NCBI RefSeq assembly: GCF_034274695.1
Contig: NZ_CP128362.1
Location: 2,701,001-2,765,000, forward strand
Length of the DNA: 64,000 bases
Direction: 5' to 3'
Origin: Chitinophaga sp. LS1
GTDB taxonomy: Bacteria; Bacteroidota; Bacteroidia; Chitinophagales; Chitinophagaceae
Numbering within the stretch: position 1 is the first letter of the stretch; each line of letters begins with the position of its first letter. Both the position numbers and the translations under genes were made by a program. Shown here piece after piece: positions 1-64,000 of the stretch. The notes beneath the pieces are model-generated. The model did no database searches and had not been told where the DNA came from. It saw only the letters and a program-made list of their open reading frames with translations.

Positions 1-2
1 TA

Positions 3-125
3 CTTGCTTTCTGCCAGGCCAGTACTAAAAATATTGTTCTTATTAAAAAAGAAACAAGCAAGAAGAAAATTAAAAAATTAATCAGTACGGAATATCGTGT
101 CTTACGTGAGTTCATAGCGGAATAA
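3..125 (+). CDS. 3' end of an unidentified gene (partial)
   Basis: An open frame enters from the left edge and stops at the TAA at 123-125, giving about 40 residues, lysine-rich in the middle and ending REFIAE. I do not recognise a family. A second short open frame (184-342, 52 codons, ending FQDYL) follows; it has AAGGAAGG just before its ATG but no recognisable domain. The stretch up to 437 holds nothing else I can support and is probably debris of the same rearranged zone. Confidence 0.25.
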   Translation, partial: LAFCQASTKNIVLIKKETSKKKIKKLISTEYRVLREFIAE

Positions 126-425
126 ATGCCGAAGTTCGACCTGAAATCTGTAGAAATCCTGAACAGGTTTTAAAGGAAGGTAGATGTTGTCAAGGCTGAT
201 GAAAAGCCGGAATTATCAAGATCCTGAGTTTTGTGGAAAAAATCAAATACAAGATTGGGTGTCGATAAACGGAGTATTCTTTTGTACAGGGAAGGAGACG
301 GAAGTTGAACTTTTGGATATACGATTTCAGGATTATTTATAATAGATGAGCGAACATGATATAGAAATTTTATTTAACGATATTTGGCATCAATATTTTT
401 CATGGCTTTATATTATTAATACCCA

Positions 426-820
426 TAATCAGGTAACATGGCAAACTTCGGGAAACAGATGCTGAACATTTTGGGAGAGATTAAAGGAACAGGCTCCTTT
501 GTAAGTAGTGGAGTTCTGCCTTTCCTCTTCCCTGGTTTACAGATCCGGGGCATGGATGAAATCGGGTTTCCTATCAATGCTACCCAAATTAAAACGTTGA
601 TCAAAATAGCACACCAGGCGCCATTCGGTAAGGGAAGCAAGACAGTGCTCGACAAAGCTGTGAGAAGTGCCTGGGAAATCGATGCTGACCAAATAAAATT
701 TGTTAATAAAAAATGGGGAGGGTTTGTAGACGGGATTGTGAGACTAATTATGCCTTCTATGGGGCTTGACGGGCTTTCAGTTTCTGCAAACCTGTACAAG
801 TTGCTGATATATCAGAAAGG
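426..820 (+). repeat. Direct repeat, copy 1 (oxygenase 5' end)
   Basis: The 383 bp from the ATG at 438 to 820 align without gaps to 2596-2978, and weaker similarity continues about 12 bp upstream (TAATCAG shared). The pair flanks the DUF4143 ATPase remnant and the intact DUF4143 ATPase gene, so recombination between copies would delete or circularise about 2.16 kb. Confidence 0.85.
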
Positions 821-905
821 AGAAAAGGTAACAAAGCAGGGCAATTGCTGTTTTTATGTTCGGCTTCAATTGACTTACTACAACAATCCAGTGAATCTCT
901 GGTAG
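438..905 (+). pseudogene. Truncated copy of the 2OG-Fe(II) oxygenase gene
   Basis: The first 127 codons match the N-terminus of the oxygenase encoded at 2596-4839, with about ten residue changes and no indels (constant offset of 2158 bp). Similarity ends at about 820, in codons for IYQKG, a few residues before the family's H-x-D iron ligands (H134, D136 in the full copy). The copy therefore keeps only the N-terminal region and cannot be a working dioxygenase. After the junction the frame runs about 27 unrelated codons to a stop, read out of frame through a different gene remnant. It could still make a 155-residue product, since the start region is intact. Confidence 0.8.
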
Positions 906-1015
906 GAAGAATTGCTTATATAAAACTGCGGGGCATTGATGTTTTGGAATATGCAACCCGTCAATCAGAAAAAATAAATGAGTTTTGGTTAAGGCAACAT
1001 ATATGTATTAGATAA
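821..1015 (+). pseudogene. Remnant of a DUF4143-type AAA ATPase gene
   Basis: Read in the frame ending at the TAA at 1013-1015, this stretch encodes GNKAGQLLFLCSAS, then a QQSSESLVGRIAYIKL segment and an EFWLR end. This fits the sensor region of AAA ATPases of the DUF4143 family (usual form GQFLLLGSAS...SESLAGRIAY). Walker A, Walker B and the C-terminal DUF4143 domain are absent, so it is an internal fragment. It is not a copy of the intact neighbour at 1121-2476, which has the different motif AGSLLEF here, so it comes from another clade. It is joined directly to the truncated oxygenase copy at about 820. Confidence 0.65.
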
Positions 1016-1071
1016 CATGATTTTGTAATTGGATATATTTTATTACAATTTCATAATTAAAATGGGCTTGT

Positions 1072-1103
1072 TTTGTTACATAAATTTATATTTTTTACCT
1101 TTG
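1072..1103 (+). promoter_or_regulatory. Bacteroidota-type promoter of the DUF4143 ATPase gene
   Basis: TTTG at 1072-1075 (-33 element) and TACCTTTG at 1096-1103 (-7 element, consensus TAnnTTTG) are separated by exactly 20 bp. The expected transcript start lies about 10 bp before the ATG at 1121. The ATPase gene therefore seems to have its own promoter downstream of the gene debris. Confidence 0.65.
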
Positions 1104-1120
1104 TTATATAACAGAATAGT

Positions 1121-2476
1121 ATGGCATTTAAAAGACATGTTGAAAAATATCTTCACATTTGGAAAACTAATTCTTCTCGAAAACCGCTGATTGTCAGAGG
1201 TGCCAGACAGGTCGGGAAGACAACATTAGTAAATGATTTTTCCAGTTCGTATGACCATTTTATTTCCTTAAATCTTGAAAAAGGAACAGATAGAAAGTAT
1301 TTTGAGGATTTTGATGATGTAAAAGCCATTTGTGAATCATTATTCCTAACCTACAATATACCCTTAGCCGAAGTTGGTAATACATTATTATTTATAGATG
1401 AAATACAGGAATGCCCCAAAGCAATTCAATTACTACGCTTCTTTTATGAAGAAGTTCCAACTTTACATATTATCAGTGCCGGTTCTCTTTTGGAATTTGC
1501 TATTCAAAAAGTAAAAAGTTTTCCAGTTGGACGGGTTGAATTTCTGTATCTCCATCCAATGAACTTCGAGGAATATCTGGAAGCAATTGGTAGGGGGGAC
1601 TTAATCGAGCAGTTGAAAATACTTCCGGTTAAACCTGTTGCTCATCAAGTATTGATGGATATATTTCATCGCTACGCGATTATAGGAGGAATGCCGGAAA
1701 TCATTAAAACGGATATTGAGAAAAACAACCTTGCAGATCTTACCAGGATATATGAGAGTATATGGGGAACGTATAAAAATGATGTTGAAAAATATACTAC
1801 GAATGAAACAGAAAGAAAAATAATTAAACATATTATGGATACGGCTCCGCTGTATTTAGACGAGCGTGTTAAATTTCAGGGTTTTGGTAATTCCTCTTAT
1901 AGATCAAGGGAGGTAGGAGAGGCATTTAGGACGCTTGAAGACGCGAAGATAATTCGTTTAATTTATCCAACTACCGATTTACAACCTCCTCCAAGGGCTG
2001 ATTTAAAAAAATCACCAAGATTTCAAATACTGGATACAGGCCTTGTAAACTATACGTTGTCTATTCAAGCGCAAATGTTAAGCATGAGCGATTTGAGTAA
2101 TACTTATAAGGGTGCAGTGATTCCTCATTTGATTACCCAAGAAGTTATTTCAATGAGCGAGATCTCTCCTAACAATCCGCATTTTTGGGTAAGAGAGAAA
2201 TCACAATCAAATGCAGAGGTCGATTTAGTACAGGTAAATGGAGAATATTTAATTCCTATAGAAATAAAGTCGGGCAGTACGGGTACGCTCAGATCACTTC
2301 ATCAGTTCATTGATGCAGCAGATCATGCTTATGCGGTTAGAATTTACGGAGGTACATTTTCTTTAGAGAGGGCTATTACACCTGGTAAGAAACCTTATTT
2401 ATTGATGAATCTACCTTATTACCTGGGAACACAATTACATGGATATTTGAATTGGTTATTGCAGCAAAAAATTTGA
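1121..2476 (+). CDS. AAA ATPase with C-terminal DUF4143 domain
   Basis: The protein has 451 residues. The N-terminal AAA domain shows a Walker A loop (GARQVGKTT, near residue 27), a Walker B (LLFIDEIQE, near residue 90) and the sensor-like AGSLLEF. The C-terminal half is DUF4143-like, with a pattern resembling PD-(D/E)xK nucleases (AEVDLV then PIEIKSG, about residues 365-388). Such proteins are abundant in Bacteroidota, with no settled cellular role; a nuclease-like or NTPase switch function is inference. The gene has a well-formed promoter 18 bp upstream. It sits between a fragment of another DUF4143 gene and the full oxygenase gene, inside the interval bounded by the 383-bp direct repeats. 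The sequence looks intact and the length is normal for the family. Confidence 0.85.
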   Translation: MAFKRHVEKYLHIWKTNSSRKPLIVRGARQVGKTTLVNDFSSSYDHFISLNLEKGTDRKYFEDFDDVKAICESLFLTYNIPLAEVGNTLLFIDEIQECPKAIQLLRFFYEEVPTLHIISAGSLLEFAIQKVKSFPVGRVEFLYLHPMNFEEYLEAIGRGDLIEQLKILPVKPVAHQVLMDIFHRYAIIGGMPEIIKTDIEKNNLADLTRIYESIWGTYKNDVEKYTTNETERKIIKHIMDTAPLYLDERVKFQGFGNSSYRSREVGEAFRTLEDAKIIRLIYPTTDLQPPPRADLKKSPRFQILDTGLVNYTLSIQAQMLSMSDLSNTYKGAVIPHLITQEVISMSEISPNNPHFWVREKSQSNAEVDLVQVNGEYLIPIEIKSGSTGTLRSLHQFIDAADHAYAVRIYGGTFSLERAITPGKKPYLLMNLPYYLGTQLHGYLNWLLQQKI

Positions 2477-2583
2477 GAGGAAATATAATAGGTTGCTGGC
2501 TCAGGGATGAAGAATTTATTATTCTTACAAACGTTGAATGAACGACCCCCTAAATTTTAAGGACCATGTATTTTTAACAACCT

Positions 2584-2978
2584 TAATCAGACAATATGGC
2601 AAACTTTGGGAAACAGATGCTGAACATTTTGGGAGAGATTAAAGGAACAGGCTCCTTTGTAAGTAGTGGAGTTCAGCCTTTCCTCTTCCCCGGTTTGCAA
2701 ATCCGGGGCATGGATGAAATCGGGTTTCCTATCAATGCTACCCAAATTAAAGCGCTGATCAATTTAGCTCACCAGGCCCCATTCGGTAAAGGAAGCAAGA
2801 CAGTGCTCGACAAAGCCGTGAGAAGTGCCTGGGAAATCGATGCTGGTCAAATAAAATTTGTCAATAAAGAATGGGGAGGATTTGTAGAAGGTATTGTGAG
2901 ACAAATCAAGCCTGCCATGGGGCTTGACGGCCTTTCGGTTTCTGCAAACCTGTACAAGTTGCTGATCTATCAGAAAGG
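2584..2978 (+). repeat. Direct repeat, copy 2 (inside the full-length oxygenase gene)
   Basis: This is the partner of 426-820 at a constant 2158-bp offset. Here the sequence continues into an intact reading frame, so this copy is the parental or complete version. Confidence 0.85.
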
Positions 2979-4839
2979 GGACTTCTTTCTGCCCCATAAA
3001 GATTCTGAGAAGGAGCTAGGTATGTTTGGATCGCTTATTATAGGGTTACCTTCCAGCCATAAAGGGGGAGAGTTGGTAGTAAATTTTGACGGATGTAGTG
3101 AGACCATTGACTTTTCTGACCCGGTCAACAGGTATCAAATTCCATTTGCGGCTTTTTATGCTGATTGTGAGCATGAGATCAGGCCTATTACATCTGGTTA
3201 TCGGGTTTGCCTTGTATATAACCTGGTTCAGACTAAGGGGGATGAGAAGATCCAGCCAGAAAAGCTGAATGATCAGGTAAAGAAACTGGCCGCACTTTTG
3301 AAGGCCAGTGAAGAAGACCTGGATATTCCCAAAATTGTGCTATTGGGGCATCAGTATACACCCTCTAACTTCACTATGAATGCCTTGAAATTAAATGACA
3401 GACATAAGGCAGAAGCTCTAATCAGGGCAGCGGAGCTAGCGGGATTTTATATAAAGCCGGGTTTGGTTACTTCCTATCAAGTGGGTGAGCTAATGGAAGA
3501 TGATACTAAACAATCGTCTGCAGGTCGAAACTATAGGAAACGGAATCGTTATTATGAGGAGTATGATCATGAGAATCTGACAGAAAATGGAATAATAGGA
3601 GAGGTGTATGATGAACATGTTGGTATCGAGCATTGGATGAAGGGGGGGATACCGCCATTGCGAAATATTCAGTTCGATGAGATGGACCTGATATCAGCTA
3701 TAACACTTAATGCTGGAGAGCCCATACAAAAGGCTGCCGAAGGCTATACTGGCAATGCAGGCATGGAAATGCAATATTGGTATCACTATGGCGCTATTTT
3801 CCTGTGGCCTCGAAAGTACCATTATGACATGGTGATAGATCTTGATACGGATAATAAGCTGGAATGGATCGACTATTATAACCAACATTGGGGAACCCTC
3901 ACAAAGGTAGATATCGCCCTTACAAGAAAACTGGTAGAAGGAGGGATGCCTGTAAATCACCTGAAAGAGAAAGTTGATTATAGTCCATTGGCAGATTGGC
4001 TGATAAACCTGAACGATGAGAAGTACCTATTGAAGAAAGGTTCGAAATTTTTGACAGACCATTTTGTTCGTATTGCTGTTGATAAATGGATAAAGCTGGT
4101 CAAACATTATCCTATAGATAAATTTGAAGATATCTTCTTAACGGTAGGCAATAAAAAAGATGTGCCCGTTGTCAGGCATCTATTACTCATCTTTAATGAC
4201 TTGTTGGCGGATAACAACCCCTCAGCAAAGACATTTGTGGGACAACAAGCCTCGTGCATACCTGGCTACCTGGAGAACCTGAAATTAACTGCGGAAAGTG
4301 AGAAAAAGGCTGTTAGGGAGATTTTACGAAGCCTTTTGCAAATCGACGAGAAGAAAGTGATCAAAGAAAAAAACTGGCACAGGAAGATAACAGCAGCCCT
4401 TACAAAGAAACTAACGCGAGAATACGTAAATGACATCCTGATAGCTGAAATACTGTGTTCCGGGAACAAATCAAATCTCGCCGAGCAATTATTGTCAGTT
4501 TGCATTAGTGATCTCCAACGCAGGGTACTGGATAAACCTAAACCTCCTATTAGCTGGTCAAGACCTGTGCCTAAAAAATCTGGTATCTATGGATATGTTT
4601 GGGATATCCTGGCAGATTTCCTCAAATCTGCCACATTGCAGATTTTTGATTATCAGGCTATACTGGAAAAGCGGAATGAAATGGAGTATGCTATCAGAGA
4701 TGTTGTTATTGACATTAAAATGGAAACCATCAGGAAGGGATCTCCTCATATACTCAGGCTTACTAAAACACAATATGCGTATGAAAGGGAGCTAGCTAAG
4801 TGGAAAGAGGATGTTGAAATATTAGGAAAAATGAAATGA
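2596..4839 (+). CDS. 2OG-Fe(II) oxygenase-domain protein
   Basis: The protein has 747 residues. Around residues 118-210 it shows the double-stranded beta-helix signature of prolyl-4-hydroxylase-like 2OG-Fe(II) oxygenases: FLPHKDSE gives H134 and D136, CEHEI gives H193, and GYRVCL gives R203, the likely 2-oxoglutarate-binding basic residue. The remaining ~530 residues are rich in charge and predicted helix, with no motif I recognise, so the substrate is unknown. There is no signal peptide, so it is probably cytoplasmic. The 5' end is duplicated at 438-820. It lies 119 bp downstream of the DUF4143 ATPase. The four metal and cosubstrate residues make enzymatic activity likely; hydroxylation of a protein substrate is only a guess from the family. 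Confidence 0.75.
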   Translation: MANFGKQMLNILGEIKGTGSFVSSGVQPFLFPGLQIRGMDEIGFPINATQIKALINLAHQAPFGKGSKTVLDKAVRSAWEIDAGQIKFVNKEWGGFVEGIVRQIKPAMGLDGLSVSANLYKLLIYQKGDFFLPHKDSEKELGMFGSLIIGLPSSHKGGELVVNFDGCSETIDFSDPVNRYQIPFAAFYADCEHEIRPITSGYRVCLVYNLVQTKGDEKIQPEKLNDQVKKLAALLKASEEDLDIPKIVLLGHQYTPSNFTMNALKLNDRHKAEALIRAAELAGFYIKPGLVTSYQVGELMEDDTKQSSAGRNYRKRNRYYEEYDHENLTENGIIGEVYDEHVGIEHWMKGGIPPLRNIQFDEMDLISAITLNAGEPIQKAAEGYTGNAGMEMQYWYHYGAIFLWPRKYHYDMVIDLDTDNKLEWIDYYNQHWGTLTKVDIALTRKLVEGGMPVNHLKEKVDYSPLADWLINLNDEKYLLKKGSKFLTDHFVRIAVDKWIKLVKHYPIDKFEDIFLTVGNKKDVPVVRHLLLIFNDLLADNNPSAKTFVGQQASCIPGYLENLKLTAESEKKAVREILRSLLQIDEKKVIKEKNWHRKITAALTKKLTREYVNDILIAEILCSGNKSNLAEQLLSVCISDLQRRVLDKPKPPISWSRPVPKKSGIYGYVWDILADFLKSATLQIFDYQAILEKRNEMEYAIRDVVIDIKMETIRKGSPHILRLTKTQYAYERELAKWKEDVEILGKMK

Positions 4840-4867
4840 AGAATGTTGGGTTTGAACTTTTACTATG

Positions 4868-4894
4868 CAGATTTAACACTTAATGTTAAATCTG
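4868..4894 (+). terminator. Hairpin after the oxygenase gene
   Basis: An 11-bp perfect inverted repeat (CAGATTTAACA / TGTTAAATCTG) with a 5-nt loop lies 28 bp past the stop codon. No T-run follows, so termination is not certain. I see nothing else in 4895-5130 before the Rhs gene except its AT-rich leader. Confidence 0.4.
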
Positions 4895-5130
4895 TATGGT
4901 GGACCCCATTACCGAAGCGCATATGACGTAGCATCTTCAAATATCAAATTCCCTCTTCCACAGGCCCGATTCCCTCATTGATCTATAAAATCAGCCTACC
5001 TATACTTTTCTCCTATTATTAGTTAACCTCTTGGTTATCTTTAAGTTTCCCTATTTCCATTTAACCTTCCCCTGCATGGTAGCGTACATCAGTAAACCCG
5101 GTTTAAATTCCCTAGCCACTATTTAATTTA

Positions 5131-8100
5131 ATGATGAATACCCGTATTAATACATGTATTATTCTGTGGATGTTGTTAATCAACCTGCATACAACAAAAG
5201 GCCAGTCCCCATCCATAATACCTTTACCAGCAGAAGCTGCCGCCCTCTTTCAATACAATAGTACGCCTGTAAGTATGATGACGGGTGTCCCGCAAATCTC
5301 CTACCCGATTTATGAAATCAATACTGGTAAGATAAAAGTACCTATCACGCTCAGTTATCACGCCTCTGGTATTAAAGTAACCCAGAAAGCGACCTGGGTG
5401 GGCCTTGGATGGTCGCTTCTGGCAGGCGGTTCTATCGCCCGCCAGATAAGAGGAGATGAAGATGAGACAACAACATCTGGTTGGTTTAATCAATCTACGC
5501 CAATTAGCAGCTTCGGTAGTGTATTAACTTATGATGGACGAAAGAATTATTATGAAAGCAGACCAGACCTGCAGCCTGACTTCTTCAATTATAATTTTAC
5601 CGGCAAGTCCGGGCGGTTCTTATATTCCAGGGATTTACAGGATTTTGTCACCGCTCCCTACAAACCTGTCAGAATTATTCATACAAGTGACAATAACTAT
5701 GAGATCACAGATGATGACGGCAGCAGGTATTTCTTTACAAAACCATTCAAAACGACTACTGACAATACAGGACTACAAAGTCACATCATTGGCTGGAACC
5801 TGACTAAGATTATTTCCAATGATGGGGCAGACAGTGTGATCTTTAATTATGCAACACCTACAGCTAGTGGTGATAAAGCAGCTGACAATGTGCTCACCTT
5901 TAATAAAGTATATCGCAAGAACGTATCAGGTACCGATGATGCAGCCTCTTATGTAGCTGATGAAGTTATCGAAACCATCACCTACTCCTATAATAGTGTA
6001 CCTAACATCAGTGAAATTATTTTCCGGCAGGGGAAGGTGAAGCTTTATGGCAATACCGTCAGATCTGACTATGCAGGGAATGCGCTGGATAGCATTGTCG
6101 TATATAGCAATGACAACGGCACCTATAACCGGGTTAAAAAGGTTTCATTTAACTATAGCTACTTTTACACCGGCAATTCATATCCCAGCTATACAGATTA
6201 CCGGCTCAAACTCCTTTCATTTTCTAACGATGACCTGAATGGAGAGCAACCGGAAAAGTACACTTTCGGTTATAATAGTACAACCTTACCTAATACTTTG
6301 TCCTGTTCACAGGACTGGTGGGGATTTTACAATGGTGTAACACAATACACCCTCATGCCCAGGCAACTCCCTTCTCAGACAACCATTCAGATGTACGGGT
6401 ACTTAGGCACTGCTGACAGATCCTCTTCTGCAACATATATTATGGCTGGAATCCTGAACCAGGTTACCTACCCCACTGGTGGTTATACCACTTATGATTA
6501 CGCAATCAATACATATGAGAGAACGCCCGATAATAAAGACTCTACAATTGCGTCCATCACACTGGCTGGACCTGCTAAGACGGGGGTTACTTATGGATGG
6601 GATAGCGCCACAACAACATTTTTGGTCAGACCTCCGGGTAATAATCAGTATTATTACGAGTTGAAAATTTCAATAGATTTCTCTGCATCTTCGGCTAACC
6701 CACCTTTCACCTACGCACAGGACGTGCAGTTGAGAGATATCACCACGGGAAAAACAGTAGCGAGCTGGAATTCTGATACTTATCTCAATGCGGGTACAAG
6801 CGGTATAGCTCATACGCTTACGGCCACTTACACCTGTGACACCAGTCATACGTATCAGCTGTATGTCGGTATAAATGATCTGCCGACTACGACCGTGACT
6901 GCAAGAATCTCTATTGCTGTTCCGGACAACAGTACAAAATACAAATATGGTGGTGGTATCCGTGTGGAAACAATCAGCAGTTATAATCTTGACAATACCC
7001 TGCAGAAAAAAGATGTATATAAATATGGGGAAAATGAATCCGGCATCGGTTACCTGCCTACATCCGCGGACGATATGACAACTAACATCTTTTACAACAC
7101 CACTACCAGGAGATATATTGCAACCTCTTCTACTGGTTGTAAAACGGAAGATGGAGACAAATATACTTATATCGCACAATCCTCTTATCCTACTATTACT
7201 TTCCAGGGAGCGAATGTATTATACCCTTACGTGACAAAGTATGAATACAGTAATACACGGCCTAATGGTAAAACAATCTTTACATATAAAATCCCCAATG
7301 ACTTTATCACCATTGGTAATCAATCTGCCCTTGGAGGAAAAGAAAGAATAGATAACGGACTTTCCGATGAACTACCCATCAAAACTACCTATTATAAATT
7401 CAATAGCGAGGACAGTTCTTTTTCAGTTATAAAAGAAACAATCAATACCTGGGATTTATTCAACTTTAGTCAGGACTCTGCCTTAATGGTATTTCCTACT
7501 GTAGAATATTCCACTACGCAGCATTGTGGCGATTCTTATTTAGACTACAGTTCATTTGTCTACATGGTAAAAAGCGGTGGAAGACACCTTTCTGCTGTTA
7601 CAGAAAATAACTATGATGATAATGGTACCGTATTCAGTAATACGGTCAGCTATACCTATAATGATAAAAACCATCCTCAGACAATCACAAAATTCAATAG
7701 TAAAAACGATACGCTTGTCACGGAAATGCGGTATCCTGGTGAGCATAGTAGCATAGATGTAAATGCTGATGTGCTGGATCACATGGTCACTAAAAATATG
7801 CTGAACCAATTTTACTGGCAAGGAAACTATACAAACGCAACCTTATTAAGTTATAAACACACCCTCTTTAGTGATAGCTGGGGAAGTAATGATAGTTTGA
7901 TCGCACCCAAAATCGATAGTAACTGGCAACTAGGTAATGACAACAGTTTACCGGCCATCACTATTGCTTACCAAAGTTATGGACAACATGGTAATATACG
8001 CCAGATAAGGGATGCGCAGGGCATTACCACTGCTTACACGTGGTCTGCAGACGACTCGTATCCTGTAGCACAAACAGCAGGAGCCGCCGTTAACCAGGTA

Positions 8101-10263
8101 ATATATGATGGGTTTGAAGATGCCAATAGCTGGACAGGTATTACCCGCGATAATACCGTTTCCCATACAGGTAGATATGCTGGTTTGATCAGTGGTGGTA
8201 CTTATACCAATGCTACCTGGAATACAATTTCACTCTCTACTGCAACCACGTTCCGTTATTCCGGCTGGGTATACAGTAATGGACCAACTGCTACCCTCAA
8301 CTTACTGATGAAGACCAGTTCAGAAACTGGTAACTACACTTATATAGATAACGTTTCCTCCTCCCAGACTGGTAAGTGGATATATCTTGAAAAAGAGTAC
8401 ACTATTCCTGCCGGTGTTGCGTACGTAAGCCTTCGCCTTGACAATAATAGCAGCGGTAAAGTTTGGTTTGATGAGGTTAGCCTGCGTCCCTCCGCTTCAC
8501 AAATGAGTCATTATTCATTCCTCCCACTGGTGGGTATGAGCAGTAAAACGGACGAAGGCAATCATACGATTTATTATGAGTTCGATGGCCTGAACCGTCT
8601 GAAATTGATAAGGAACAAAGATAAGAATATACTGAAAATGTACTGCTATAATTACGCTGGTGATATTGACAGATGTGAGGGAACTACTTATTATAATGAT
8701 TACCAGAGTCAGACATACGCTAAAACCTGTGTAGTAAGTGGTGCCAGCACGACGGTTACTTACGCCGTTGACGCGGGGAAATACAGTTCGCGTACCAGTG
8801 TAGCGGATGCCAACAGCAAGGCCCTTGCAGACATTGCGGCGAACGGTCAGGCTTATGCCAACCTGATGGGAGATTGTAGTTATTACCTGAGTGAGCAAAT
8901 GAAAGATACCTTTACCGCAGTATGTGCGGATAATGGAGTAGGATCAGCAATGGTATATTCTATAGCAGAAGGAACAGACACATCTTTCATAAGTCAGGAT
9001 GATGCCAATACTAAAGCCAAAGCACGTCTCAATTTACAGGGACAATTATATGCCAATTCTAACGGTTGTACCTGGACAAATGAAGTACAAAGCGGTACCT
9101 ATACCAAGGTCTGTTCTTCTTCCTCAGCAGAAGGTACAGCGGTAATTTATACCGTTGCTGCAGGAACTTACTCGTCAGCAGTGAGTCTTGCCGCAGCCAA
9201 TGCACTGGCACTCCAGGATGTAACGAGTAATGGTCAGGCTTATGCTAATACGAATGGCCTTTGTTATTATTATAGCGATGTACAATCTGCTATCGCAACT
9301 ACGACCTGTTCCACCGGTTATGTGGGTACAGATGTCACTTTTACTGTAGCTGCCCGTCATGATTCTTCCCTCATCAGTAAAGATTCAGCAAATGCAGCAG
9401 CACTGAGATACGCCAAGGCAAATGCGCAAAGCAATGCAAATTCAACTGGTACATGCCTGGCATGTAACCTGATATTAAGCAAAAAATCAGGTAGCAGCAA
9501 TTTAGGTACCTTTAATGTCTCAGTTGTCAATTCCACCACAGGTGCAAGTGTTTACAACCAGTCATTTACCGATCCTACAGATGCCCAGCTGGCAACCTGC
9601 TACAGGATAGCCAGTGATGCTATCTATACTATTACAGTCACTGCCCAGAATAACCTATATGCTACCATAAACGGTACAGAGAAAGCCATTAGCCCCGGGC
9701 ACAGCCAATCATGGTTATTAGGCCCTACCTTGAATATTGTCCTTTCCTCATCAGGGACCATTACTTACAGTAATACAGCTGTCAGCAAATCTGTTCAGAA
9801 GAATAGCTGTACCAAAGATTCCACCGGATCATATGTGACTTACACTGTTGCCGCAAGTAAGTATACCTCTACTGTATCACAGGAATATGTTGATTCGCTG
9901 GCGAATGTGGATGCTGCCAATAATGGGCAGACCTATGCGAATACAAATGGATATTGTTTCCCTTCAGGAAAAAACTTCGCCATTGTGGTAAAGAAGGGGG
10001 GGACAGATCCGGGTACATTAAGCATCACAGCCACGAATACCAGTACCAGCACTGCAGAAGTAAAGACGACCGCGATTACAGAATGGCCGTACTATGCCGC
10101 TATCACCAGTGGTAAAACCTTTACGATCTCCATTGCACCAATTGGCTCCGGTATCTCTATGACTGCCGATGTAAATGGTACACAGAAAACAGTATCCTCT
10201 GGTTCTACTATCACGTTTACCAGTACTTCCGCACCTATCCTGATCCTCATCTGGAACAAATAA
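5131..10263 (+). CDS. Giant secreted Rhs-like protein with five DUF5977 repeats
   Basis: The protein has 1710 residues. An N-terminal signal peptide (about 1-24, ending TKGQ) precedes a long beta-rich region resembling the N-terminal part of Bacteroidota Rhs/YD proteins (FQYNS...SYPIYEI, then GLGWSL near residue 92). A jelly-roll-like module (about 990-1120, ending VWFDEVSL) leads to a short YD-type stretch (YEFDGLNRLKLIRNKD). From about residue 1189 there are five DUF5977 repeats of ~62 residues, each with a C...YTVAAGxYSS...A...GQAYAN.NG.C pattern. Repeats 4 and 5 are separated by an Ig-like module (about 1444-1550), and a related module forms the C-terminus. No toxin domain is visible. Only 4 bp separate it from the second Rhs gene, so the two are probably co-transcribed and may assemble together. 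ATG codons occur at 5131 and 5134. Confidence 0.8.
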   Translation: MMNTRINTCIILWMLLINLHTTKGQSPSIIPLPAEAAALFQYNSTPVSMMTGVPQISYPIYEINTGKIKVPITLSYHASGIKVTQKATWVGLGWSLLAGGSIARQIRGDEDETTTSGWFNQSTPISSFGSVLTYDGRKNYYESRPDLQPDFFNYNFTGKSGRFLYSRDLQDFVTAPYKPVRIIHTSDNNYEITDDDGSRYFFTKPFKTTTDNTGLQSHIIGWNLTKIISNDGADSVIFNYATPTASGDKAADNVLTFNKVYRKNVSGTDDAASYVADEVIETITYSYNSVPNISEIIFRQGKVKLYGNTVRSDYAGNALDSIVVYSNDNGTYNRVKKVSFNYSYFYTGNSYPSYTDYRLKLLSFSNDDLNGEQPEKYTFGYNSTTLPNTLSCSQDWWGFYNGVTQYTLMPRQLPSQTTIQMYGYLGTADRSSSATYIMAGILNQVTYPTGGYTTYDYAINTYERTPDNKDSTIASITLAGPAKTGVTYGWDSATTTFLVRPPGNNQYYYELKISIDFSASSANPPFTYAQDVQLRDITTGKTVASWNSDTYLNAGTSGIAHTLTATYTCDTSHTYQLYVGINDLPTTTVTARISIAVPDNSTKYKYGGGIRVETISSYNLDNTLQKKDVYKYGENESGIGYLPTSADDMTTNIFYNTTTRRYIATSSTGCKTEDGDKYTYIAQSSYPTITFQGANVLYPYVTKYEYSNTRPNGKTIFTYKIPNDFITIGNQSALGGKERIDNGLSDELPIKTTYYKFNSEDSSFSVIKETINTWDLFNFSQDSALMVFPTVEYSTTQHCGDSYLDYSSFVYMVKSGGRHLSAVTENNYDDNGTVFSNTVSYTYNDKNHPQTITKFNSKNDTLVTEMRYPGEHSSIDVNADVLDHMVTKNMLNQFYWQGNYTNATLLSYKHTLFSDSWGSNDSLIAPKIDSNWQLGNDNSLPAITIAYQSYGQHGNIRQIRDAQGITTAYTWSADDSYPVAQTAGAAVNQVIYDGFEDANSWTGITRDNTVSHTGRYAGLISGGTYTNATWNTISLSTATTFRYSGWVYSNGPTATLNLLMKTSSETGNYTYIDNVSSSQTGKWIYLEKEYTIPAGVAYVSLRLDNNSSGKVWFDEVSLRPSASQMSHYSFLPLVGMSSKTDEGNHTIYYEFDGLNRLKLIRNKDKNILKMYCYNYAGDIDRCEGTTYYNDYQSQTYAKTCVVSGASTTVTYAVDAGKYSSRTSVADANSKALADIAANGQAYANLMGDCSYYLSEQMKDTFTAVCADNGVGSAMVYSIAEGTDTSFISQDDANTKAKARLNLQGQLYANSNGCTWTNEVQSGTYTKVCSSSSAEGTAVIYTVAAGTYSSAVSLAAANALALQDVTSNGQAYANTNGLCYYYSDVQSAIATTTCSTGYVGTDVTFTVAARHDSSLISKDSANAAALRYAKANAQSNANSTGTCLACNLILSKKSGSSNLGTFNVSVVNSTTGASVYNQSFTDPTDAQLATCYRIASDAIYTITVTAQNNLYATINGTEKAISPGHSQSWLLGPTLNIVLSSSGTITYSNTAVSKSVQKNSCTKDSTGSYVTYTVAASKYTSTVSQEYVDSLANVDAANNGQTYANTNGYCFPSGKNFAIVVKKGGTDPGTLSITATNTSTSTAEVKTTAITEWPYYAAITSGKTFTISIAPIGSGISMTADVNGTQKTVSSGSTITFTSTSAPILILIWNK

Positions 10264-10267
10264 ACCC

Positions 10268-13200
10268 ATGAACAAACAGTCATTTATATATATCATCTTC
10301 TTTTGCCTGCTGGGATTCGTTCATCCCGGCAATGCACAGGTGCCAACCAATACCCAGCGTACTGTAGCATCACCTGTTACAATACCAGCCGCATATACAA
10401 AAACGGCTTACAGCTCTATTCGAACCTGGATACCTGCTATGATTACCACGGACGAGAACCAGGTTATGGATTCCAGCAGGTCTACAGCAGATGTAAAACT
10501 GACCACTCAATATCTGGATGGGTTAGGGCGTCCTTTACAAAAGGTAGTGAGAAGAATTAGTCCGAAAGGTAATGATATGGTCACGGCTGCTGTATATGAT
10601 TCTCTTGGCAGACAGCAATATCAATATCTTCCATTTGTACAGGAACAGAATGGTAAGATTAAATCGGATCCGTTTGCTGCACAGGCTTCATTTTATCAGG
10701 ATGCCAGTCTCAATCCCGGCACCGCGGATGATCGTGTTTTTTATGGCCAGACTGAATACGAAGCATCTCCGCTGAATCGTGTGCTTAAAACCTGGGGACC
10801 GGGAGATAGCTGGGCGCAAACGGGGGGGAATCATCCTGTGAAGATGCAGTATAATTATAATACAAGTGACGATGGGGTAGTAATCTGGAAAATTGGCATC
10901 AGCAAAAAGACTTGTAATACTATAACTACCTATGGTAACGGATCAGTGACTATTCCAGATACTGCTGGTATTTATAGTGCCGGACAACTTAATAAAAATA
11001 TAGTTATTGATGAAGCCGGGCATCATGTAATTGAATATAAAGACAAAGACGGACACATCATTCTCAAAAAAGTCCAACTCACAGATAATCCAGGTAAGGC
11101 ACATGATGGATGGCTATGTACATATTATATATATGATGATCTGGGTAATCTCCGTTTTGTAATACCACCTTTAGCAGTGCAAGCTATCGCATCCGACTGG
11201 AATCTTACTCAGGGCATTGCTGATGAACTTTGTTTCCAGTATCAATACGATGCACGTGGTCGCATGATCTCCAAAAAGACTCCTGGCGCCGGATCCACAC
11301 TAATGGTATACGACAATAGAAATAGGGTTGTATTTACACAGGACTCAATACAAAGAGGTAAATCGTCCCCGGAGTGGCATACCACATTTTATGACGGATT
11401 GAATCGTCCTTATGAAACTGCACTATATACAATCAGCAGTACAAGAGATGCGCTACAGTGTACGCTCAATACCTCCACCGGTGATACTGTTATAACTGAA
11501 GTTGATATCGACACTCTACCTGTAGATCTTGTGGTAACTACATACGACAGTAATGTCAGTCAATATTTGGCCACTAATAGTATAAGTTTTGAATCAGAAT
11601 TCACTACCGGTGATAATGCGTCGTTTACAGCCAGCATTACCAGTAACAGTGGCACTACGACATTTCCTGCCAGCAATCCTACACCACAGTTAAGTGCCAG
11701 TTTACTCACACCTCTATCTTATACTTACTATGATAATTATAATTATGATGGTGTGCATAGCTTTGTAAGTTCAAATTTATTAAAACCGGAAGCCGGAGAT
11801 AATCTTTATAGCCAGACGAATACAGCTGCCAGTACACATATCCTTTCCCTCACTACAGGTTCTAAGATCCGTATAATAGGTACAGACAACTGGCTCATCA
11901 CTACAGATTATTTTGACGATTACGGTCATACGATTCAGTCAATTGCTGATAACCATGTAGGTGGTAAAGATGTCATCAGCAGTATGTATGATTTTAGCGG
12001 CAAGGTATTGAGCACTTACTTTGCTCATACCAATCCTTCCAGTACGACCACAGCACAGACGACTATATTGACCAATTTAGGATATGATGCCGGAGGACAT
12101 CTTACCTCCGTCTTAAAAAGGCTGAATGACAACAATACTTTGGAAGAAAATATAGCAGAAAATACTTATAATGAACTGGGACAGCTGCAACAGAAAAAAT
12201 TAGGCGTTGATGGTAGCACACAATTAGATACACTAACTTATACCTATAATATCAGAGGTTGGTTAGCCGGTATCAATAAGGCATTTGTCAATTCTACTTC
12301 AACTGACAACTGGTTCGGAGAAGATATCAGCTATGATAATGGATTTGACAGTAGTCAGTACAACGGTAATATTTCAGGTATTAAGTGGAAAACAAAATCG
12401 AATGGTATTCCACGCGCATACGGCTACGGTTATGACGGAGCTAACCGTTTGAACAAGGCAGTCTTTAACCAGCAAAACACCACTGGGGCGGCCTGGACAT
12501 CTGATAAGGTTGATTTCACGGTAAGTAATCTCGCTTATGATGCAAATGGGAATATTAGTTCCATGAAACAACAAGGATTAATAGGTACGACTAGCAGTAA
12601 TGTGGATAACCTGACTTATACTTACCAAACTAATAGCAATAAACTGCTAACCGTAACTGATGCCAGCAATACCTCTACAGCCAAAATTGGTGACTTTAAT
12701 GATGGCACAAATACCGAAAACGATTATAGTTATAATGGGAATGGTAATATACTTTCCGATCTGAATAAAAGTATCACGTCGATCAGCTATAACCAGCTGA
12801 ACCTACCGGAAAAAATCATGGTTAATGGAAAGGGATCCATCACTTATCAATATACATCAGCTGGGGCGAAGATTAAAAAAACTGTTATAGATAGTACGGT
12901 TTCTCCGGCTAAGACCATGGTCACTGATTATATAGGTGGATTTGTATATGAGCAGGATACTCTTCGTTATATTGCGCATGATGAGGGTCGGATTCGTCCG
13001 AAGTATGATTCCGGCAAGGCCATTGTTTACCATTGGGATTATTTTGAAAAAGACCATTTGGGCGATGTTCGGATAGTACTGGGAGACAATGCAGACACCA
13101 GCGTATATGCAGCTACGATGGAGACAGCTAACAGTGATAATGAAAATGCATTATTTAGTAATATCGACAATACCCGCACTGCTTTACCGTCTGGCTACCC

Positions 13201-14656
13201 AACAGATGAGACCACCAATCCTAACGCATATGTGGCAAAATTGAATGCTGAAAGTGGTGAAAAGATCGGACCATCCATCGTATTACGTGTTATGGTGGGA
13301 GATACTGTACAGCTAGGTGTGAAAGCATTCTACAAAAGTACGGGAGCGAGTACATCCAGTACCACGACCAGCAGCATGTTAGCTGCATTGGTCCAGGCAT
13401 TCAGTTCATCTGCAGTTACAGATGGTACACATGCTGCTGGTACCAGTTCAGGTTTTTCATCTGCCTATACATCCAGCGAATACGAAGAATTGATAAGCAA
13501 GGATGTTAATGAAAACTTATCAACGAAACCAAAGGCATACCTTTCTTATGTCCTGTTTGACGACTTATTTAACATGGTGGATGATAATAGTGGTGTAAAA
13601 CAGGTACAGGGTAGCCCTGATGAATTACAGATATTGACAGTAGATAAATTTGTGATTAAAAAAAACGGGTTTATCTATATTTATACCAGCAATGAAAGTG
13701 CGGAAGATGTGTACTTTGATAATCTCGTCGTTGCACACAATAAGGGACCTTTACTGGAGGAGACGCATTACTATCCGTTTGGTCTAGCGATGGCGGGTAT
13801 TAGTTCAAATGCATTAGCAGAAAGTAATTATCCGCATAATAAGTTGAAATATAATGGAAAAGAATTGCAAACCGGTGAATTTGGGGACGGTAGCGGACTG
13901 GATTGGTATGACTATGGTGCAAGAATGTATAATGTACAAATAGGCAGATGGTCAGTGATGGATCCGATGAGTGATTCTATGAGAAGATTCTCTCCTTACA
14001 ATTATGCATTTGATAACCCTATGCGGTTTATTGATCCTGACGGGATGGAGCCGGAAGATTGGGTGAAGTTTAAAAATAGCCTTGGACAGATGAGTGTAAC
14101 GTGGGATAAAAATGTGACTGATCAGAAGAGTGCAGTGGCAAAATATGGGGCAGGAGCTAAGCATTTGGGGCAGGAAGCAATATGGTATTCAAATACAGAG
14201 GGAAATCAAACCTGGAAATTAGGAAAAGGAGGAGAGTTCCATGAAATACAATCAAATGCAGTAATTGGAACTATTTCTACAGTGGCCGATGTAACTTCCA
14301 ATACAGTGGTAACAGCCGCTGATATGGGGCTAAGTAAGGCAAGTGCATTATTGCAGGGAGCAGGCGCTACAACCGAGGCATTATCAGATCTCACTTTGGC
14401 ATCAAAAGTTGTAGGAACAACCGGGCAAGTACTTGGAGGGCTTGGAATTGCATTAACGGTAGCCGATGCTGCAGTTGGTGAACGTGGATTTACGACAAAG
14501 CATGCAATTGACCTAGCAATGGGTGCCGCTGGGTTTATTCCCGTATATGGTACCGCAATTGGTGTCACATGGTTTGTTGGAAACCTGATTTCGACAGCTG
14601 CTACAGGCCGAAGTATATCAGATAATATTCAAAAAATGATTGATGAAAAAGATTAG
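10268..14656 (+). CDS. Rhs-repeat core protein with C-terminal candidate toxin
   Basis: The protein has 1462 residues. A signal peptide (about 1-24, ending GNAQ) is followed by a DUF6443-type N-terminus (QYLDGLGRPLQKV, AVYDSLGRQQYQYLPF). A long run of YD-like repeats leads to the Rhs-associated core at about residues 1166-1260 (HYYPFGLAM, DYGARMYN, GRWSVMDP, NPMRFIDPDGM). The ~200 residues after PDGM are unrelated to the core: an Asn/Thr-containing linker, then Ala/Gly-rich hydrophobic helices (about 1340-1450). In polymorphic toxins the variable tip follows exactly this core motif. A hydrophobic tip suggests a membrane-active toxin, but I recognise no named family. The overlapping downstream gene encodes a 3-TM protein, as expected for immunity to such a toxin. 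Whether the protein is released or displayed is unknown. Confidence 0.8.
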   Translation: MNKQSFIYIIFFCLLGFVHPGNAQVPTNTQRTVASPVTIPAAYTKTAYSSIRTWIPAMITTDENQVMDSSRSTADVKLTTQYLDGLGRPLQKVVRRISPKGNDMVTAAVYDSLGRQQYQYLPFVQEQNGKIKSDPFAAQASFYQDASLNPGTADDRVFYGQTEYEASPLNRVLKTWGPGDSWAQTGGNHPVKMQYNYNTSDDGVVIWKIGISKKTCNTITTYGNGSVTIPDTAGIYSAGQLNKNIVIDEAGHHVIEYKDKDGHIILKKVQLTDNPGKAHDGWLCTYYIYDDLGNLRFVIPPLAVQAIASDWNLTQGIADELCFQYQYDARGRMISKKTPGAGSTLMVYDNRNRVVFTQDSIQRGKSSPEWHTTFYDGLNRPYETALYTISSTRDALQCTLNTSTGDTVITEVDIDTLPVDLVVTTYDSNVSQYLATNSISFESEFTTGDNASFTASITSNSGTTTFPASNPTPQLSASLLTPLSYTYYDNYNYDGVHSFVSSNLLKPEAGDNLYSQTNTAASTHILSLTTGSKIRIIGTDNWLITTDYFDDYGHTIQSIADNHVGGKDVISSMYDFSGKVLSTYFAHTNPSSTTTAQTTILTNLGYDAGGHLTSVLKRLNDNNTLEENIAENTYNELGQLQQKKLGVDGSTQLDTLTYTYNIRGWLAGINKAFVNSTSTDNWFGEDISYDNGFDSSQYNGNISGIKWKTKSNGIPRAYGYGYDGANRLNKAVFNQQNTTGAAWTSDKVDFTVSNLAYDANGNISSMKQQGLIGTTSSNVDNLTYTYQTNSNKLLTVTDASNTSTAKIGDFNDGTNTENDYSYNGNGNILSDLNKSITSISYNQLNLPEKIMVNGKGSITYQYTSAGAKIKKTVIDSTVSPAKTMVTDYIGGFVYEQDTLRYIAHDEGRIRPKYDSGKAIVYHWDYFEKDHLGDVRIVLGDNADTSVYAATMETANSDNENALFSNIDNTRTALPSGYPTDETTNPNAYVAKLNAESGEKIGPSIVLRVMVGDTVQLGVKAFYKSTGASTSSTTTSSMLAALVQAFSSSAVTDGTHAAGTSSGFSSAYTSSEYEELISKDVNENLSTKPKAYLSYVLFDDLFNMVDDNSGVKQVQGSPDELQILTVDKFVIKKNGFIYIYTSNESAEDVYFDNLVVAHNKGPLLEETHYYPFGLAMAGISSNALAESNYPHNKLKYNGKELQTGEFGDGSGLDWYDYGARMYNVQIGRWSVMDPMSDSMRRFSPYNYAFDNPMRFIDPDGMEPEDWVKFKNSLGQMSVTWDKNVTDQKSAVAKYGAGAKHLGQEAIWYSNTEGNQTWKLGKGGEFHEIQSNAVIGTISTVADVTSNTVVTAADMGLSKASALLQGAGATTEALSDLTLASKVVGTTGQVLGGLGIALTVADAAVGERGFTTKHAIDLAMGAAGFIPVYGTAIGVTWFVGNLISTAATGRSISDNIQKMIDEKD

Positions 14657-15047
14657 TAACAAAATGATATATAGTAGAATATTTATAAGTACATATAAGT
14701 ACTATTCAAAATTTAAAAATCAAAGTCCACGATTTAGTGCTGCTATGGTGCTTACAGTAAGTCAATTTTGTACTTTTATGTTGGTACTGATAATCTTGCA
14801 AAGAGCATTGATATGGGATGTAGCTAAATATGTTCCAAACAAATATGTAGTCATTCCAATTGGTTTTATTTGGGTAGTAGCCATTTATAATTACTTTTCT
14901 GAGGAAAGGATTCATCTTCTCTTGGAAAACTTTAATGAATTACCTAAAGGGAAACGTAAATTTTGGGCTGTCATGAGTTTGGTATTCTTTTTACTACCTA
15001 TGATTTTAATTGGTATTGTTGGTTGGGGACCTCGGCCTCATTTCTAA
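14643..15047 (+). CDS. Small 3-TM membrane protein, candidate immunity protein
   Basis: The protein has 134 residues starting at the ATG at 14643, which overlaps the last 14 bp of the Rhs toxin gene in another frame. An in-frame TTG lies just upstream at 14640, and an alternative ATG is at 14664. Three hydrophobic segments are visible: about residues 35-55 (VLTVSQFCTFMLVLIIL), 68-85 (VVIPIGFIWVVAIYNYF) and 107-128 (FWAVMSLVFFLLPMILIG). I recognise no domain. Position directly behind an Rhs tip and translational overlap are typical of immunity genes, and an integral membrane protein fits a membrane-targeting toxin. The function is inferred from context only. Confidence 0.6.
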   Translation: MKKISNKMIYSRIFISTYKYYSKFKNQSPRFSAAMVLTVSQFCTFMLVLIILQRALIWDVAKYVPNKYVVIPIGFIWVVAIYNYFSEERIHLLLENFNELPKGKRKFWAVMSLVFFLLPMILIGIVGWGPRPHF

Positions 15048-15072
15048 CAAATTTTAATAAATTTTAGTTGCT

Positions 15073-15279
15073 ATGATACGATTCATCTTTTCAACGACAA
15101 CTTTTTCCATTTTTATAGTGCTGAGCGGAAACGCTTAGCACTATAACGATACTGTTCACTTAAAAGGTTACTACATCATTAGAAAATCAAAAGGAATGTT
15201 TTTCAAAATGAATGACTATTATATCGAAGTCCCTACCTATTCCCCACCTCAAATAGCCGCTTTCATCCCACAAGGATAG
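15073..15279 (+). pseudogene. Possible remnant of a small secreted or membrane protein gene
   Basis: From the ATG at 15073 the frame encodes a hydrophobic start (IRFIFSTTTFSIFIVLSG), meets TAG at 15136-15138, then stays open for 46 more codons to TAG at 15277-15279. The composition is plausible for coding but no family is recognised. It lies directly after the candidate immunity gene, where orphan immunity fragments often occur. The rest of 15048-15420 shows nothing I can support. Confidence 0.3.
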
Positions 15280-15419
15280 TGTCACTCATCATCATCCATT
15301 TTCCTACTGGCTGAATAAACTATCTACTGAAAATGCCCCGTTTTTTTTCCGGATACGACCAATTCCTTAAACCTCTCAAATCTCGATTATTACGAAAATA
15401 CCCACGATACCATGTTAGT

Positions 15420-15909
15420 ATTTAACATATTCTACATGGAGGCCTACTGGCTTTAGCGCCTGTTCATTGCTATATTGGATAAGGGAATAGCCGGGTTCTA
15501 TAAATATGAAAAGCAGGTTTCCCGCTTGCTGCTGTGGGCTGCAGGATTAGCAATTTTCATCAGTTGTCTTGGTCTGCTTGGCCTGGTTAGTTATACCATC
15601 CGGCAGCGTACAAAAGTAATAGGCGTACGCAAAATACTCGGAGCCTCTATTGTTCAGGTCGTGAGTTTGATCTTAAAGGATTTTATGCAGCTCATTCTTG
15701 ACGCATTTATAATTGCTACGCCGCTTGCATAGCTGAGTATGCACAAGTGGTTACAGCAATTTGCTTATCAAACCAGTATGAGTTATTGGGTATTTGCGCT
15801 CAGCGGACTGATTATGTTTTCTGTTGCATTGCTCGTGCTTGGCTTTCAGATTGTAAAGGCCGCTTTAGTGAATCCAGTGGAGAGTCTGAAGACGAATAAA
15901 TTAATTTAA
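15420..15909 (+). pseudogene. FtsX/MacB-type ABC permease, C-terminal remnant with in-frame stop
   Basis: The frame around 15475-15909 encodes the last ~140 residues of a MacB/FtsX-family permease. It has a membrane segment (LLLWAAGLAIFISCLGLLGL), the family hallmark KVIGVRKILGASI, a second membrane segment, and the usual end (ALVNPVESLKTNKLI). The frame is interrupted at 15730-15732 by TAG, where family members commonly have Trp (TGG), giving PLA-stop-LSMHKWLQQF. A further TAG precedes the open part at about 15454-15456. The N-terminal ~80% of the gene is missing. Such permeases occur in many paralogues in Bacteroidota, so this is a decayed copy. Confidence 0.8.
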
Positions 15910-15914
15910 AAATG

Positions 15915-15950
15915 AAAAGGGGATAATACATTATTGTACTATCCCCTTTT
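15915..15950 (+). terminator. Rho-independent terminator-like hairpin
   Basis: AAAAGGGGAT (15915-15924) pairs with ATCCCCTTTT (15941-15950), followed by two further T residues. Its placement just after the permease remnant and just before the 3' end of the minus-strand tRNA gene suggests it can serve both directions. Confidence 0.6.
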
Positions 15951-15955
15951 TCCTG

Positions 15956-16027
15956 TACCGCGTACGGGAGTCGAACCCGTCATTCCTCCGTGAAAGGGAG
16001 GCGTCTTAGCCGATTGACCAACGCGGC
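15956..16027 (-). tRNA. tRNA-Glu (anticodon TTC)
   Basis: This is a 72-nt cloverleaf on the minus strand. The acceptor stem GCCGCGT/ACGCGGT has a G-U first pair, the anticodon stem is CCTCC/GGAGG with loop CTTTCAC, and the T-arm is ACGGG-TTCGACT-CCCGT. The discriminator is A, and CCA is not encoded (CA follows). The anticodon corresponds to plus-strand 15992-15994. An identical gene lies at 30189-30260. Confidence 0.95.
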
Positions 16028-16119
16028 ATTTCGCGATTGGGATTGCAAAGGTAGTCAATTATTGAATATTTCAAAATTTATTTCAAAAAAGTCGGGTGTA
16101 TTTTCGCATTTTCACGTTT

Positions 16120-17916
16120 ATGATGCATTCACGTAAGGATAGGCTGTTCGATGCCGTAGATTATCAACTCGAAAAATTTCCTAAGGAAGACATGCTGGCC
16201 GCCAAGGTGAATGGCACCTGGACCCGCTATAGCACTGCTTTTGTAAGAGAAATCGCTGATAGATTCAGTGCCGGGTTACTGCAACTGGGCGTTAGTGGCA
16301 ATGATGGTTCCGCTGCCAAAGCAGACAAAATTGCCATTATCAGCTCGAACCGACCAGAATGGATCTTTACCGATCTGGCCGTTCAGCAAACAGGAGCGAT
16401 ACTTGTACCGCTCTATCCCACTACCAGCCTTCTGGAACTGGAATTTATCCTCAATGATGCCGAAGTGAAGTACATTTTCATTGGCAACCAGGAATTGTAT
16501 GACAAGATCAACAGCATTCGACCGCAATTGTCGTTTCTGAAAGGTATCTATACGTTAGACGAAGTGCCTGATGTATCACATTGGTCGGCCGTCACAGATA
16601 TGGCCACGCCCGAACTGCTGCAAAAAGTGCAGGAAGTAAAAGCAGGCATATCGCCCCAACAACTGGCTACTATCATCTATACGTCGGGTACCACCGGTAC
16701 GCCAAAAGGTGTGATGCTGAGTCATCACAATATTGTGAGTGATGCCTTTATGGGCAAGGTCTCGTTCCCTTTTTATGACGATCCTGCTAAAAAGGCACTG
16801 AGCTTCCTTCCGCTGAACCATATTTTCGAGAAATGCGTTACCTATATCTACTTCTACAGTGGCACCAGCATTTACTACGCTGAAAGTCTGGATACCATCG
16901 CTGACAACCTGCGGGAAATACAACCGGACGGATTTACTACCGTACCGCGTCTTCTGGAAAAGGTATATGATAAGATCCTCGCTACCGGTAATAAACTGAC
17001 CGGTATCAAAAAAACTTTATTCTTCTGGGCGGTGAACCTGGCTACCCGCTATGACAATGTCAAAAGCGGAGGCGCCTGGTACAACCTGCAACTCGCACTG
17101 GCCGATAAACTCATTTTTAGTAAATGGAGAGCTGCCCTGGGTGGTAAGATAGATTTCATCGTAACGGGTGGCGCTGCCTGCCAGGAAAAGCTGCTACGCA
17201 TCTTCTGGGCGGCTAAAATACCCATTTACGAAGGTTACGGACCTACCGAGAATAGTCCCGTGATCAGCGTAAATACCCGGAAAGAGGTCATATTTGGCAC
17301 TGTAGGCCCTGTTTTGGAAGGTCTTAGTGTGAAACTGGCAGAAGATGGGGAAATCTGCGTGAAAGGCGATTCTGTGATGGTGGGTTACTATAAAAGACCA
17401 GACCTGACCGCAGAGGTGGTAAAAGATGGCTGGTTACTAACTGGCGATATCGGTATCCTTCAGGAAGGGAAATACCTGAAGATCACCGACCGTAAAAAAG
17501 AACTGTTCAAGACAAGCGGGGGTAAATATGTGGCCCCTCAGCCGATAGAAAATAAATGTAAGGAAGATCCCTTCATCGAACAGATGATGGTGATAGGGGC
17601 AGACAGGAAGTTTGTAAGTGCCCTCATTGTGCCGGCTTTTCCATACTTAAAGCAATGGATGCAGCAGCAGGGTATCAATTTTACCACCCATGAAGCGGCC
17701 ATTAAGGAACCTAAAGTGTTAGAAAAATACAATGATGTGATAGAAGGGTATAATTCGAGGTTTAACCATGTGGAGCAGGTGAGAAAGTTTGCACTGTTGC
17801 CTGATGAGTGGAGTGTGGAAGGAGGGGAGATGACGCCTAAAATGAGTTTGAAGAGAAAAGTGGTGTTGGAAAAGTACAAAGAGGTGATAGAAGAGATCTA
17901 TAATCTACAAAAGTAA
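16120..17916 (+). CDS. Long-chain fatty-acid--CoA ligase (AMP-forming)
   Basis: The protein has 598 residues from the ATG at 16120; an upstream GTG frame to 16096 is less likely. It is an acyl-adenylate-forming enzyme that activates fatty acids to acyl-CoA using ATP. Seen motifs are the P-loop-like YTSGTTGTPKGVMLSH (about residue 188), GYGPTENSP, the TGDIG hinge region, and DRKKELFKTSGGKYVAP with the likely catalytic lysine in the C-terminal lid. Length and order match the ~600-residue LACS type rather than shorter acetyl-CoA synthetase-like members. There is no signal peptide, so it acts in the cytoplasm or at the inner membrane face. It is transcribed away from the tRNA gene and is probably monocistronic, with a hairpin terminator downstream. 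Confidence 0.9.
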   Translation: MMHSRKDRLFDAVDYQLEKFPKEDMLAAKVNGTWTRYSTAFVREIADRFSAGLLQLGVSGNDGSAAKADKIAIISSNRPEWIFTDLAVQQTGAILVPLYPTTSLLELEFILNDAEVKYIFIGNQELYDKINSIRPQLSFLKGIYTLDEVPDVSHWSAVTDMATPELLQKVQEVKAGISPQQLATIIYTSGTTGTPKGVMLSHHNIVSDAFMGKVSFPFYDDPAKKALSFLPLNHIFEKCVTYIYFYSGTSIYYAESLDTIADNLREIQPDGFTTVPRLLEKVYDKILATGNKLTGIKKTLFFWAVNLATRYDNVKSGGAWYNLQLALADKLIFSKWRAALGGKIDFIVTGGAACQEKLLRIFWAAKIPIYEGYGPTENSPVISVNTRKEVIFGTVGPVLEGLSVKLAEDGEICVKGDSVMVGYYKRPDLTAEVVKDGWLLTGDIGILQEGKYLKITDRKKELFKTSGGKYVAPQPIENKCKEDPFIEQMMVIGADRKFVSALIVPAFPYLKQWMQQQGINFTTHEAAIKEPKVLEKYNDVIEGYNSRFNHVEQVRKFALLPDEWSVEGGEMTPKMSLKRKVVLEKYKEVIEEIYNLQK

Positions 17917-17960
17917 ATCAGAAGAGATTGGGTGGCGTGCAAAGAAACGAACTAATAAAT

Positions 17961-17985
17961 GGGCCGGCTGTCTGAAGGCCGGCCC
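17961..17985 (+). terminator. Terminator between convergent genes
   Basis: GGGCCGGC (17961-17968) pairs with GCCGGCCC (17978-17985), followed by TGGTTTT. It lies between the acyl-CoA ligase gene and the convergent GH16-like gene. Confidence 0.65.
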
Positions 17986-18005
17986 TGGTTTTGATCCTAT
18001 TACTA

Positions 18006-18788
18006 CTAAAGCGCTGTAAATGTGAATGAATGGACGATCAGTTCCACTTCCTTAGCATTTGACGGCGCATTGCCATCAAACAGCCAGAGATTCATATGTA
18101 CTGGCATCGCTACCGTACTCACATTATACCCTGATGGTGTTGTCCATGGAAAAAAGGCATTTGCCGCCGCCTGTGTATGACCATGAAAACCGGAAAAAGA
18201 CACACTGCTGCTGTTCCGCACAAACCGATAAGTACTATAAGTACCATTCAGCTTCAGCTCAGCCGTATAAGAAGCACTGCCACTACCTGTTTGCGGATAC
18301 ACAGTATAGTTATAATTAGGCCATGCATTGTTCCCCCAGCGGGCAAACTCAATATCCATCTCATGGTGCCCATCATCTCCGGATTTGTAATTAAACAATC
18401 CAAAAACGATATTTCTGTCCAGAGAGTCAACTCTACCTTCTACCTGCCATACATAGGTGCCATACCCCAATGACTGATTGGTATACACTTCTGAACAAAG
18501 CCATCTGCCAGTACTGGCATCTTTCCTGATTTTGAGATGGAGAAAGCCATTGCTGTCTACCCATACATTACTGGAACTATTGCTCCAGTAATTGGGGCCC
18601 GGGCCTGAGGTGCCGGATTCTGTTCTTACCGTCCAGGTATATCCACTGAACGTAATCGTGGAAGCCGCAGCGCTTGCTCTGGCAGCGGAGGTTTCCGTGG
18701 CAGGAGTTGCTGCCTGTTGGGTAGATTCTTTACTACAGCTGGTGAAAGCGATCATTGCTACAGCCAGTGTCATGAATGTGTACTTCAT
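18006..18788 (-). CDS. GH16-like glycoside hydrolase lipoprotein
   Basis: The protein has 260 residues. The N-terminus is a lipoprotein signal (ALAV... to FTSC, acylated Cys at 18). A Ser/Ala/Thr-rich linker leads to a concanavalin-like domain of about 210 residues. The motif HHEMDIEFARWG carries the E-x-D-x-E arrangement of the GH16 catalytic site, so a beta-glucan-active enzyme is likely. Trp/Tyr-rich strands (SLGYGTYVWQVEGR, NYNYTVYP) fit that fold. The domain is somewhat divergent from typical laminarinases, so the substrate is not assigned. It would be membrane-anchored in the periplasm or at the surface. No SusC/SusD genes are nearby. Confidence 0.7.
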   Translation of the reverse strand: MKYTFMTLAVAMIAFTSCSKESTQQAATPATETSAARASAAASTITFSGYTWTVRTESGTSGPGPNYWSNSSSNVWVDSNGFLHLKIRKDASTGRWLCSEVYTNQSLGYGTYVWQVEGRVDSLDRNIVFGLFNYKSGDDGHHEMDIEFARWGNNAWPNYNYTVYPQTGSGSASYTAELKLNGTYSTYRFVRNSSSVSFSGFHGHTQAAANAFFPWTTPSGYNVSTVAMPVHMNLWLFDGNAPSNAKEVELIVHSFTFTAL

Positions 18789-18938
18789 GATGGTTTATTT
18801 TGATGAGGAAAAGTGGTTTTTTAATATGGTCTATATAATGACATCGTAGAAATGTGTTACTTTGATGCGAAATCAAGAAATTTTTAACAAATCCCTATCA
18901 TCATCCATATTAGTTTTGCGCCCTACCCTTTATAACAA

Positions 18939-20225
18939 ATGGAGAAAAAGAAATTGTATCTGCTTCTGGCAGGTTTATTTATGTTCAGGTTGATATACGG
19001 TCTATGTGCGGAATTTTGGTTTGCAGATGAACTGCAGATCTACCTGATTGGGTTAAAATCTTACACTACCGGTACGTGGCCTACCTACGGACCAGATGTA
19101 GTATATACCCACACTCAGATCCCCGGTGCCCTGCAAGGGCTGCTGGTGAGCCTTCCATTTTACCTCGGAAAGTTGCCGGAACTGCCTACGATTATGTTAA
19201 ACATCCTGTCGTTTAGTAGCCTATGTCTGCTTGGTTGGTATGTGACTAAAAGGGTGAAAGGCGTGCCGGACTGGCTCGTCTGGATCCTGTGTATGACCAC
19301 TCCCTGGACTTTGTATTATAGCACCAGGGTGGTCAACCCATCGTATGTACTGGTCTTTTCCATTCCGTTTTTCATTGCCGTACTGGAATTATTACCCATT
19401 TATACGGAAAAGCTCATGAAACCCGGCCTGGCATACTTCACGATGGGAATCACGACTACCTTCATCATGCAACTGCATATGTCATGGGTATTGATGGTGC
19501 CATATAGCCTGGCGGCGATGGCGTTTACGATGAAGACAGCCAATAAAAAAGTCATTCTTTTCTATATCCTGGGAGGTGTGATCGGGTTACTCACCCTGAT
19601 ACCTACCTGGTTACATCCGGACCCGTTGGCGGGTAAGGTAGGGGAGAATGTGGTGATCAACTGGGGAAATTTCAGCAATATCCTCACGATATTACTACGT
19701 TACCTGTCATTTGCCACTTACGAAATCCCTTATGTACTAGGCGATTCTACAGACAAGGATGTGATCTTTCATACCCAATACTGGATGATTCCATTTATCG
19801 TATTCCTGTTGGTAATCGGCTTCCTGCAGGTGGGGCTGTTGATTATTGGATTCTTTATAAAGACTGAGAATGAGGAGTGGAAAAAGGTGCGCTGGCTGAA
19901 TATCTTCTCTTACGGGTTACTGTTTGTGAGCTTTTTCTTTTCAATAAAAGGGCCTTCTTCACACACCTTTTATTTACTGTTGCCACTGCCCATGATCTAT
20001 TCCTTCTATTGCTATGAATGGCTGATCTCGAAAAAGGCAGTGGCGCTGAAAGTCCTGAGGGTCGTAGTCTATTGTGGCTTCATTTTCCACATTGGATTGG
20101 CGATATACAATTACGGGCACAAATCCATTTATAAAGACAGACCTAAAGTATCTGAAGCGCTGGAACGGATGGATTACCGCGTATTGGGTGAGCGACGTTC
20201 CGATCAGTTAGGCTATGGTTATTAA
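18939..20225 (+). CDS. Polytopic membrane protein, GT-C glycosyltransferase-like
   Basis: The protein has 428 residues and about ten hydrophobic segments. After the first segment the loop contains FADELQIY, an acidic pair in the place where GT-C enzymes (PMT/ArnT-like) hold their catalytic Asp/Glu. The following YTHTQIPGALQGLLVSLPFYLGKLP also resembles that superfamily. I infer a lipid-linked-sugar glycosyltransferase of the inner membrane but cannot name a donor or acceptor. A TAGTTTTG element at 18910-18917 resembles the -7 box, without a clear -33. The stop overlaps the convergent ClC gene by 4 bp. Confidence 0.55.
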   Translation: MEKKKLYLLLAGLFMFRLIYGLCAEFWFADELQIYLIGLKSYTTGTWPTYGPDVVYTHTQIPGALQGLLVSLPFYLGKLPELPTIMLNILSFSSLCLLGWYVTKRVKGVPDWLVWILCMTTPWTLYYSTRVVNPSYVLVFSIPFFIAVLELLPIYTEKLMKPGLAYFTMGITTTFIMQLHMSWVLMVPYSLAAMAFTMKTANKKVILFYILGGVIGLLTLIPTWLHPDPLAGKVGENVVINWGNFSNILTILLRYLSFATYEIPYVLGDSTDKDVIFHTQYWMIPFIVFLLVIGFLQVGLLIIGFFIKTENEEWKKVRWLNIFSYGLLFVSFFFSIKGPSSHTFYLLLPLPMIYSFYCYEWLISKKAVALKVLRVVVYCGFIFHIGLAIYNYGHKSIYKDRPKVSEALERMDYRVLGERRSDQLGYGY

Positions 20226-21478
20226 TGTTGATCCTTATAGCTATAAACAGTGTAAGGATATATTTTCCCGGCAGTATAACGAGCTACCATACTGACTAAC
20301 AGAATAGGGAAAGTCAGTATGAAGCTGCCTGATAAACGTACTGCCAGGGAAGATGAAGTAAGTGGTGCATGTATGGCGCCGCTTAATACAGCTGCAATAC
20401 CCAGGATGATAAAGTTGCTTACCACCAGCTGCGTGTGGAAAAACTGGTTACATGTCAGCGCTACCAGTAGCCCCAGCAAAGCACCTATCACAATACTTGG
20501 TGCAAATACCCCACCATCACCACCGGCTCCCAGCGTTACTGAAGAGATGATCGGTTTCAGCAAAACAATACCCAGTATCGTGCATGCAAATGTATAGGAG
20601 AGGGGAGTGTGACTGGATTGTTCAATCATATCTTTCACACCACTATAGCTGTCGCCAAACAGGTGAGGGAATATAAAAATACTCACACCTACTATCGCAG
20701 CTCCCAGACCGATACGCACATATTCATTCTTCATAATTGCAAAGCGGTGCTTGATACCAATTACCGATTTGGTAAAGAATACAGAAATCACCCCTGCAAT
20801 CACACTCATACCAATCATATAAGGTACCGCCTGCCATGTCCATGGAAATGCACTCAATCCAAACAATGCATGTTCATGAAATAAATGAAGCCAGCCCCAT
20901 CCGATAAATACGGCAATGCCTGTGCTGATCAATATTGTTTTAGTGACTTTCTTCGCAATTACTTCCAGCGCGAACAGCAACCCTACAAATGGGCTACCGA
21001 ACAATGCTGTTAAACCACCTGCTACACCCGCACAAATCAATTCTGTTTTATACCTGTTGGCAATGCCAGCTTTTTGCCTGGTCACCGCACCAATTGTAGC
21101 TGTAGATACTACTGTGGAAACCTCTACACCGGTAGAACCACCAAAGATGACAGTGAGGAAACCATTGATAAAGTGTGAAGGGATCTTATATGCAGGTAGT
21201 TCATTGCGACGGGTATCAATGGTGAGGTAGATCTCTTTAATACCTTTATTTGGTTTCTTCCGGAAAGCATATTTGCGTAGCACATGTATCAACACCAGGC
21301 CGATCAATGGAAAGACGATAAATAAGAAGGAGTAAGGTCTGATCGATTCAAAAAAATGGTCTTCGTAATACTCTGTAATATGTTTCAAAACACTAGCCAG
21401 AATGGCCGAGAGTAAACCAGCAAAACACGAGGCAATTACCAATTTGTAGTAATTGACCCTTATAATCTTATCGCGCAT
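20222..21478 (-). CDS. ClC-family chloride channel/antiporter, divergent filter
   Basis: The protein has 418 residues with around ten or more membrane helices. Family signatures seen are GGSTGVEVSTV (residues 113-123), corresponding to the GREGP segment, with the gating glutamate kept as E119; GVAGGLTALFGSPFVGLLFALE; and GGVFAPSIVIGALLG (322 onward), matching the GxFxP motif. The first selectivity motif, GSGIP, is not recognisable: that place reads YLTIDTRRNELP. The substituted first motif and the GVEVS form make anion selectivity uncertain (fluoride, chloride or other). There is no C-terminal CBS or TrkA-C domain. It is probably monocistronic and convergent with the GT-C-like gene. Confidence 0.85.
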   Translation of the reverse strand: MRDKIIRVNYYKLVIASCFAGLLSAILASVLKHITEYYEDHFFESIRPYSFLFIVFPLIGLVLIHVLRKYAFRKKPNKGIKEIYLTIDTRRNELPAYKIPSHFINGFLTVIFGGSTGVEVSTVVSTATIGAVTRQKAGIANRYKTELICAGVAGGLTALFGSPFVGLLFALEVIAKKVTKTILISTGIAVFIGWGWLHLFHEHALFGLSAFPWTWQAVPYMIGMSVIAGVISVFFTKSVIGIKHRFAIMKNEYVRIGLGAAIVGVSIFIFPHLFGDSYSGVKDMIEQSSHTPLSYTFACTILGIVLLKPIISSVTLGAGGDGGVFAPSIVIGALLGLLVALTCNQFFHTQLVVSNFIILGIAAVLSGAIHAPLTSSSLAVRLSGSFILTFPILLVSMVARYTAGKIYPYTVYSYKDQH

Positions 21479-21576
21479 GAAATTTGATCTTTAAGTCTTA
21501 ATTGGCGATGCAAAGTTAGGGCATAATGACCTCGTGTCGATAGAATATTTTAAATAGCATTGATAATCATGTAAAT

Positions 21577-22014
21577 ATGAAAGCAATATACTGGCTGCTG
21601 GCAATTGTTCTCGTCAGCTGTAAAACAACCACTCCGGGTTCAGCAGGACAATTGATACAGGTTGAAGCAGGTCCGTGTTTCGGCTCCTGCCCGGTATTTA
21701 AAATGACCATTAACCAGGATCGTTCTGCTACTTACGAAGCGATCCGGTTCAATAAAGATCAGCAGGGAACCTATGGAGCGACTATCAAGGAAGAAGACTT
21801 TGTAAAACTGCAGCACCTGCTACAACAAACGAACTATGCAAATCTGCAGGATTCATTCAAACTTCCCATTACAGATATGGCATCTATCACACTGCACATT
21901 CCGCACGATGGCAAGGTGAAAAATATATATGATTACGGAAAAAAGGGTACACCTCAACTAGAGGTACTGTATCAGTTTATCACCGACCTTCGGACTACGC
22001 AGGACTGGAAATAA
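21577..22014 (+). CDS. DUF6438-domain lipoprotein
   Basis: The protein has 145 residues. The lipoprotein signal ends LVSC (Cys at 15). The mature part carries the DUF6438 signature EAGPCFGSCPVFKMTI followed by a beta-rich domain ending in a DYGKKGTPQLEVL helix region. No enzymatic function is known for this family. The stop codon lies inside the left arm of a terminator stem, so the gene is a single transcription unit. It is divergent from the ClC gene across about 100 bp. Confidence 0.7.
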   Translation: MKAIYWLLAIVLVSCKTTTPGSAGQLIQVEAGPCFGSCPVFKMTINQDRSATYEAIRFNKDQQGTYGATIKEEDFVKLQHLLQQTNYANLQDSFKLPITDMASITLHIPHDGKVKNIYDYGKKGTPQLEVLYQFITDLRTTQDWK

Positions 22015-22043
22015 AAGGGCGGGTCATTTGAACCCGCCCTTTT
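22013..22043 (+). terminator. Terminator after the DUF6438 gene
   Basis: AAAAGGGCGGGT (22013-22024) and ACCCGCCCTTTT (22032-22043) form a 12-bp stem that overlaps the stop codon. It can act in both directions, facing the convergent hydrolase gene. Confidence 0.75.
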
Positions 22044-22069
22044 CAATAATTTTAATTCAGCACCTTCAA

Positions 22070-22909
22070 CTATTTTAATTCAGCACCCAGGAAGGCTTTC
22101 ATATCATTCCAGCTGGCAGTATCAGCAGCGGCATTGTATTCAATCGGCATATTGAATTTCTTACCGGTTGCTGTTGCAGCAGGATTAGTAAATGCATGTG
22201 TCGCATTTGGATATTCTTTGAACACATATTTCACACCTGCAGAATCCATTTGCTTTTTGAATGTAGCTACTTCTTCAGGAGATACAAATTTGTCCGCACC
22301 ACCATGGCAGATCAGGGCAGATGCCGTGAACAGGTCTTTAGAGATAGGCAATGAAGTAGCCAGACCTCCGTGGAAACTTACCACACTTTTCAGTGGCGCA
22401 CCCAGGCGAGCCGCATTCAGTACGCAGCTACCCCCAAAGCAGAAGCCGATAGCAGCAATACGACTTGTATCCACCTGTGAATAAGTCTTTGCTTTTGCTA
22501 CAGCAGCAGCAATACGCTCATACGCCAATTTAGGATTAGCGTAGAAAGGTGTCGCCCATGCCTTCGCAGAATCAGGATTGTCGGCCAGTTTGCCATTGCC
22601 ATACATATCCAGACCTACGGCAAAGTAACCCAGCTCTGCCAGGCGCTGTGCTACGTTTTTAACATGGGTATCGAGGCCCCACCATTCCGGTACTATTACG
22701 ATAACTGGTTTCTTTGTAGCAGTGTCATCATTGAAAGCGATAACACTGTTCAGGGGTATACCATTTGATTCGATGGTAACATCTGTTACCTGTACGGTAG
22801 GCGTTTTGGTGCTGTCTTTAGTTTCAGTGGTCGACGAGCCATTGTTACATGCGGTCATGAAGAGCGCAGCTGCCGGTATGGCAAGCAGAGTTCCGAGTGT
22901 GAATTTCAT
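22070..22909 (-). CDS. Dienelactone hydrolase-family lipoprotein
   Basis: The protein has 279 residues with a lipoprotein signal (LFMTAC, Cys at 21) and a Thr/Ser-rich linker. The alpha/beta-hydrolase domain shows the family's cysteine nucleophile elbow GFCFGG, the Asp in CHGGADKFVSPEE and the His in PNATHAFTNP, together a Cys-Asp-His triad as in dienelactone hydrolases. VVPEWWGLDTHV matches the usual N-terminal strand and loop. The substrate is unknown; an esterase of the cell envelope is likely. It is divergent from the marR-type gene across 102 bp. The last codons (GAELK-stop) and flanking bases are duplicated just past the stop, at about 22049-22063 and 22073-22087. Confidence 0.85.
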   Translation of the reverse strand: MKFTLGTLLAIPAAALFMTACNNGSSTTETKDSTKTPTVQVTDVTIESNGIPLNSVIAFNDDTATKKPVIVIVPEWWGLDTHVKNVAQRLAELGYFAVGLDMYGNGKLADNPDSAKAWATPFYANPKLAYERIAAAVAKAKTYSQVDTSRIAAIGFCFGGSCVLNAARLGAPLKSVVSFHGGLATSLPISKDLFTASALICHGGADKFVSPEEVATFKKQMDSAGVKYVFKEYPNATHAFTNPAATATGKKFNMPIEYNAAADTASWNDMKAFLGAELK

Positions 22910-22959
22910 CTGATAGTATTTGAGTTGAGTAATTGGAGTTGCAAGGTATGGAATCTCCC

Positions 22960-22998
22960 TTGTTTATTTGAAGATACCAAAGTAACTTTGCAAAGTTA
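22960..22998 (+). promoter_or_regulatory. marR promoter with overlapping 16-bp palindromic operator
   Basis: TTG at 22960-22962 and TAACTTTG at 22983-22990 are 20 bp apart, a canonical Bacteroidota promoter. The -7 box is the left half of a perfect 16-bp palindrome, TAACTTTGCAAAGTTA (22983-22998). MarR dimers bind such short palindromes, so binding here would block the -7 region and give autorepression. The ATG follows at 23012. Confidence 0.75.
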
Positions 22999-23011
22999 AT
23001 TTAATAGTAAT

Positions 23012-23446
23012 ATGTTTAATAATCAGGACGAAGAAATTGCTTACGGTATCCGCAATCTGGTGACAATCATGAATAAGCGATTGCGCAAGCAGATGAGCAA
23101 CCCGGAACAATTATCCATCGCTGAATTCAATGTACTGAGCATCCTCATGATCCAGAAAGAAGCTTTCCCTTCTGAACTGGGTGCACAGCTCAGCATATCC
23201 TCCCAATTCATGTCGCAGATACTGAACAGGATGGAAGGACTGAAATACATCTCCAGGAAAAGCGCCCCATCTGATGGTCGCAAAACACTGGTTTCCCTCA
23301 CCAAACAAGGTAAACAAAAAGTAGAACTATCCCGCAGGGAAAGAGAAGAATGGCTGGCACTCATGGTATCGGAGAAATATACAACGGAAGAAAAGGATGT
23401 GATTAAGAAGGCACTGGACCTGCTTTCTGTATTGACAGAATTATGA
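23012..23446 (+). CDS. MarR-family transcriptional regulator
   Basis: The protein has 144 residues. It is a winged-helix dimer-type regulator: an N-terminal helix, then the recognition region (FPSELGAQLSISSQFMSQILNRMEGLKYISRK) and the wing (SAPSDGRKTLVSLTKQG), which carries the DxR motif of the family. Inducers of MarR regulators are typically small phenolic or electrophilic compounds; none can be named here. Its promoter contains a 16-bp palindrome. The TGA overlaps an ATG (ATGA) of a small downstream frame that looks like the tail of an oxidoreductase, and an intact YhdH-type reductase follows, so it likely controls redox enzymes. Confidence 0.9.
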   Translation: MFNNQDEEIAYGIRNLVTIMNKRLRKQMSNPEQLSIAEFNVLSILMIQKEAFPSELGAQLSISSQFMSQILNRMEGLKYISRKSAPSDGRKTLVSLTKQGKQKVELSRREREEWLALMVSEKYTTEEKDVIKKALDLLSVLTEL

Positions 23447-23625
23447 CTACTGGAAATATGCGCTTTTCTGCTTTGCCGCTAAGTGGTGGATACTTTCTGA
23501 TGGCTGTGCCGACAGCGATGCGGAAGCCTAGCCTGAACCTGTATGATTTTTCACAGATGGAACTGGCTCATGAGCAACAGCTGGAAGGCAGAACGTGCGG
23601 AAAAATAGTGGTTTCAATTAAATAA
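23443..23625 (+). pseudogene. Remnant of a medium-chain dehydrogenase/quinone reductase gene
   Basis: This 60-codon frame starts in the ATGA overlap with the marR stop. Its last ~25 residues (SQMELAHEQQLEGRTCGKIV and VSIK) match the C-terminal end of zinc-less MDR/quinone oxidoreductases, which commonly finish AH..L..G...GKIV. The preceding ~35 residues show no domain. The nucleotide-binding core is missing, so an original marR-oxidoreductase operon seems to have lost most of the second gene. It could instead be translated as a small protein, coupled to marR. Confidence 0.5.
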
Positions 23626-23687
23626 TAAACTGCTCCCCGTCATAGAATGGCATCTTCACATATCGTATTTTGTAAAAAAGGACAATT

Positions 23688-24674
23688 ATGACGGAACCAT
23701 TCAAAGCGTTACAGGTGATAGAAGCCGATGGGAAATTTGTTTTATCTATTGTTGATAAACTCATAGACAATCTGCCTCCGGGCGATGTCATCATAAAGGT
23801 TCATTATTCCTCACTGAACTATAAAGATGCCTTATCTGCTACCGGCAACAAAGGCGTGACCAGACAGTTTCCACATACACCGGGAATTGATGCCGCCGGA
23901 GAAGTAGTATCGTCTATTGATGAAAACTGGAAACCGGGTGATCAGGTGATTGTAACCGGGTTTGACTTTGGTATGAATACCAGTGGAGGTTTTCAGGAGT
24001 ATATCCGGGTACCGGCCAAATGGGTCGTACGTTTGCCAAAGGGTTTGACACTGAGAGAAAGCATGATCTATGGTACAGCAGGGTTCACAGCGGCACTGTC
24101 CGTACAGGCATTGCTGAAAACAGGTGTACAACCAGCTGATGGTAAGATCGTGGTAACTGGTGCCAGTGGTGGTGTAGGGTCTATTGCCGTAGCCATTCTG
24201 AGCAAGTTAGGTTATCAGGTAACTGCTGTAAGCAGCAAGCAGGCAGCGTTCCTGCAATCATTGGGTGCAGTGGAAGTTTTACCTCGTGCGGAGATGGATG
24301 ATGCCAGTGGAAAGGTGATGCTGAAACCAAGATTTGCAGGTGGTATAGATACCGTAGGTGGCAATGTATTGGCTACAGTGGTGAAGAGTTTGCAATATGG
24401 TGGTGCGGTGACTGCCTGTGGTATGGTGAATGGCGGACCATTACCTTTGACTGTATTCCCATTCATACTGAAAGGTGTGCAGTTGTTAGGAATTGATTCA
24501 GTAGAATATCCAATTTTCAAAAGGAAAGAAATATGGGAAGTCATGGCTACAAGCTGGAAGCCAGCGCAATTAGCGCAACTGGCAAATGAAATTCCTTTGG
24601 AGAAATTAGGTGAGAATATTAACCTGATATTGGCAGGGAAGATACAGGGTAGAACTGTAGTGCGTCTTGCCTAA
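23688..24674 (+). CDS. YhdH/YhfP-family NADPH-dependent oxidoreductase (acrylyl-CoA reductase-like)
   Basis: The protein has 328 residues. It is a zinc-independent MDR enzyme: the N-terminal GroES-like domain has SSLNYKDALSATG and PGIDAAGEV, and the Rossmann domain has VVTGASGGVGSIAVAIL followed by YQVTAVSSK, the NADPH-binding region. The family's characterised member AcuI reduces acryloyl-CoA with NADPH; other members are called quinone oxidoreductases. Length is normal. It lies 62 bp after the MDR remnant and 241 bp after marR on the same strand, and is followed by a strong terminator, so it is probably the end of a MarR-controlled unit. Confidence 0.88.
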   Translation: MTEPFKALQVIEADGKFVLSIVDKLIDNLPPGDVIIKVHYSSLNYKDALSATGNKGVTRQFPHTPGIDAAGEVVSSIDENWKPGDQVIVTGFDFGMNTSGGFQEYIRVPAKWVVRLPKGLTLRESMIYGTAGFTAALSVQALLKTGVQPADGKIVVTGASGGVGSIAVAILSKLGYQVTAVSSKQAAFLQSLGAVEVLPRAEMDDASGKVMLKPRFAGGIDTVGGNVLATVVKSLQYGGAVTACGMVNGGPLPLTVFPFILKGVQLLGIDSVEYPIFKRKEIWEVMATSWKPAQLAQLANEIPLEKLGENINLILAGKIQGRTVVRLA

Positions 24675-24683
24675 AAAAGTTAA

Positions 24684-24713
24684 GAGGCCGTATCTTAAGT
24701 AAGATACGGCCTC
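24684..24713 (+). terminator. Strong bidirectional terminator
   Basis: A 13-bp perfect stem (GAGGCCGTATCTT / AAGATACGGCCTC) has a 4-nt loop and is followed by GTTTTATT. It separates the reductase gene from the convergent cellulase gene. Confidence 0.85.
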
Positions 24714-24800
24714 GTTTTATTCGGATACCTAATGGAGATAGGAAGTCCTTTAAGCACTTCTGAGGAGGTTTATTTATTTTTGATACACGCTCTTCTTAAA

Positions 24801-27776
24801 TTACTGAATCATCAGTTTAGTGCTCATCACTTTCTTTGTTTTAGTGCTTACTTCCACGCTGTAAATACCTGTAGGTATACCAGATGGAATAGTCATAGTC
24901 TCGTTAGCCTTCGCTGATTTTCTCAACACCACTCTGCCTGACATATCCGTCATTGTTACAATCACATCTGTAATTGCCTTATCTGATATACGAATAGCAA
25001 AGCTATGCTGTATAACAGGGTTTGGATAAATAGATGAAGTGGTTACCTCCACAGACGCCTGTCTTGCACCCGCTTCAGTACCCGCTGCTTCAAAGTGTGA
25101 CCAGTCATACGCACCTACATAATGCACATAGTAATTACCATTCACTCTCGCAGGCATGCTATTAGACCATGTATTGGTATAATCCACTCCATTGATCTCG
25201 AGTTTAGTCAGGTTCCATGAATTGATGTAAGAGATATTACCTGCAATTACATAACAGAACTCACCATTACCATCTTTTGCAAATGGTAATGTCACCACAG
25301 AAGGGTTATCACAGCTACCACCAGTTACGTTCTGTTTGAAATTAGCAGTGACAGACAGGTTGGTGTTTACTGTAACGGTAACAGGATTGAGGGTGTCAGT
25401 AATGCCACCGCTCCAATTATTAAACAGGTAACCATTACCTGGTGTTGCAGTCAATGTTACAACCGTACCTTCTGTATATGTACCACCAGCGGGGTTGAGT
25501 ACCACCGTACCGGTACCTGATACTGCTGTAGTGATAGAATACTGCTTAGGTGCGACTACATTGGTCACATAGATATTGCTGGTATCTTTAAAGCTACCAT
25601 CAGCAGTCGTCGCATAAATGAATGCACTCCCTGAAGCCAGCGTTGTTACTAATCCTGTGCTGCTCACAGTAGCAATGGATGGTGCAGAAGATGTCCATGT
25701 CAGCAACTTATTGGTAGCATTAGCAGGTAATACAGTTGCTGTGAGTTGTGCTGTAGTATTGATGTTCAGTGTATCGGTAGCAGGTGTAACAGTGATACCT
25801 GTTACAGGTACTACTACAGCAGGTGTAGGTGTGCTGCCATATACCAGTTGATCATTTACATAGAGAGGAATATTACTTACTTCTTTCAATGTACCGTCTA
25901 CACCCTGTGAAGACCAGTCATTGGCTGCGTTCCATGCACTGGCTGGCGCTTCGTAAGGAAGACGGATACGGATCTGTGATTCTTTCTTTGACTCACTCTG
26001 ACCACCTGGCCAGATCTTAAGCGTTGAATTGTAAGTTACCTCTGTATAATAAAGATGCTTTGCAGTATCCCACGCTTGTAACGGTGTAAAAGTTACATCT
26101 GCATTGTTGGAAGAAACGACGTAGTCAGTAGATTTATAACCGGCGGTAAGGCCTTCTGAAATATCAACAAATAAACGGAATACATGTTTGGATGCAATAC
26201 GTGCCGGCCATGCAGTATGATTGTTTACCCACACAGACCATTCAGTGTATGTAGTACCACTGCCATTGATCTTGGCCTCGATCGTGAATTCGCCTGTAGG
26301 TGTTTCTGCCACCGGGAAGTTAGTGAGGGGTGTACCTCCGTAATCCTGTACCAGCTTTGCCGCCAGTCCGGAGAATGCCGCATTGTAATCGGTCGCTACT
26401 TCGTTATTCACATAGTTGCCACGATCATCTGTATAGGAGTCATCGTTGTTGGGGCCACCTACCAGTGCGCCATACAAGGTATGTCTCGATTCGGTAGGAG
26501 GGCCGGTCAGGTTATTCGTCCAGCAACCATGTGCAGTACGATGGTGAGGCTTTACAGGAGGATTTGTACCAAAGCCACATACATAACTACGATTGTTTGG
26601 ATTGCTACCCAGTGCATAGTTTATTTGAGATTGTGCAAAGGTGTAGTACTTCGTGCCTTTGGCAGTGGTAGTAGCGGCATCTTTGTAGTAAGCAGCCAGG
26701 AAACCAGTGTTGATCGCATATCTCAGTGCACCCCATACATCCAGGAATGCGAGGCCACCGGCTGTGTAAGTAATGCGTGACCCATTGTAACCATCTGTCC
26801 AATAGTCAAGGTGTCTTTCTATATCTTCTTTGTACTGGGTTTTGCCTGTCAGCTTTGCCAGTAGCGCATAACAGCCAGTAGATTTATCATCCCAGGCTAG
26901 CCCCCATTTGTAAGATTTGATGGCTGTCTGTGATTCAGTAGAGAGGTTTGCATAGTATGTCTCTGCTTTTGTGAGCCATGCAGCATCGCCGGTGGCGCGG
27001 TAGAGCCAGATGGCGCCCCATACCAGTTCATCGTTGTAGCCGCTGTAAGAGTTATAATAACTGGCAGCATCCGTGATGGAAGCAGAATACATACCGCGAT
27101 AGGTATCAGCAAAGTTGTACAACTGAATCGCGTGTGTAAGCAACGTCGCACTATAAGTAGGGTCGTCTGTTTTAAACACCATACTGGCAGCGGCCATTGC
27201 AGCAGCAGTTTCGGCAGCAAGGTCAGAGCCTGGATGTGTCGCATCAATCTTGTAAGCAGGACGGGACATCGCCATTACTTCCGAAGATCCCCACCACGCG
27301 TGGTCTGTACCGCCATTGCCTACCTGGCCATACAGTTCATTTGGCGCGGTATGACAGCGAATAAAATAGTCATTTACAAAACGAAGATTGCTTTTCAGGT
27401 ACTTCATCTGACCGGAGTTATTATAACCACCTGCAAAGTCAACAGCGCCCCAGGCCAGCATCGTCGCTGAGAAAGCCATCGGGAAGTTGAACTTCACATG
27501 GTCGCCGGCATCATACCATCCACCAGTCAGGTCTACACCTACATCACTACCATCAGTGAGTGCTGAGTTGCTACGCCAGGTGACACGGTTGTCTGCCGGC
27601 AATGTACCCGAGCGTTGTGCTTCGTAAAAGAACATAGACTTCTGCAATACTTCTGCATAGTTGTAGCTCTGTGCGTACGTGGATTTGAGGGATACCATCG
27701 TCAGGATGGTGGCGAATATGGGTAGGCGCAGCAGCTTGCCTCCCTTCGCAGGAACGAGGGAAAATCTGGTTTTCAT
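24801..27776 (-). CDS. Multidomain GH9 cellulase with T9SS sorting domain
   Basis: The protein has 991 residues from the ATG at 27776; a TTG seven codons upstream is less likely. A signal peptide (1 to about 36, STYAQ) precedes a GH9 catalytic domain (about 38-480) with GGWYDAGDHVKF holding the base-site aspartates D89/D92, the GH9 signature around VCGFGTNPPVKPHHRTAHG, and NNEVATDYNAAFSGLAAKL with the acid glutamate. A CBM3-like module follows (about 485-640), then a BIG2 domain (about 650-745), an InlB-type repeat (SITTAVSGTGTV..., about 750-815), an unidentified module, and a type A T9SS C-terminal domain (YPNPV... about 910-991). It is a secreted or surface-attached endoglucanase. GH9 with CBM3c usually indicates processive cellulose cleavage. 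No SusCD genes are nearby. Confidence 0.92.
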   Translation of the reverse strand: MKTRFSLVPAKGGKLLRLPIFATILTMVSLKSTYAQSYNYAEVLQKSMFFYEAQRSGTLPADNRVTWRSNSALTDGSDVGVDLTGGWYDAGDHVKFNFPMAFSATMLAWGAVDFAGGYNNSGQMKYLKSNLRFVNDYFIRCHTAPNELYGQVGNGGTDHAWWGSSEVMAMSRPAYKIDATHPGSDLAAETAAAMAAASMVFKTDDPTYSATLLTHAIQLYNFADTYRGMYSASITDAASYYNSYSGYNDELVWGAIWLYRATGDAAWLTKAETYYANLSTESQTAIKSYKWGLAWDDKSTGCYALLAKLTGKTQYKEDIERHLDYWTDGYNGSRITYTAGGLAFLDVWGALRYAINTGFLAAYYKDAATTTAKGTKYYTFAQSQINYALGSNPNNRSYVCGFGTNPPVKPHHRTAHGCWTNNLTGPPTESRHTLYGALVGGPNNDDSYTDDRGNYVNNEVATDYNAAFSGLAAKLVQDYGGTPLTNFPVAETPTGEFTIEAKINGSGTTYTEWSVWVNNHTAWPARIASKHVFRLFVDISEGLTAGYKSTDYVVSSNNADVTFTPLQAWDTAKHLYYTEVTYNSTLKIWPGGQSESKKESQIRIRLPYEAPASAWNAANDWSSQGVDGTLKEVSNIPLYVNDQLVYGSTPTPAVVVPVTGITVTPATDTLNINTTAQLTATVLPANATNKLLTWTSSAPSIATVSSTGLVTTLASGSAFIYATTADGSFKDTSNIYVTNVVAPKQYSITTAVSGTGTVVLNPAGGTYTEGTVVTLTATPGNGYLFNNWSGGITDTLNPVTVTVNTNLSVTANFKQNVTGGSCDNPSVVTLPFAKDGNGEFCYVIAGNISYINSWNLTKLEINGVDYTNTWSNSMPARVNGNYYVHYVGAYDWSHFEAAGTEAGARQASVEVTTSSIYPNPVIQHSFAIRISDKAITDVIVTMTDMSGRVVLRKSAKANETMTIPSGIPTGIYSVEVSTKTKKVMSTKLMIQ

Positions 27777-27912
27777 CGGGTTGTATTTAAAAATCAATGT
27801 AAAGGGACCAATGGGTATCTGAATTGGGCCTTGAAGAGATTATAGGTTTTTTATAGTATGTCTTTAAGAATAATGATATGGTAACGCAAGTTTAGGGAAT
27901 TCTCAGGTATAA

Positions 27913-27946
27913 ACAAAAAAATCGCCAGTCTGATAAGGCTGGCGAT
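27913..27946 (-). terminator. Minus-strand terminator
   Basis: ATCGCCAG (27921-27928) pairs with CTGGCGAT (27939-27946); read on the minus strand the stem is followed by a T-run. It follows the gene fragment ending at 27956, supporting that this fragment was once transcribed. Confidence 0.7.
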
Positions 27947-27955
27947 GTACCATCA

Positions 27956-28066
27956 TTAAGCACCCATCAGGTCATCCTGTCTTTCGGAGATAGCCTTGTG
28001 TCTGAGTACCAGTTCTTTGAAACTTCCTTCATTCAGCATGGTGTCTTCCTGGCCAAGATGACGAAG
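27956..28066 (-). pseudogene. 3' fragment of an unidentified gene
   Basis: On the minus strand the last ~36 codons of an open frame (…NEGSFKELVLRHKAISERQ… ending DDLMGA) precede a TAA and a good terminator. Upstream the frame hits TAG, and another frame reads SFAYSAPNGKLIKQL. This looks like a decayed gene tail; the GSFKELV pattern faintly recalls the end of ABC ATP-binding proteins, but I would not assign it. Apart from two hairpins, nothing else is seen in 27777-28310. Confidence 0.35.
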
Positions 28067-28152
28067 CTAATCTTAGTTCCGGTTCTACAGCTGTTTTATC
28101 AGCTTTCCGTTCGGGGCGCTGTAAGCGAATGAGAGGGCGAATTGAAAAAAGA

Positions 28153-28176
28153 AAGCCGCCTTTCATGAGGCGGCTT
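28153..28176 (-). terminator. Minus-strand terminator downstream of the sirtuin operon
   Basis: AAGCCGCCT (28153-28161) pairs with AGGCGGCTT (28168-28176); on the minus strand it is followed by TCTTTTTTC. It lies 135 bp past the stop of the sirtuin gene and probably ends that operon. Confidence 0.7.
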
Positions 28177-28310
28177 CTTGCGTATTAAATAGGTTCAGAT
28201 AAATATTTTCTGATTAGTGGATGGGCTTTGGCAGGATAAAATGTAGTGTTTAAACAATATAGCAAGGTCAAACACGGATTTTTAACATCTTACTAAGTTT
28301 TTGCCTTTTA

Positions 28311-29129
28311 TTAGAGTAATGCTAGCATCTCGTCGATATTTCCTTTTATTTGAAGGGAGCGGGCTGCGATTTCCGCAGGCACTTCAGGGTGGTCTCTGTT
28401 AAAGCGAAGCAGGTAGGCCGAAGGATTATGGTAAGTGATTTGTTCCATTGGCCAGCGTACTACTCCTGGAGTATTGAAACCGGTGCCCATGTCCATGATG
28501 ACTATGGGTGTTTGTAAATGTTGATGTACCCATGACTGGAAGCGTTCGCGTTGTTGCTCGTAAGGTTTTTCGATAAACCAGCTGCCACCCCGGACGTTCA
28601 TAAACATATCGCCACCACATTTAGGACATTTAGGAATAGCGTTTGCATCCGTGATTTCATGCGTAACCGGATCAAGATTCGCTGACAGTTTATCAAGAAT
28701 AGGGCGGGTATCATATGTTTCATCAGAGCAGGGTTGTAAACATTGCATCAGTTTATAGTTTCCCTGTGGTGTGAAAATTCTGGAAGGGGCAAAACCGTTC
28801 TTTTCAAACATGGTATCCACATTGGAGGTAATGACAAAGTATTCCTTGTCTCTGACCAGAGAGAATAATTGTTGATAAACGGTGGCCTGCTGATTATCGT
28901 ACGCAACGTTTTGCACATGCATGGCATGATAGCCCCAGTTAATGGCTTCGGATAAGCCCTGGTAGCCCATTAACTGGTAGTTGTTACGAAAGCCTCTCTG
29001 GTACATGACAGGGAAGAGCTTACGAAATCTTTCGGAAGATGTATAGTCAATACCTGCGGCAGCACTCATACCTGCGCCTGCACCAATCAATATTACTTTT
29101 GCATCACGAATCAATTGCCCGAATTCCAT
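28311..29129 (-). CDS. SIR2-family protein of the class-M (SirTM) type
   Basis: The protein has 272 residues. Sirtuin NAD-binding motifs are present: GAGAGMSAAAGIDY (about 16-29) and TSNVDTMFEKNGF (101-113). Where deacetylase sirtuins have the catalytic His in a HG motif, this protein has TPQGNY with Q122. Zinc-ribbon cysteines are C130/C134 and C168/C171 (CPKCGG). The N-x-D plus Gln arrangement is that described for SirTM enzymes, which ADP-ribosylate a lipoylated carrier protein in Staphylococcus and Streptococcus. Transfer of that activity to this protein is inference. The gene overlaps the upstream macrodomain gene by 19 bp, matching the SirTM-macrodomain operon. The GcvH-L and LplA2 genes of the described operons are not adjacent here. 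Confidence 0.8.
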   Translation of the reverse strand: MEFGQLIRDAKVILIGAGAGMSAAAGIDYTSSERFRKLFPVMYQRGFRNNYQLMGYQGLSEAINWGYHAMHVQNVAYDNQQATVYQQLFSLVRDKEYFVITSNVDTMFEKNGFAPSRIFTPQGNYKLMQCLQPCSDETYDTRPILDKLSANLDPVTHEITDANAIPKCPKCGGDMFMNVRGGSWFIEKPYEQQRERFQSWVHQHLQTPIVIMDMGTGFNTPGVVRWPMEQITYHNPSAYLLRFNRDHPEVPAEIAARSLQIKGNIDEMLALL

Positions 29130-29719
29130 ACTGCTAATTCTTTTTGATAGATCTGATAATCTGCGTCGCTGAATACGTTGAAGATGACTTTTTGCACAGG
29201 GCTCTCCGGATGTGCGGCAACCCAGTTATACACCGTGCGGATGGCTACTTTTGCTGCCAGTGCTGGTGGGTAACCAAATACACCTGTGGAGATGCAGCAG
29301 AAGGCGATAGATTGAATATCTCCCTTAGCATGCGCCACTTCCAGACAGCTTTTATAGCAACTGGCAAGTTGTTCTTCCTGTAATGGGGTAGGTGTTAAAT
29401 GTGCTACTATCGGGCCTACAGTGTGAATGACATATTTAGCAGGCAGGAAAAAACCGGGAGTGATCTTTGCTTGTCCTGTTGGTTCTGTATGTCCTTGCCG
29501 GAGCATGAGTTGATGGCATGCTTCACGCAAACGGGGGCCTGCTGCTGAATGAATGGCATTGTCTATACACTTATGAAATGGGTGGAAACATCCAAGTAGT
29601 TGTGAATTGGCTGCATTTACGATTGCATCTACCTGTAGGGTGGTAATATCCTTACAGCTATAAGGTAGCAAATTAACGGATAGATGGCAGCTGCGGACAA
29701 TAGCATTACATACTTCCAC
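29111..29719 (-). CDS. Zinc-type macrodomain (ADP-ribosyl hydrolase-like)
   Basis: The protein has 202 residues. It is an ADP-ribose-binding macrodomain: VDAIVNAANSQLLGC, TGQAKITPGFFLPAKYVIHTVGPI and the phosphate loop CISTGVFGYPPALAA. The segment GCFHPFHKC gives C44, H49 and C51, the Cys-His-Cys pattern of the zinc-containing macrodomains paired with SirTM sirtuins. These remove ADP-ribose from the modified carrier. The usual helical N-terminal extension of about 60 residues is absent. No ATG is available near the domain start; GTG at 29719 is the best start, and it lies 91 bp inside the upstream membrane-protein gene. The frame upstream of the GTG stays open for only about 23 codons without an ATG. 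The 5' end may therefore have been lost. Confidence 0.8.
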   Translation of the reverse strand: MEVCNAIVRSCHLSVNLLPYSCKDITTLQVDAIVNAANSQLLGCFHPFHKCIDNAIHSAAGPRLREACHQLMLRQGHTEPTGQAKITPGFFLPAKYVIHTVGPIVAHLTPTPLQEEQLASCYKSCLEVAHAKGDIQSIAFCCISTGVFGYPPALAAKVAIRTVYNWVAAHPESPVQKVIFNVFSDADYQIYQKELAVWNSGN

Positions 29720-30138
29720 AATGGGGCGCTGTAATTGGACCGGCCAGAGGCCCCATTGAAACCAGTAATGATCATATAGGCTATTTCATGAGAGATCAGA
29801 CAGCTATAAACAATGACTAAAATCAACGAAAATAAGACCGTAGCTCTTAGTTTCTTTAAAAGAGAGAGCGAAATTGCAGCCACATAAATGATGATAAACG
29901 GCAAGTAGACTGCTGAACGGTATTTGAAGAATATGTGATCCGGGGAGGCCTCCCATGCATTGACCAGGTCAACGGTCATCAGCATCACATTCACCAAAGC
30001 AAGAACAGCAGCAATAGAATTGGCAGTAGAGAGATATGTGCTTTTAACCTTTCGGAGTTTTGCCATACACAGCGTGGCTATCAGAAAGCCAATTATGGAT
30101 ATACAGTGGGCCTGGAGCAGGGATTCTGGTATAAACAT
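29629..30138 (-). CDS. Small polytopic membrane protein of unknown function
   Basis: The protein has 169 residues from the ATG at 30138; a longer frame would run back into the tRNA gene. About five hydrophobic segments are visible (SIIGFLIATLCMA, IAAVLALVNVMLMTVDLV, VYLPFIIIYVAAISLSL, VLFSLILVIVYSCLI, VMLLSAAAIYPLICYLIAV). I recognise no family. Its 3' end overlaps the macrodomain gene by 91 bp, which is a large overlap and suggests either translational coupling or a fusion point left by rearrangement. Confidence 0.6.
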   Translation of the reverse strand: MFIPESLLQAHCISIIGFLIATLCMAKLRKVKSTYLSTANSIAAVLALVNVMLMTVDLVNAWEASPDHIFFKYRSAVYLPFIIIYVAAISLSLLKKLRATVLFSLILVIVYSCLISHEIAYMIITGFNGASGRSNYSAPLWKYVMLLSAAAIYPLICYLIAVRILPPYR

Positions 30139-30188
30139 ATGCGGCACAAAATAAAAAAGGCTGCCCAATTGAGCAACCTTCTTACTGG

Positions 30189-30260
30189 TACCGCGTACGG
30201 GAGTCGAACCCGTCATTCCTCCGTGAAAGGGAGGCGTCTTAGCCGATTGACCAACGCGGC
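30189..30260 (-). tRNA. tRNA-Glu (anticodon TTC), second copy
   Basis: It is identical over all 72 nt to the tRNA gene at 15956-16027, on the same strand. The anticodon corresponds to 30225-30227. CCA is not encoded. Confidence 0.95.
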
Positions 30261-30357
30261 TTGTCTAAAAGCTATGGCGCGATTCCATATTTTAGGATTG
30301 CAAAGGTAAGCGGGATTTTCATATTTCCAAAAAAAATTTCGTTAACTTAAAATTCTA

Positions 30358-30388
30358 TTGCTTTATCCCGGTCTAGCATGTAACTTCG
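30358..30388 (+). promoter_or_regulatory. Probable gap promoter
   Basis: TTG at 30358-30360 and TAACTTCG at 30381-30388 (one mismatch to TAnnTTTG) are separated by 20 bp, 38 bp before the ATG at 30427. Confidence 0.55.
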
Positions 30389-30426
30389 CAATCAATTTTT
30401 TTCAATCTCAACAAACTCAGTGTAAA

Positions 30427-31443
30427 ATGGGAACTAATCTTAAAATCGGTATTAATGGTTTCGGTCGTATTGGCCGTTTAGTATACCGTCAGATCTACAA
30501 AATGCCAGGTATAGACGTGGTAGCTATTAATGACCTTACAAGTCCCGCAGTTTTAGCTCACCTTCTGAAATATGATTCAGCTCAGGGTCGTTTCGATGCT
30601 GATGTGAAGCACTCCGATAACGCTATCTCCGTTGACGGAAATGAGGTGAAAATTTACGCTCAAAAAGATCCTTCTCAAATTCCTTGGGGTAACCATGGTG
30701 TTGACGTAGTTATCGAATCAACCGGTTTCTTCGCCGATAAAGACAAAGCTGAAGCTCACATCAAGGCTGGTGCTAAGAGAGTTGTTATCTCCGCTCCTGC
30801 AACTGGTGACCTGAAGACTGTTGTATTCAACGTAAACCATGATATCCTGGATGGTAGCGAAACTATCATTTCCTGCGCTTCATGTACTACTAACTGTCTG
30901 GCTCCAATGGCTAAGGTACTGGAAGATACTTATGGTATCGAACTGGGTATCATGACCACTATCCACGCTTACACCAACGACCAGAATACCCTGGATGCAC
31001 CTCATCCTAAGGGTGACCTGCGTCGTGCACGTGCTGCTGCTGCTAACATCGTACCTAACAGTACTGGTGCTGCTAAAGCTATCGGCCTGGTACTGCCTAG
31101 CCTGAAAGGTAAACTGGATGGTAACGCACAGCGTGTTCCAACCATCACTGGTTCCCTGACTGAACTGACTTCCGTTCTGAAGAAGAAGACTACCGTTGAA
31201 GAAATCAACGCTGCTATGAAAGCTGCTTCTAACGAATCATTCGGTTATACTACAGACGAAATCGTGAGCAGCGACATCATCGGTATCCACTTCGGTTCCC
31301 TGTTCGATGCTACTCAGACTAAGATCGTTTCTGTAGGCGACAAACAACTGGTTAAGACTGTATCATGGTATGACAACGAGATGAGCTATGTGTCTCAGCT
31401 GGTTCGTACCGTTAAGTACTTTGCCGGTTTGATCAGCAAATAA
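30427..31443 (+). CDS. gap: Type I glyceraldehyde-3-phosphate dehydrogenase
   Basis: The protein has 338 residues from the ATG at 30427 ([17 protein letters not shown]); a longer in-frame start upstream would include the promoter and leader. It catalyses oxidative phosphorylation of glyceraldehyde-3-phosphate with NAD in glycolysis. Seen are the Rossmann motif [10 protein letters not shown], the active site [12 protein letters not shown] with nucleophile C143, and the C-terminal WYDNEMSY. Codon use is strongly biased toward a few codons (GCT, GGT, CTG), as expected for a highly expressed gene and also seen in pgk. It lies 109 bp upstream of pgk with an inverted repeat in the gap. Confidence 0.97.
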
Positions 31444-31464
31444 GCTTTATAGATCATAAGATGT

Positions 31465-31518
31465 AAATGGTGAATGGTAAATGGTGAAATTGTTTCCACC
31501 ATTCACTGTTCACCATTT
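31465..31518 (+). repeat. Imperfect inverted repeat between gap and pgk
   Basis: A 22-nt arm (31465-31486, built from AATGGTGAA/AATGGTAAA units) pairs with 31497-31518, leaving a 10-nt loop and about three mismatches. No T-run follows, so an RNA-stability or processing element between the cistrons is more likely than a terminator. The left arm itself contains a short tandem repeat of AATGGT. Confidence 0.6.
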
Positions 31519-31552
31519 ATCGTTTATTCACCAGAGAGATAAACCAGAACCA

Positions 31553-32749
31553 ATGAGTAAATTTTCCGATTTCAACTTTAAAGGTCATAAAGCAGTAGTG
31601 CGCGTTGACTTTAACGTGCCACTGAACGATCAATTCCAGATCACTGATGATACCCGTATGACCGCTGCTGTTCCTACCATCAAAAAGATCCTTGCTGATG
31701 GCGGTAGCGTAATCCTGATGTCTCACCTGGGTCGTCCAAAAGATGGTCCTACCGATAAATATTCTCTGAAACACCTGGTTAACCACCTGATCAAATTGCT
31801 GGAAGGTGTGACCGTTAAGTTCGCTACCGATTGTATTGGCGAAGTAGCTGAAAAAGCTGCTGCTGCCCTGCAACCAGGCGAAGTGCTGCTGCTGGAAAAC
31901 CTTCGCTTCTACAAAGAAGAAGAAAAAGGTGATAAGGGCTTCGCAGAAAAGCTGTCTAAACTGGGTGACGTATATGTAAACGATGCATTCGGTACAGCTC
32001 ACCGTGCACACGCTTCTACTGCTGTGATTGCTGAATTCTTCTCAACTGACAAACGTATGTTTGGTCTGCTGATGGAAGCTGAAGTTAACAATGCAGAAAA
32101 AGTACTGCATGGTTCAGAAAAACCTTTCACCGCTATCCTGGGTGGTGCTAAGGTGAGCGACAAAATCCTGATCATCGAAAACCTGATGGAAAAAGCTAAC
32201 AACATCATCATCGGTGGTGGTATGGCTTATACTTTCCTGAAAGCGCAGGGTAAGGAAATCGGTAGTTCTCTGTGCGAAAACGAGAAACTGGACCTGGCAC
32301 TGGAACTGCTCGCTAAAGCTAAGGTGAAAGGCGTACAGCTGATCCTGCCTGTTGACTCTATCGCAGCTGATAAATTTGCAGCTGATGCCAACACCCAGGA
32401 AGTTAGCAATGACAACATCCCAGCTGGTTGGATGGGTCTGGACATCGGACCTAAATCCGTAGCTATCTTCAGCGAAACGATCCAACAGTCTAAAACCATC
32501 CTGTGGAATGGTCCTATGGGTGTGTTCGAAATGAAGGCTTTCCAGAATGGTACCAAATCTGTAGCTGATGCTATCGTGCTGGCTACAGCACAGGGTGCAT
32601 TCTCTCTGGTAGGTGGTGGTGACTCTGTTGCTGCTGTGAACCAGTTTGGCCTGGCTGACAAAGTTAGCTATGTATCTACTGGTGGTGGTGCTATGCTGGA
32701 GTATTTCGAAGGAAAGACCCTACCTGGTATTGCTGCTGTAAAAGGATAA
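31553..32749 (+). CDS. pgk: Phosphoglycerate kinase
   Basis: The protein has 398 residues from the ATG at 31553 ([11 protein letters not shown]). It transfers phosphate from 1,3-bisphosphoglycerate to ADP, the step after GAPDH. Family motifs include [10 protein letters not shown] at the N-terminus, [44 protein letters not shown] and the nucleotide-binding VGGGDSVAA with STGGGAMLE near the end. Length is standard. It is co-directional with gap, and the downstream terminator closes the unit. Confidence 0.97.
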
Positions 32750-32771
32750 GTATTATTGAGCTTTTTAGATA

Positions 32772-32810
32772 ACAAAGACACCTGGTGTTAAAAACATCAG
32801 GTGTCTTTGT
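32772..32810 (+). terminator. Terminator after pgk
   Basis: ACAAAGACACCTG (32772-32784) pairs with CAGGTGTCTTTGT (32798-32810), followed by TTTTT. Confidence 0.88.
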
Positions 32811-32850
32811 TTTTTGGAATGGGCAGAAAGTTTTTTATTATCTTGATGGA

Positions 32851-34104
32851 ATGAGTAAACTAACGCGCCACCTCTATTTCCAGGTTATCATCGCCGTCAT
32901 CATCGGTATTCTCGTCGGCCACTACTATCCACAAATTGCTCCTACAGGAGAATTGATCAGTACCATCTTTATCAACCTGATAAAGATGCTGATTGCCCCC
33001 ATCATCTTCCTTACCATCGTACTTGGCATCGCCAGAATGGGAGATATGAAGAAAGTAGGCAAGGTAGGTGGCAAAGCGTTACTTTATTTCGAAATCGTGA
33101 CCACCCTCGCCATCACTATCGGCCTCCTTGTTGCGAACTATTTAAAACCCGGTAAAAGCATTGATTTTTCCAGTGTGTCGGGTGCCGACATTGCAAAAGC
33201 GGCCAGGATCCAACAGGATGCAGCTGGCTTTAGCTGGACGGAATTCCTGCTCCATATTGTTCCTTCCAATGCTGTAGAAGCCTTTGCCAAAGGTGAAATT
33301 ATCCAGGTACTGGTCTTTGCAATTCTCTTTGGCTACGGTATTACAAAACTGAATGGAAAGGGTGATGGTCTCCTGAATACCTTCGAGCGCATTTCAGAAG
33401 TCTTTTTCAATATCCTTAAGTTTATCATGAAACTGGCGCCAATTGGTGCCTTTGGAGGGATGGCTTTTACTATTGGTAAGTTCGGCCTCAAAGCCCTGCA
33501 CCCTATGATCTCACTTATGCTATGTGTATACCTGACTATGTTCCTGTTCATCTTCATCGTACTGGGAACGATCGCGTATCTGTACAAATTCAGCCTCTGG
33601 AAATACCTCAAATTTATAAGTAACGAACTTCTGATCGTACTGGGTACATCCAGTTCCGAATCTGCCCTGCCGGGTATTATGGAGAAACTGGAAAAAATGG
33701 GTTGCCATAAAGAGATCGTAGGTCTCGTTATCCCCGCAGGTTATTCCTTTAACCTGGATGGTACGAGTATCTACCTCAGTATGTCTATGATCTTCCTGGC
33801 GCAGGTGGCAAAAGTAGACCTGAGCATCTGGCAGGAGTTAACCATCATTGGCATCCTGATGATCACTTCCAAAGGAGCTGCAGGTGTAACAGGTAGCGGT
33901 TTTATCGTACTCGCCTCCACACTGGCTGTTATCAAAGTGATCCCTGCAGAAGGTCTTGCACTCCTGATAGGTGTTGATCGTTTTATGAGCGAAGCCAGGG
34001 CTATTACAAACCTGATCGGTAATGGTGTAGCCACTATTGTGATGGCAAAAAGTGAAAAAGCTTTTGATGAGGAAAAGTATAAGCTGGCTGTAGGTGTTCA
34101 GTAA
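32851..34104 (+). CDS. Dicarboxylate/amino acid:cation symporter (SDF family)
   Basis: The protein has 417 residues from the ATG at 32851. It is an inner-membrane secondary transporter of the glutamate/aspartate/C4-dicarboxylate family (GltP/DctA type), driven by Na+ or H+. Hallmarks seen are the serine-rich loop GTSSSESALPGIMEKL, PAGYSFNLDGTSIYLSM, and GVTGSGFIVLAST in the second hairpin region, plus FMSEARAITNLIGNGVATIV with the substrate-binding Arg and Asn region. It begins just 40 bp after the pgk terminator, so it has its own short leader. The substrate (glutamate versus C4-dicarboxylate) cannot be fixed from the sequence. Confidence 0.92.
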   Translation: MSKLTRHLYFQVIIAVIIGILVGHYYPQIAPTGELISTIFINLIKMLIAPIIFLTIVLGIARMGDMKKVGKVGGKALLYFEIVTTLAITIGLLVANYLKPGKSIDFSSVSGADIAKAARIQQDAAGFSWTEFLLHIVPSNAVEAFAKGEIIQVLVFAILFGYGITKLNGKGDGLLNTFERISEVFFNILKFIMKLAPIGAFGGMAFTIGKFGLKALHPMISLMLCVYLTMFLFIFIVLGTIAYLYKFSLWKYLKFISNELLIVLGTSSSESALPGIMEKLEKMGCHKEIVGLVIPAGYSFNLDGTSIYLSMSMIFLAQVAKVDLSIWQELTIIGILMITSKGAAGVTGSGFIVLASTLAVIKVIPAEGLALLIGVDRFMSEARAITNLIGNGVATIVMAKSEKAFDEEKYKLAVGVQ

Positions 34105-34129
34105 TATTAGTTACTTTTAGTTCCCACTT

Positions 34130-37100
34130 ATGAATGTGAAGTACCGCTTTGCTACTTTTATATTTTGTCTGCTGACAATATATAGTTATTCTGTGCGTGC
34201 ACAGGAGTCGACACTTTCATATTCATTCCGCCACCTGGATCTCAACGATGGGCTGGCCAGTAATCACGTATCAGCTATCTTACAAGACCGCAAAGGGTTT
34301 ATCTGGATTGCCAGCACGGCATTACAGCGTTACGATGGGAGTAACCTGATCACCATTGCCAGCTTTGACAAGGTACCCGGCTCTATTTATTACGATGATA
34401 TCTGCCTGTGTGAAGATAAGAAAGGACGGATCTGGATGGGGGCTCCGGACAACATTCGTTTTTATGATCCTGTTACATCCAAAGTAAAGGTCCTGAAAAT
34501 GGATATGCTCCCAATGGGCACCGGCAATGTATATTGTAGTCATATTATACAGGATCATGCAGGGGTGATCTGGGTCACCACCGAGGAAGGATTATATCGC
34601 TATGATGAACAGTCTTCCACCTTCGTTATTCCCAAAGAAGTACCCGAAGCGCAGCGTGCTGAAATGTACAGCGCCATTACTGAAGATAGAAAAGGTAACC
34701 TCTGGATCAGTGGCAGGAAAGGCATCTATATGCTGAGTGCCGACCGGAAACACCTGTATGGCAGAAATAACAATCCCCTACAGATTCCCCTGCTAAATAC
34801 ACTGGGTAGCGTTAAGCAGTTTTTCATCGATAGCCACGAACGGCTCTGGGTTGCAGATAGGCTTGGCGACACACTCTACTGCTATATACCCGCACAAAAC
34901 CAGTTAAAAGGCTGGCCCTTCAGGATCAATCAACCTCCTGAAGGGAATCTGGTCACAGACATTACCGAAGACAAAGACAATCAGATATGGGTAGCAACGG
35001 AATTGGGCGGCATCTACCGCTATGATGAAAAGGCAAACGATTTCCACCTCAACATCCGCGCAAATAACGAAGACGATAAAAGATTCCACTACGACTTTGA
35101 AGTCAACTGTTTCCTGAATGACAGAGATGGCCGCCTATGGATAGGTACTGACAGGGGTTTAAATATTCTGAATACTCCTGATCCGGCGTTTCGCATCATG
35201 GATCAGCGGGAGCCAAATGCAAATCTACCCCAGGCAGAAGTGACTGGTCTTTTCCAGGATAATAAAGGGAATATCTATGCAGGTTATTGGGGTAAGGGCT
35301 TTAGCTGGCTCTCACCTGATTTGCAGTTTAAAAAGCAGTTCCTCAAAGAAGTACCTGAGGAGCGGGGATTGGTATGGAGTTTTGCCCAGATGCCGGATGA
35401 CAAGGTGCTGGTAGGGCAGGAAAATGGCTGGTTATCAATATTTGACCCTAAGCAGGGGGGATTTGTAGCGCATAAACACAAAGATGTATTTGATGATCAG
35501 ACGCTCATGACCATGCTGCCGGAAAATGATACCACCGTGTGGATAGGATTGTATAAAAACGGACTGGTACGTTGGAACCCTGTAACAGATACATTCATGG
35601 CTTGTCAGAACCTGATGAATAAAATCCGGCATCCTATCACGGTGATGGATATAGCGAGGCAGGGAGACTGTATATTATGGCTCGCTACGAGTGATGCTGG
35701 TTTGATCCGGTATAATCATGTTACCCAGAAGATAGTGTCGCGGGAGCTGTTTCCCTATGCACATTTATCTGTCAGTAATATCACCTGTTTGAAACTGCTG
35801 GATGATACGACGCTCGTAGCAGGTACAGAGCATGGTTTGTGGGTATACAATATTCATAATCATACAGCTGATCCATTATTGATCAATGGCGACCTGTTTG
35901 ACGAGTGGGTACTAAGCATGTTACCTTCTGGCAGCAAGGGTTTGTGGTTTACTACCCCATATGGTTTTTATCGTTTTAACAGACGGAATTTCGGTCTGGA
36001 AACCTTTGTACAGACAGGACAGATCATTGATAATAACCGTAAGGTGAGTAGACGGATTGTACGACTGGCAGATGGCCGGTTGATGATAGGGGCCTCAGAT
36101 CATTTTGTGATATTGGATACGGCGGCATTGAAAGTCGCACCTTCGCCACCCAATGTCACCATTATCAATTTCAGGGCCATGGACAGCAGTATACAGCTGA
36201 GTACCCTGTATTATAAAAATGCACCGCTGGCACTGAATCATCGTCAGAACTTTATCAACATTGAATTCAAAAGTCTGCAATATCACCATGAAGCCATCCG
36301 CTATTTTTATCAGCTGGATGGGGTAGATGAAGACTGGGTACAGGCTAATGGTCTGCTGGTAGCCAGGTATACGAATCTACCTCCGGGTAGTTATATATTC
36401 CGGGTAAGAAGTATGAATACTGCCGGCACTTTTTCATCGGGTGTAACGACATTGTATTTTAATATTCTGCCTGCTTTCTGGCAAACTACCTGGTTTCGTA
36501 TGTTGGGGCTGCTGCTGGTAGTAGCGATCATCTATACTTATTTCAGGATAAGAATCTACCTGATCAAAAGAGAAGCCCGCCGCCGTACACAAATAGAACA
36601 ACAGATTGCACAGCTGGAAATGAAGGCCCTCCGGGCACAAATGAATCCGCACTTCATCTTCAATGCCCTGAACTCTATTCAGACATTTATGATGAAGAGT
36701 GAAACAGAGCAGGCGCTTTCTTACCTGAATCGTTTTGCAAGACTGATCAGGAATGTGCTGGATAGTTCACAGCTGAATAGTATTACTATTTCCAAAGAGA
36801 TCAGGATGATTGAAAACTACATAGAGCTGGAAAAGTTACGTTTTGCGGATCAATTTGATTGTGATATACATGTAGATGCCGCACTGGATCCTGATTTTAC
36901 GGATATCCCTACCATGATTTTACAACCCTTTGTGGAGAATGCCATCTGGCATGGGTTGCTACACAAAAAGGAAAGGGGGAAACTCACTATTATATTCACG
37001 AAAGAAATAGATCGGGTACTATGTATGATAGAAGATGACGGTATTGGCAGGGAAAGGTCGGCAGCGTTGAAGCAACAAACTGGCGATGAGCATCATTCCA

Positions 37101-37231
37101 GGGGGATACAAATAACGCGTGACAGGCTGGCTTTGTACAACAAACGATTTAACCTGGATATGACCTTTGATATAGAAGATTTGCCATCAGGAACGAGAGT
37201 GAATGTATGGTTTCCACTCGACGAAGAATAA
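34130..37231 (+). CDS. Regulator-propeller sensor histidine kinase (LytS-type transmitter)
   Basis: The protein has 1033 residues. A signal peptide (about 1-25) is followed by two-component 'regulator propeller' repeats (for example FIWIASTALQRYDG, VIWVTTEEGLYRYDE, RLWIGTDRGLNIL) making a periplasmic sensor of about 680 residues. A Y_Y_Y domain (ending YIFRVRSMNTAG) and one TM segment (about 788-806) follow. The cytoplasmic part is a His_kinase/LytS type: MNPHFIFNALNSIQ with phospho-acceptor H841, then the ATPase N-box QPFVENAIWHG and DDGIG. The usual partner is a LytTR response regulator, but none lies next to it, so it is an orphan here. The ligand is unknown. Confidence 0.9.
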   Translation: MNVKYRFATFIFCLLTIYSYSVRAQESTLSYSFRHLDLNDGLASNHVSAILQDRKGFIWIASTALQRYDGSNLITIASFDKVPGSIYYDDICLCEDKKGRIWMGAPDNIRFYDPVTSKVKVLKMDMLPMGTGNVYCSHIIQDHAGVIWVTTEEGLYRYDEQSSTFVIPKEVPEAQRAEMYSAITEDRKGNLWISGRKGIYMLSADRKHLYGRNNNPLQIPLLNTLGSVKQFFIDSHERLWVADRLGDTLYCYIPAQNQLKGWPFRINQPPEGNLVTDITEDKDNQIWVATELGGIYRYDEKANDFHLNIRANNEDDKRFHYDFEVNCFLNDRDGRLWIGTDRGLNILNTPDPAFRIMDQREPNANLPQAEVTGLFQDNKGNIYAGYWGKGFSWLSPDLQFKKQFLKEVPEERGLVWSFAQMPDDKVLVGQENGWLSIFDPKQGGFVAHKHKDVFDDQTLMTMLPENDTTVWIGLYKNGLVRWNPVTDTFMACQNLMNKIRHPITVMDIARQGDCILWLATSDAGLIRYNHVTQKIVSRELFPYAHLSVSNITCLKLLDDTTLVAGTEHGLWVYNIHNHTADPLLINGDLFDEWVLSMLPSGSKGLWFTTPYGFYRFNRRNFGLETFVQTGQIIDNNRKVSRRIVRLADGRLMIGASDHFVILDTAALKVAPSPPNVTIINFRAMDSSIQLSTLYYKNAPLALNHRQNFINIEFKSLQYHHEAIRYFYQLDGVDEDWVQANGLLVARYTNLPPGSYIFRVRSMNTAGTFSSGVTTLYFNILPAFWQTTWFRMLGLLLVVAIIYTYFRIRIYLIKREARRRTQIEQQIAQLEMKALRAQMNPHFIFNALNSIQTFMMKSETEQALSYLNRFARLIRNVLDSSQLNSITISKEIRMIENYIELEKLRFADQFDCDIHVDAALDPDFTDIPTMILQPFVENAIWHGLLHKKERGKLTIIFTKEIDRVLCMIEDDGIGRERSAALKQQTGDEHHSRGIQITRDRLALYNKRFNLDMTFDIEDLPSGTRVNVWFPLDEE

Positions 37232-37285
37232 AAATCTTCATGAAAAGCGGGATTCACCAAAGGGGATGAAAACTATTTTCACAAA

Positions 37286-37317
37286 AAAAGGGGGTTACAG
37301 TAATGTAATCCCCTTTT
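37286..37317 (+). terminator. Terminator between convergent genes
   Basis: AAAAGGGGGTTAC pairs with GTAATCCCCTTTT (one wobble pair), flanked by A- and T-runs, so it serves both the kinase gene and the convergent TPM operon. Confidence 0.75.
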
Positions 37318-37325
37318 CAATTATT

Positions 37326-38114
37326 TTACCAGCTGCCGCTTGAACCTCCTCCGCTACCGGAGCCTCCACCGAAGCCGCCAAAGCCGCCTCCTCCTCCGCC
37401 ACCGCCCCAGCTACCTCCACGGCTACCGCCGCCAAAGAGACCCGGGCCAATCCAACCAGTCCATCCACGACGACTGAATGTATGACCACCACCGCCACCG
37501 CGATTGTTCAGGATCGAAATGATCACTACAATTATGATGATCAGTATAACCAGTCCTGGTGCATTGCTGCCGTCTTTTGCCCTGTTGGGCGTGCCTTTGT
37601 ATTCTCCTTTCGACGCTTCAACGATCCTGTCTATCGCTTCATCAAAACCCTGATAGTAATCGCCGGCTTTGAAGTTTGGCTTAATGTTCTCATCGATGAT
37701 ACGGTTAGCGATAGCATCTGGTACTACGCCTTCCATACCGGTGCCGACTTCGATACGGATCTTTCTGTCGTCTATGGCTGCCAGTATCAGTATACCATTG
37801 TTTTTCTCTTTGGTACCGATACCCCAGTCACGGAGTATAGCCAGACCTACTTCGGCAATGTCCCTCCCGTTGGTAGAAGGGATGGTCACAATGGCAATCT
37901 GTGTAGAAGTGGTATCGTTGTACTCTAACAGTTTGTTTTCCAGTGTGGCCACCTGATCGCTTTGCAGCACGCCTGCCAGGTCATTCACCAGCCGGGGTGG
38001 ATTGGGGCGGGGAGGAATCTTTAATTCCTGTGCCTGTACCATTCCCAGGGCTAAGAAGAAACCTACAAGCAGGCAGTATACTTGCCTCATCTTAATTAAT
38101 TTTATTGACCTCAT
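37326..38114 (-). CDS. TPM-domain protein with Gly-rich tail (YgcG-like)
   Basis: The protein has 262 residues. A signal sequence (LLVGFFLALGMVQAQ) precedes a TPM domain (about 40-170: VNDLAGVLQSDQ, TSTQIAIVTI, NNGILILAAIDDRKIRIEVGTG), a TM helix (about 186-204) and a glycine/serine/tryptophan-rich tail. TPM proteins are thought to act at the membrane in envelope or photosystem quality control, and some show phosphatase activity; the role here is inferred. The ATG at 38114 overlaps the upstream stop as ATGA, favouring coupled translation; an ATG eight codons later is also possible. Confidence 0.85.
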   Translation of the reverse strand: MRSIKLIKMRQVYCLLVGFFLALGMVQAQELKIPPRPNPPRLVNDLAGVLQSDQVATLENKLLEYNDTTSTQIAIVTIPSTNGRDIAEVGLAILRDWGIGTKEKNNGILILAAIDDRKIRIEVGTGMEGVVPDAIANRIIDENIKPNFKAGDYYQGFDEAIDRIVEASKGEYKGTPNRAKDGSNAPGLVILIIIIVVIISILNNRGGGGGHTFSRRGWTGWIGPGLFGGGSRGGSWGGGGGGGGFGGFGGGSGSGGGSSGSW

Positions 38115-38560
38115 CTCCCTACTACTATGTCATCCGGTAATTCGTTAATGTCATCTCCTTCATGTGGAAAGTGTAAACACAGCGCTTCGCCTATTTCACC
38201 AATGCAGGTTTCGATACCTGTTACCACCTGGTTATTGGCAAAATGTGCCAGCATGCTTTTTGTTTTCTCTTTCCAAAAATCTTTACCCACTTTTTCATGA
38301 ATGCCTTTATCCCCGGCTATAGCATACTGTTTGTCTTTCAGTGCAAAATAGAGTAGCACTCCATTGCGGAACCTTGTTTTCTCCAGACCCAGTTGAATAA
38401 AGATCTCATGTGCCCTGTCTATGGGATCAACAAATTTGCAACGGCTTTCGACAAATACGCGGATTTCTCCGCTGGTCATTCTTTCCGCATTCCGGATCGC
38501 TTGTACCAGTTGCTGTTTTTCTGCTTCGGTGAGCAGTTCTTTTTTAGGGAATAAACGCAT
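38111..38560 (-). CDS. TPM-domain protein, soluble paralogue
   Basis: The protein has 149 residues. A single TPM domain is visible (ERMTSGEIRVFVESRC, RNGVLLYFALKDKQYAIAGDKGIHEKVG), without signal peptide or TM segment, so it is probably cytoplasmic or membrane-associated through its partners. It forms the middle gene of a lemA-TPM-TPM cluster, a conserved arrangement in many bacteria, and overlaps the next gene by 4 bp. Confidence 0.85.
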   Translation of the reverse strand: MRLFPKKELLTEAEKQQLVQAIRNAERMTSGEIRVFVESRCKFVDPIDRAHEIFIQLGLEKTRFRNGVLLYFALKDKQYAIAGDKGIHEKVGKDFWKEKTKSMLAHFANNQVVTGIETCIGEIGEALCLHFPHEGDDINELPDDIVVGR

Positions 38561-38581
38561 AGATGAATGGGCTATTTGATA

Positions 38582-39172
38582 TTAGAACTGCACCTTAGGC
38601 GCATTTTCAGAACCCTTATCGGCCATGTAGTATTCTTTGGCTTTGAAACCACCGAAACCAGCTACGATATTGTTAGGGAAAGTGCTGACAGTGCTATTAA
38701 AGCTTTCCACAGCAGTGGAAAAGTCATTACGTGCTACGGTGATGCGGTTTTCAGTGCCTTCGAGTTGTGCCTGCAGGTCACGGAAGTTCTGGTTAGCTTT
38801 TAGTTCAGGATAAGCTTCTGATACAGCCAGCAGTCTGCCCAGTGCTGTACTCAGCTGACCTTGTGCTGCCTGGTACTGTTGTACTTTTTCAGGAGTCAGG
38901 TCATCGCCTTTGATAGTGATCTGGGTAGCTTTTGCTCTTGCTTCCATTACCTGTGTCAGGGTTTCTTTCTCAAAGTTAGCTGCACCTTTAACAGTCGAAA
39001 CCAGGTTTGGGATCAGATCAGCTCTGCGCTGATACTGTGCTTCCACATTGCTCCACTTGCTTTTTACTGCCTGATCCTGACGTACGATGCTATTGTATTT
39101 GGATACACCACAGCCTCCAAAGATTAATACTACAACAAGAATAATGATCAGTGTGAGCGTACTCTTTTTCAT
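38582..39172 (-). CDS. lemA: LemA family protein
   Basis: The protein has 196 residues. One N-terminal membrane helix (TLIIILVVVLIFGG) is followed by the coiled-coil LemA domain with the signature WSNVEAQYQRRADLIPNL and, later, ENRITVARNDFSTAVESFN and FPNNIVAGFGGFK. LemA proteins are small membrane proteins usually linked to TPM-domain genes; the molecular role is not established. It is the first gene of a three-gene operon running leftward. The 363 bp upstream (39173-39535) contain no feature I can support apart from leaders of the two divergent genes. Confidence 0.93.
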   Translation of the reverse strand: MKKSTLTLIIILVVVLIFGGCGVSKYNSIVRQDQAVKSKWSNVEAQYQRRADLIPNLVSTVKGAANFEKETLTQVMEARAKATQITIKGDDLTPEKVQQYQAAQGQLSTALGRLLAVSEAYPELKANQNFRDLQAQLEGTENRITVARNDFSTAVESFNSTVSTFPNNIVAGFGGFKAKEYYMADKGSENAPKVQF

Positions 39173-39535
39173 TTGTGCTAAGATTTATTTACTATATAAC
39201 AATGTTAATGCCTGTTTATATTGCCCTGATTTTCTGTAAATTAGTATTGTGAGTAATAACAGGCGTATCCAAACCTACAAGAAATTACGCAAAGTACAAG
39301 GAGTTATTATGCTAAGGCCTGTTAACCAGCTCACTGAACAATAACCGCAGGAACGATAAAGGGAGTTTATTTTACTTTCACAAGAAAGATATAAGCATTG
39401 GTGAAAAAATCAGTTAGCAAATGTAGGTTTCTCTATAATTTTGGTGGTATTTGCTTATTGTGAATATCGTTAAGAATACTTTCATTCGTTTGTAACGCCG
39501 CTATTGTTAATTTAAAGGTATTTAAGTCTGCTTCA

Positions 39536-40000
39536 ATGAGTGAACAACACATCCATATTCTGTATATAGATGATGAGATACACAACTTAAATGCGTTCAA
39601 AGCATCTTTCCGTAGGCTTTACACGGTGTTTACGGCAAGTTCGGCTGAGGAAGCAGAGAAAGTGTTGGAAAAGGAAGAAGTCCACATCATCATTTCAGAT
39701 CAGCGGATGCCCAGGATGACCGGGATTGAATTTTTTGAGTCTATCCTTGACAGGTATCCTGAGCCTATCCGAATCTTACTGACAGGTTATGCCGACATCA
39801 ATGCGGTTATTGATGCCATCAACAAGGGTCAGGTGTATAAGTATTTTTCCAAGCCATGGAATGACGAGGATCTTCGTCACAACATTGAAAAGGCATTTGA
39901 AGTCTATGCCCTCCGTAAAGAGAACAAGGAATTAACAGCAAAGCTGCTGGATGTAAATGAGAAGCTGGAGTTCCTGCTCCGTCAAAAGCTCATTTCTTAA
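39536..40000 (+). CDS. Single-domain response regulator with C-terminal helix
   Basis: The protein has 154 residues. The receiver domain (1 to about 120) has the acidic pair in YIDDE, phospho-acceptor D55 in IIISDQRMP, the switch Thr in LLTGYAD and K105-type Lys in FSKPWND. A helical tail (about 125-154, rich in E, K, L) may dimerise or bind a partner. This receiver variant (SDQRMPxMxG, TGYAD, KPW) resembles those of RpfG- or HD-GYP-type regulators, but no output domain is present. No kinase is adjacent; the propeller kinase at 34-37 kb is on the same strand but separated by the lemA operon. The 3' end overlaps the convergent FecR gene by 11 bp. Confidence 0.88.
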   Translation: MSEQHIHILYIDDEIHNLNAFKASFRRLYTVFTASSAEEAEKVLEKEEVHIIISDQRMPRMTGIEFFESILDRYPEPIRILLTGYADINAVIDAINKGQVYKYFSKPWNDEDLRHNIEKAFEVYALRKENKELTAKLLDVNEKLEFLLRQKLIS

Positions 40001-41171
40001 TGATGAAGTGTATCGTGTTGTCGTATATCTGATAGTCCAACTTTAATTGTTTACAGATCTCGTCAAGAAAATCTTCAACCTTTTTATCTTTTTCAAGGCT
40101 ACCTGAGAAGTGTGTATTTTCAAGCGAAGGCGCTGCGGAAAAGTCCAGTTTGAGTCCAAACCAGCGTTGTAATACAGGTCTCAGTTCTTCCAATGGCCTG
40201 TTGCGGAAGCGATAAACGCCTTCCCTCCAACCCAGGGTCACTGTTTCATCGAAACGTTTTACCTTGAAGCGCTCACCGGGATGATAGATTGCCTCAAATC
40301 CGGGCTTGAGCGTTACATCAAGACTATCCCCTACATCTGTCACCACTGTACCTTGTACCAGCGAGGTAGTAACTGTATTGTTATCATAAGAATTGACGTT
40401 GAAAGCCGTACCCAGTGCTATCACGGAGGTGATTCCTGTGTGTACGATAAACGGTCTTTCAGGATTATGTGCTACCGTAAAGTAAGCTTCTCCTTCCAGG
40501 TACACTTCCCTGGTTCTGCCTGGGAAGATGAATGGGAAACGGAGGGTGGAGCTGGCATTGAGATGTACTTCCGTACCATCTGCCAGTTCAATATGATAAT
40601 CCTGCTTGGGGGGCACTGTGAGCGTATTCCATTCCAGCGATTTGCTCTGGTAAATGGTATCCGGACGGATGTTTTTAATAGCGATGGTCCCTGAATCGCC
40701 TGTTACCTTAATGGCGGTATCAGCCACTTCTGTGCCAGCTACTACCGAAGGTGGAGGCACTGAAAAGATAGGTACGCCTGCCATTTGTGGGATTATAATG
40801 CGATATTGGTTGGCTGTTTGATGAGGTACCTGTTGTTTTGCCGGCAGAAAGAAATATGCCCCTGCAGTGGCGCCGATGGCCAATAATATAGCTGCCGCTA
40901 CCCGTACTTTCTTCAGGTAAGCCAATACCCTGAGGTGTACTGGTGTTGGTTCCAGGATGGCTTTTACCTTTAGCCAGTCGGATTCTACCTGAAGATCTTC
41001 CAGGAATGCATTGTCTGTGTACAATATGGCCTCTTCATATTCCTGCCAGCAGCGGCGCACATTTTCATTGTTGTGCATTTCCTTTTGCAGCAGCTTGTCT
41101 TCCACTTCAGTTAAATCGCCAAGTTGCTTACGCAGTAGTAAACTGTAGATATACTCTTGGTCGTATTTCAT
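39990..41171 (-). CDS. FecR-family anti-sigma factor
   Basis: The protein has 393 residues. A cytoplasmic N-terminal region (about 1-88) would bind the sigma factor, followed by a TM helix (VRVAAAILLAIGATAGAYFFL), the periplasmic FecR domain (ELADGTEVHLNASSTLRFP, REVYLEGEAYFTVAH, ALGTAFNVNSY) and a C-terminal DUF4974 (FRNRPLEELRPVLQRWFG). FecR proteins relay signals from TonB-dependent transporters to ECF sigma factors. Here the adjacent sigma-like gene is truncated and no SusC-type transporter follows, so the system is incomplete in this window. Confidence 0.92.
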   Translation of the reverse strand: MKYDQEYIYSLLLRKQLGDLTEVEDKLLQKEMHNNENVRRCWQEYEEAILYTDNAFLEDLQVESDWLKVKAILEPTPVHLRVLAYLKKVRVAAAILLAIGATAGAYFFLPAKQQVPHQTANQYRIIIPQMAGVPIFSVPPPSVVAGTEVADTAIKVTGDSGTIAIKNIRPDTIYQSKSLEWNTLTVPPKQDYHIELADGTEVHLNASSTLRFPFIFPGRTREVYLEGEAYFTVAHNPERPFIVHTGITSVIALGTAFNVNSYDNNTVTTSLVQGTVVTDVGDSLDVTLKPGFEAIYHPGERFKVKRFDETVTLGWREGVYRFRNRPLEELRPVLQRWFGLKLDFSAAPSLENTHFSGSLEKDKKVEDFLDEICKQLKLDYQIYDNTIHFIIKK

Positions 41172-41252
41172 TTTATTATGGTAGTGGTTACGAGGGTTTT
41201 TAAGATAATAATTAAGTTGAGTCTTGGTTTTATATATTGCGTCATAGCCGGG

Positions 41253-41630
41253 TTATCTTTCAATAGCCATGATCAAAGGTGTTGTAATCGACGTCGGTAC
41301 CAATGCCGGCCCCGTTTCGCAGGGTGGACAGGGTGCCTTATTTTGCTGTGCAGCAACGACGGCATTTTCCTGCCGCTGACGGCATCTGGCGTCAATAAGT
41401 TGATAGAAAAAGCCCCCAGGGGCATGTTCTATCTGCTGATATTGCCGGGTCTTCCATACTTCTATAAATATCTTTTGTACTAGCTCTCTTGCCTCGTCCA
41501 TATTCCCCAACATTGTACTTGCTTTCAGGCAGAGGGGTTTGTAGTATTTCATAAAGAAGTATTGATAGGCCTCCAGGGTATTATCCTTCTTTAAGACGGA
41601 TAACATAGCGGTATCCTCGCTGGTAATCAT
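41253..41630 (-). CDS. Truncated sigma-70-like (ECF region 2) protein
   Basis: The protein has 125 residues. Residues about 15-75 look like ECF sigma region 2 (AYQYFFMKYYKPLCLKAS, EARELVQKIFIEVWK). The region 4 helix-turn-helix expected after ~100 further residues is missing; instead there is a ~40-residue tail with several Cys and Pro (NKAPCPPCETGPALVP). No sigma region 4 is visible in the ~80 bp to the FecR start in any frame I checked. Typical ECF factors are 170-200 residues. It could be a decayed sigma factor or a dominant decoy that binds the anti-sigma. Confidence 0.65.
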   Translation of the reverse strand: MITSEDTAMLSVLKKDNTLEAYQYFFMKYYKPLCLKASTMLGNMDEARELVQKIFIEVWKTRQYQQIEHAPGGFFYQLIDARCRQRQENAVVAAQQNKAPCPPCETGPALVPTSITTPLIMAIER

Positions 41631-41821
41631 ATGAATAAGGTTATTTTGCGGTTAGTGAGTCTTCTTTTGTGCGATAGATATCTGTCCCCAATACGCTTTA
41701 AATTTCGATAGAAAGAAGGAGAAATTCGTTAACGCCATGTTAATGAAATCCGATTTTTCTGGTTCCCTATATTTAGACTTTCCCTTAAATTGCAGCTTTC
41801 TAAAGAAAAACTTAGTGGAAT

Positions 41822-43195
41822 ATGCAAGTTTGGAAAGACTATCAGACAAAGAATAAAGAACGTTTTCTGGAAGAATTGCTGGCTTTGCTGCGCATCCCTT
41901 CCGTGAGCGCAGACTCCCGTTTTAACAAAGATGTAGCGGACTGCGCCGAAGCGGTAAAACAACGCCTGATTGAAGCAGGTGCTGACAATGTAGAAGTTTG
42001 CCCTACTGCCGGACACCCGATCGTATATGGAGAAAAAATCATCGATGCGGCTTTCCCGACCGTATTGGTATATGGTCACTACGACGTACAGCCTGCCGAT
42101 CCCCTGGAACTGTGGGATAGCGGTCCGTTTGAACCTGTGATCAAAGACGAAAAGATCTATGCCCGCGGTTCTGCGGACGACAAAGGTCAGTTCTACATGC
42201 ACGTGAAGGCGTTCGAAACCATGATGAATACCAACTCTGTACCCTGCAATATCAAGTTTATGATTGAAGGGGAGGAGGAAGTAGGCTCTGCGAACCTGGG
42301 TATCTTTATCAAGGAAAATAAGGAAAGACTGAAAGCAGATGTGGTGCTCATTTCTGACACCTCCATGCTGAGCCTGGAAAATCCTAGCCTGGATACCGGC
42401 TTACGCGGTCTGTCTTATATGGAAGTAGAGGTAACCGGCCCTAACCGTGACCTGCACAGTGGTGTATATGGTGGCGCTGTTGCCAACCCTGCTACCATCC
42501 TTTGCCAGATGATTGCTTCCCTCCATGACGAAAATAACCACATCACCATCCCTGGTTTCTACGACAACGTACAGGAACTGAGCAAGGAAGACAGAGCTGC
42601 CCTGAATGCAGCACCGTTCGACGAAGCTGAGTATAAAAAAGACCTGGGGGTAGATGAACTGTGGGGTGAGAAGGGATATTCTTCTATCGAGCGCACCGGT
42701 ATCCGTCCTACCCTGGAGGTAAACGGTATCTGGGGTGGCTATACCGGCGAAGGTTCCAAAACCGTACTGCCTTCAAAAGCACACGCCAAGATCTCTATGC
42801 GCCTGGTACCTAACCAGGACTGGATCCAGATTTCTGACCTGTTCAAAGCTCATTTTGAGAAGATTGCGCCTAAGTCAGTAAAGGTAAAGGTAACAGCTCA
42901 CCACGGTGGTAGCCCATATGTAACACCTACTGACCACGTGGCATTCAAGGCAGCGAGCGAAGCGATCAAAGAAACTTTTGGTAAATCTCCAATTCCCGTA
43001 CGCGGTGGTGGTAGTATTCCTATCGTAGCACTGTTTGAAAAAGAACTTGGACTGAAGACCATCCTGATGGGCTTTGGATTAGATAGCGACAACCTGCACT
43101 CTCCAAATGAGAAGTATGGTCTGGCTAACTATTATAAAGGAATTGAAACCATTCCTTATTTCCACAAGTTCTTTGCGGAAATGAATAAGAAATAA
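41822..43195 (+). CDS. M20-family dipeptidase
   Basis: The protein has 457 residues. It is a zinc metallopeptidase of the M20/CNDP dipeptidase type: VYGHYDVQPADP carries the first His and Asp ligands, YARGSADDKGQ the bridging Asp, IEGEEEVGS the catalytic Glu pair, and LISDTSM a further Asp. The inserted dimerisation domain (about 205-370) is present and HSPNEKY near the end gives the last His. There is no signal peptide, so it is cytoplasmic. It overlaps nothing and is followed after 2 bp by the S4-domain gene, probably in one transcript. Confidence 0.93.
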   Translation: MQVWKDYQTKNKERFLEELLALLRIPSVSADSRFNKDVADCAEAVKQRLIEAGADNVEVCPTAGHPIVYGEKIIDAAFPTVLVYGHYDVQPADPLELWDSGPFEPVIKDEKIYARGSADDKGQFYMHVKAFETMMNTNSVPCNIKFMIEGEEEVGSANLGIFIKENKERLKADVVLISDTSMLSLENPSLDTGLRGLSYMEVEVTGPNRDLHSGVYGGAVANPATILCQMIASLHDENNHITIPGFYDNVQELSKEDRAALNAAPFDEAEYKKDLGVDELWGEKGYSSIERTGIRPTLEVNGIWGGYTGEGSKTVLPSKAHAKISMRLVPNQDWIQISDLFKAHFEKIAPKSVKVKVTAHHGGSPYVTPTDHVAFKAASEAIKETFGKSPIPVRGGGSIPIVALFEKELGLKTILMGFGLDSDNLHSPNEKYGLANYYKGIETIPYFHKFFAEMNKK

Positions 43196-43197
43196 TT

Positions 43198-43605
43198 ATG
43201 CAGAATACAGAGAAACTGCGCCTGGACAAGTATCTCTGGGCGATCAGGATATTTAAAACCCGCTCACAGGCCTCTACGGCCTGTGAAGGCGGGAAAGTGA
43301 AGATGAATGGGACCTCCGTAAAAGCTGCACGCGCAGTTAGTATAGGAGACAAATATGAAATCAGGTCAGAATCCCGGAAATGGGTGATTGAGGTGGTGAG
43401 CTTAATAGCCAACAGAGTACAATATGCTGAAGCCATTAAGCATTACGTTGATCTCACTCCCGAAGAAGACCAGGAGATGAACCAGCGGATTGCCGCCAGC
43501 TTCCATACCGGTAAGCGTCCGAGTAAGATCGGCCGCCCTACCAAAAAGGAAAGGAGGGACCTGGATGGTTTCATGACCAACGAGGATGAGGAACAACAAC
43601 AATAA
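43198..43605 (+). CDS. hslR: S4-domain RNA-binding protein (Hsp15-like)
   Basis: The protein has 135 residues. The N-terminal S4 domain (RLDKYLWAIRIFKTRSQASTAC, then GGKVKMNG) matches heat-shock protein 15, which binds free 50S subunits carrying nascent chains. The C-terminal part is basic and ends in an acidic/Gln stretch (NEDEEQQQ). It starts 2 bp after the dipeptidase stop. Its stop codon lies inside a 20-bp terminator stem. The symbol is assigned from domain and length. Confidence 0.8.
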   Translation: MQNTEKLRLDKYLWAIRIFKTRSQASTACEGGKVKMNGTSVKAARAVSIGDKYEIRSESRKWVIEVVSLIANRVQYAEAIKHYVDLTPEEDQEMNQRIAASFHTGKRPSKIGRPTKKERRDLDGFMTNEDEEQQQ

Positions 43606-43645
43606 AGATTGAGGCCCGGGCTAAAGCCCGGGCCTCAATCTTTAT
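43602..43645 (+). terminator. 20-bp perfect-stem terminator overlapping the stop
   Basis: Arms at 43602-43621 and 43626-43645 are fully complementary around a TAAA loop. The stop codon of the S4-domain gene (43603-43605) lies in the stem. Confidence 0.88.
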
Positions 43646-43703
43646 ACATAAACTTTGGAATTTGCTTAGTAAATTCGCATCCTCTAAAATTACCTTTCAA
43701 TAA

Positions 43704-44924
43704 ATGCCTAAGCAAAGCGACGTTTTGTCTACTGACTTCCTTGTCAAAGTAGCGGAAGAATTTGGAACTCCGGTATATATATACCATGCGGAAAAGATTG
43801 CCATCCAGTACGAAAAGTTAAAGGACGCCTTCCAAAAGACGGACGCACGCTTTTTCTATGCCTGTAAGGCGCTCACCAACATCAACATCCTGAAGTACAT
43901 CAACTCCCTGGGTTGCGGTCTGGACACCGTGTCTATCAACGAAGTCCAACTCGGTCTCAAGGCAGGATTCGAACCTAAAAACATCATCTTTACCCCTAAC
44001 TGTGTAGACCTCGACGAAATCGTAGCTGCCAAGGACCTGGGTGTAAATATCAATATCGACAACATCTCCATCCTGGAGCAATTTGGTAACCGCTTTGGTG
44101 ACTCTTACCCAATCTGCATCCGCCTGAACCCACATATCATGGCTGGCGGTAACTATAAGATCTCCACAGGTCACGTAGACAGCAAGTTCGGTATCTCCAT
44201 CCACCAGATCCGCCACATTGAGCGCATCGTAAAGAGCACCAAACTGAAAGTAACCGGCCTGCATATGCACACCGGTTCTGAAATCAAGGATGTAGATGTA
44301 TTCCTCCGTGGGGTAGACATCATGTTCGAACTGGCTGTGAACTTCCCTGATCTGGAATTCATTGACCTGGGTAGCGGCTTCAAAGTGGCTTATCAACAGG
44401 GCGACCCTGAAACCGACATCCAGCTGCTGGGCAAAAAGCTCTCCGACGCTTTCAACAAGTTCAGCAAAACATATAACCGCCCTCTGCAGGTATGGTTCGA
44501 ACCGGGTAAATTCCTGGTAAGCCAGAGCGGTTACTTCGTGGTAAAAGCAAATGTGATCAAACAGACCACTGCTACCGTATTCGTAGGTGTGAACTCAGGG
44601 TTTAACCACCTGATCCGCCCAATGTTCTACGATGCCTTCCACCTGATCAAGAACATCTCTAATCCAAAAGGAACCGAACGGATCTATACCGTGGTAGGTA
44701 ACATCTGCGAAACAGATACTTTCGGTTGGGATCGTAAACTGAACGAAGTAAAAGAAGGTGATCTGCTGGTATTCTACAACGCAGGAGCTTACGGTTTTGA
44801 AATGTCTTCCAACTTCAACTCCCGTTTTAAACCTGCCGAAGTGCTGGTAAAAGATGGTAAAGCCCAACTCATCCGCAGAAGGGATACTTTCGACGACCTG
44901 CTAAAAAATCAGATCGAGTTATAA
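43704..44924 (+). CDS. lysA: Diaminopimelate decarboxylase
   Basis: The protein has 406 residues. It is a PLP-dependent fold-III decarboxylase that makes lysine from meso-diaminopimelate. Seen are the PLP lysine K55 in FFYACKALTN, the HTGSEI and LGSGFKV motifs, the phosphate-binding EPGKFLV, the catalytic Cys in VGNICETDTFG, and the C-terminal GAYGFEMSSNFNSR. Length is normal. It has its own terminator and appears monocistronic. Confidence 0.95.
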   Translation: MPKQSDVLSTDFLVKVAEEFGTPVYIYHAEKIAIQYEKLKDAFQKTDARFFYACKALTNINILKYINSLGCGLDTVSINEVQLGLKAGFEPKNIIFTPNCVDLDEIVAAKDLGVNINIDNISILEQFGNRFGDSYPICIRLNPHIMAGGNYKISTGHVDSKFGISIHQIRHIERIVKSTKLKVTGLHMHTGSEIKDVDVFLRGVDIMFELAVNFPDLEFIDLGSGFKVAYQQGDPETDIQLLGKKLSDAFNKFSKTYNRPLQVWFEPGKFLVSQSGYFVVKANVIKQTTATVFVGVNSGFNHLIRPMFYDAFHLIKNISNPKGTERIYTVVGNICETDTFGWDRKLNEVKEGDLLVFYNAGAYGFEMSSNFNSRFKPAEVLVKDGKAQLIRRRDTFDDLLKNQIEL

Positions 44925-44953
44925 TTTGAATATTTTACAGATTAGAATATATT

Positions 44954-44982
44954 TATAGGTCTGCCGGATTGGCAGACCTATA
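44954..44982 (+). terminator. Terminator after lysA
   Basis: TATAGGTCTGCC pairs with GGCAGACCTATA (12-bp stem, 5-nt loop), followed by AACTTTTTA. Confidence 0.8.
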
Positions 44983-45150
44983 ACTTTTTATGGCGAAAAT
45001 TGAGGTTTTGCATTAAATTTGTACCTAATAACCAACCACAACCTCTCTGCTTAATCCTGCACGCTGTAATTCACTGAATGTAACTTTTACAATTTTTCAT
45101 CTGTCCATTCGTCATATAACTAGATGAGTCATTTTTACATATTTTAGATT

Positions 45151-47487
45151 ATGAAAGTTTTAACTGCCGGTCCCGATCAATTAAAGGATGAGGCACTGAT
45201 AGAATCCCATATTTCCTTCGCGCCTTATGTCAAGTTCCTGAAGGAGAAAGCGGCCAGTAAAACAGATAGCAGGGCGGCGTATTATAAAAAGATCGCTGAA
45301 CGCTTTGAAAGTAACCCCGCACTACTTGGCCCTATAGCCGGTGCAGATGACCTGTCCGCTTACCAGGAGTATATCGACCTCATTATTGCTACAATATTTC
45401 CAATCACTTCTGATATGGACAAGGATATCTATGGTATAGGTGTCCCCCAGAAGTTTGCTATATTTTATTACTCCGACCTCTTCAAGAATATCTTCGCTGA
45501 TAATAGCGACAGAATGCTGGAAGTACCTAAAGGTATTTCAGTAGATAAGATTAAGAAGGATAAACTGGAATGGCTGTACAAGCTGATCCTGGAGAAAGCA
45601 TACGGTTTTCCCGTTACTTACCAGAACGAGATCATCCACCATATCAACATGCCCGACAGCAATGGAGGCAAGAGATATGTGAAGGTGAATGTAGACCCTC
45701 GTTTCGTGGAAGTAAAGGTAAAAGGTGAGCTACCTCCGCTTACATACGATACTGTATGTATGAAAAAGTTCAGCCCCGAAGGCCTGAAAGAAATTTTGCC
45801 ACTGGATAATTTCGTCCTCGAAGGATTTGTGATCTGGACATTACAGGATGTAACCAAAGATGAGGTGCAGAATGTAATGAAGAACCTGATCCTGAACATG
45901 CACGAGGGCAACGAAAGACGTACCTACCGCCGTATGGAGGAAGAAGTACTGGCACTGATGGGAGATACTGACCTGAGTGTGCACGTGGTACCTATTCCAA
46001 AAATCAATGGTCGCTATGTGCTGGAATGTGAACAATGCGAAAGCGGCGTGACCCTGGGCGTAACTGGTAGCGAAAAACAGCAGCAACAGCTGTTTCAGCA
46101 ACTGATCCAGTACCTGGGGCAGAACAAAACGCCACTTTTGCTGCCCGTGGTGACGGAGAGTTCTCTCTATGCATATCCATTCCTGCGCTACCTGCCGCTC
46201 AAGGGCATCAATAGCTTTGTACTGGTACCTATATGGCATGAGGATACCCTGCTGGGTATCGTAGAACTGGCCTCCGGCACCCCTAACAAGATCACTGCTG
46301 AAACACTGGCACAAGCCATGCCGGCATATCCACTGTTAGTGATGTTGTTGAATAGAGGTGCTGACATCACATCGAACCGAATCACCCAGGTCATCAAGGA
46401 GCAGTTCACTGCCCTGCAACCTTCTGTGGAATGGAAGTTCATCGATGCAGCATGGCATTATCTGCACACACCAAAAGCAAAAAGAAAAGACATCGGTAAC
46501 ATTGCGTTTGAAGATGTCTATCCATTATATGGCGCTGTAGACATCCGGAACTCTTCTACCGAACGTAGCAATGCGATCCACGAAGATCTTCGTGAACAAC
46601 TACTCCTGATCCGGGAAACCCTGGACCACATTGGCAACACCATCTACCTGCCATTGCTGGAAGAGCTGAAGTTCAAAAATGATGAGCTCATTACCGGTAT
46701 CACTAGTGGTATGCTCTCAGAAGATGAACTGCGTACAAACAACTACCTGGACGAAGAAATCGGCCCATTGTTCCGTCACCTGCACGAAAGTCATCCTGAA
46801 CTGCAGCCGGCACTGGAACGTTACTTCTCCCTGGTAGACCAGACAGAAGGCCATATTCAGCACCACCGCCAGGATTATGAAGATAGTCTGGCTATGATCA
46901 ACGCTGAACTGAACCAGTACCTGGACAAAGAGAAAGAAAACATACAACACTCCTTCCCATGTTACTTCGAAAAGTATCGTACGGATGGGGTAGAGTACAA
47001 TATCTATATAGGACAGGCCATTGCGCAAACCCGCAAGTTCGACCTGCTCTACCTGCGTAACCTGCGCCTGTGGCAGATACAGTCTATGGCAGACATTGCA
47101 AGACTCACCAACAAGTTGATTCCAACACTAAAGGTGCCTTTGCAAACTACCCAGCTGGTACTGGCTCACAGCAATCCGATCGACATCAGCTTCAGACAGG
47201 ATGAACGCCGCTTCGATGTAGAAGGCGCTTACAACATCCGCTATGAAATACTGAAGAAAAGGATTGATAAGGTGCACATCCGCCAGACAGGCAAACGCCT
47301 TACCCAACCGGGTACCATTGCAATCGTGTATGCTTATGCGAAAGAGATGGAAGAATACCTGAAGTACATCACCTTCCTGCAGAATAAAAACATCCTGCTG
47401 CCAGACGTAGAAATGCTGGACCTGGAAGACCTGCAAGGGGTAAGCGGTCTGAGAGCGCTAAGAGTGAAAGTAAATATGGAAGCATAA
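45151..47487 (+). CDS. Large GAF-like cytoplasmic protein
   Basis: The protein has 778 residues and no signal peptide or TM segment. The middle part (about 315-405, LLLPVVTESSLYAYPFLRYLPL, VLVPIWHEDTLLGIVELAS) resembles a GAF sensor domain. The N- and C-terminal regions are mixed alpha/beta or long-helical with no named domain that I recognise; the C-terminus has QTGKRLTQPGTIAIVYAY. No kinase, cyclase or DNA-binding output is visible. It is a single gene between lysA and the IS110 element, with a terminator 50 bp downstream. Confidence 0.65.
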   Translation: MKVLTAGPDQLKDEALIESHISFAPYVKFLKEKAASKTDSRAAYYKKIAERFESNPALLGPIAGADDLSAYQEYIDLIIATIFPITSDMDKDIYGIGVPQKFAIFYYSDLFKNIFADNSDRMLEVPKGISVDKIKKDKLEWLYKLILEKAYGFPVTYQNEIIHHINMPDSNGGKRYVKVNVDPRFVEVKVKGELPPLTYDTVCMKKFSPEGLKEILPLDNFVLEGFVIWTLQDVTKDEVQNVMKNLILNMHEGNERRTYRRMEEEVLALMGDTDLSVHVVPIPKINGRYVLECEQCESGVTLGVTGSEKQQQQLFQQLIQYLGQNKTPLLLPVVTESSLYAYPFLRYLPLKGINSFVLVPIWHEDTLLGIVELASGTPNKITAETLAQAMPAYPLLVMLLNRGADITSNRITQVIKEQFTALQPSVEWKFIDAAWHYLHTPKAKRKDIGNIAFEDVYPLYGAVDIRNSSTERSNAIHEDLREQLLLIRETLDHIGNTIYLPLLEELKFKNDELITGITSGMLSEDELRTNNYLDEEIGPLFRHLHESHPELQPALERYFSLVDQTEGHIQHHRQDYEDSLAMINAELNQYLDKEKENIQHSFPCYFEKYRTDGVEYNIYIGQAIAQTRKFDLLYLRNLRLWQIQSMADIARLTNKLIPTLKVPLQTTQLVLAHSNPIDISFRQDERRFDVEGAYNIRYEILKKRIDKVHIRQTGKRLTQPGTIAIVYAYAKEMEEYLKYITFLQNKNILLPDVEMLDLEDLQGVSGLRALRVKVNMEA

Positions 47488-47537
47488 AAAAAGGGAACAT
47501 TATCAATAAATGAAACTCCCGGGAATCGTATAAAATA

Positions 47538-47575
47538 AAAAAAGGGTGTATCTAACTTTTGATACGCCCTTTTTT
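47538..47575 (+). terminator. Terminator after the GAF-like gene
   Basis: AAAGGGTGTATC pairs with GATACGCCCTTT with one G-T pair, between A- and T-runs. The next ~210 bp to the transposase stop hold no gene and belong at least partly to the IS110 element's non-coding end. Confidence 0.75.
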
Positions 47576-47772
47576 CTTTGAAAATAGTTCGTCCAGGCCA
47601 TAATTTGATATGACTCTATAGGATTAAAATTTTCTTTTCGTGCTTATAGCAACAATCGTTTGTACTTAGAGTCTTAAATCAGTTTTTTCTACAGGCTGAA
47701 AAAGCACCAATAAAAGGTCGATTTTTGTAACTTAGTAATCTTATTGAGATGGGGGTAATGCCTCAAGCTCGC

Positions 47773-47807
47773 GCAGGCGTCTGAGATAATTATTTATCTG
47801 CGCCTGC
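47773..47807 (-). repeat. Inverted repeat overlapping the transposase stop
   Basis: GCAGGCG (47773-47779) pairs with CGCCTGC (47801-47807), with inner complementarity (GATAA/TTATC). It sits at the junction between the transposase and its 3' non-coding region, where some IS110-type elements place their guide RNA. Confidence 0.5.
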
Positions 47808-48222
47808 TTTCTTTTTTAGCCACTCCTGATTATCAGGTTCCATATATGGCACTCTATTTTTGAGTATAAAATAAGCGGCAATTAGGATTTTGTGTGAAAT
47901 TGCAATAAGTGCTCGTTTTTTGCCTCTTCGTATACTCAAAGTATAATATTTTCTTTTCAGATAAGTATCTTTCGTATGTGCTGCAGCCCATGCTGCTTCC
48001 ACGAGTGCGGTTTTAAGGGATCTGTTGCCATGATTGATTCTTTCACTTTTCTTTTTTCCGGCACTTTCATTATTACCAGGACATAAACCACACCAACTAG
48101 CCAAATGATGCTGATTAGGGAACGCATGCATATCTGTACCTATTTCGGCTAAGATGGCGGTAGCTGTTTGTTTTTGTACTCCGGGAATAGTCTGAAGTAA
48201 TTTTACTTCTTCCTCCCATTTT
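47790..48222 (-). pseudogene. IS110 transposase, C-terminal Transposase_20 part
   Basis: In the -1 frame relative to the N-terminal part, residues WEEEVKLLQTIPGV...TATAILAEIG lead into HHLASWCGLCPGNNESAGKKK, the family's tail domain with the catalytic serine in NESAGKKK, then NRSLKTALVEAAWAA. A start codon inside this part (ATG at 48131) is not expected to be used for a full enzyme. The stop lies in a hairpin (47773-47807). Confidence 0.85.
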
Positions 48223-48967
48223 TTAAGTACTGATCTATACGGTTATCCACCTGACCAAGTAGGTCATTTAGCTGTAAAATAACAGTTTTAGACAGGCTGA
48301 GCATAAAACGGTGATGCTCATTAAGATGGCCTTCTAATGCAAGAATAAGCTCTTGTTTTTTGATTTTGAGCCTACCTTTTGCCAAATTGGCCAATATCAT
48401 AGGATCCTGTTCTCCTTCAATAATGGCAGTGATCATTGACCAGCCACTTACACCGAATACATCACTGACTACAGTGCTCAATTTGATATTGGCTGTCTCT
48501 AAAATGTTCTGTAACCGGTTATATTCACTGGACCGCTGTCCTATTACTTTACGTTTGTATCGGTACAATTCCCGTAATTCGCGAGTGTATTGCGGTGGAA
48601 TAAAACTTCCCTTTAGTAGCCCGCTTAGCAATAATTTTGCAATCCAGGCACTGTCATTGCGATCGGTCTTATGCCCCGGCACATATTTAATATGCCGGGC
48701 ATTGACCAGAATAAGTTCAAAGTGAGGTTCCAGTATATTAAAAACAGGCTTCCAGTAAACCCCCGTGCTCTCCATTGCGACATGTGTAATGCCGGATTCT
48801 TCAAGCCAAGCTACCAGGTCCCTAAGTGAACTTGTGAAAGTGCTAAAAGTGCGGGTTTGTTCTTCCAACCCATTTCCTCTGATGGTGGCTACTACATTCT
48901 CCTGGTGAACATCGAGGCCACAGCCGCGACTCACAACCTGTTCAAAACTGATATGTGATTGTTCCAT
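48203..48967 (-). pseudogene. IS110 transposase, N-terminal DEDD part
   Basis: The 254-residue frame carries the RuvC-like DEDD domain: GLDVHQENVV (Asp), AMESTGVYWKPV (Glu), and KTDRNDSAWIAKLL (Asp residues), then the long helical linker. It stops just after QYLKNGRKK. Restoring one A in the AAAAAA run (minus strand, codons TTA AAA AAT GGG) gives KWEEEVKLLQTIPGVQKQTA, which continues straight into the Transposase_20 domain. The interruption may be a deletion or a programmed -1 frameshift. Confidence 0.85.
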
Positions 48968-49094
48968 GGTAGTACTTTTGTCGAAGGTACCACCATTTTC
49001 ATAGTCGTTTGTGAACCCGGTTCATGAGGGTTTTTTCTGAAAATGTTTTTCATTCCCCGTTGGTGAATTCCCTCTTTCATGAAGGTTTTTATTA

Positions 49095-52000
49095 TCAGAA
49101 CCTGAATCCAAATGTGATATAAGGTAACACCTCCTCTTCAGATCTACCTACCGTCGCTGTGAGTATCAGCATATTCACCGGACTAAAATAGATACCTCCA
49201 CCATACCCATCATGCCAGGCGGAAGATTTCTCCCCACTCTTCCATACCCTGCCCACATCATTGAAGGCTAATAAACCCACAGTAGCCGGGAACAGGTAAG
49301 AACGGAATTCAAACAGTTTCAATCGCAGCTCTGTATTATTGAATGCCATAGCATCGCCGGCAAAGCGGTAGTTACGATAACCGCGCAGGTTTTGTACACC
49401 ACCTAAATACATGGCCTGGAAATATTCATAGTGGCCCCACAGCTTACCACCCCCAAACCTTGTGACCAGTACCAGGTTAGCCGGTGTGCTAAAGCTGGTA
49501 TAGATACTCATGTCCGTAGACAGTTGCAGGTAATGGCGCTGTTGCTCATTCAAACCCTGGTTACCATGTAAGGTGGTATTCCAGTAGAAACCTCTGGTAG
49601 GTGCTATCGTATTATTACGGGTATCGATCTGGTAACCCAGTTTCAAGCCTGCGTAATACTTGCCTTGATATACAGACAGAGAGTCTAGTCCATTTTTATC
49701 AAAGTCCTCAATGATCCTGCCTTTAGTCGCATCCTTATCCAATGTATAATAAGTAAAGGTAGGTCCGTAGATCAGCTGGAACTTGTTGGACAGGTTCGTT
49801 TTGAAGAGTGGCTCTACATTGTACAGACTGAAACGGGTACGGTAATATTTAATCTTCAGGTCTTTCTCAAATACGGTTTCATTACCATAGCCAAAGAAGT
49901 TGATGGTATTGTTAGGAGCCTTTGCAGTGGCTGTCAATGCCAGATCAGTATTCCCGATTACATCCGTGAATTCACCCATGTAGCGGAACTGCCAGGCATT
50001 TGTACCCAGGCTATGACCTGCCATCACCGTTTGCCTGGAAGCAAATGGTCGCTTGCGGAAACCTTGTTTGGTGTACTGGAAACCTACACCCAGTGACAAT
50101 CCATCATCGCTGTTGAAACCAGCAGTTGCCAGTGGCATCAGTTTATCATAGGTATATAGCAGTGGTGTACGTTCATATTTGATATTGTCCGGGTTGTAAG
50201 AAAGGACCTTACGTTCATTACCTGCCAGCGCAAAAGTATCGGCACCACCGCGTTTCTCATAGATGCGGATATGATTGCCTGCATGCTGAGTGGTAATGTC
50301 TCTGTAAGTATCATTGTCTTTACCACCGATAATGCGGATGTGAATAGGTGTATAATAATCACCTTTGATGTCGAACTTATCTTCACCACCCAGACCAAAG
50401 ATTCTTATTTCCCTCGTTACCTTCGGATCAAAGGTGCGGGAGTAGATGTTTTGTTGTACCTCACCTTTCTTGCTGATCTTATTTACATTCAGGGATACTG
50501 ATCCATCTTGTTGTCTTTCGATGGTAAACAGTTCATCTTTCTTTGTACCTGTTACATCTACATCCTTTGACAGGAAGCGGTAAAGGTCAAGGGAAGCCGT
50601 TTCCAGTTTATCACGACGGGCAATGAGTGTACGATACGTAAAGTCACCTACCTTCTTCTGCACAGTGTCCGGGAAACGGGCCACAGCAGCAGCGATCACA
50701 GAATCAGGCAGACTCAGTACCAGCTCGTGACTGATATCTTTCCATTTCTTTTCATCGATCTCATTCATGAAAGACCGATCAAACGGCTGTGCAGATGGGT
50801 TCTGATATTCGATGTTCGGGTAGTATGGTTTGAACCCCTGGAACTTCGGCATCACCCATTTTCTGGCAGCGATGGCGGTGATCACACCCTGGTTTACAAA
50901 GAAGGCCTGGTCACGATCGCGAGGCACAGGATAGTATTCTTTGGTATCCCGTTTCTTGTGTTTCTTCACCCCCCATCTCCACTGGTCATCATGACGATCC
51001 CAGTCAGCCATTAGCAGATCCAGCATACGGGCGCGGGCTACAGCTTCCTGGTCGATGGTGTTATCATTGTCACCATGTATTTGTTCCAATACCTTGACAG
51101 TATTGTATGTTTTGCCTTTTACAACAGGTTCTCTTTCTTCAAAGAGATACACATCATCACCATGGGTGCTGGCATAGATGCCGAGGGAAGTATCTTTCGG
51201 TAAGTATACAAATGTCGGGTTGGTATGCGGAACGCCTGCGGCCTCTGCCAGGCTGGCCACAGCCATGGTAGCATATGGATTGGAGGCAGAGATCTGGTCC
51301 TGCACTACATCTTTTGCAATGGTGTTTTTCAGTTCAGCTGGAATCGCTTTTTCGGGGTATTTCTTTACAGAGCGTAAAACCCATTCTGTACCTGATTTAT
51401 CTTCCAGGCGGAGAGAGAGGGTTTGCATACCACCACCTCTCTGCAATATTTTCAGACCGCCTTTTTCTTTGTTGATATCGAGTACGGGGAAGTTAACAGG
51501 GGCTGCCCATACATCGCGATAGTTCTTACCCAGTAACCAATAGTGAATACCAGTTTTGTGGATATACTGTGTATCCGCAGGCAAGGTCACGAATGGGGGT
51601 AATTCTTTTGCAGTAGGACTTGCATTGGCCAGTTGTTCAGAACGAATATCCTGTACGTTGAAAAGGTTGCTGGCAAATGAAGGACCATCGCTTTTATCTA
51701 CAGTATAATATTGCACGGTGATATTCCCGTTCTTTGAAATCTCCAGTGCAGCATAGCCATTCTCGTTACTGGCATAGAGAGACTTCGCACCTTTCTTCAC
51801 CCGGGTTTCTTTTGCTCCACTACCACTGCCGATATAGTAATTCTCTTTGTCTTTGATGAACTGTAAAGCATGATCATGGCCTGCTACGAAGATGGTCGGA
51901 CCATGTGATTTGAAGGCAGCTTCCACACCATTGACCAGTTCCTGGTAGTCAGGATTTGGCAGATCTTCAGGCGTGCCAAATACCCCACGGGTCAGGGGAT

Positions 52001-52742
52001 AGATAGAACCTATCACCGGCAGCGGAATATACAATCCCTTGTTCAGATCAGTGAGTGGGAAGATGTGTTGCTTCAGGGTATAATAACCACCGTGAATACC
52101 ATAACTACGGAAAGGGTGGTGGCTTGCAAAGATGACCAGCTTGTTCCGGTTACGGATTACGATATCACTCAATTCAGTCAGTACATCCTGTTTTGTTTTG
52201 AAATCGCAGGAAGACTCAGGTCCCGGTTTTGCGTAAGGAAACAACCACCATTCGGTATCCATGATCACGAGGGTGATGTTCTTATCCAGGGTCATTTCTA
52301 TAGGACCTGGGCAACCGTCTTTGGGCAGGAAGTTTACATTCGGCAGGTTCAATGAATCGACATATAGTTGTTCATTGATGATGGTCTGCCAGCCGTTTGG
52401 TTTTGACTTTTCCCAGTCATGATTACCGGGAATGAAGATAGCCTGCGTATTGGTATTGCGTACCAGGTTCACCTGGTAATCAAGTATCTCTTTGGAAAGT
52501 GGGTACCGGCTGCTGGTAGGGTCCGGCATCCCATAGGGGTATACGTTATCTCCCAGGTAGAGAACAGTATTTCTTGCATCCTGTAAGTCAAAGCGGCTCT
52601 TTACAGCATCAATAACAGGGTTGTGTCCATCCTGATGCAGTTCGCCGGCATCTCCTATCAGGATGATCCTCCTGGCCAGTGTATCCTGTGCCTGTGCTAC
52701 GAAGGGTAGGAAAAGTATGGAGAGATATAAAAGGTACTTCAT
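49095..52742 (-). CDS. Metallophosphoesterase fused to an Omp85-like beta-barrel
   Basis: The protein has 1215 residues. A signal peptide (1-18, AQAQ) precedes a calcineurin-like phosphoesterase (about 22-330) with GDAGE (D31), GDNVYP (D65, N66), GNHDW (N107, H108), SHHPFRSYG and GHDH. The middle (about 390-720) is an unassigned domain with DWDRHDDQWRWG and RDRDQAF, a pattern that recalls HipA- or CotH-like kinases. The C-terminal part (about 880-1215) is a beta-barrel ending in Phe, with the Omp85 hallmark LRGYRNYRF. The whole is thus an outer-membrane protein with a periplasmic or surface phosphoesterase. Its substrate is unknown. The start is 2 bp from the stop of the upstream lipoprotein gene, so the two are co-translated. 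Confidence 0.8.
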   Translation of the reverse strand: MKYLLYLSILFLPFVAQAQDTLARRIILIGDAGELHQDGHNPVIDAVKSRFDLQDARNTVLYLGDNVYPYGMPDPTSSRYPLSKEILDYQVNLVRNTNTQAIFIPGNHDWEKSKPNGWQTIINEQLYVDSLNLPNVNFLPKDGCPGPIEMTLDKNITLVIMDTEWWLFPYAKPGPESSCDFKTKQDVLTELSDIVIRNRNKLVIFASHHPFRSYGIHGGYYTLKQHIFPLTDLNKGLYIPLPVIGSIYPLTRGVFGTPEDLPNPDYQELVNGVEAAFKSHGPTIFVAGHDHALQFIKDKENYYIGSGSGAKETRVKKGAKSLYASNENGYAALEISKNGNITVQYYTVDKSDGPSFASNLFNVQDIRSEQLANASPTAKELPPFVTLPADTQYIHKTGIHYWLLGKNYRDVWAAPVNFPVLDINKEKGGLKILQRGGGMQTLSLRLEDKSGTEWVLRSVKKYPEKAIPAELKNTIAKDVVQDQISASNPYATMAVASLAEAAGVPHTNPTFVYLPKDTSLGIYASTHGDDVYLFEEREPVVKGKTYNTVKVLEQIHGDNDNTIDQEAVARARMLDLLMADWDRHDDQWRWGVKKHKKRDTKEYYPVPRDRDQAFFVNQGVITAIAARKWVMPKFQGFKPYYPNIEYQNPSAQPFDRSFMNEIDEKKWKDISHELVLSLPDSVIAAAVARFPDTVQKKVGDFTYRTLIARRDKLETASLDLYRFLSKDVDVTGTKKDELFTIERQQDGSVSLNVNKISKKGEVQQNIYSRTFDPKVTREIRIFGLGGEDKFDIKGDYYTPIHIRIIGGKDNDTYRDITTQHAGNHIRIYEKRGGADTFALAGNERKVLSYNPDNIKYERTPLLYTYDKLMPLATAGFNSDDGLSLGVGFQYTKQGFRKRPFASRQTVMAGHSLGTNAWQFRYMGEFTDVIGNTDLALTATAKAPNNTINFFGYGNETVFEKDLKIKYYRTRFSLYNVEPLFKTNLSNKFQLIYGPTFTYYTLDKDATKGRIIEDFDKNGLDSLSVYQGKYYAGLKLGYQIDTRNNTIAPTRGFYWNTTLHGNQGLNEQQRHYLQLSTDMSIYTSFSTPANLVLVTRFGGGKLWGHYEYFQAMYLGGVQNLRGYRNYRFAGDAMAFNNTELRLKLFEFRSYLFPATVGLLAFNDVGRVWKSGEKSSAWHDGYGGGIYFSPVNMLILTATVGRSEEEVLPYITFGFRF

Positions 52743-52744
52743 CG

Positions 52745-53599
52745 TTACTGAGGTCTTTGGTTATATTTAAACTTGAGGATATTGGCCGACGATTCATCAG
52801 CTGATTCATTCGAAATATACATATCGCCATTCGGGGCAAAAGAAATGCCTTCCGGTTGTCGGAATACTGTATGTTTCAGATTATAGGCTTCCTGTACTTT
52901 TCCATCCAGGTCAGTGATCACTAACAGTCTATTTACAGCAGACAGTATGTACAGCCGCTTTTCAATAGGGTGAATGGCAGCTGCTGATGGCTTGAACAGG
53001 GTCATTTTTTCGCCGCTAAGACGTTCAATATCTGCGATATTGATACGGTAGAATGGATTATCATCAAATGTCCATGTCTTCATATCAAAGCGGTAGGCGG
53101 TATTATAACCCTTGTCCTTATCATCAGCGCAGGCTTTGCAAACCATGATCATCCCATCATTGCGGGGATCATAGTAGAGGGTTTCAAACTCGTTTTTGCC
53201 ATCTATTGGTAGTTTATAATTGATGGCATCAGTAGAGTCAGAAAAAAGACCTGTCACCTGATAGAGGTGCCCCTTGCTTTTCAGTACCAGCCAATTTTTG
53301 CCATCGGTAGCGAGGTCTTCATAATCCCCGCTCTTGTCGAATTTCCAGTTGGGGTAAGGCGTATTGCCTGTTACATCGATAGAAAATACACGGCCCTGTT
53401 CATCGTTGATAGCCAGAATATGGTGTTCATCCGGCGCCAGTACAATGCCTGAAATCTCTTGCATGGACTGTCTTACATGAAACCGGGTGGGTTCCTCAAG
53501 TTTATATCCTTTCGGAGATTCGTATTTTTTATCCCTGTTGTTGTAATAATTACATGAAGTAAACAACAGGCAAACTATTAATAAATGTCGTAGAGTCAT
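52745..53599 (-). CDS. SdiA-regulated-like beta-propeller lipoprotein
   Basis: The protein has 284 residues from the ATG at 53599 (MTLRHLLIVCLLFTSC, lipobox Cys); an upstream start would give a less convincing N-terminus. The mature domain fits the SdiA-regulated / phytase-like propeller family: EISGIVLAPDEHHILAINDE, DYEDLATDGKNWLVLKS, NEFETLYYDPRNDGMIMVCK, and FRQPEGISFAPNGDMYISNE, with acidic residues that could bind calcium. It could act with the downstream metallophosphoesterase on a phosphorylated extracellular substrate; this is inference from adjacency. Confidence 0.78.
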   Translation of the reverse strand: MTLRHLLIVCLLFTSCNYYNNRDKKYESPKGYKLEEPTRFHVRQSMQEISGIVLAPDEHHILAINDEQGRVFSIDVTGNTPYPNWKFDKSGDYEDLATDGKNWLVLKSKGHLYQVTGLFSDSTDAINYKLPIDGKNEFETLYYDPRNDGMIMVCKACADDKDKGYNTAYRFDMKTWTFDDNPFYRINIADIERLSGEKMTLFKPSAAAIHPIEKRLYILSAVNRLLVITDLDGKVQEAYNLKHTVFRQPEGISFAPNGDMYISNESADESSANILKFKYNQRPQ

Positions 53600-53682
53600 A
53601 AGATGAGCAGTATGGTGGAATAAAATTAACTCAAAAATGCAGTAACTTGCTGATCTCAGTTTTGCTTTTTTAACCAAGCCTT

Positions 53683-54933
53683 ATGCAGACAAGTGTAATC
53701 ATCGACGCCGCACAACAATATGTGACAACACAGTACCAGGATCATCCTCTCCCCAATCTGGTGTACCATAACCTGGAACATACCAGACAGGTTGTTGCAG
53801 CAGCAGCGCAGATTTCAGCGCATTACCGGTTACAGGATACCGACCTTTTAGTCGTGTATATAGCAGCCTGGTTTCATGACCTGGGCTACCTGCTGGGGGA
53901 GTCTAAAACACATGAACAGACAGGTGCTTCACTGGCCCGTAATTTTCTAAATGAACAAATGGTACCGTTAAATATACAAGAGCAGGTAACTGGTTGTATT
54001 ATGGCTACCAAAATGCCACAGGAACCTCACAACCTGCTGGAAGAGATTGTTTGCGATGCAGACCTCTTCAACTTTGGTACGAAGGAGTTCAGGAAGCGGA
54101 CCAAGGTATTGCACCAGGAAATAGAGCTTACACATAAGAAGGAGATTACTGGTGCTGATTGGACAGCTGGTACATTGAAACTGCTGCAAGCGCATCATTA
54201 TCATACCGCTTACTGTCAGGCACTCTTACAGGAGCAGAAAGAGGAGAACATTGCGTGGTTGAAAAAACGCCTGGAGAAACAGGAGGATAAGGCAGAGAAG
54301 AAGGGAGGGAAAAAAGAAGAGAAATTAGAAGAAGCTGTTGCTAAAGAAAGTAAAAAGCTGAAAATCGATAAGCCGGAAAAGCAAAACAAAGAACCGAAAG
54401 CCGGCAGAGGGGTGGAGACCATGTTCCGTACCACTTCCTCCAATCATATCCGCCTGAGTGCCATGGCCGACAGCAAGGCGCACATCATGATTTCAGTGAA
54501 TTCTATCATAGTATCTGTGATACTCGGTGTACTTTTCCGCAAGCTGGAAGACTATCCTAACCTGATCATCCCTTCAGTATTATTCCTCACCACAGGAGTG
54601 ATCACCATTATCTTCTCAGTACTGGCTACCCGTCCAAATGTGAATAAAGGTAAGTTTATCAGGGAAGACATCGTCAATAAAAAGACAAATCTCCTCTTCT
54701 TTGGTAACTTCCATGAAATGGAGCTGGAGCAGTATAAATGGGGTATGACAGAGATGATGAAAGATAGCGATTACCTCTATGGTAGCATGATCCAGGATAT
54801 CTACCATCTTGGGGTAGTACTGGGTAAAAAGTATAAACAACTACGCATCGCGTACAACATATTTATGTTTGGTCTGATCATTTCAGTGTTGGCATTTGTG
54901 ATAGCCGTGCTGTTCTTCCCTGTGCATAACTAA
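53683..54933 (+). CDS. HD-domain phosphohydrolase fused to a Pycsar-type TM effector domain (DUF5706)
   Basis: The protein has 416 residues. The N-terminal HD domain (about 1-185) has YHNLEHTRQV (H33), AAWFHDLGYL (H65, D66) and CDADLFNFG (Asp), a complete metal-binding set. A highly charged Lys/Glu linker (about 190-245) leads to a domain with LSAMADSKAHIMISVNSIIVSVILGV, two close membrane helices, NLLFFGNFHEM and a last TM helix near 390-411. This is the DUF5706/PycTM architecture, known as a membrane effector in pyrimidine cyclase (Pycsar) phage defence. No pyrimidine cyclase gene is adjacent, and ppk1 follows after 7 bp, so a housekeeping nucleotide or polyphosphate role is equally possible. 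Confidence 0.8.
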   Translation: MQTSVIIDAAQQYVTTQYQDHPLPNLVYHNLEHTRQVVAAAAQISAHYRLQDTDLLVVYIAAWFHDLGYLLGESKTHEQTGASLARNFLNEQMVPLNIQEQVTGCIMATKMPQEPHNLLEEIVCDADLFNFGTKEFRKRTKVLHQEIELTHKKEITGADWTAGTLKLLQAHHYHTAYCQALLQEQKEENIAWLKKRLEKQEDKAEKKGGKKEEKLEEAVAKESKKLKIDKPEKQNKEPKAGRGVETMFRTTSSNHIRLSAMADSKAHIMISVNSIIVSVILGVLFRKLEDYPNLIIPSVLFLTTGVITIIFSVLATRPNVNKGKFIREDIVNKKTNLLFFGNFHEMELEQYKWGMTEMMKDSDYLYGSMIQDIYHLGVVLGKKYKQLRIAYNIFMFGLIISVLAFVIAVLFFPVHN

Positions 54934-54940
54934 GTGATAT

Positions 54941-57019
54941 ATGAATACTCCACTGTATGACCGTGATCTGAGCTGGTTATCATTTAACTACAGGGTGCTG
55001 AGCATGGCCAGAGATCCTGCGGTGCCGCTGTATGAGCGCATTCGCTTCTTGTCCATCTTCTCCTCGAACTTAGATGAGTTCTTCCGTGTACGTATGCCCG
55101 CTGTCATGGCAGTGAATAAACTGGTGCGCGACAATCCTGAAGTAGCAGGGGAAGAAACGCTTTCTACCGATACGCTTCCCATTATTCAGCAGGAGATCAA
55201 CAGACAGTTGGGCGAATTTGGGCATACCCTTACCCAGCAGCTCCTGCCGGCATTAAGAGATAACAGGGTTGATCTTTACTATAACCAGGAGATCCTGTCT
55301 TCGCACCTGGCTCCTATGCGGGAGTACTTCCAGACAAAGATCCAGGGCTTTCTGCAACCCTTTTGGCTGGACAAGAAAAAGCCCAAAGATGCATTCCTGG
55401 AGAATAACCAGCTTTATCTGGTAGTATCCGTTTCTCCTGAAAATGAACCTGATCGCCTGCAATATGCAGTGGTCAATATTCCCAGCAGTGAACTGCCCCG
55501 TTTCTTTGAACTCCCACAAGTTCAGGATGTCAGCTACATCGTGATGCTGGACGACATCATCCGGGAAAATGTAGGCTGGCTGTTTCCGGGATATACCGTC
55601 AATGGTTGCTATAGTATCAAGATCACTCGTGATGCAGAAACTGATATGAACGAACTGGCCAGTGATATACTGGACCAGGTAGAAACCATGATTGCCAAAA
55701 GAGAACTGGGTATCCCTACCCGTTTTCTCTATGACAGCAGCATGCCATTGGCCTTGAAACAATTACTGGGTAATTACTTCAGTATCCTGCCACAGGAAAT
55801 GGTGCCGGGAGGCCGTTACCACAACCTGAAGGATTTAGCAGACCTGCCCATGCCTGTAAAGTCTCCGCTGTTCACCTATCCTAAGCAGCCTTCGGCTCAT
55901 CTGCCACAACTGGATCAGGTACCGCATCTGCTGGAAGAGGTATTACAAAGGGATATCATTCTCCATCCCCCTTACCAACGATATGATTACATTCTCCGTT
56001 TCTTCAACGAAGCGGCGACTGATCCCACTGTCAAAGAAATTTACATTACACTATATCGCATTGCAGCCAGTTCACAGATTGCCAATGCCCTTATCAGCGC
56101 TGCCCGCAACGGTAAACAGGTAACGGTATTCGTAGAGCTGAAAGCCCGTTTTGATGAAGCCAACAATATCCGTTGGGCCAAGAAAATGAAGGCAGCTGGT
56201 GTGAAGATCATCTATAGCATTCCGGGGTTGAAGGTACATGCCAAGATAGCCCTGGTAAAACGTAAACGTGGTTACCAATGGGATTATGCAGGGCTGATGG
56301 CCACGGGAAATTTCAATGAAAGCACCGCCCGTTTTTATACAGATCATGTATTGCTCACAGCACATCCGGGTATTACCCAGGAACTGGAACTGTTGTTCTT
56401 ATATCTACAGGCCCGCCAGCAACCGGATAAGTATAATTACCTGAAATTCAATCACCTGCTGGTGGCGCAGTTTAACCTGAAGACCCGGTTCTCCGAACTG
56501 ATAGACAGGGAGATTGCCAATGTAAAAGCTGGTAAACCTGCGCATATCATCATCAAGCTGAATAATCTGCAGGAAAAGGATATGATTGCCAAACTGTACG
56601 AAGCCAGCGAAGCAGGAGTAAAGGTAGACTTGATTGCACGTAGTATCTGTTGTCTGCAACCCGACCAGCCGGAAAGCAGCAATATCAAAGTAAGAAGAAT
56701 TGTAGACCGCTACCTGGAACATGCGCGGGTATTCATCTTCCATAACAATGGGGAAGAAGAAGTGTATATGGGTTCTGCAGACTGGATGAACCGCAATATC
56801 CACAGGCGTATAGAAGTCTGTTTCCCGGTATATGCAAAGGAACTGGCTGCCCAGTTGAAAGAGATTATCAATCTTCAATTGGCAGACAATACCAATGCAG
56901 TGATGCTGGATGCGCAGTTGCACAATATATCTTTGACTCCTGAAAAGGGTGCACCTGCTGTCAATGCCCAATTGGGAATCTATCAATATATTCAATCACT
57001 GGAAAATGACCATCATTAG
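54941..57019 (+). CDS. ppk1: Polyphosphate kinase 1
   Basis: The protein has 692 residues. It reversibly makes inorganic polyphosphate from ATP. It begins DRDLSWLSFNYRVL and FLSIFSSNLDEFFRVRM, the family's N-domain. The phospho-acceptor histidine is H433 in LKVHAKIALV, aligned with E. coli H435; GLMATGNFNESTARFYTDH and GSADWMNRNIHRRIEVCFPV belong to the phospholipase-D-like catalytic domains. Length is standard. It is second in a run of five same-strand genes, starting 7 bp after the HD/Pycsar gene and overlapping the next gene by 14 bp. Confidence 0.96.
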   Translation: MNTPLYDRDLSWLSFNYRVLSMARDPAVPLYERIRFLSIFSSNLDEFFRVRMPAVMAVNKLVRDNPEVAGEETLSTDTLPIIQQEINRQLGEFGHTLTQQLLPALRDNRVDLYYNQEILSSHLAPMREYFQTKIQGFLQPFWLDKKKPKDAFLENNQLYLVVSVSPENEPDRLQYAVVNIPSSELPRFFELPQVQDVSYIVMLDDIIRENVGWLFPGYTVNGCYSIKITRDAETDMNELASDILDQVETMIAKRELGIPTRFLYDSSMPLALKQLLGNYFSILPQEMVPGGRYHNLKDLADLPMPVKSPLFTYPKQPSAHLPQLDQVPHLLEEVLQRDIILHPPYQRYDYILRFFNEAATDPTVKEIYITLYRIAASSQIANALISAARNGKQVTVFVELKARFDEANNIRWAKKMKAAGVKIIYSIPGLKVHAKIALVKRKRGYQWDYAGLMATGNFNESTARFYTDHVLLTAHPGITQELELLFLYLQARQQPDKYNYLKFNHLLVAQFNLKTRFSELIDREIANVKAGKPAHIIIKLNNLQEKDMIAKLYEASEAGVKVDLIARSICCLQPDQPESSNIKVRRIVDRYLEHARVFIFHNNGEEEVYMGSADWMNRNIHRRIEVCFPVYAKELAAQLKEIINLQLADNTNAVMLDAQLHNISLTPEKGAPAVNAQLGIYQYIQSLENDHH

Positions 57020-57521
57020 TCGCTTATTCATCGCCTTACTGTGTCTTTGTGCCACTACTACTTTATCTGCACAGGAAAAGCATTCCCTGGACCTGGAGCA
57101 TATTTATAACCCGGGTGCCGATGCTGCGGCAGACCTGGCAGCTATTCAGCAGCAGGCGGCGGCTGCCAAAAAACACATATTGGTACAGGTAGGCGGCAAT
57201 TGGTGCATATGGTGTAAGCGATTTTATAAATTCACGGAAGAGGATAGCACGTTGAAAAGCCTGCTGAACAAGAACTTTATTGTATACCATCTGAATTATA
57301 GCAAGGAGAATAAGAACCTGCCTATATTGCAAAAGCTGGGTTATCCACAGCGTTTCGGTTTCCCGGTGATCGTGATCCTGGATGCAAAGGGCAACAGACT
57401 ACATACACAGGATACCGGTTTACTGGAATCCGCAGATTCATATGATCAGAAGAAGATAGCGATGTTATTGAAGCAATGGGGCCCGGATGCGCTCAACCCT
57501 GCTTATTACACTAATCAATGA
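57006..57521 (+). CDS. Secreted thioredoxin-fold protein
   Basis: The protein has 171 residues from the ATG at 57006, inside the end of ppk1. A signal peptide (MTIISRLFIALLCLCATTTLSAQ) precedes a thioredoxin-like domain with redox motif WCIWC (CxxC) in GGNWCIWCKRFYKF and the cis-Pro strand RFGFPVIVILDAKG. It is a periplasmic thiol-disulphide protein similar to thioredoxin_7 / DsbD-gamma-like members. The stop overlaps the next start by 4 bp. Confidence 0.85.
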   Translation: MTIISRLFIALLCLCATTTLSAQEKHSLDLEHIYNPGADAAADLAAIQQQAAAAKKHILVQVGGNWCIWCKRFYKFTEEDSTLKSLLNKNFIVYHLNYSKENKNLPILQKLGYPQRFGFPVIVILDAKGNRLHTQDTGLLESADSYDQKKIAMLLKQWGPDALNPAYYTNQ

Positions 57522-57991
57522 TAAAATTCCAACGTTTAGTAACACAGCCCTGGAAGTTTTCCCTGTTTTTGTTGTATAAATTACCGGCAGCATGGCTGGC
57601 AGGGGTAAGGGTACAACAATTGACCCCTGCTGTTTGTATCACTTCCGTACCTTTCAGGTGGTTGTCACAGAATCCTTTTAAGTCTACCTATTTTGCCTGT
57701 CTGGCTATGGCGGCAGAAATGAGCACGGGATTACCGGCTATGTGGTTTACGGCCGATGCGGCACCTGCCCGGGTATCCATGTTAGTAACGGGTATGCAGG
57801 CCAGCTTTCTGAAGAAAGCCACAGGGAAGACTTATTTTACATGTGAAGAACTGGACGGGATGCAGGTAGCTATACAGCATGCAGTAGCTTCGGGGGAGCC
57901 TGTCGCCATCACAGTCAACACTACTGGCAGAAGCCACGATGGCACAGTAATTGCCACGTTCGCGATCACCTGGTCGTTTAAGAAACGCTGA
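57518..57991 (+). CDS. DUF4442 hotdog-fold protein, thioesterase-like
   Basis: The protein has 157 residues. It matches the DUF4442 family by length and layout: QNPFKSTYFACLAMAAEMSTGLPAMW contains the hotdog helix, and the end is VIATFAITWSFKKR. The family is related to acyl-CoA thioesterases, but no substrate is established. It has no signal peptide. The ATG overlaps the thioredoxin stop (ATGA), pointing to coupled translation in the ppk1 operon. Confidence 0.75.
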   Translation: MIKFQRLVTQPWKFSLFLLYKLPAAWLAGVRVQQLTPAVCITSVPFRWLSQNPFKSTYFACLAMAAEMSTGLPAMWFTADAAPARVSMLVTGMQASFLKKATGKTYFTCEELDGMQVAIQHAVASGEPVAITVNTTGRSHDGTVIATFAITWSFKKR

Positions 57992-58006
57992 TAAAAATCA
58001 ATCATT

Positions 58007-59413
58007 ATGAAGATAGCCTTTCATGGGGCGGCACGAACTGTTACCGGTTCGAAACACCTGATTACATTAAAGAATGGGAAAAAGATCTTATTAGATTGCG
58101 GCATGTTCCAGGGTATGGGAAAGGACACAGATGCCATGAACTTTGACCTGGGTTTTGACCCATCTACTGTTACCATGATGGTATTATCCCATGCACATAT
58201 TGACCACACAGGCCTGATTCCCCTGTTGGTAAAAAGGGGTTTTAAAGGCCATATCTTTTGTACCCCCGCTACATTTGACCTCGCCCAGATCCTTTTGATG
58301 GACTCCGCCAGGATACAGGAAGAGGATATAAAGTTTACCAATAAAAAGCGCCGGAAAGTAGGATTGCCGCAGGAAGAGCCGCTGTATACAGTGGATGATG
58401 CTAAAAAGAGCATATCTGCTTTCAAAAAGGTAAAGAGCTATAAAGAATGGCACAGAATAGATGACGAGGTGGAAGTGATGTTTACAGATGCGGGGCATAT
58501 CATAGGTAGTGCGGCAGTGACTCTTCGCATAACAGAAGGGGGCAAACCAACGATCATTACTTTCAGTGGGGATATTGGCAGGTACAATGATGCGATCCTG
58601 AAATCGCCGGATACTTTTCCACAGGCAGATTACATCCTCATGGAATCTACCTATGGCAGTACCCTGCATGCGGAAGCGGCACCAGCTACCGATGTATTGC
58701 TGAGGTATATACATGATACCTGTAAGGTAAAGAAAGGAAAGCTGATCATCCCGGCATTCAGCGTTGGTCGTACACAGGAATTGCTGTATGCCCTGAATAA
58801 GGCGCAGCTGGATGGTAAGTTGCCAAAGGTGGATATCTTTGTGGATAGCCCGCTATCCACGGAAGCGACAGAGGTGGTGACAGCCCATCCGGAGTTGTTC
58901 AATAAGTCCGTGGCGAAGCTGTTGCAGATTGATGACGATGTATTTGATTTTCCGGGGTTGCATTTTATAGAATCCGTGGATGAGTCAAAGAACCTCAATT
59001 TTCGTCAGGAACCTTGCGTGATTATTTCAGCTTCAGGTATGGCGGAAGCAGGTAGGGTAAAGCATCATATTGCTAATAATATTAGTGATACTAAAAATAC
59101 CATACTGATGGTGGGTTATTGTGAACCGCAATCATTGGGTGGCCGGTTAATGAGAGGAGCGAAGGAAGTATCAATTTATGGTACCCGTTATGAGGTGAGG
59201 GCAGAAGTGGGAAGTATCCGGTCAATGAGTGCCCATGGCGATTATGAAGATTTAAGCCAGTGGTTGTCTTGTCAAAACCCGAAAGAAGTGAAGAAGTTGT
59301 TTTTGGTGCACGGTGAGTATGAGGTGCAGCAGATATTCAGGAATTGGTTGTTGAAAAAGGGATTTGGGGATATAGAGGTGCCTGAAAGGCATTCTGAGGT
59401 TGGATTGGGATAA
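58007..59413 (+). CDS. MBL-fold / beta-CASP RNA exonuclease-like hydrolase
   Basis: The protein has 468 residues. The metallo-beta-lactamase core has SHAHIDHTGLIP (metal ligands), TDAGHIIGSAAV and FSGDIG; the beta-CASP insert and the C-terminal motifs ISASGMAEAGRVKHHI and LVHGEY are present. This arrangement is that of CPSF/Ysh1-like mRNA 3'-processing factors and bacterial YsxA-type nucleases. The substrate is probably RNA, by family. It follows DUF4442 after 15 bp and closes the operon. Confidence 0.88.
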   Translation: MKIAFHGAARTVTGSKHLITLKNGKKILLDCGMFQGMGKDTDAMNFDLGFDPSTVTMMVLSHAHIDHTGLIPLLVKRGFKGHIFCTPATFDLAQILLMDSARIQEEDIKFTNKKRRKVGLPQEEPLYTVDDAKKSISAFKKVKSYKEWHRIDDEVEVMFTDAGHIIGSAAVTLRITEGGKPTIITFSGDIGRYNDAILKSPDTFPQADYILMESTYGSTLHAEAAPATDVLLRYIHDTCKVKKGKLIIPAFSVGRTQELLYALNKAQLDGKLPKVDIFVDSPLSTEATEVVTAHPELFNKSVAKLLQIDDDVFDFPGLHFIESVDESKNLNFRQEPCVIISASGMAEAGRVKHHIANNISDTKNTILMVGYCEPQSLGGRLMRGAKEVSIYGTRYEVRAEVGSIRSMSAHGDYEDLSQWLSCQNPKEVKKLFLVHGEYEVQQIFRNWLLKKGFGDIEVPERHSEVGLG

Positions 59414-59424
59414 GGTTTCTGCGA

Positions 59425-59501
59425 GTGTTCTTCGACGCTTCTTCGAGTGTTGTTCGAGTGTTCTTCGAATGGTGTTCGATGCTTCTTCGACGCTTCTTCG
59501 A
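59425..59501 (+). repeat. Seven tandem 11-bp repeats
   Basis: Seven contiguous 11-bp units, each ending TTCGA (first unit GTGTTCTTCGA, second CGCTTCTTCGA), run from 59425 to 59501; an eighth unit is broken. They begin 11 bp after the stop of the MBL gene. The period equals about one helical turn, so the palindromic TCGA steps fall on the same face of the DNA. Confidence 0.85.
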
Positions 59502-59514
59502 TGCTTGTATATCT

Positions 59515-59550
59515 AAAACCCGGTTTTGCTGTAAGGCAAAACCGGGTTTT
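59515..59550 (+). terminator. Bidirectional terminator
   Basis: AAAACCCGGTTTTGC (59515-59529) pairs with GCAAAACCGGGTTTT (59536-59550), followed by TCTTTT. It separates the MBL gene from the convergent aminopeptidase gene. Confidence 0.85.
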
Positions 59551-59554
59551 TCTT

Positions 59555-62086
59555 TTAGTCCTTTAACTCACTGATCACTTTCTTAATATAATCATACTGC
59601 TTCATCAGGTCTGCTTTTTTATCAGCAGGTGCGATGGTCGCCTTGTCCAGTTTTCTCTTGGCCACTGGCTGCAGCATATTGACCATATAATTGGTCACCA
59701 TCTTGTTATTGAAGGTTTTCACCATATCCCTGATCTGGCCTACGCCTTTGATCACGATATCAGCGTTATCCACATTTGCCAGGATGGTGATATACTGAAT
59801 AGCATCTTCCACCTTTTCCTGACCACTTGCTTCGTCAAAGGTTTTGGAAAAGAACGCGATGTCATCTTCATTCCCCTTTTTTGCATACACATTTGCAATC
59901 GCATTGCGCAGTGCACCTTTAGCGGTAGCTTCCATTTGCTTCGCTAAAGTATAAGCTTTATCAGCATCAATAGAAGAGAGGCTTGTCAGCGCCGCACCTG
60001 CAGCGGCATAAGACTTGTCTTTGGTCGCTGCTTCGAACAGGGAGGTGAACTGTCCATCTTTCAGAGAGCCCAGTTGTCTCAGGGCAGCTGCACGAACAGT
60101 CGCATTGTCATCGTTCTTGGCCAGTTGCTGTAGAACAGGCAGGGCGGCAGATTTTACTGCATCGTCGCTCAAATTCAGTCCTTTGATAGCCAGGGAGCGA
60201 ATACCATAGAATTTATCTTTCAGGGCAGCAATTACCACCTTGCGGGCACCGGTATTAGACTGATCTTTCAGGCAAGCTTCCAGTGCTTCCCTGCGATCCA
60301 GGTAGTTAGGTGCATTGTTGAACTGGAAGATGTAGGTGTTCAGGTCCCTGTGATCAGCGATATCAGCCAGCAGCACTTTGTCCGCATCTACATTTACCAG
60401 GTCTGGTTTCGTTGTATAAGGGAAGGTGAAGGAAGCCGTTTTATCGGTCACATTCACCAGGTGACGTTCTTTTTTACCACCTGCATAGATATCAATCGCC
60501 ATTGGCAACTGGAAGATCTTGCCTGATTCCTGGGTTTGGGCGATATTGACAGTCACCGTTTTAGCACCGTCATTGTATTGGTAGCTTACATCCAGTTTAG
60601 GGAAGCCGTCGCCAAAATACCATTGGTTAAAGAACCAGTTCAGGTCTTCGCCGGTTACTTCTTCAAAGGCCAGGCGCAGCTGATGAGCTTCGGCAGGTTT
60701 GAAGGCATTGGTCTTCAGGTAGAGGTTCAGGGATTTGAAGAAGGCGCTATCACCTACAACATTGCGGAGCATATGCAGGATACGGCCACCTTTCTGGTAG
60801 CTTACAGCGTCGAACATATCTTCCTTGTCATGGTAGTGAAAACGCACCAGGTCACGGTCGCCGGCATATTCGGCGAACTGTTTGTAGCTTTCCATGGCTT
60901 CCAGCGCATGTGCATCTGCATCGTCTTTACCATATTTATGTTCCAGCCACAGGTATTCACTATAGTCGGCAAAAGACTCATTCAGGGTCAGGTTGCTCCA
61001 TGACTCAGCCGTTACCAGGTCACCAAACCAGTGATGGAAAAGTTCGTGGGCGATAACAGATTCATTGTAGTTGTTATTATCCAGCAGTTCTCTGTCAGTT
61101 TTCTGTACGAAATCGCCGTGCAGGGTAGCAGTGGTATTTTCCATAGCACCGGATACATAGTCTCTTACTACGATCTGGGCGTACTTAGGCCATGCATACT
61201 CATAACCGAGGATGTTGGAGTAGAAGGTGAGCATTTCAGGGGTGTTCCCGAAAATGGCTTTTGCGTATGGTTCGTACGCTTTTTCCACATAGTAGCTTAC
61301 TTCTTTGCCACGCCATTGTTCCTTTACGATAGCGAATTCACCTACTGCCATCATGAACAGGTAAGGGGAGTGGGGGAGGTCCATCTTCCAGGTATCGGTA
61401 CGGGTACCATCGGGGTTATTCTTTTGGCTTACCAGTTTACCGTTGGAGAGGGTCACGTATTTCTTTTCGACAGTCATACTGATCTCTTCGGTACATTTCT
61501 GGGCGGTCTTATCAATAGTAGGGAACCATACAGAGTTGGATTCGGTTTCACCCTGTGTCCAGATCTGGATCGGTTTATTTTTGTCCGTGCCATCCGGGTT
61601 GATAAAATACAGGCCTTTGGCGTCAGTGATAGCTGCGCTGCCGGAAGCACTGATTTCTTCTGGTCTGGCCACGTAATCTATATACACAGTATACGATTCG
61701 GAGCGGTCATATATTTTATCTAGTTGTATATGCAGCTGGGTGCTATCGTAAGTATACTTCAAAGGGGTGTTTTTACCACCTTTTACAAGTGCAACGGTTT
61801 TGACATCCATGCCTTTGGCATCCAGGGTCAGGGAATCGGTTGCGTAGAAGTGAGGCTTGAGGGTCAGCCATGCTTTACCGTACAGATATCTTTTGGCGTA
61901 ATCAAAGCGGACATCCAGTTTGGTATGGGAGAGGTCGTTCACTCTTGTTGCAGTGGCTCTGTAGATCTTCAGGAGAGGATCATTGGCATTGTCTGGTTGC
62001 TGTGCATAAGCGGGGGAATAACACATGCTTCCAGTCAGACATACTACCAGCAGGCCGTTTAGTGCTTGCTTGAAAGATTTTGACAT
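59555..62086 (-). CDS. M1-family zinc aminopeptidase with HEAT-like tail
   Basis: The protein has 843 residues. A signal peptide (1 to about 29, SPAYAQQ) indicates export. The M1 domain has the substrate-recognition motif GAMENTT (313-319), the zinc site HELFH (H347, E348, H351) and the third ligand E370 in LNESFADY. After the catalytic part (about 570 onward) a C-terminal region of about 230 residues is made of HEAT/armadillo-like helical repeats (AAALRQLGSLKDGQFTSLF and similar). It probably degrades peptides in the periplasm. It appears monocistronic. Confidence 0.93.
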   Translation of the reverse strand: MSKSFKQALNGLLVVCLTGSMCYSPAYAQQPDNANDPLLKIYRATATRVNDLSHTKLDVRFDYAKRYLYGKAWLTLKPHFYATDSLTLDAKGMDVKTVALVKGGKNTPLKYTYDSTQLHIQLDKIYDRSESYTVYIDYVARPEEISASGSAAITDAKGLYFINPDGTDKNKPIQIWTQGETESNSVWFPTIDKTAQKCTEEISMTVEKKYVTLSNGKLVSQKNNPDGTRTDTWKMDLPHSPYLFMMAVGEFAIVKEQWRGKEVSYYVEKAYEPYAKAIFGNTPEMLTFYSNILGYEYAWPKYAQIVVRDYVSGAMENTTATLHGDFVQKTDRELLDNNNYNESVIAHELFHHWFGDLVTAESWSNLTLNESFADYSEYLWLEHKYGKDDADAHALEAMESYKQFAEYAGDRDLVRFHYHDKEDMFDAVSYQKGGRILHMLRNVVGDSAFFKSLNLYLKTNAFKPAEAHQLRLAFEEVTGEDLNWFFNQWYFGDGFPKLDVSYQYNDGAKTVTVNIAQTQESGKIFQLPMAIDIYAGGKKERHLVNVTDKTASFTFPYTTKPDLVNVDADKVLLADIADHRDLNTYIFQFNNAPNYLDRREALEACLKDQSNTGARKVVIAALKDKFYGIRSLAIKGLNLSDDAVKSAALPVLQQLAKNDDNATVRAAALRQLGSLKDGQFTSLFEAATKDKSYAAAGAALTSLSSIDADKAYTLAKQMEATAKGALRNAIANVYAKKGNEDDIAFFSKTFDEASGQEKVEDAIQYITILANVDNADIVIKGVGQIRDMVKTFNNKMVTNYMVNMLQPVAKRKLDKATIAPADKKADLMKQYDYIKKVISELKD

Positions 62087-62242
62087 TGTAAGAAATTGAT
62101 TTTTGCAACGAATTAACGAGTATTCTTAGAAATAAATGGGATTTGGGTTGTTAAAAACCTCTTCCTTTCTGAAAAATATTTAAAAGGCCCCTTCCTTGCT
62201 GCCGCAAGGCTCCCAAAAAAAGCTATTTTTGTCTCAGTTCAG

Positions 62243-62755
62243 ATGAAACAACTTATGATCAAAGCAATCGTAAATGGCACCACGCCATTTGCAATCAATA
62301 CGGCACCTGAAGGGCTCTCCTGCAATGGGCAGGCCGTACAATGGTCTGGGCTGGAATTGCCTACCGGCAATTATAGTGTAATATTGGATGGGCGGAGTTA
62401 TACAGCTCAGGTCATCAACATAGACAAAGACGCAAAAAAGGTAAAAGTCCTGATTGAGCAACAGGCATACGAGGTCGCTATCGAAGAGCCGATAGACCAG
62501 CTGCTGGCAGCCATGGGTATCAACCACGGCGCCACCCGCAAGGTAAACGATATCAAGGCGCCAATGCCCGGACTGGTACTGAAAGTATTGGTTTCGCCAG
62601 GCCAGGCAATTAAGAAAGGCGATCCGGTACTTATTCTGGAAGCCATGAAAATGGAGAATGTATTTAAGGCAACCGCAGATGCAATCGTTAAGGAAATCAA
62701 GGTTTCTGAACGAACTGCTGTTGAAAAAGGGGAGGTCCTCGTTATATTGGAATAG
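62243..62755 (+). CDS. Biotin carboxyl carrier protein-like
   Basis: The protein has 170 residues. The C-terminal biotinyl domain (about 95-170) has APMPGLVLKVLV and the biotinylation motif EAMKM with K136. The N-terminal ~90 residues (NGQAVQWSGLELPTGNYSVILDGRSY) are as in the biotin-binding subunits of acyl-CoA carboxylases. It would carry carboxybiotin for a propionyl/acetyl-CoA carboxylase or decarboxylase. No carboxylase or carboxyltransferase gene is adjacent on the left; the right flank lies beyond the window after the next gene. Confidence 0.85.
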   Translation: MKQLMIKAIVNGTTPFAINTAPEGLSCNGQAVQWSGLELPTGNYSVILDGRSYTAQVINIDKDAKKVKVLIEQQAYEVAIEEPIDQLLAAMGINHGATRKVNDIKAPMPGLVLKVLVSPGQAIKKGDPVLILEAMKMENVFKATADAIVKEIKVSERTAVEKGEVLVILE

Positions 62756-62820
62756 TATTTGTTTTCTAAGCAGCCGCGTGGGTTTTGATGAACACCTTTC
62801 CGGGGTTATATTATATTTCT

Positions 62821-64000
62821 ATGATTAAGTATTTGAAAAAATCTTTATTGATACCGTGCTTTCTCCTGATGACATTGCAGATGACAGCTCAGGATAAGCA
62901 GTACTATATTTATATACAAAGCGAAAGGTCTCAGCCTTTCTATGTACGCTTTGATGGAAAATTACTCAGCTCTTCCGATAAAGGCTATCTCATTATTTCC
63001 AAACTGCCTGCTGGTACAGCCAATATGCGTATTGGATTTGCAAAAAGTGAAGTACCTGAACAGCAGTACCTGGTAAAAGTTGGCGGTTCCAATGACCAGG
63101 GGTACCTGTTGAAGCAGGATGGCTTATATAATATCGTGACTTTTGCAGCCACCAGGCCTGTGAAGAAGAGTGAAGAAGCGACAGTAGCAGCAGCGCCTGC
63201 ACCTGTAGTGGAAACACCGGCGCCGGCTCCGGTTACAGAACCACCTGCACCGACACCAGCTCCTGTTGAGACAGCAGCAGCACCTGCTCCTCCTGTTCCG
63301 GAGCCACAAAAGGCCATGATGGATTCTATGCAAAAGGATCTGGCAGCAGCTTTCCCAAATAAAGATGCAGGGGTGACAGTAGGTCCTGGAACCCGTCCGG
63401 TAAAACCAACCAGTAAGTTTTCAGAATCCCTTGATAGGGTCGTAAAAGATGACAGACCAGAGGAACCTCTGGTAGATCCGAATGCCGGAACAGGGATGAT
63501 CCTGGCACCTGCAAAGGATACCACAGTGGCTGTTCAGCAACCTGAAGAAAAGAAAGGACGTAAGAAACGCAGGGATAGAGAACCACTTACAGATGAAGAA
63601 CAACAGATTCTTGCTGACGTAATGGCGGAAGAACATAAGGCAGCAGCAACACCAGCACCTGTACCCGCAACTGATCTGGCTGTTACTACTGATACGGCGG
63701 TAACAGTTATGACAGAACCGGCATCAGCTCCTGCTCCTGTTGTAACAGAAGATGCACCTGTACCTGATAAAAAAGCTAAGAAAGCAAAGAAGAAAAAATC
63801 AGAAGACCCTGCATTTATCGATTTTCAGGATGGTAGCAATGCACAGGCAACACCTTCAGCCGCTGTAGATGTTGCTACTGTATCAGTTGCTCCTGCCATT
63901 GAAGAACCAGCACCTGCTCCTGTTTCTAAGAAGAAAAAGCGTAAAACAGATACAGAAGAGCGTCCTAATAATGTATTAACAGACGATTCTTCCGGTTATG
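62821..64000 (+). CDS. Secreted Pro/Ala/Lys-rich protein (partial, runs off the right edge)
   Basis: From the ATG at 62821 the frame is open to the end of the window (393 codons). A signal peptide (MIKYLKKSLLIPCFLLMTLQMTAQ, about 24 residues) precedes an N-terminal domain of ~85 residues (DKQYYIYIQSERSQPFYVRF, KLPAGTANMRIGFAK). After that the chain is low-complexity: repeated Ala-Pro stretches, then acidic-Lys blocks (KKGRKKRRDRE, KKAKKAKKKK) that look disordered. I recognise no domain beyond the N-terminal part. It is co-directional with the biotin carrier gene 65 bp upstream. Only minus-strand shadow frames cover this region otherwise. Confidence 0.7.
   Translation, partial: MIKYLKKSLLIPCFLLMTLQMTAQDKQYYIYIQSERSQPFYVRFDGKLLSSSDKGYLIISKLPAGTANMRIGFAKSEVPEQQYLVKVGGSNDQGYLLKQDGLYNIVTFAATRPVKKSEEATVAAAPAPVVETPAPAPVTEPPAPTPAPVETAAAPAPPVPEPQKAMMDSMQKDLAAAFPNKDAGVTVGPGTRPVKPTSKFSESLDRVVKDDRPEEPLVDPNAGTGMILAPAKDTTVAVQQPEEKKGRKKRRDREPLTDEEQQILADVMAEEHKAAATPAPVPATDLAVTTDTAVTVMTEPASAPAPVVTEDAPVPDKKAKKAKKKKSEDPAFIDFQDGSNAQATPSAAVDVATVSVAPAIEEPAPAPVSKKKKRKTDTEERPNNVLTDDSSGY

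Follow-up and report, generated by a model that had tools for sequence, protein, structure and literature searches.

Does a sirtuin gene that overlaps a macrodomain gene in Chitinophaga sp. LS1 belong to a working system of reversible protein ADP-ribosylation, and which protein would such a pair modify when the known carrier partners are not beside it? The original prediction, made from a 64,000-nucleotide stretch of this genome (contig NZ_CP128362.1, positions 2,701,001 to 2,765,000; here called the window), described a SirTM-like sirtuin paired with a zinc-type macrodomain (ZnMac or Zn-Macro) and suggested that the target may be "elsewhere or different". Both frames were recovered on the minus strand of the window, at 28311-29129 (272 aa) and 29111-29719 (202 aa), with the 19-bp overlap that had been reported. 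The evidence assembled below favours, with a probability of roughly 0.7, the reading that an AraC-SnoaL-ZnMac-SirTM cassette is present in the window as a damaged allele, in which the writer has been left without its regulator, its proposed target and a working eraser.

The sirtuin frame is intact, and its translation contains GAGAGMSAAAG, TSNVD and Q122-G123. Q122 and G123, found where deacylases have His-Gly, are unvaried in an alignment of 32 rows, comprising the window protein and 31 of its 120 listed homologues (the best 120 of 545 found). Pfam SIR2 matches the protein at 25.7 bits against a cut-off of 24, and a search of PDB sequences to E = 10 returned the SirTM structures 8rsn (1e-43) and 5a3a (1e-32), one chance match at E = 0.21, and no canonical sirtuin structure. 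In a quick tree, from which the too short L072 was dropped, the window sirtuin joins the SirTM of C. silvisoli with support 98 and lies far from the canonical sirtuin of its own genome; as the outgroup is a single canonical sirtuin on a very long branch, the phylogeny that had been proposed stands for this grouping and not as a tree against classes I-IV. On these sequence grounds the protein is confirmed as a SirTM and predicted to be an ADP-ribosyl writer, genetically linked through the overlapping frames to a zinc macrodomain that is itself truncated. Relative to C. silvisoli, dN/dS is 0.054 for SirTM and 0.057 for the macrodomain core, values that speak for long-term selection only, since dS is near saturation in both. 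No TAA codon lies inside the 272-aa frame; two occur in a profile match whose span exceeds the frame at both ends. Separately, a SirTM 68% identical to that of the window (P0004) is found in a eukaryote transcriptome collection (eukprot), reflecting either transfer or bacterial contamination.

The window genome (G000) is a single contig of 8.67 Mb that contains one further sirtuin, which is canonical, and two further macrodomain matches, one of them barely above the cut-off. It also has one GcvH match and one LplA/LipB catalytic-domain match, both away from the SirTM pair, and the latter gene is, from its sequence, presumably LipB. Given the one GcvH and the sole LplA/LipB gene that reads as LipB, neither a second GcvH (GcvH-L) nor LplA2 was found genome-wide at this sensitivity, which extends to the whole genome the absence first noted beside the pair. 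This absence is no surprise, because independent SirTM/macrodomain operons were already described in 2015 and 2024: operons of bacterial SirTMs come in an independent and an extended form (Rack et al., 2015; PMC4518038), and the minimal pairs of M. oralis, E. faecalis and T. pedis are treated by Ariza et al. (2024; PMC11490716). According to the latter authors, GcvH-L is the sole known SirTM substrate, and other SirTM/Zn-Macro targets have been elusive (PMC11490716). The single canonical GcvH of the window genome was considered as a target and is possible, if unsupported. The view that such pairs occur mainly in Firmicutes and fungi proved too narrow, as the 80 SirTM loci surveyed here include Bacteroidota, Pseudomonadota, Actinomycetota, Myxococcota, Spirochaetota, Verrucomicrobiota and Acidobacteriota.

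The macrodomain frame, read from GTG 29719, is composite. Its first 23 codons (29651..29719, minus strand) are a foreign leader in which a membrane-protein gene is read out of frame, and nothing in the C. silvisoli gene corresponds to them. The Zn-Macro core follows, from DITTLQ to the stop codon (29111..29650, minus strand), with NAAN, C44-x4-H49-x-C51 and D53-x3-H57. Among PDB sequences it is closest to the Zn-Macros 8rsi, 8rsm, 5kiv, 8rsl and 8rsn (6e-55 to 2e-46), and the zinc pattern of C44, H49 and C51 that had been read from the translation is present. The missing part is the N-terminal 3-alpha bundle, which all Zn-Macros have (Ariza et al., 2024; PMC11490716) and which is deleted in the window relative to G452, P0125 and C. 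silvisoli (see below); the window protein is therefore called a truncated Zn-Macro derivative. Strand 1 is absent as well, and the core begins at DITT after it. Ahead of NAAN the frame offers only GTG 29719 and TTG 29671 as starts, and no ATG; GTG 29719, the longest possible start, lies 34 codons before NAAN, while the C. silvisoli gene (L009) has an ATG 80 codons before it. DNA similarity between the two begins abruptly at the Asp codon of DITTLQ.

When modelled with AlphaFold2 (mean pLDDT 90), the C. silvisoli Zn-Macro shows helices 5-13, 25-35 and 42-54 ahead of the macrodomain, and the model aligns with 8rsi over 250 columns (TM 0.87 by query length). Of the 80 SirTM loci, 58 have a Zn-loop macrodomain by pattern search, one of which (L063) is cut by a contig end, and at least 80 codons separate a possible start from NAAN in 57/57 measurable loci. 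Likewise, among the best 120 of 7,978 homologues of the C. silvisoli protein, the zinc motif is present in 120/120 and fewer than 64 residues precede NAAN in none. A naturally bundle-less clade was rejected, because these 57 loci and 120 listed homologues hold no second case and an intact protein (P0125) exists in the same lineage. A frameshift hiding the bundle in another upstream frame was also rejected, tblastn of the C. silvisoli protein returning only the core. As an observation apart, the Zn-Macro relatives in L041, L055, L058 and L083 have Cx4HxC but carry Gly or Asn for the His of Dx3H.

Comparison with close relatives indicates how the bundle was lost. G452, a draft genome of 380 contigs labelled as the same species, agrees with the window to 99.5% on one flank and 99.7% on the other, and carries 1,906 bp extra at a junction (29647..29650, minus strand) where the tetranucleotide GATA is common to both ends. 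On this comparison, the cut in the macrodomain gene is a 1,906-bp deletion relative to G452. The missing stretch codes for an AraC-type regulator (HTH_18, AraC_binding), a two-domain SnoaL/NTF2-fold protein (SnoaL_2, SnoaL) and the Zn-Macro bundle; thus the AraC and SnoaL genes found directly upstream of ZnMac-SirTM in relatives are deleted in the window. Deletion between the two GATA copies fused the end of the membrane-protein gene to the macrodomain core, and the membrane-protein frame (29629..30216, minus strand, listed from an ATG in the tRNA region) indeed runs into Zn-Macro DNA with its last codons, ending in RILPPYR and not RIHAQENH. The synteny anchors are tRNA-Glu (ttc) at 30186..30260 and the downstream 998-aa gene at 24801..27797, both on the minus strand; the latter appears to encode a secreted glycoside hydrolase.

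At the same genomic place, C. silvisoli has an intact AraC-SnoaL-ZnMac-SirTM cassette and G452 has AraC-SnoaL-ZnMac. G452 has suffered a deletion of its own, different from that of the window: 652 bp by arithmetic, between imperfect short repeats, removing the 3' part of Zn-Macro and the first 84 SirTM residues. The database protein P0125, named as from a Bacteroidetes MAG, keeps the bundle; it is identical to the window protein at 179/179 core residues and to G452 over the portion of the bundle that both contain, so this lineage does include an intact allele. Further decay is evident on the other side of SirTM, where a 541 to 554-aa gene precedes the 998-aa gene in C. silvisoli and G467 (L105 8659-10323). 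The window keeps 42 bp of it (28198..28239, unstranded), 86% identical to the end of the 541-aa gene that C. silvisoli has between SirTM and the 998-aa gene, and this reduction to a trace implies that the locus was deleted more than once.

The existence of P0125 could also be taken to mean that the truncation is an assembly error and that the strain has an intact cassette. This is very improbable: the genome is in one contig and 99.99% complete, nothing in it matches the missing SnoaL protein, the two ends meet cleanly at a microhomology, and the same-species draft has a different deletion at the same locus. Of greater weight is the question of whether the truncated protein still works. In S. 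aureus Macro, removal of residues 1-70 abolished zinc coordination, and zinc and activity went together in that study (Ariza et al., 2024; PMC11490716). This part is also absent from the natural allele of the window, which differs from this laboratory construct of a GcvH-L-type enzyme in its 23-residue foreign leader and its start at DITT. As the window protein has no bundle, its eraser activity is most likely lost; it probably binds zinc poorly and is predicted to be inactive despite the retained catalytic and zinc residues, the need of the bundle for zinc being known from one GcvH-L-type enzyme. By our own reading of the DNA, translation would moreover have to start at a GTG or TTG inside the membrane-protein gene, with no obvious ribosome site.

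The pair might nevertheless persist as a minimal reversible system, with a bundle-less Zn-Macro made from GTG 29719 or TTG 29671 and a target elsewhere in the genome. The complete core, with 179 residues identical to the intact P0125, would suit this view, as would the match in fold to MacroD-type macrodomains such as E. coli YmdB, which are active without a bundle. Published pairs without a linked target are consistent with it too (PMC11490716). Such a system is nonetheless unlikely given the zinc loss of the S. aureus bundle deletion (PMC11490716), the additional absence of strand 1, the lack of both an ATG and an obvious ribosome site, and the fact that no other bundle-less case was seen among the loci examined and homologues listed. 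The original prediction of a working SirTM/ZnMac pair thus stands for the family of the sirtuin and of the macrodomain core, but the macrodomain gene is 5'-truncated and the reversible pair is probably broken.

What the deletion removed can be judged from the distribution of SnoaL among SirTM loci, for which the best 80 of 574 confirmed loci, each at most 14.8 kb, were surveyed. Gene maps built from longest ORFs cannot be relied on at high GC, and tblastn was therefore used to count SnoaL and AraC anew. At E <= 1e-20, 16/80 loci have a SnoaL relative; two weaker matches (L015, and L017 at 1e-10) are left out of this number, and a cluster-based count also gave 16 with other membership, taking in L017 and missing L022. 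The linkage is concentrated near the window: 15 of the 25 closest loci have it, against 1 of the remaining 55. In 13/80 loci from four phyla, SnoaL is encoded on the strand of the Zn-Macro core, with its stop codon no more than 1 kb upstream of that core (Chitinophaga, Corallococcus, Grimontia, Enterovibrio, Shewanella, Vibrio, five Streptomyces and two Kutzneria); L022 is exceptional among them in having SirTM upstream of SnoaL and not behind Zn-Macro. The exact one-strand order AraC-SnoaL-ZnMac-SirTM is found in five of the 80 (L009, L018, L019, L023 and L027).

SnoaL is scarce in the genomes concerned, with 1 to 3 matches in 19 of 25 genome handles and none in 6, including the window genome; these handles were mostly picked for holding SirTM loci and probably stand for 24 genomes, G030 and G495 sharing coordinates. 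At this copy number in genomes of several megabases, less than one SnoaL would be expected by chance in the 80 loci, as a rough estimate. Mapped on the SirTM tree, the SnoaL label requires 8 changes, whereas 500 shuffles gave a mean of 15.0, showing that the linkage is clustered yet recurs in separate lineages. Since SnoaL is linked in 16/80 loci, it is not the target of all SirTMs. Clustering revealed other recurrent neighbours, namely an HxlR regulator (22/80), a pyridoxamine-oxidase/4Fe-4S protein (11), an NmrA-like NAD(P)-binding protein (9), DUF1848 (9), radical SAM/SPASM (8) and nitroreductase (7). These belong to Bacillota loci among L034-L088 and a few others, were named by Pfam from one representative each, and supply further candidate partner sets.

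In the Vibrionaceae, the family of Grimontia celer, the relation between the two halves of the cassette becomes visible. SirTM occurs in 5/150 genomes sampled, SnoaL at E <= 1e-30 in 36, and a close SnoaL orthologue (at least 60% identity) in 34. All five SirTM genomes are among these 34, with the order AraC-SnoaL-ZnMac-SirTM in 5/5 (L018, L019, L131, L132 and L133), and the other 29 have the orthologue without SirTM. AraC lies directly upstream of SnoaL in 11/11 of the SirTM-less orthologues checked (of 29) and in 0/3 distant SnoaL paralogues. The presence of AraC upstream of orthologues that have no SirTM makes AraC-SnoaL look like the older unit, with ZnMac-SirTM as an optional module behind it. 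The module is also sporadic elsewhere, being found in 3/79 genomes of the genus Chitinophaga, one of them the broken G452, and at E <= 1e-30 in 1/395 genomes of a phylum-wide sample, the window's own. In two Vibrionaceae loci, L027 (5097-5995) and L133 (G592), SnoaL is split near the domain boundary into two overlapping or adjacent frames; the ZnMac and SirTM frames of both loci are intact.

Decay of the module appears to follow a pattern. Besides the window and G452, remnants were met in G561 (L117; Zn-Macro residues 1-135 only), G551 (L120; only a SirTM piece, 1e-7) and G467 (about 100 bp at the 3' end of SirTM). None of the five decayed genomes, which do not come from a systematic search, combines an intact SirTM next to SnoaL with a broken Zn-Macro, which suggests a rule that loci with SnoaL give up the eraser only when the writer goes too. 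SirTM without Zn-Macro in the available DNA is found in 11/80 loci, outside the SnoaL type; two are at a contig start, and one of the 11, L015, has a weak SnoaL match and a SirTM match that lacks the first 44 residues. L043, L045, L054, L057, L069, L073, L087 and L088 are of this kind and not at a contig start, and the SirTM genes of L057, L073 and L088 adjoin radical-SAM and nitroreductase or quinone-reductase-like genes. Such loci may represent writers whose eraser is distant or of another kind.

Because the pair looks like an optional addition to an older AraC-SnoaL unit, SnoaL or AraC becomes a candidate target that can be tested. In relatives with the whole cassette, SirTM would mono-ADP-ribosylate an operon-encoded partner, most likely the SnoaL/NTF2-fold protein, Zn-Macro would take the tag off and the AraC protein would control the locus; this reversible switch, deduced from conserved linkage, is offered tentatively. 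In the window, comparison shows that one deletion took out regulator, SnoaL-type protein and 3-alpha bundle, while the SirTM frame is untouched and, judging by its family, still predicted to transfer ADP-ribose from NAD+. The hypothesis that SnoaL is a SirTM substrate, drawn from gene linkage, would turn the target suspected to be "elsewhere or different" into a concrete candidate, now gone from the window genome.

Alternatively, SnoaL and AraC may be co-regulated neighbours rather than substrates, with ZnMac-SirTM modifying another protein such as canonical GcvH or a 2-oxoacid dehydrogenase E2 and landing behind AraC-SnoaL because the locus answers a shared stress. We rate this slightly below an even chance. 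AraC-SnoaL stands alone in 29 of the 34 Vibrionaceae genomes that have the orthologue, and SirTM-linked SnoaLs have no residues special to them relative to 12 SirTM-less rows (one of these looks misaligned, hence counts of 11/12). In addition, ADP-ribosylation in the known system depends on lipoylation (PMC4518038), and the window genome has one canonical GcvH. Against co-regulation speak the shared gene order in Bacteroidota and Gammaproteobacteria, with SnoaL adjoining Zn-Macro, and the finding that minimal-operon and fusion Zn-Macros left GcvH-L modified (PMC11490716).

The locus, in the window and in its relatives, can be set beside three known arrangements. It shares an adjacent macrodomain and class M sirtuin without GcvH-L or LplA2 with the minimal operons of M. 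oralis, E. faecalis and T. pedis, whose Zn-Macros have the 3-alpha bundle, whereas that of the window is truncated (PMC11490716). With the extended operons of S. aureus and S. pyogenes (GcvH-L, LplA2, OYE and LLM; PMC4518038) it shares a writer and eraser beside a conserved partner, which here is a SnoaL/NTF2-fold protein with an AraC regulator in place of GcvH-L/LplA2. The fungal macrodomain-SirTM fusion Mfs1 (8rsn), the best PDB match of the window sirtuin, is one fused polypeptide, while the window has two overlapping genes. The AraC-SnoaL-ZnMac-SirTM cassette appears to be a new element: AraC and SnoaL upstream of the pair are unmentioned, for minimal operons or otherwise, in the available portions of PMC11490716 and PMC4518038, and searches of the available literature returned no paper tying SnoaL to SirTM, to sirtuin plus macrodomain or to ADP-ribosyl, and none on Chitinophaga plus macrodomain; for operons of macrodomain and sirtuin with AraC, a single review on jumbo phages came up.

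More broadly, though with the odds against it, the SnoaL/NTF2-fold proteins of the AraC-SnoaL locus may form a second class of SirTM substrate, served by an optional module that is gained and lost across at least four phyla and whose writer is kept beside its target only with a working eraser. The strain of the window would then be a natural case of a writer left alone by the joint deletion of its target and its eraser. The window allele is also a natural counterpart of the laboratory bundle deletion. For the SirTM family, the SnoaL partner found in distant phyla provides a specific and cheaply testable target candidate.
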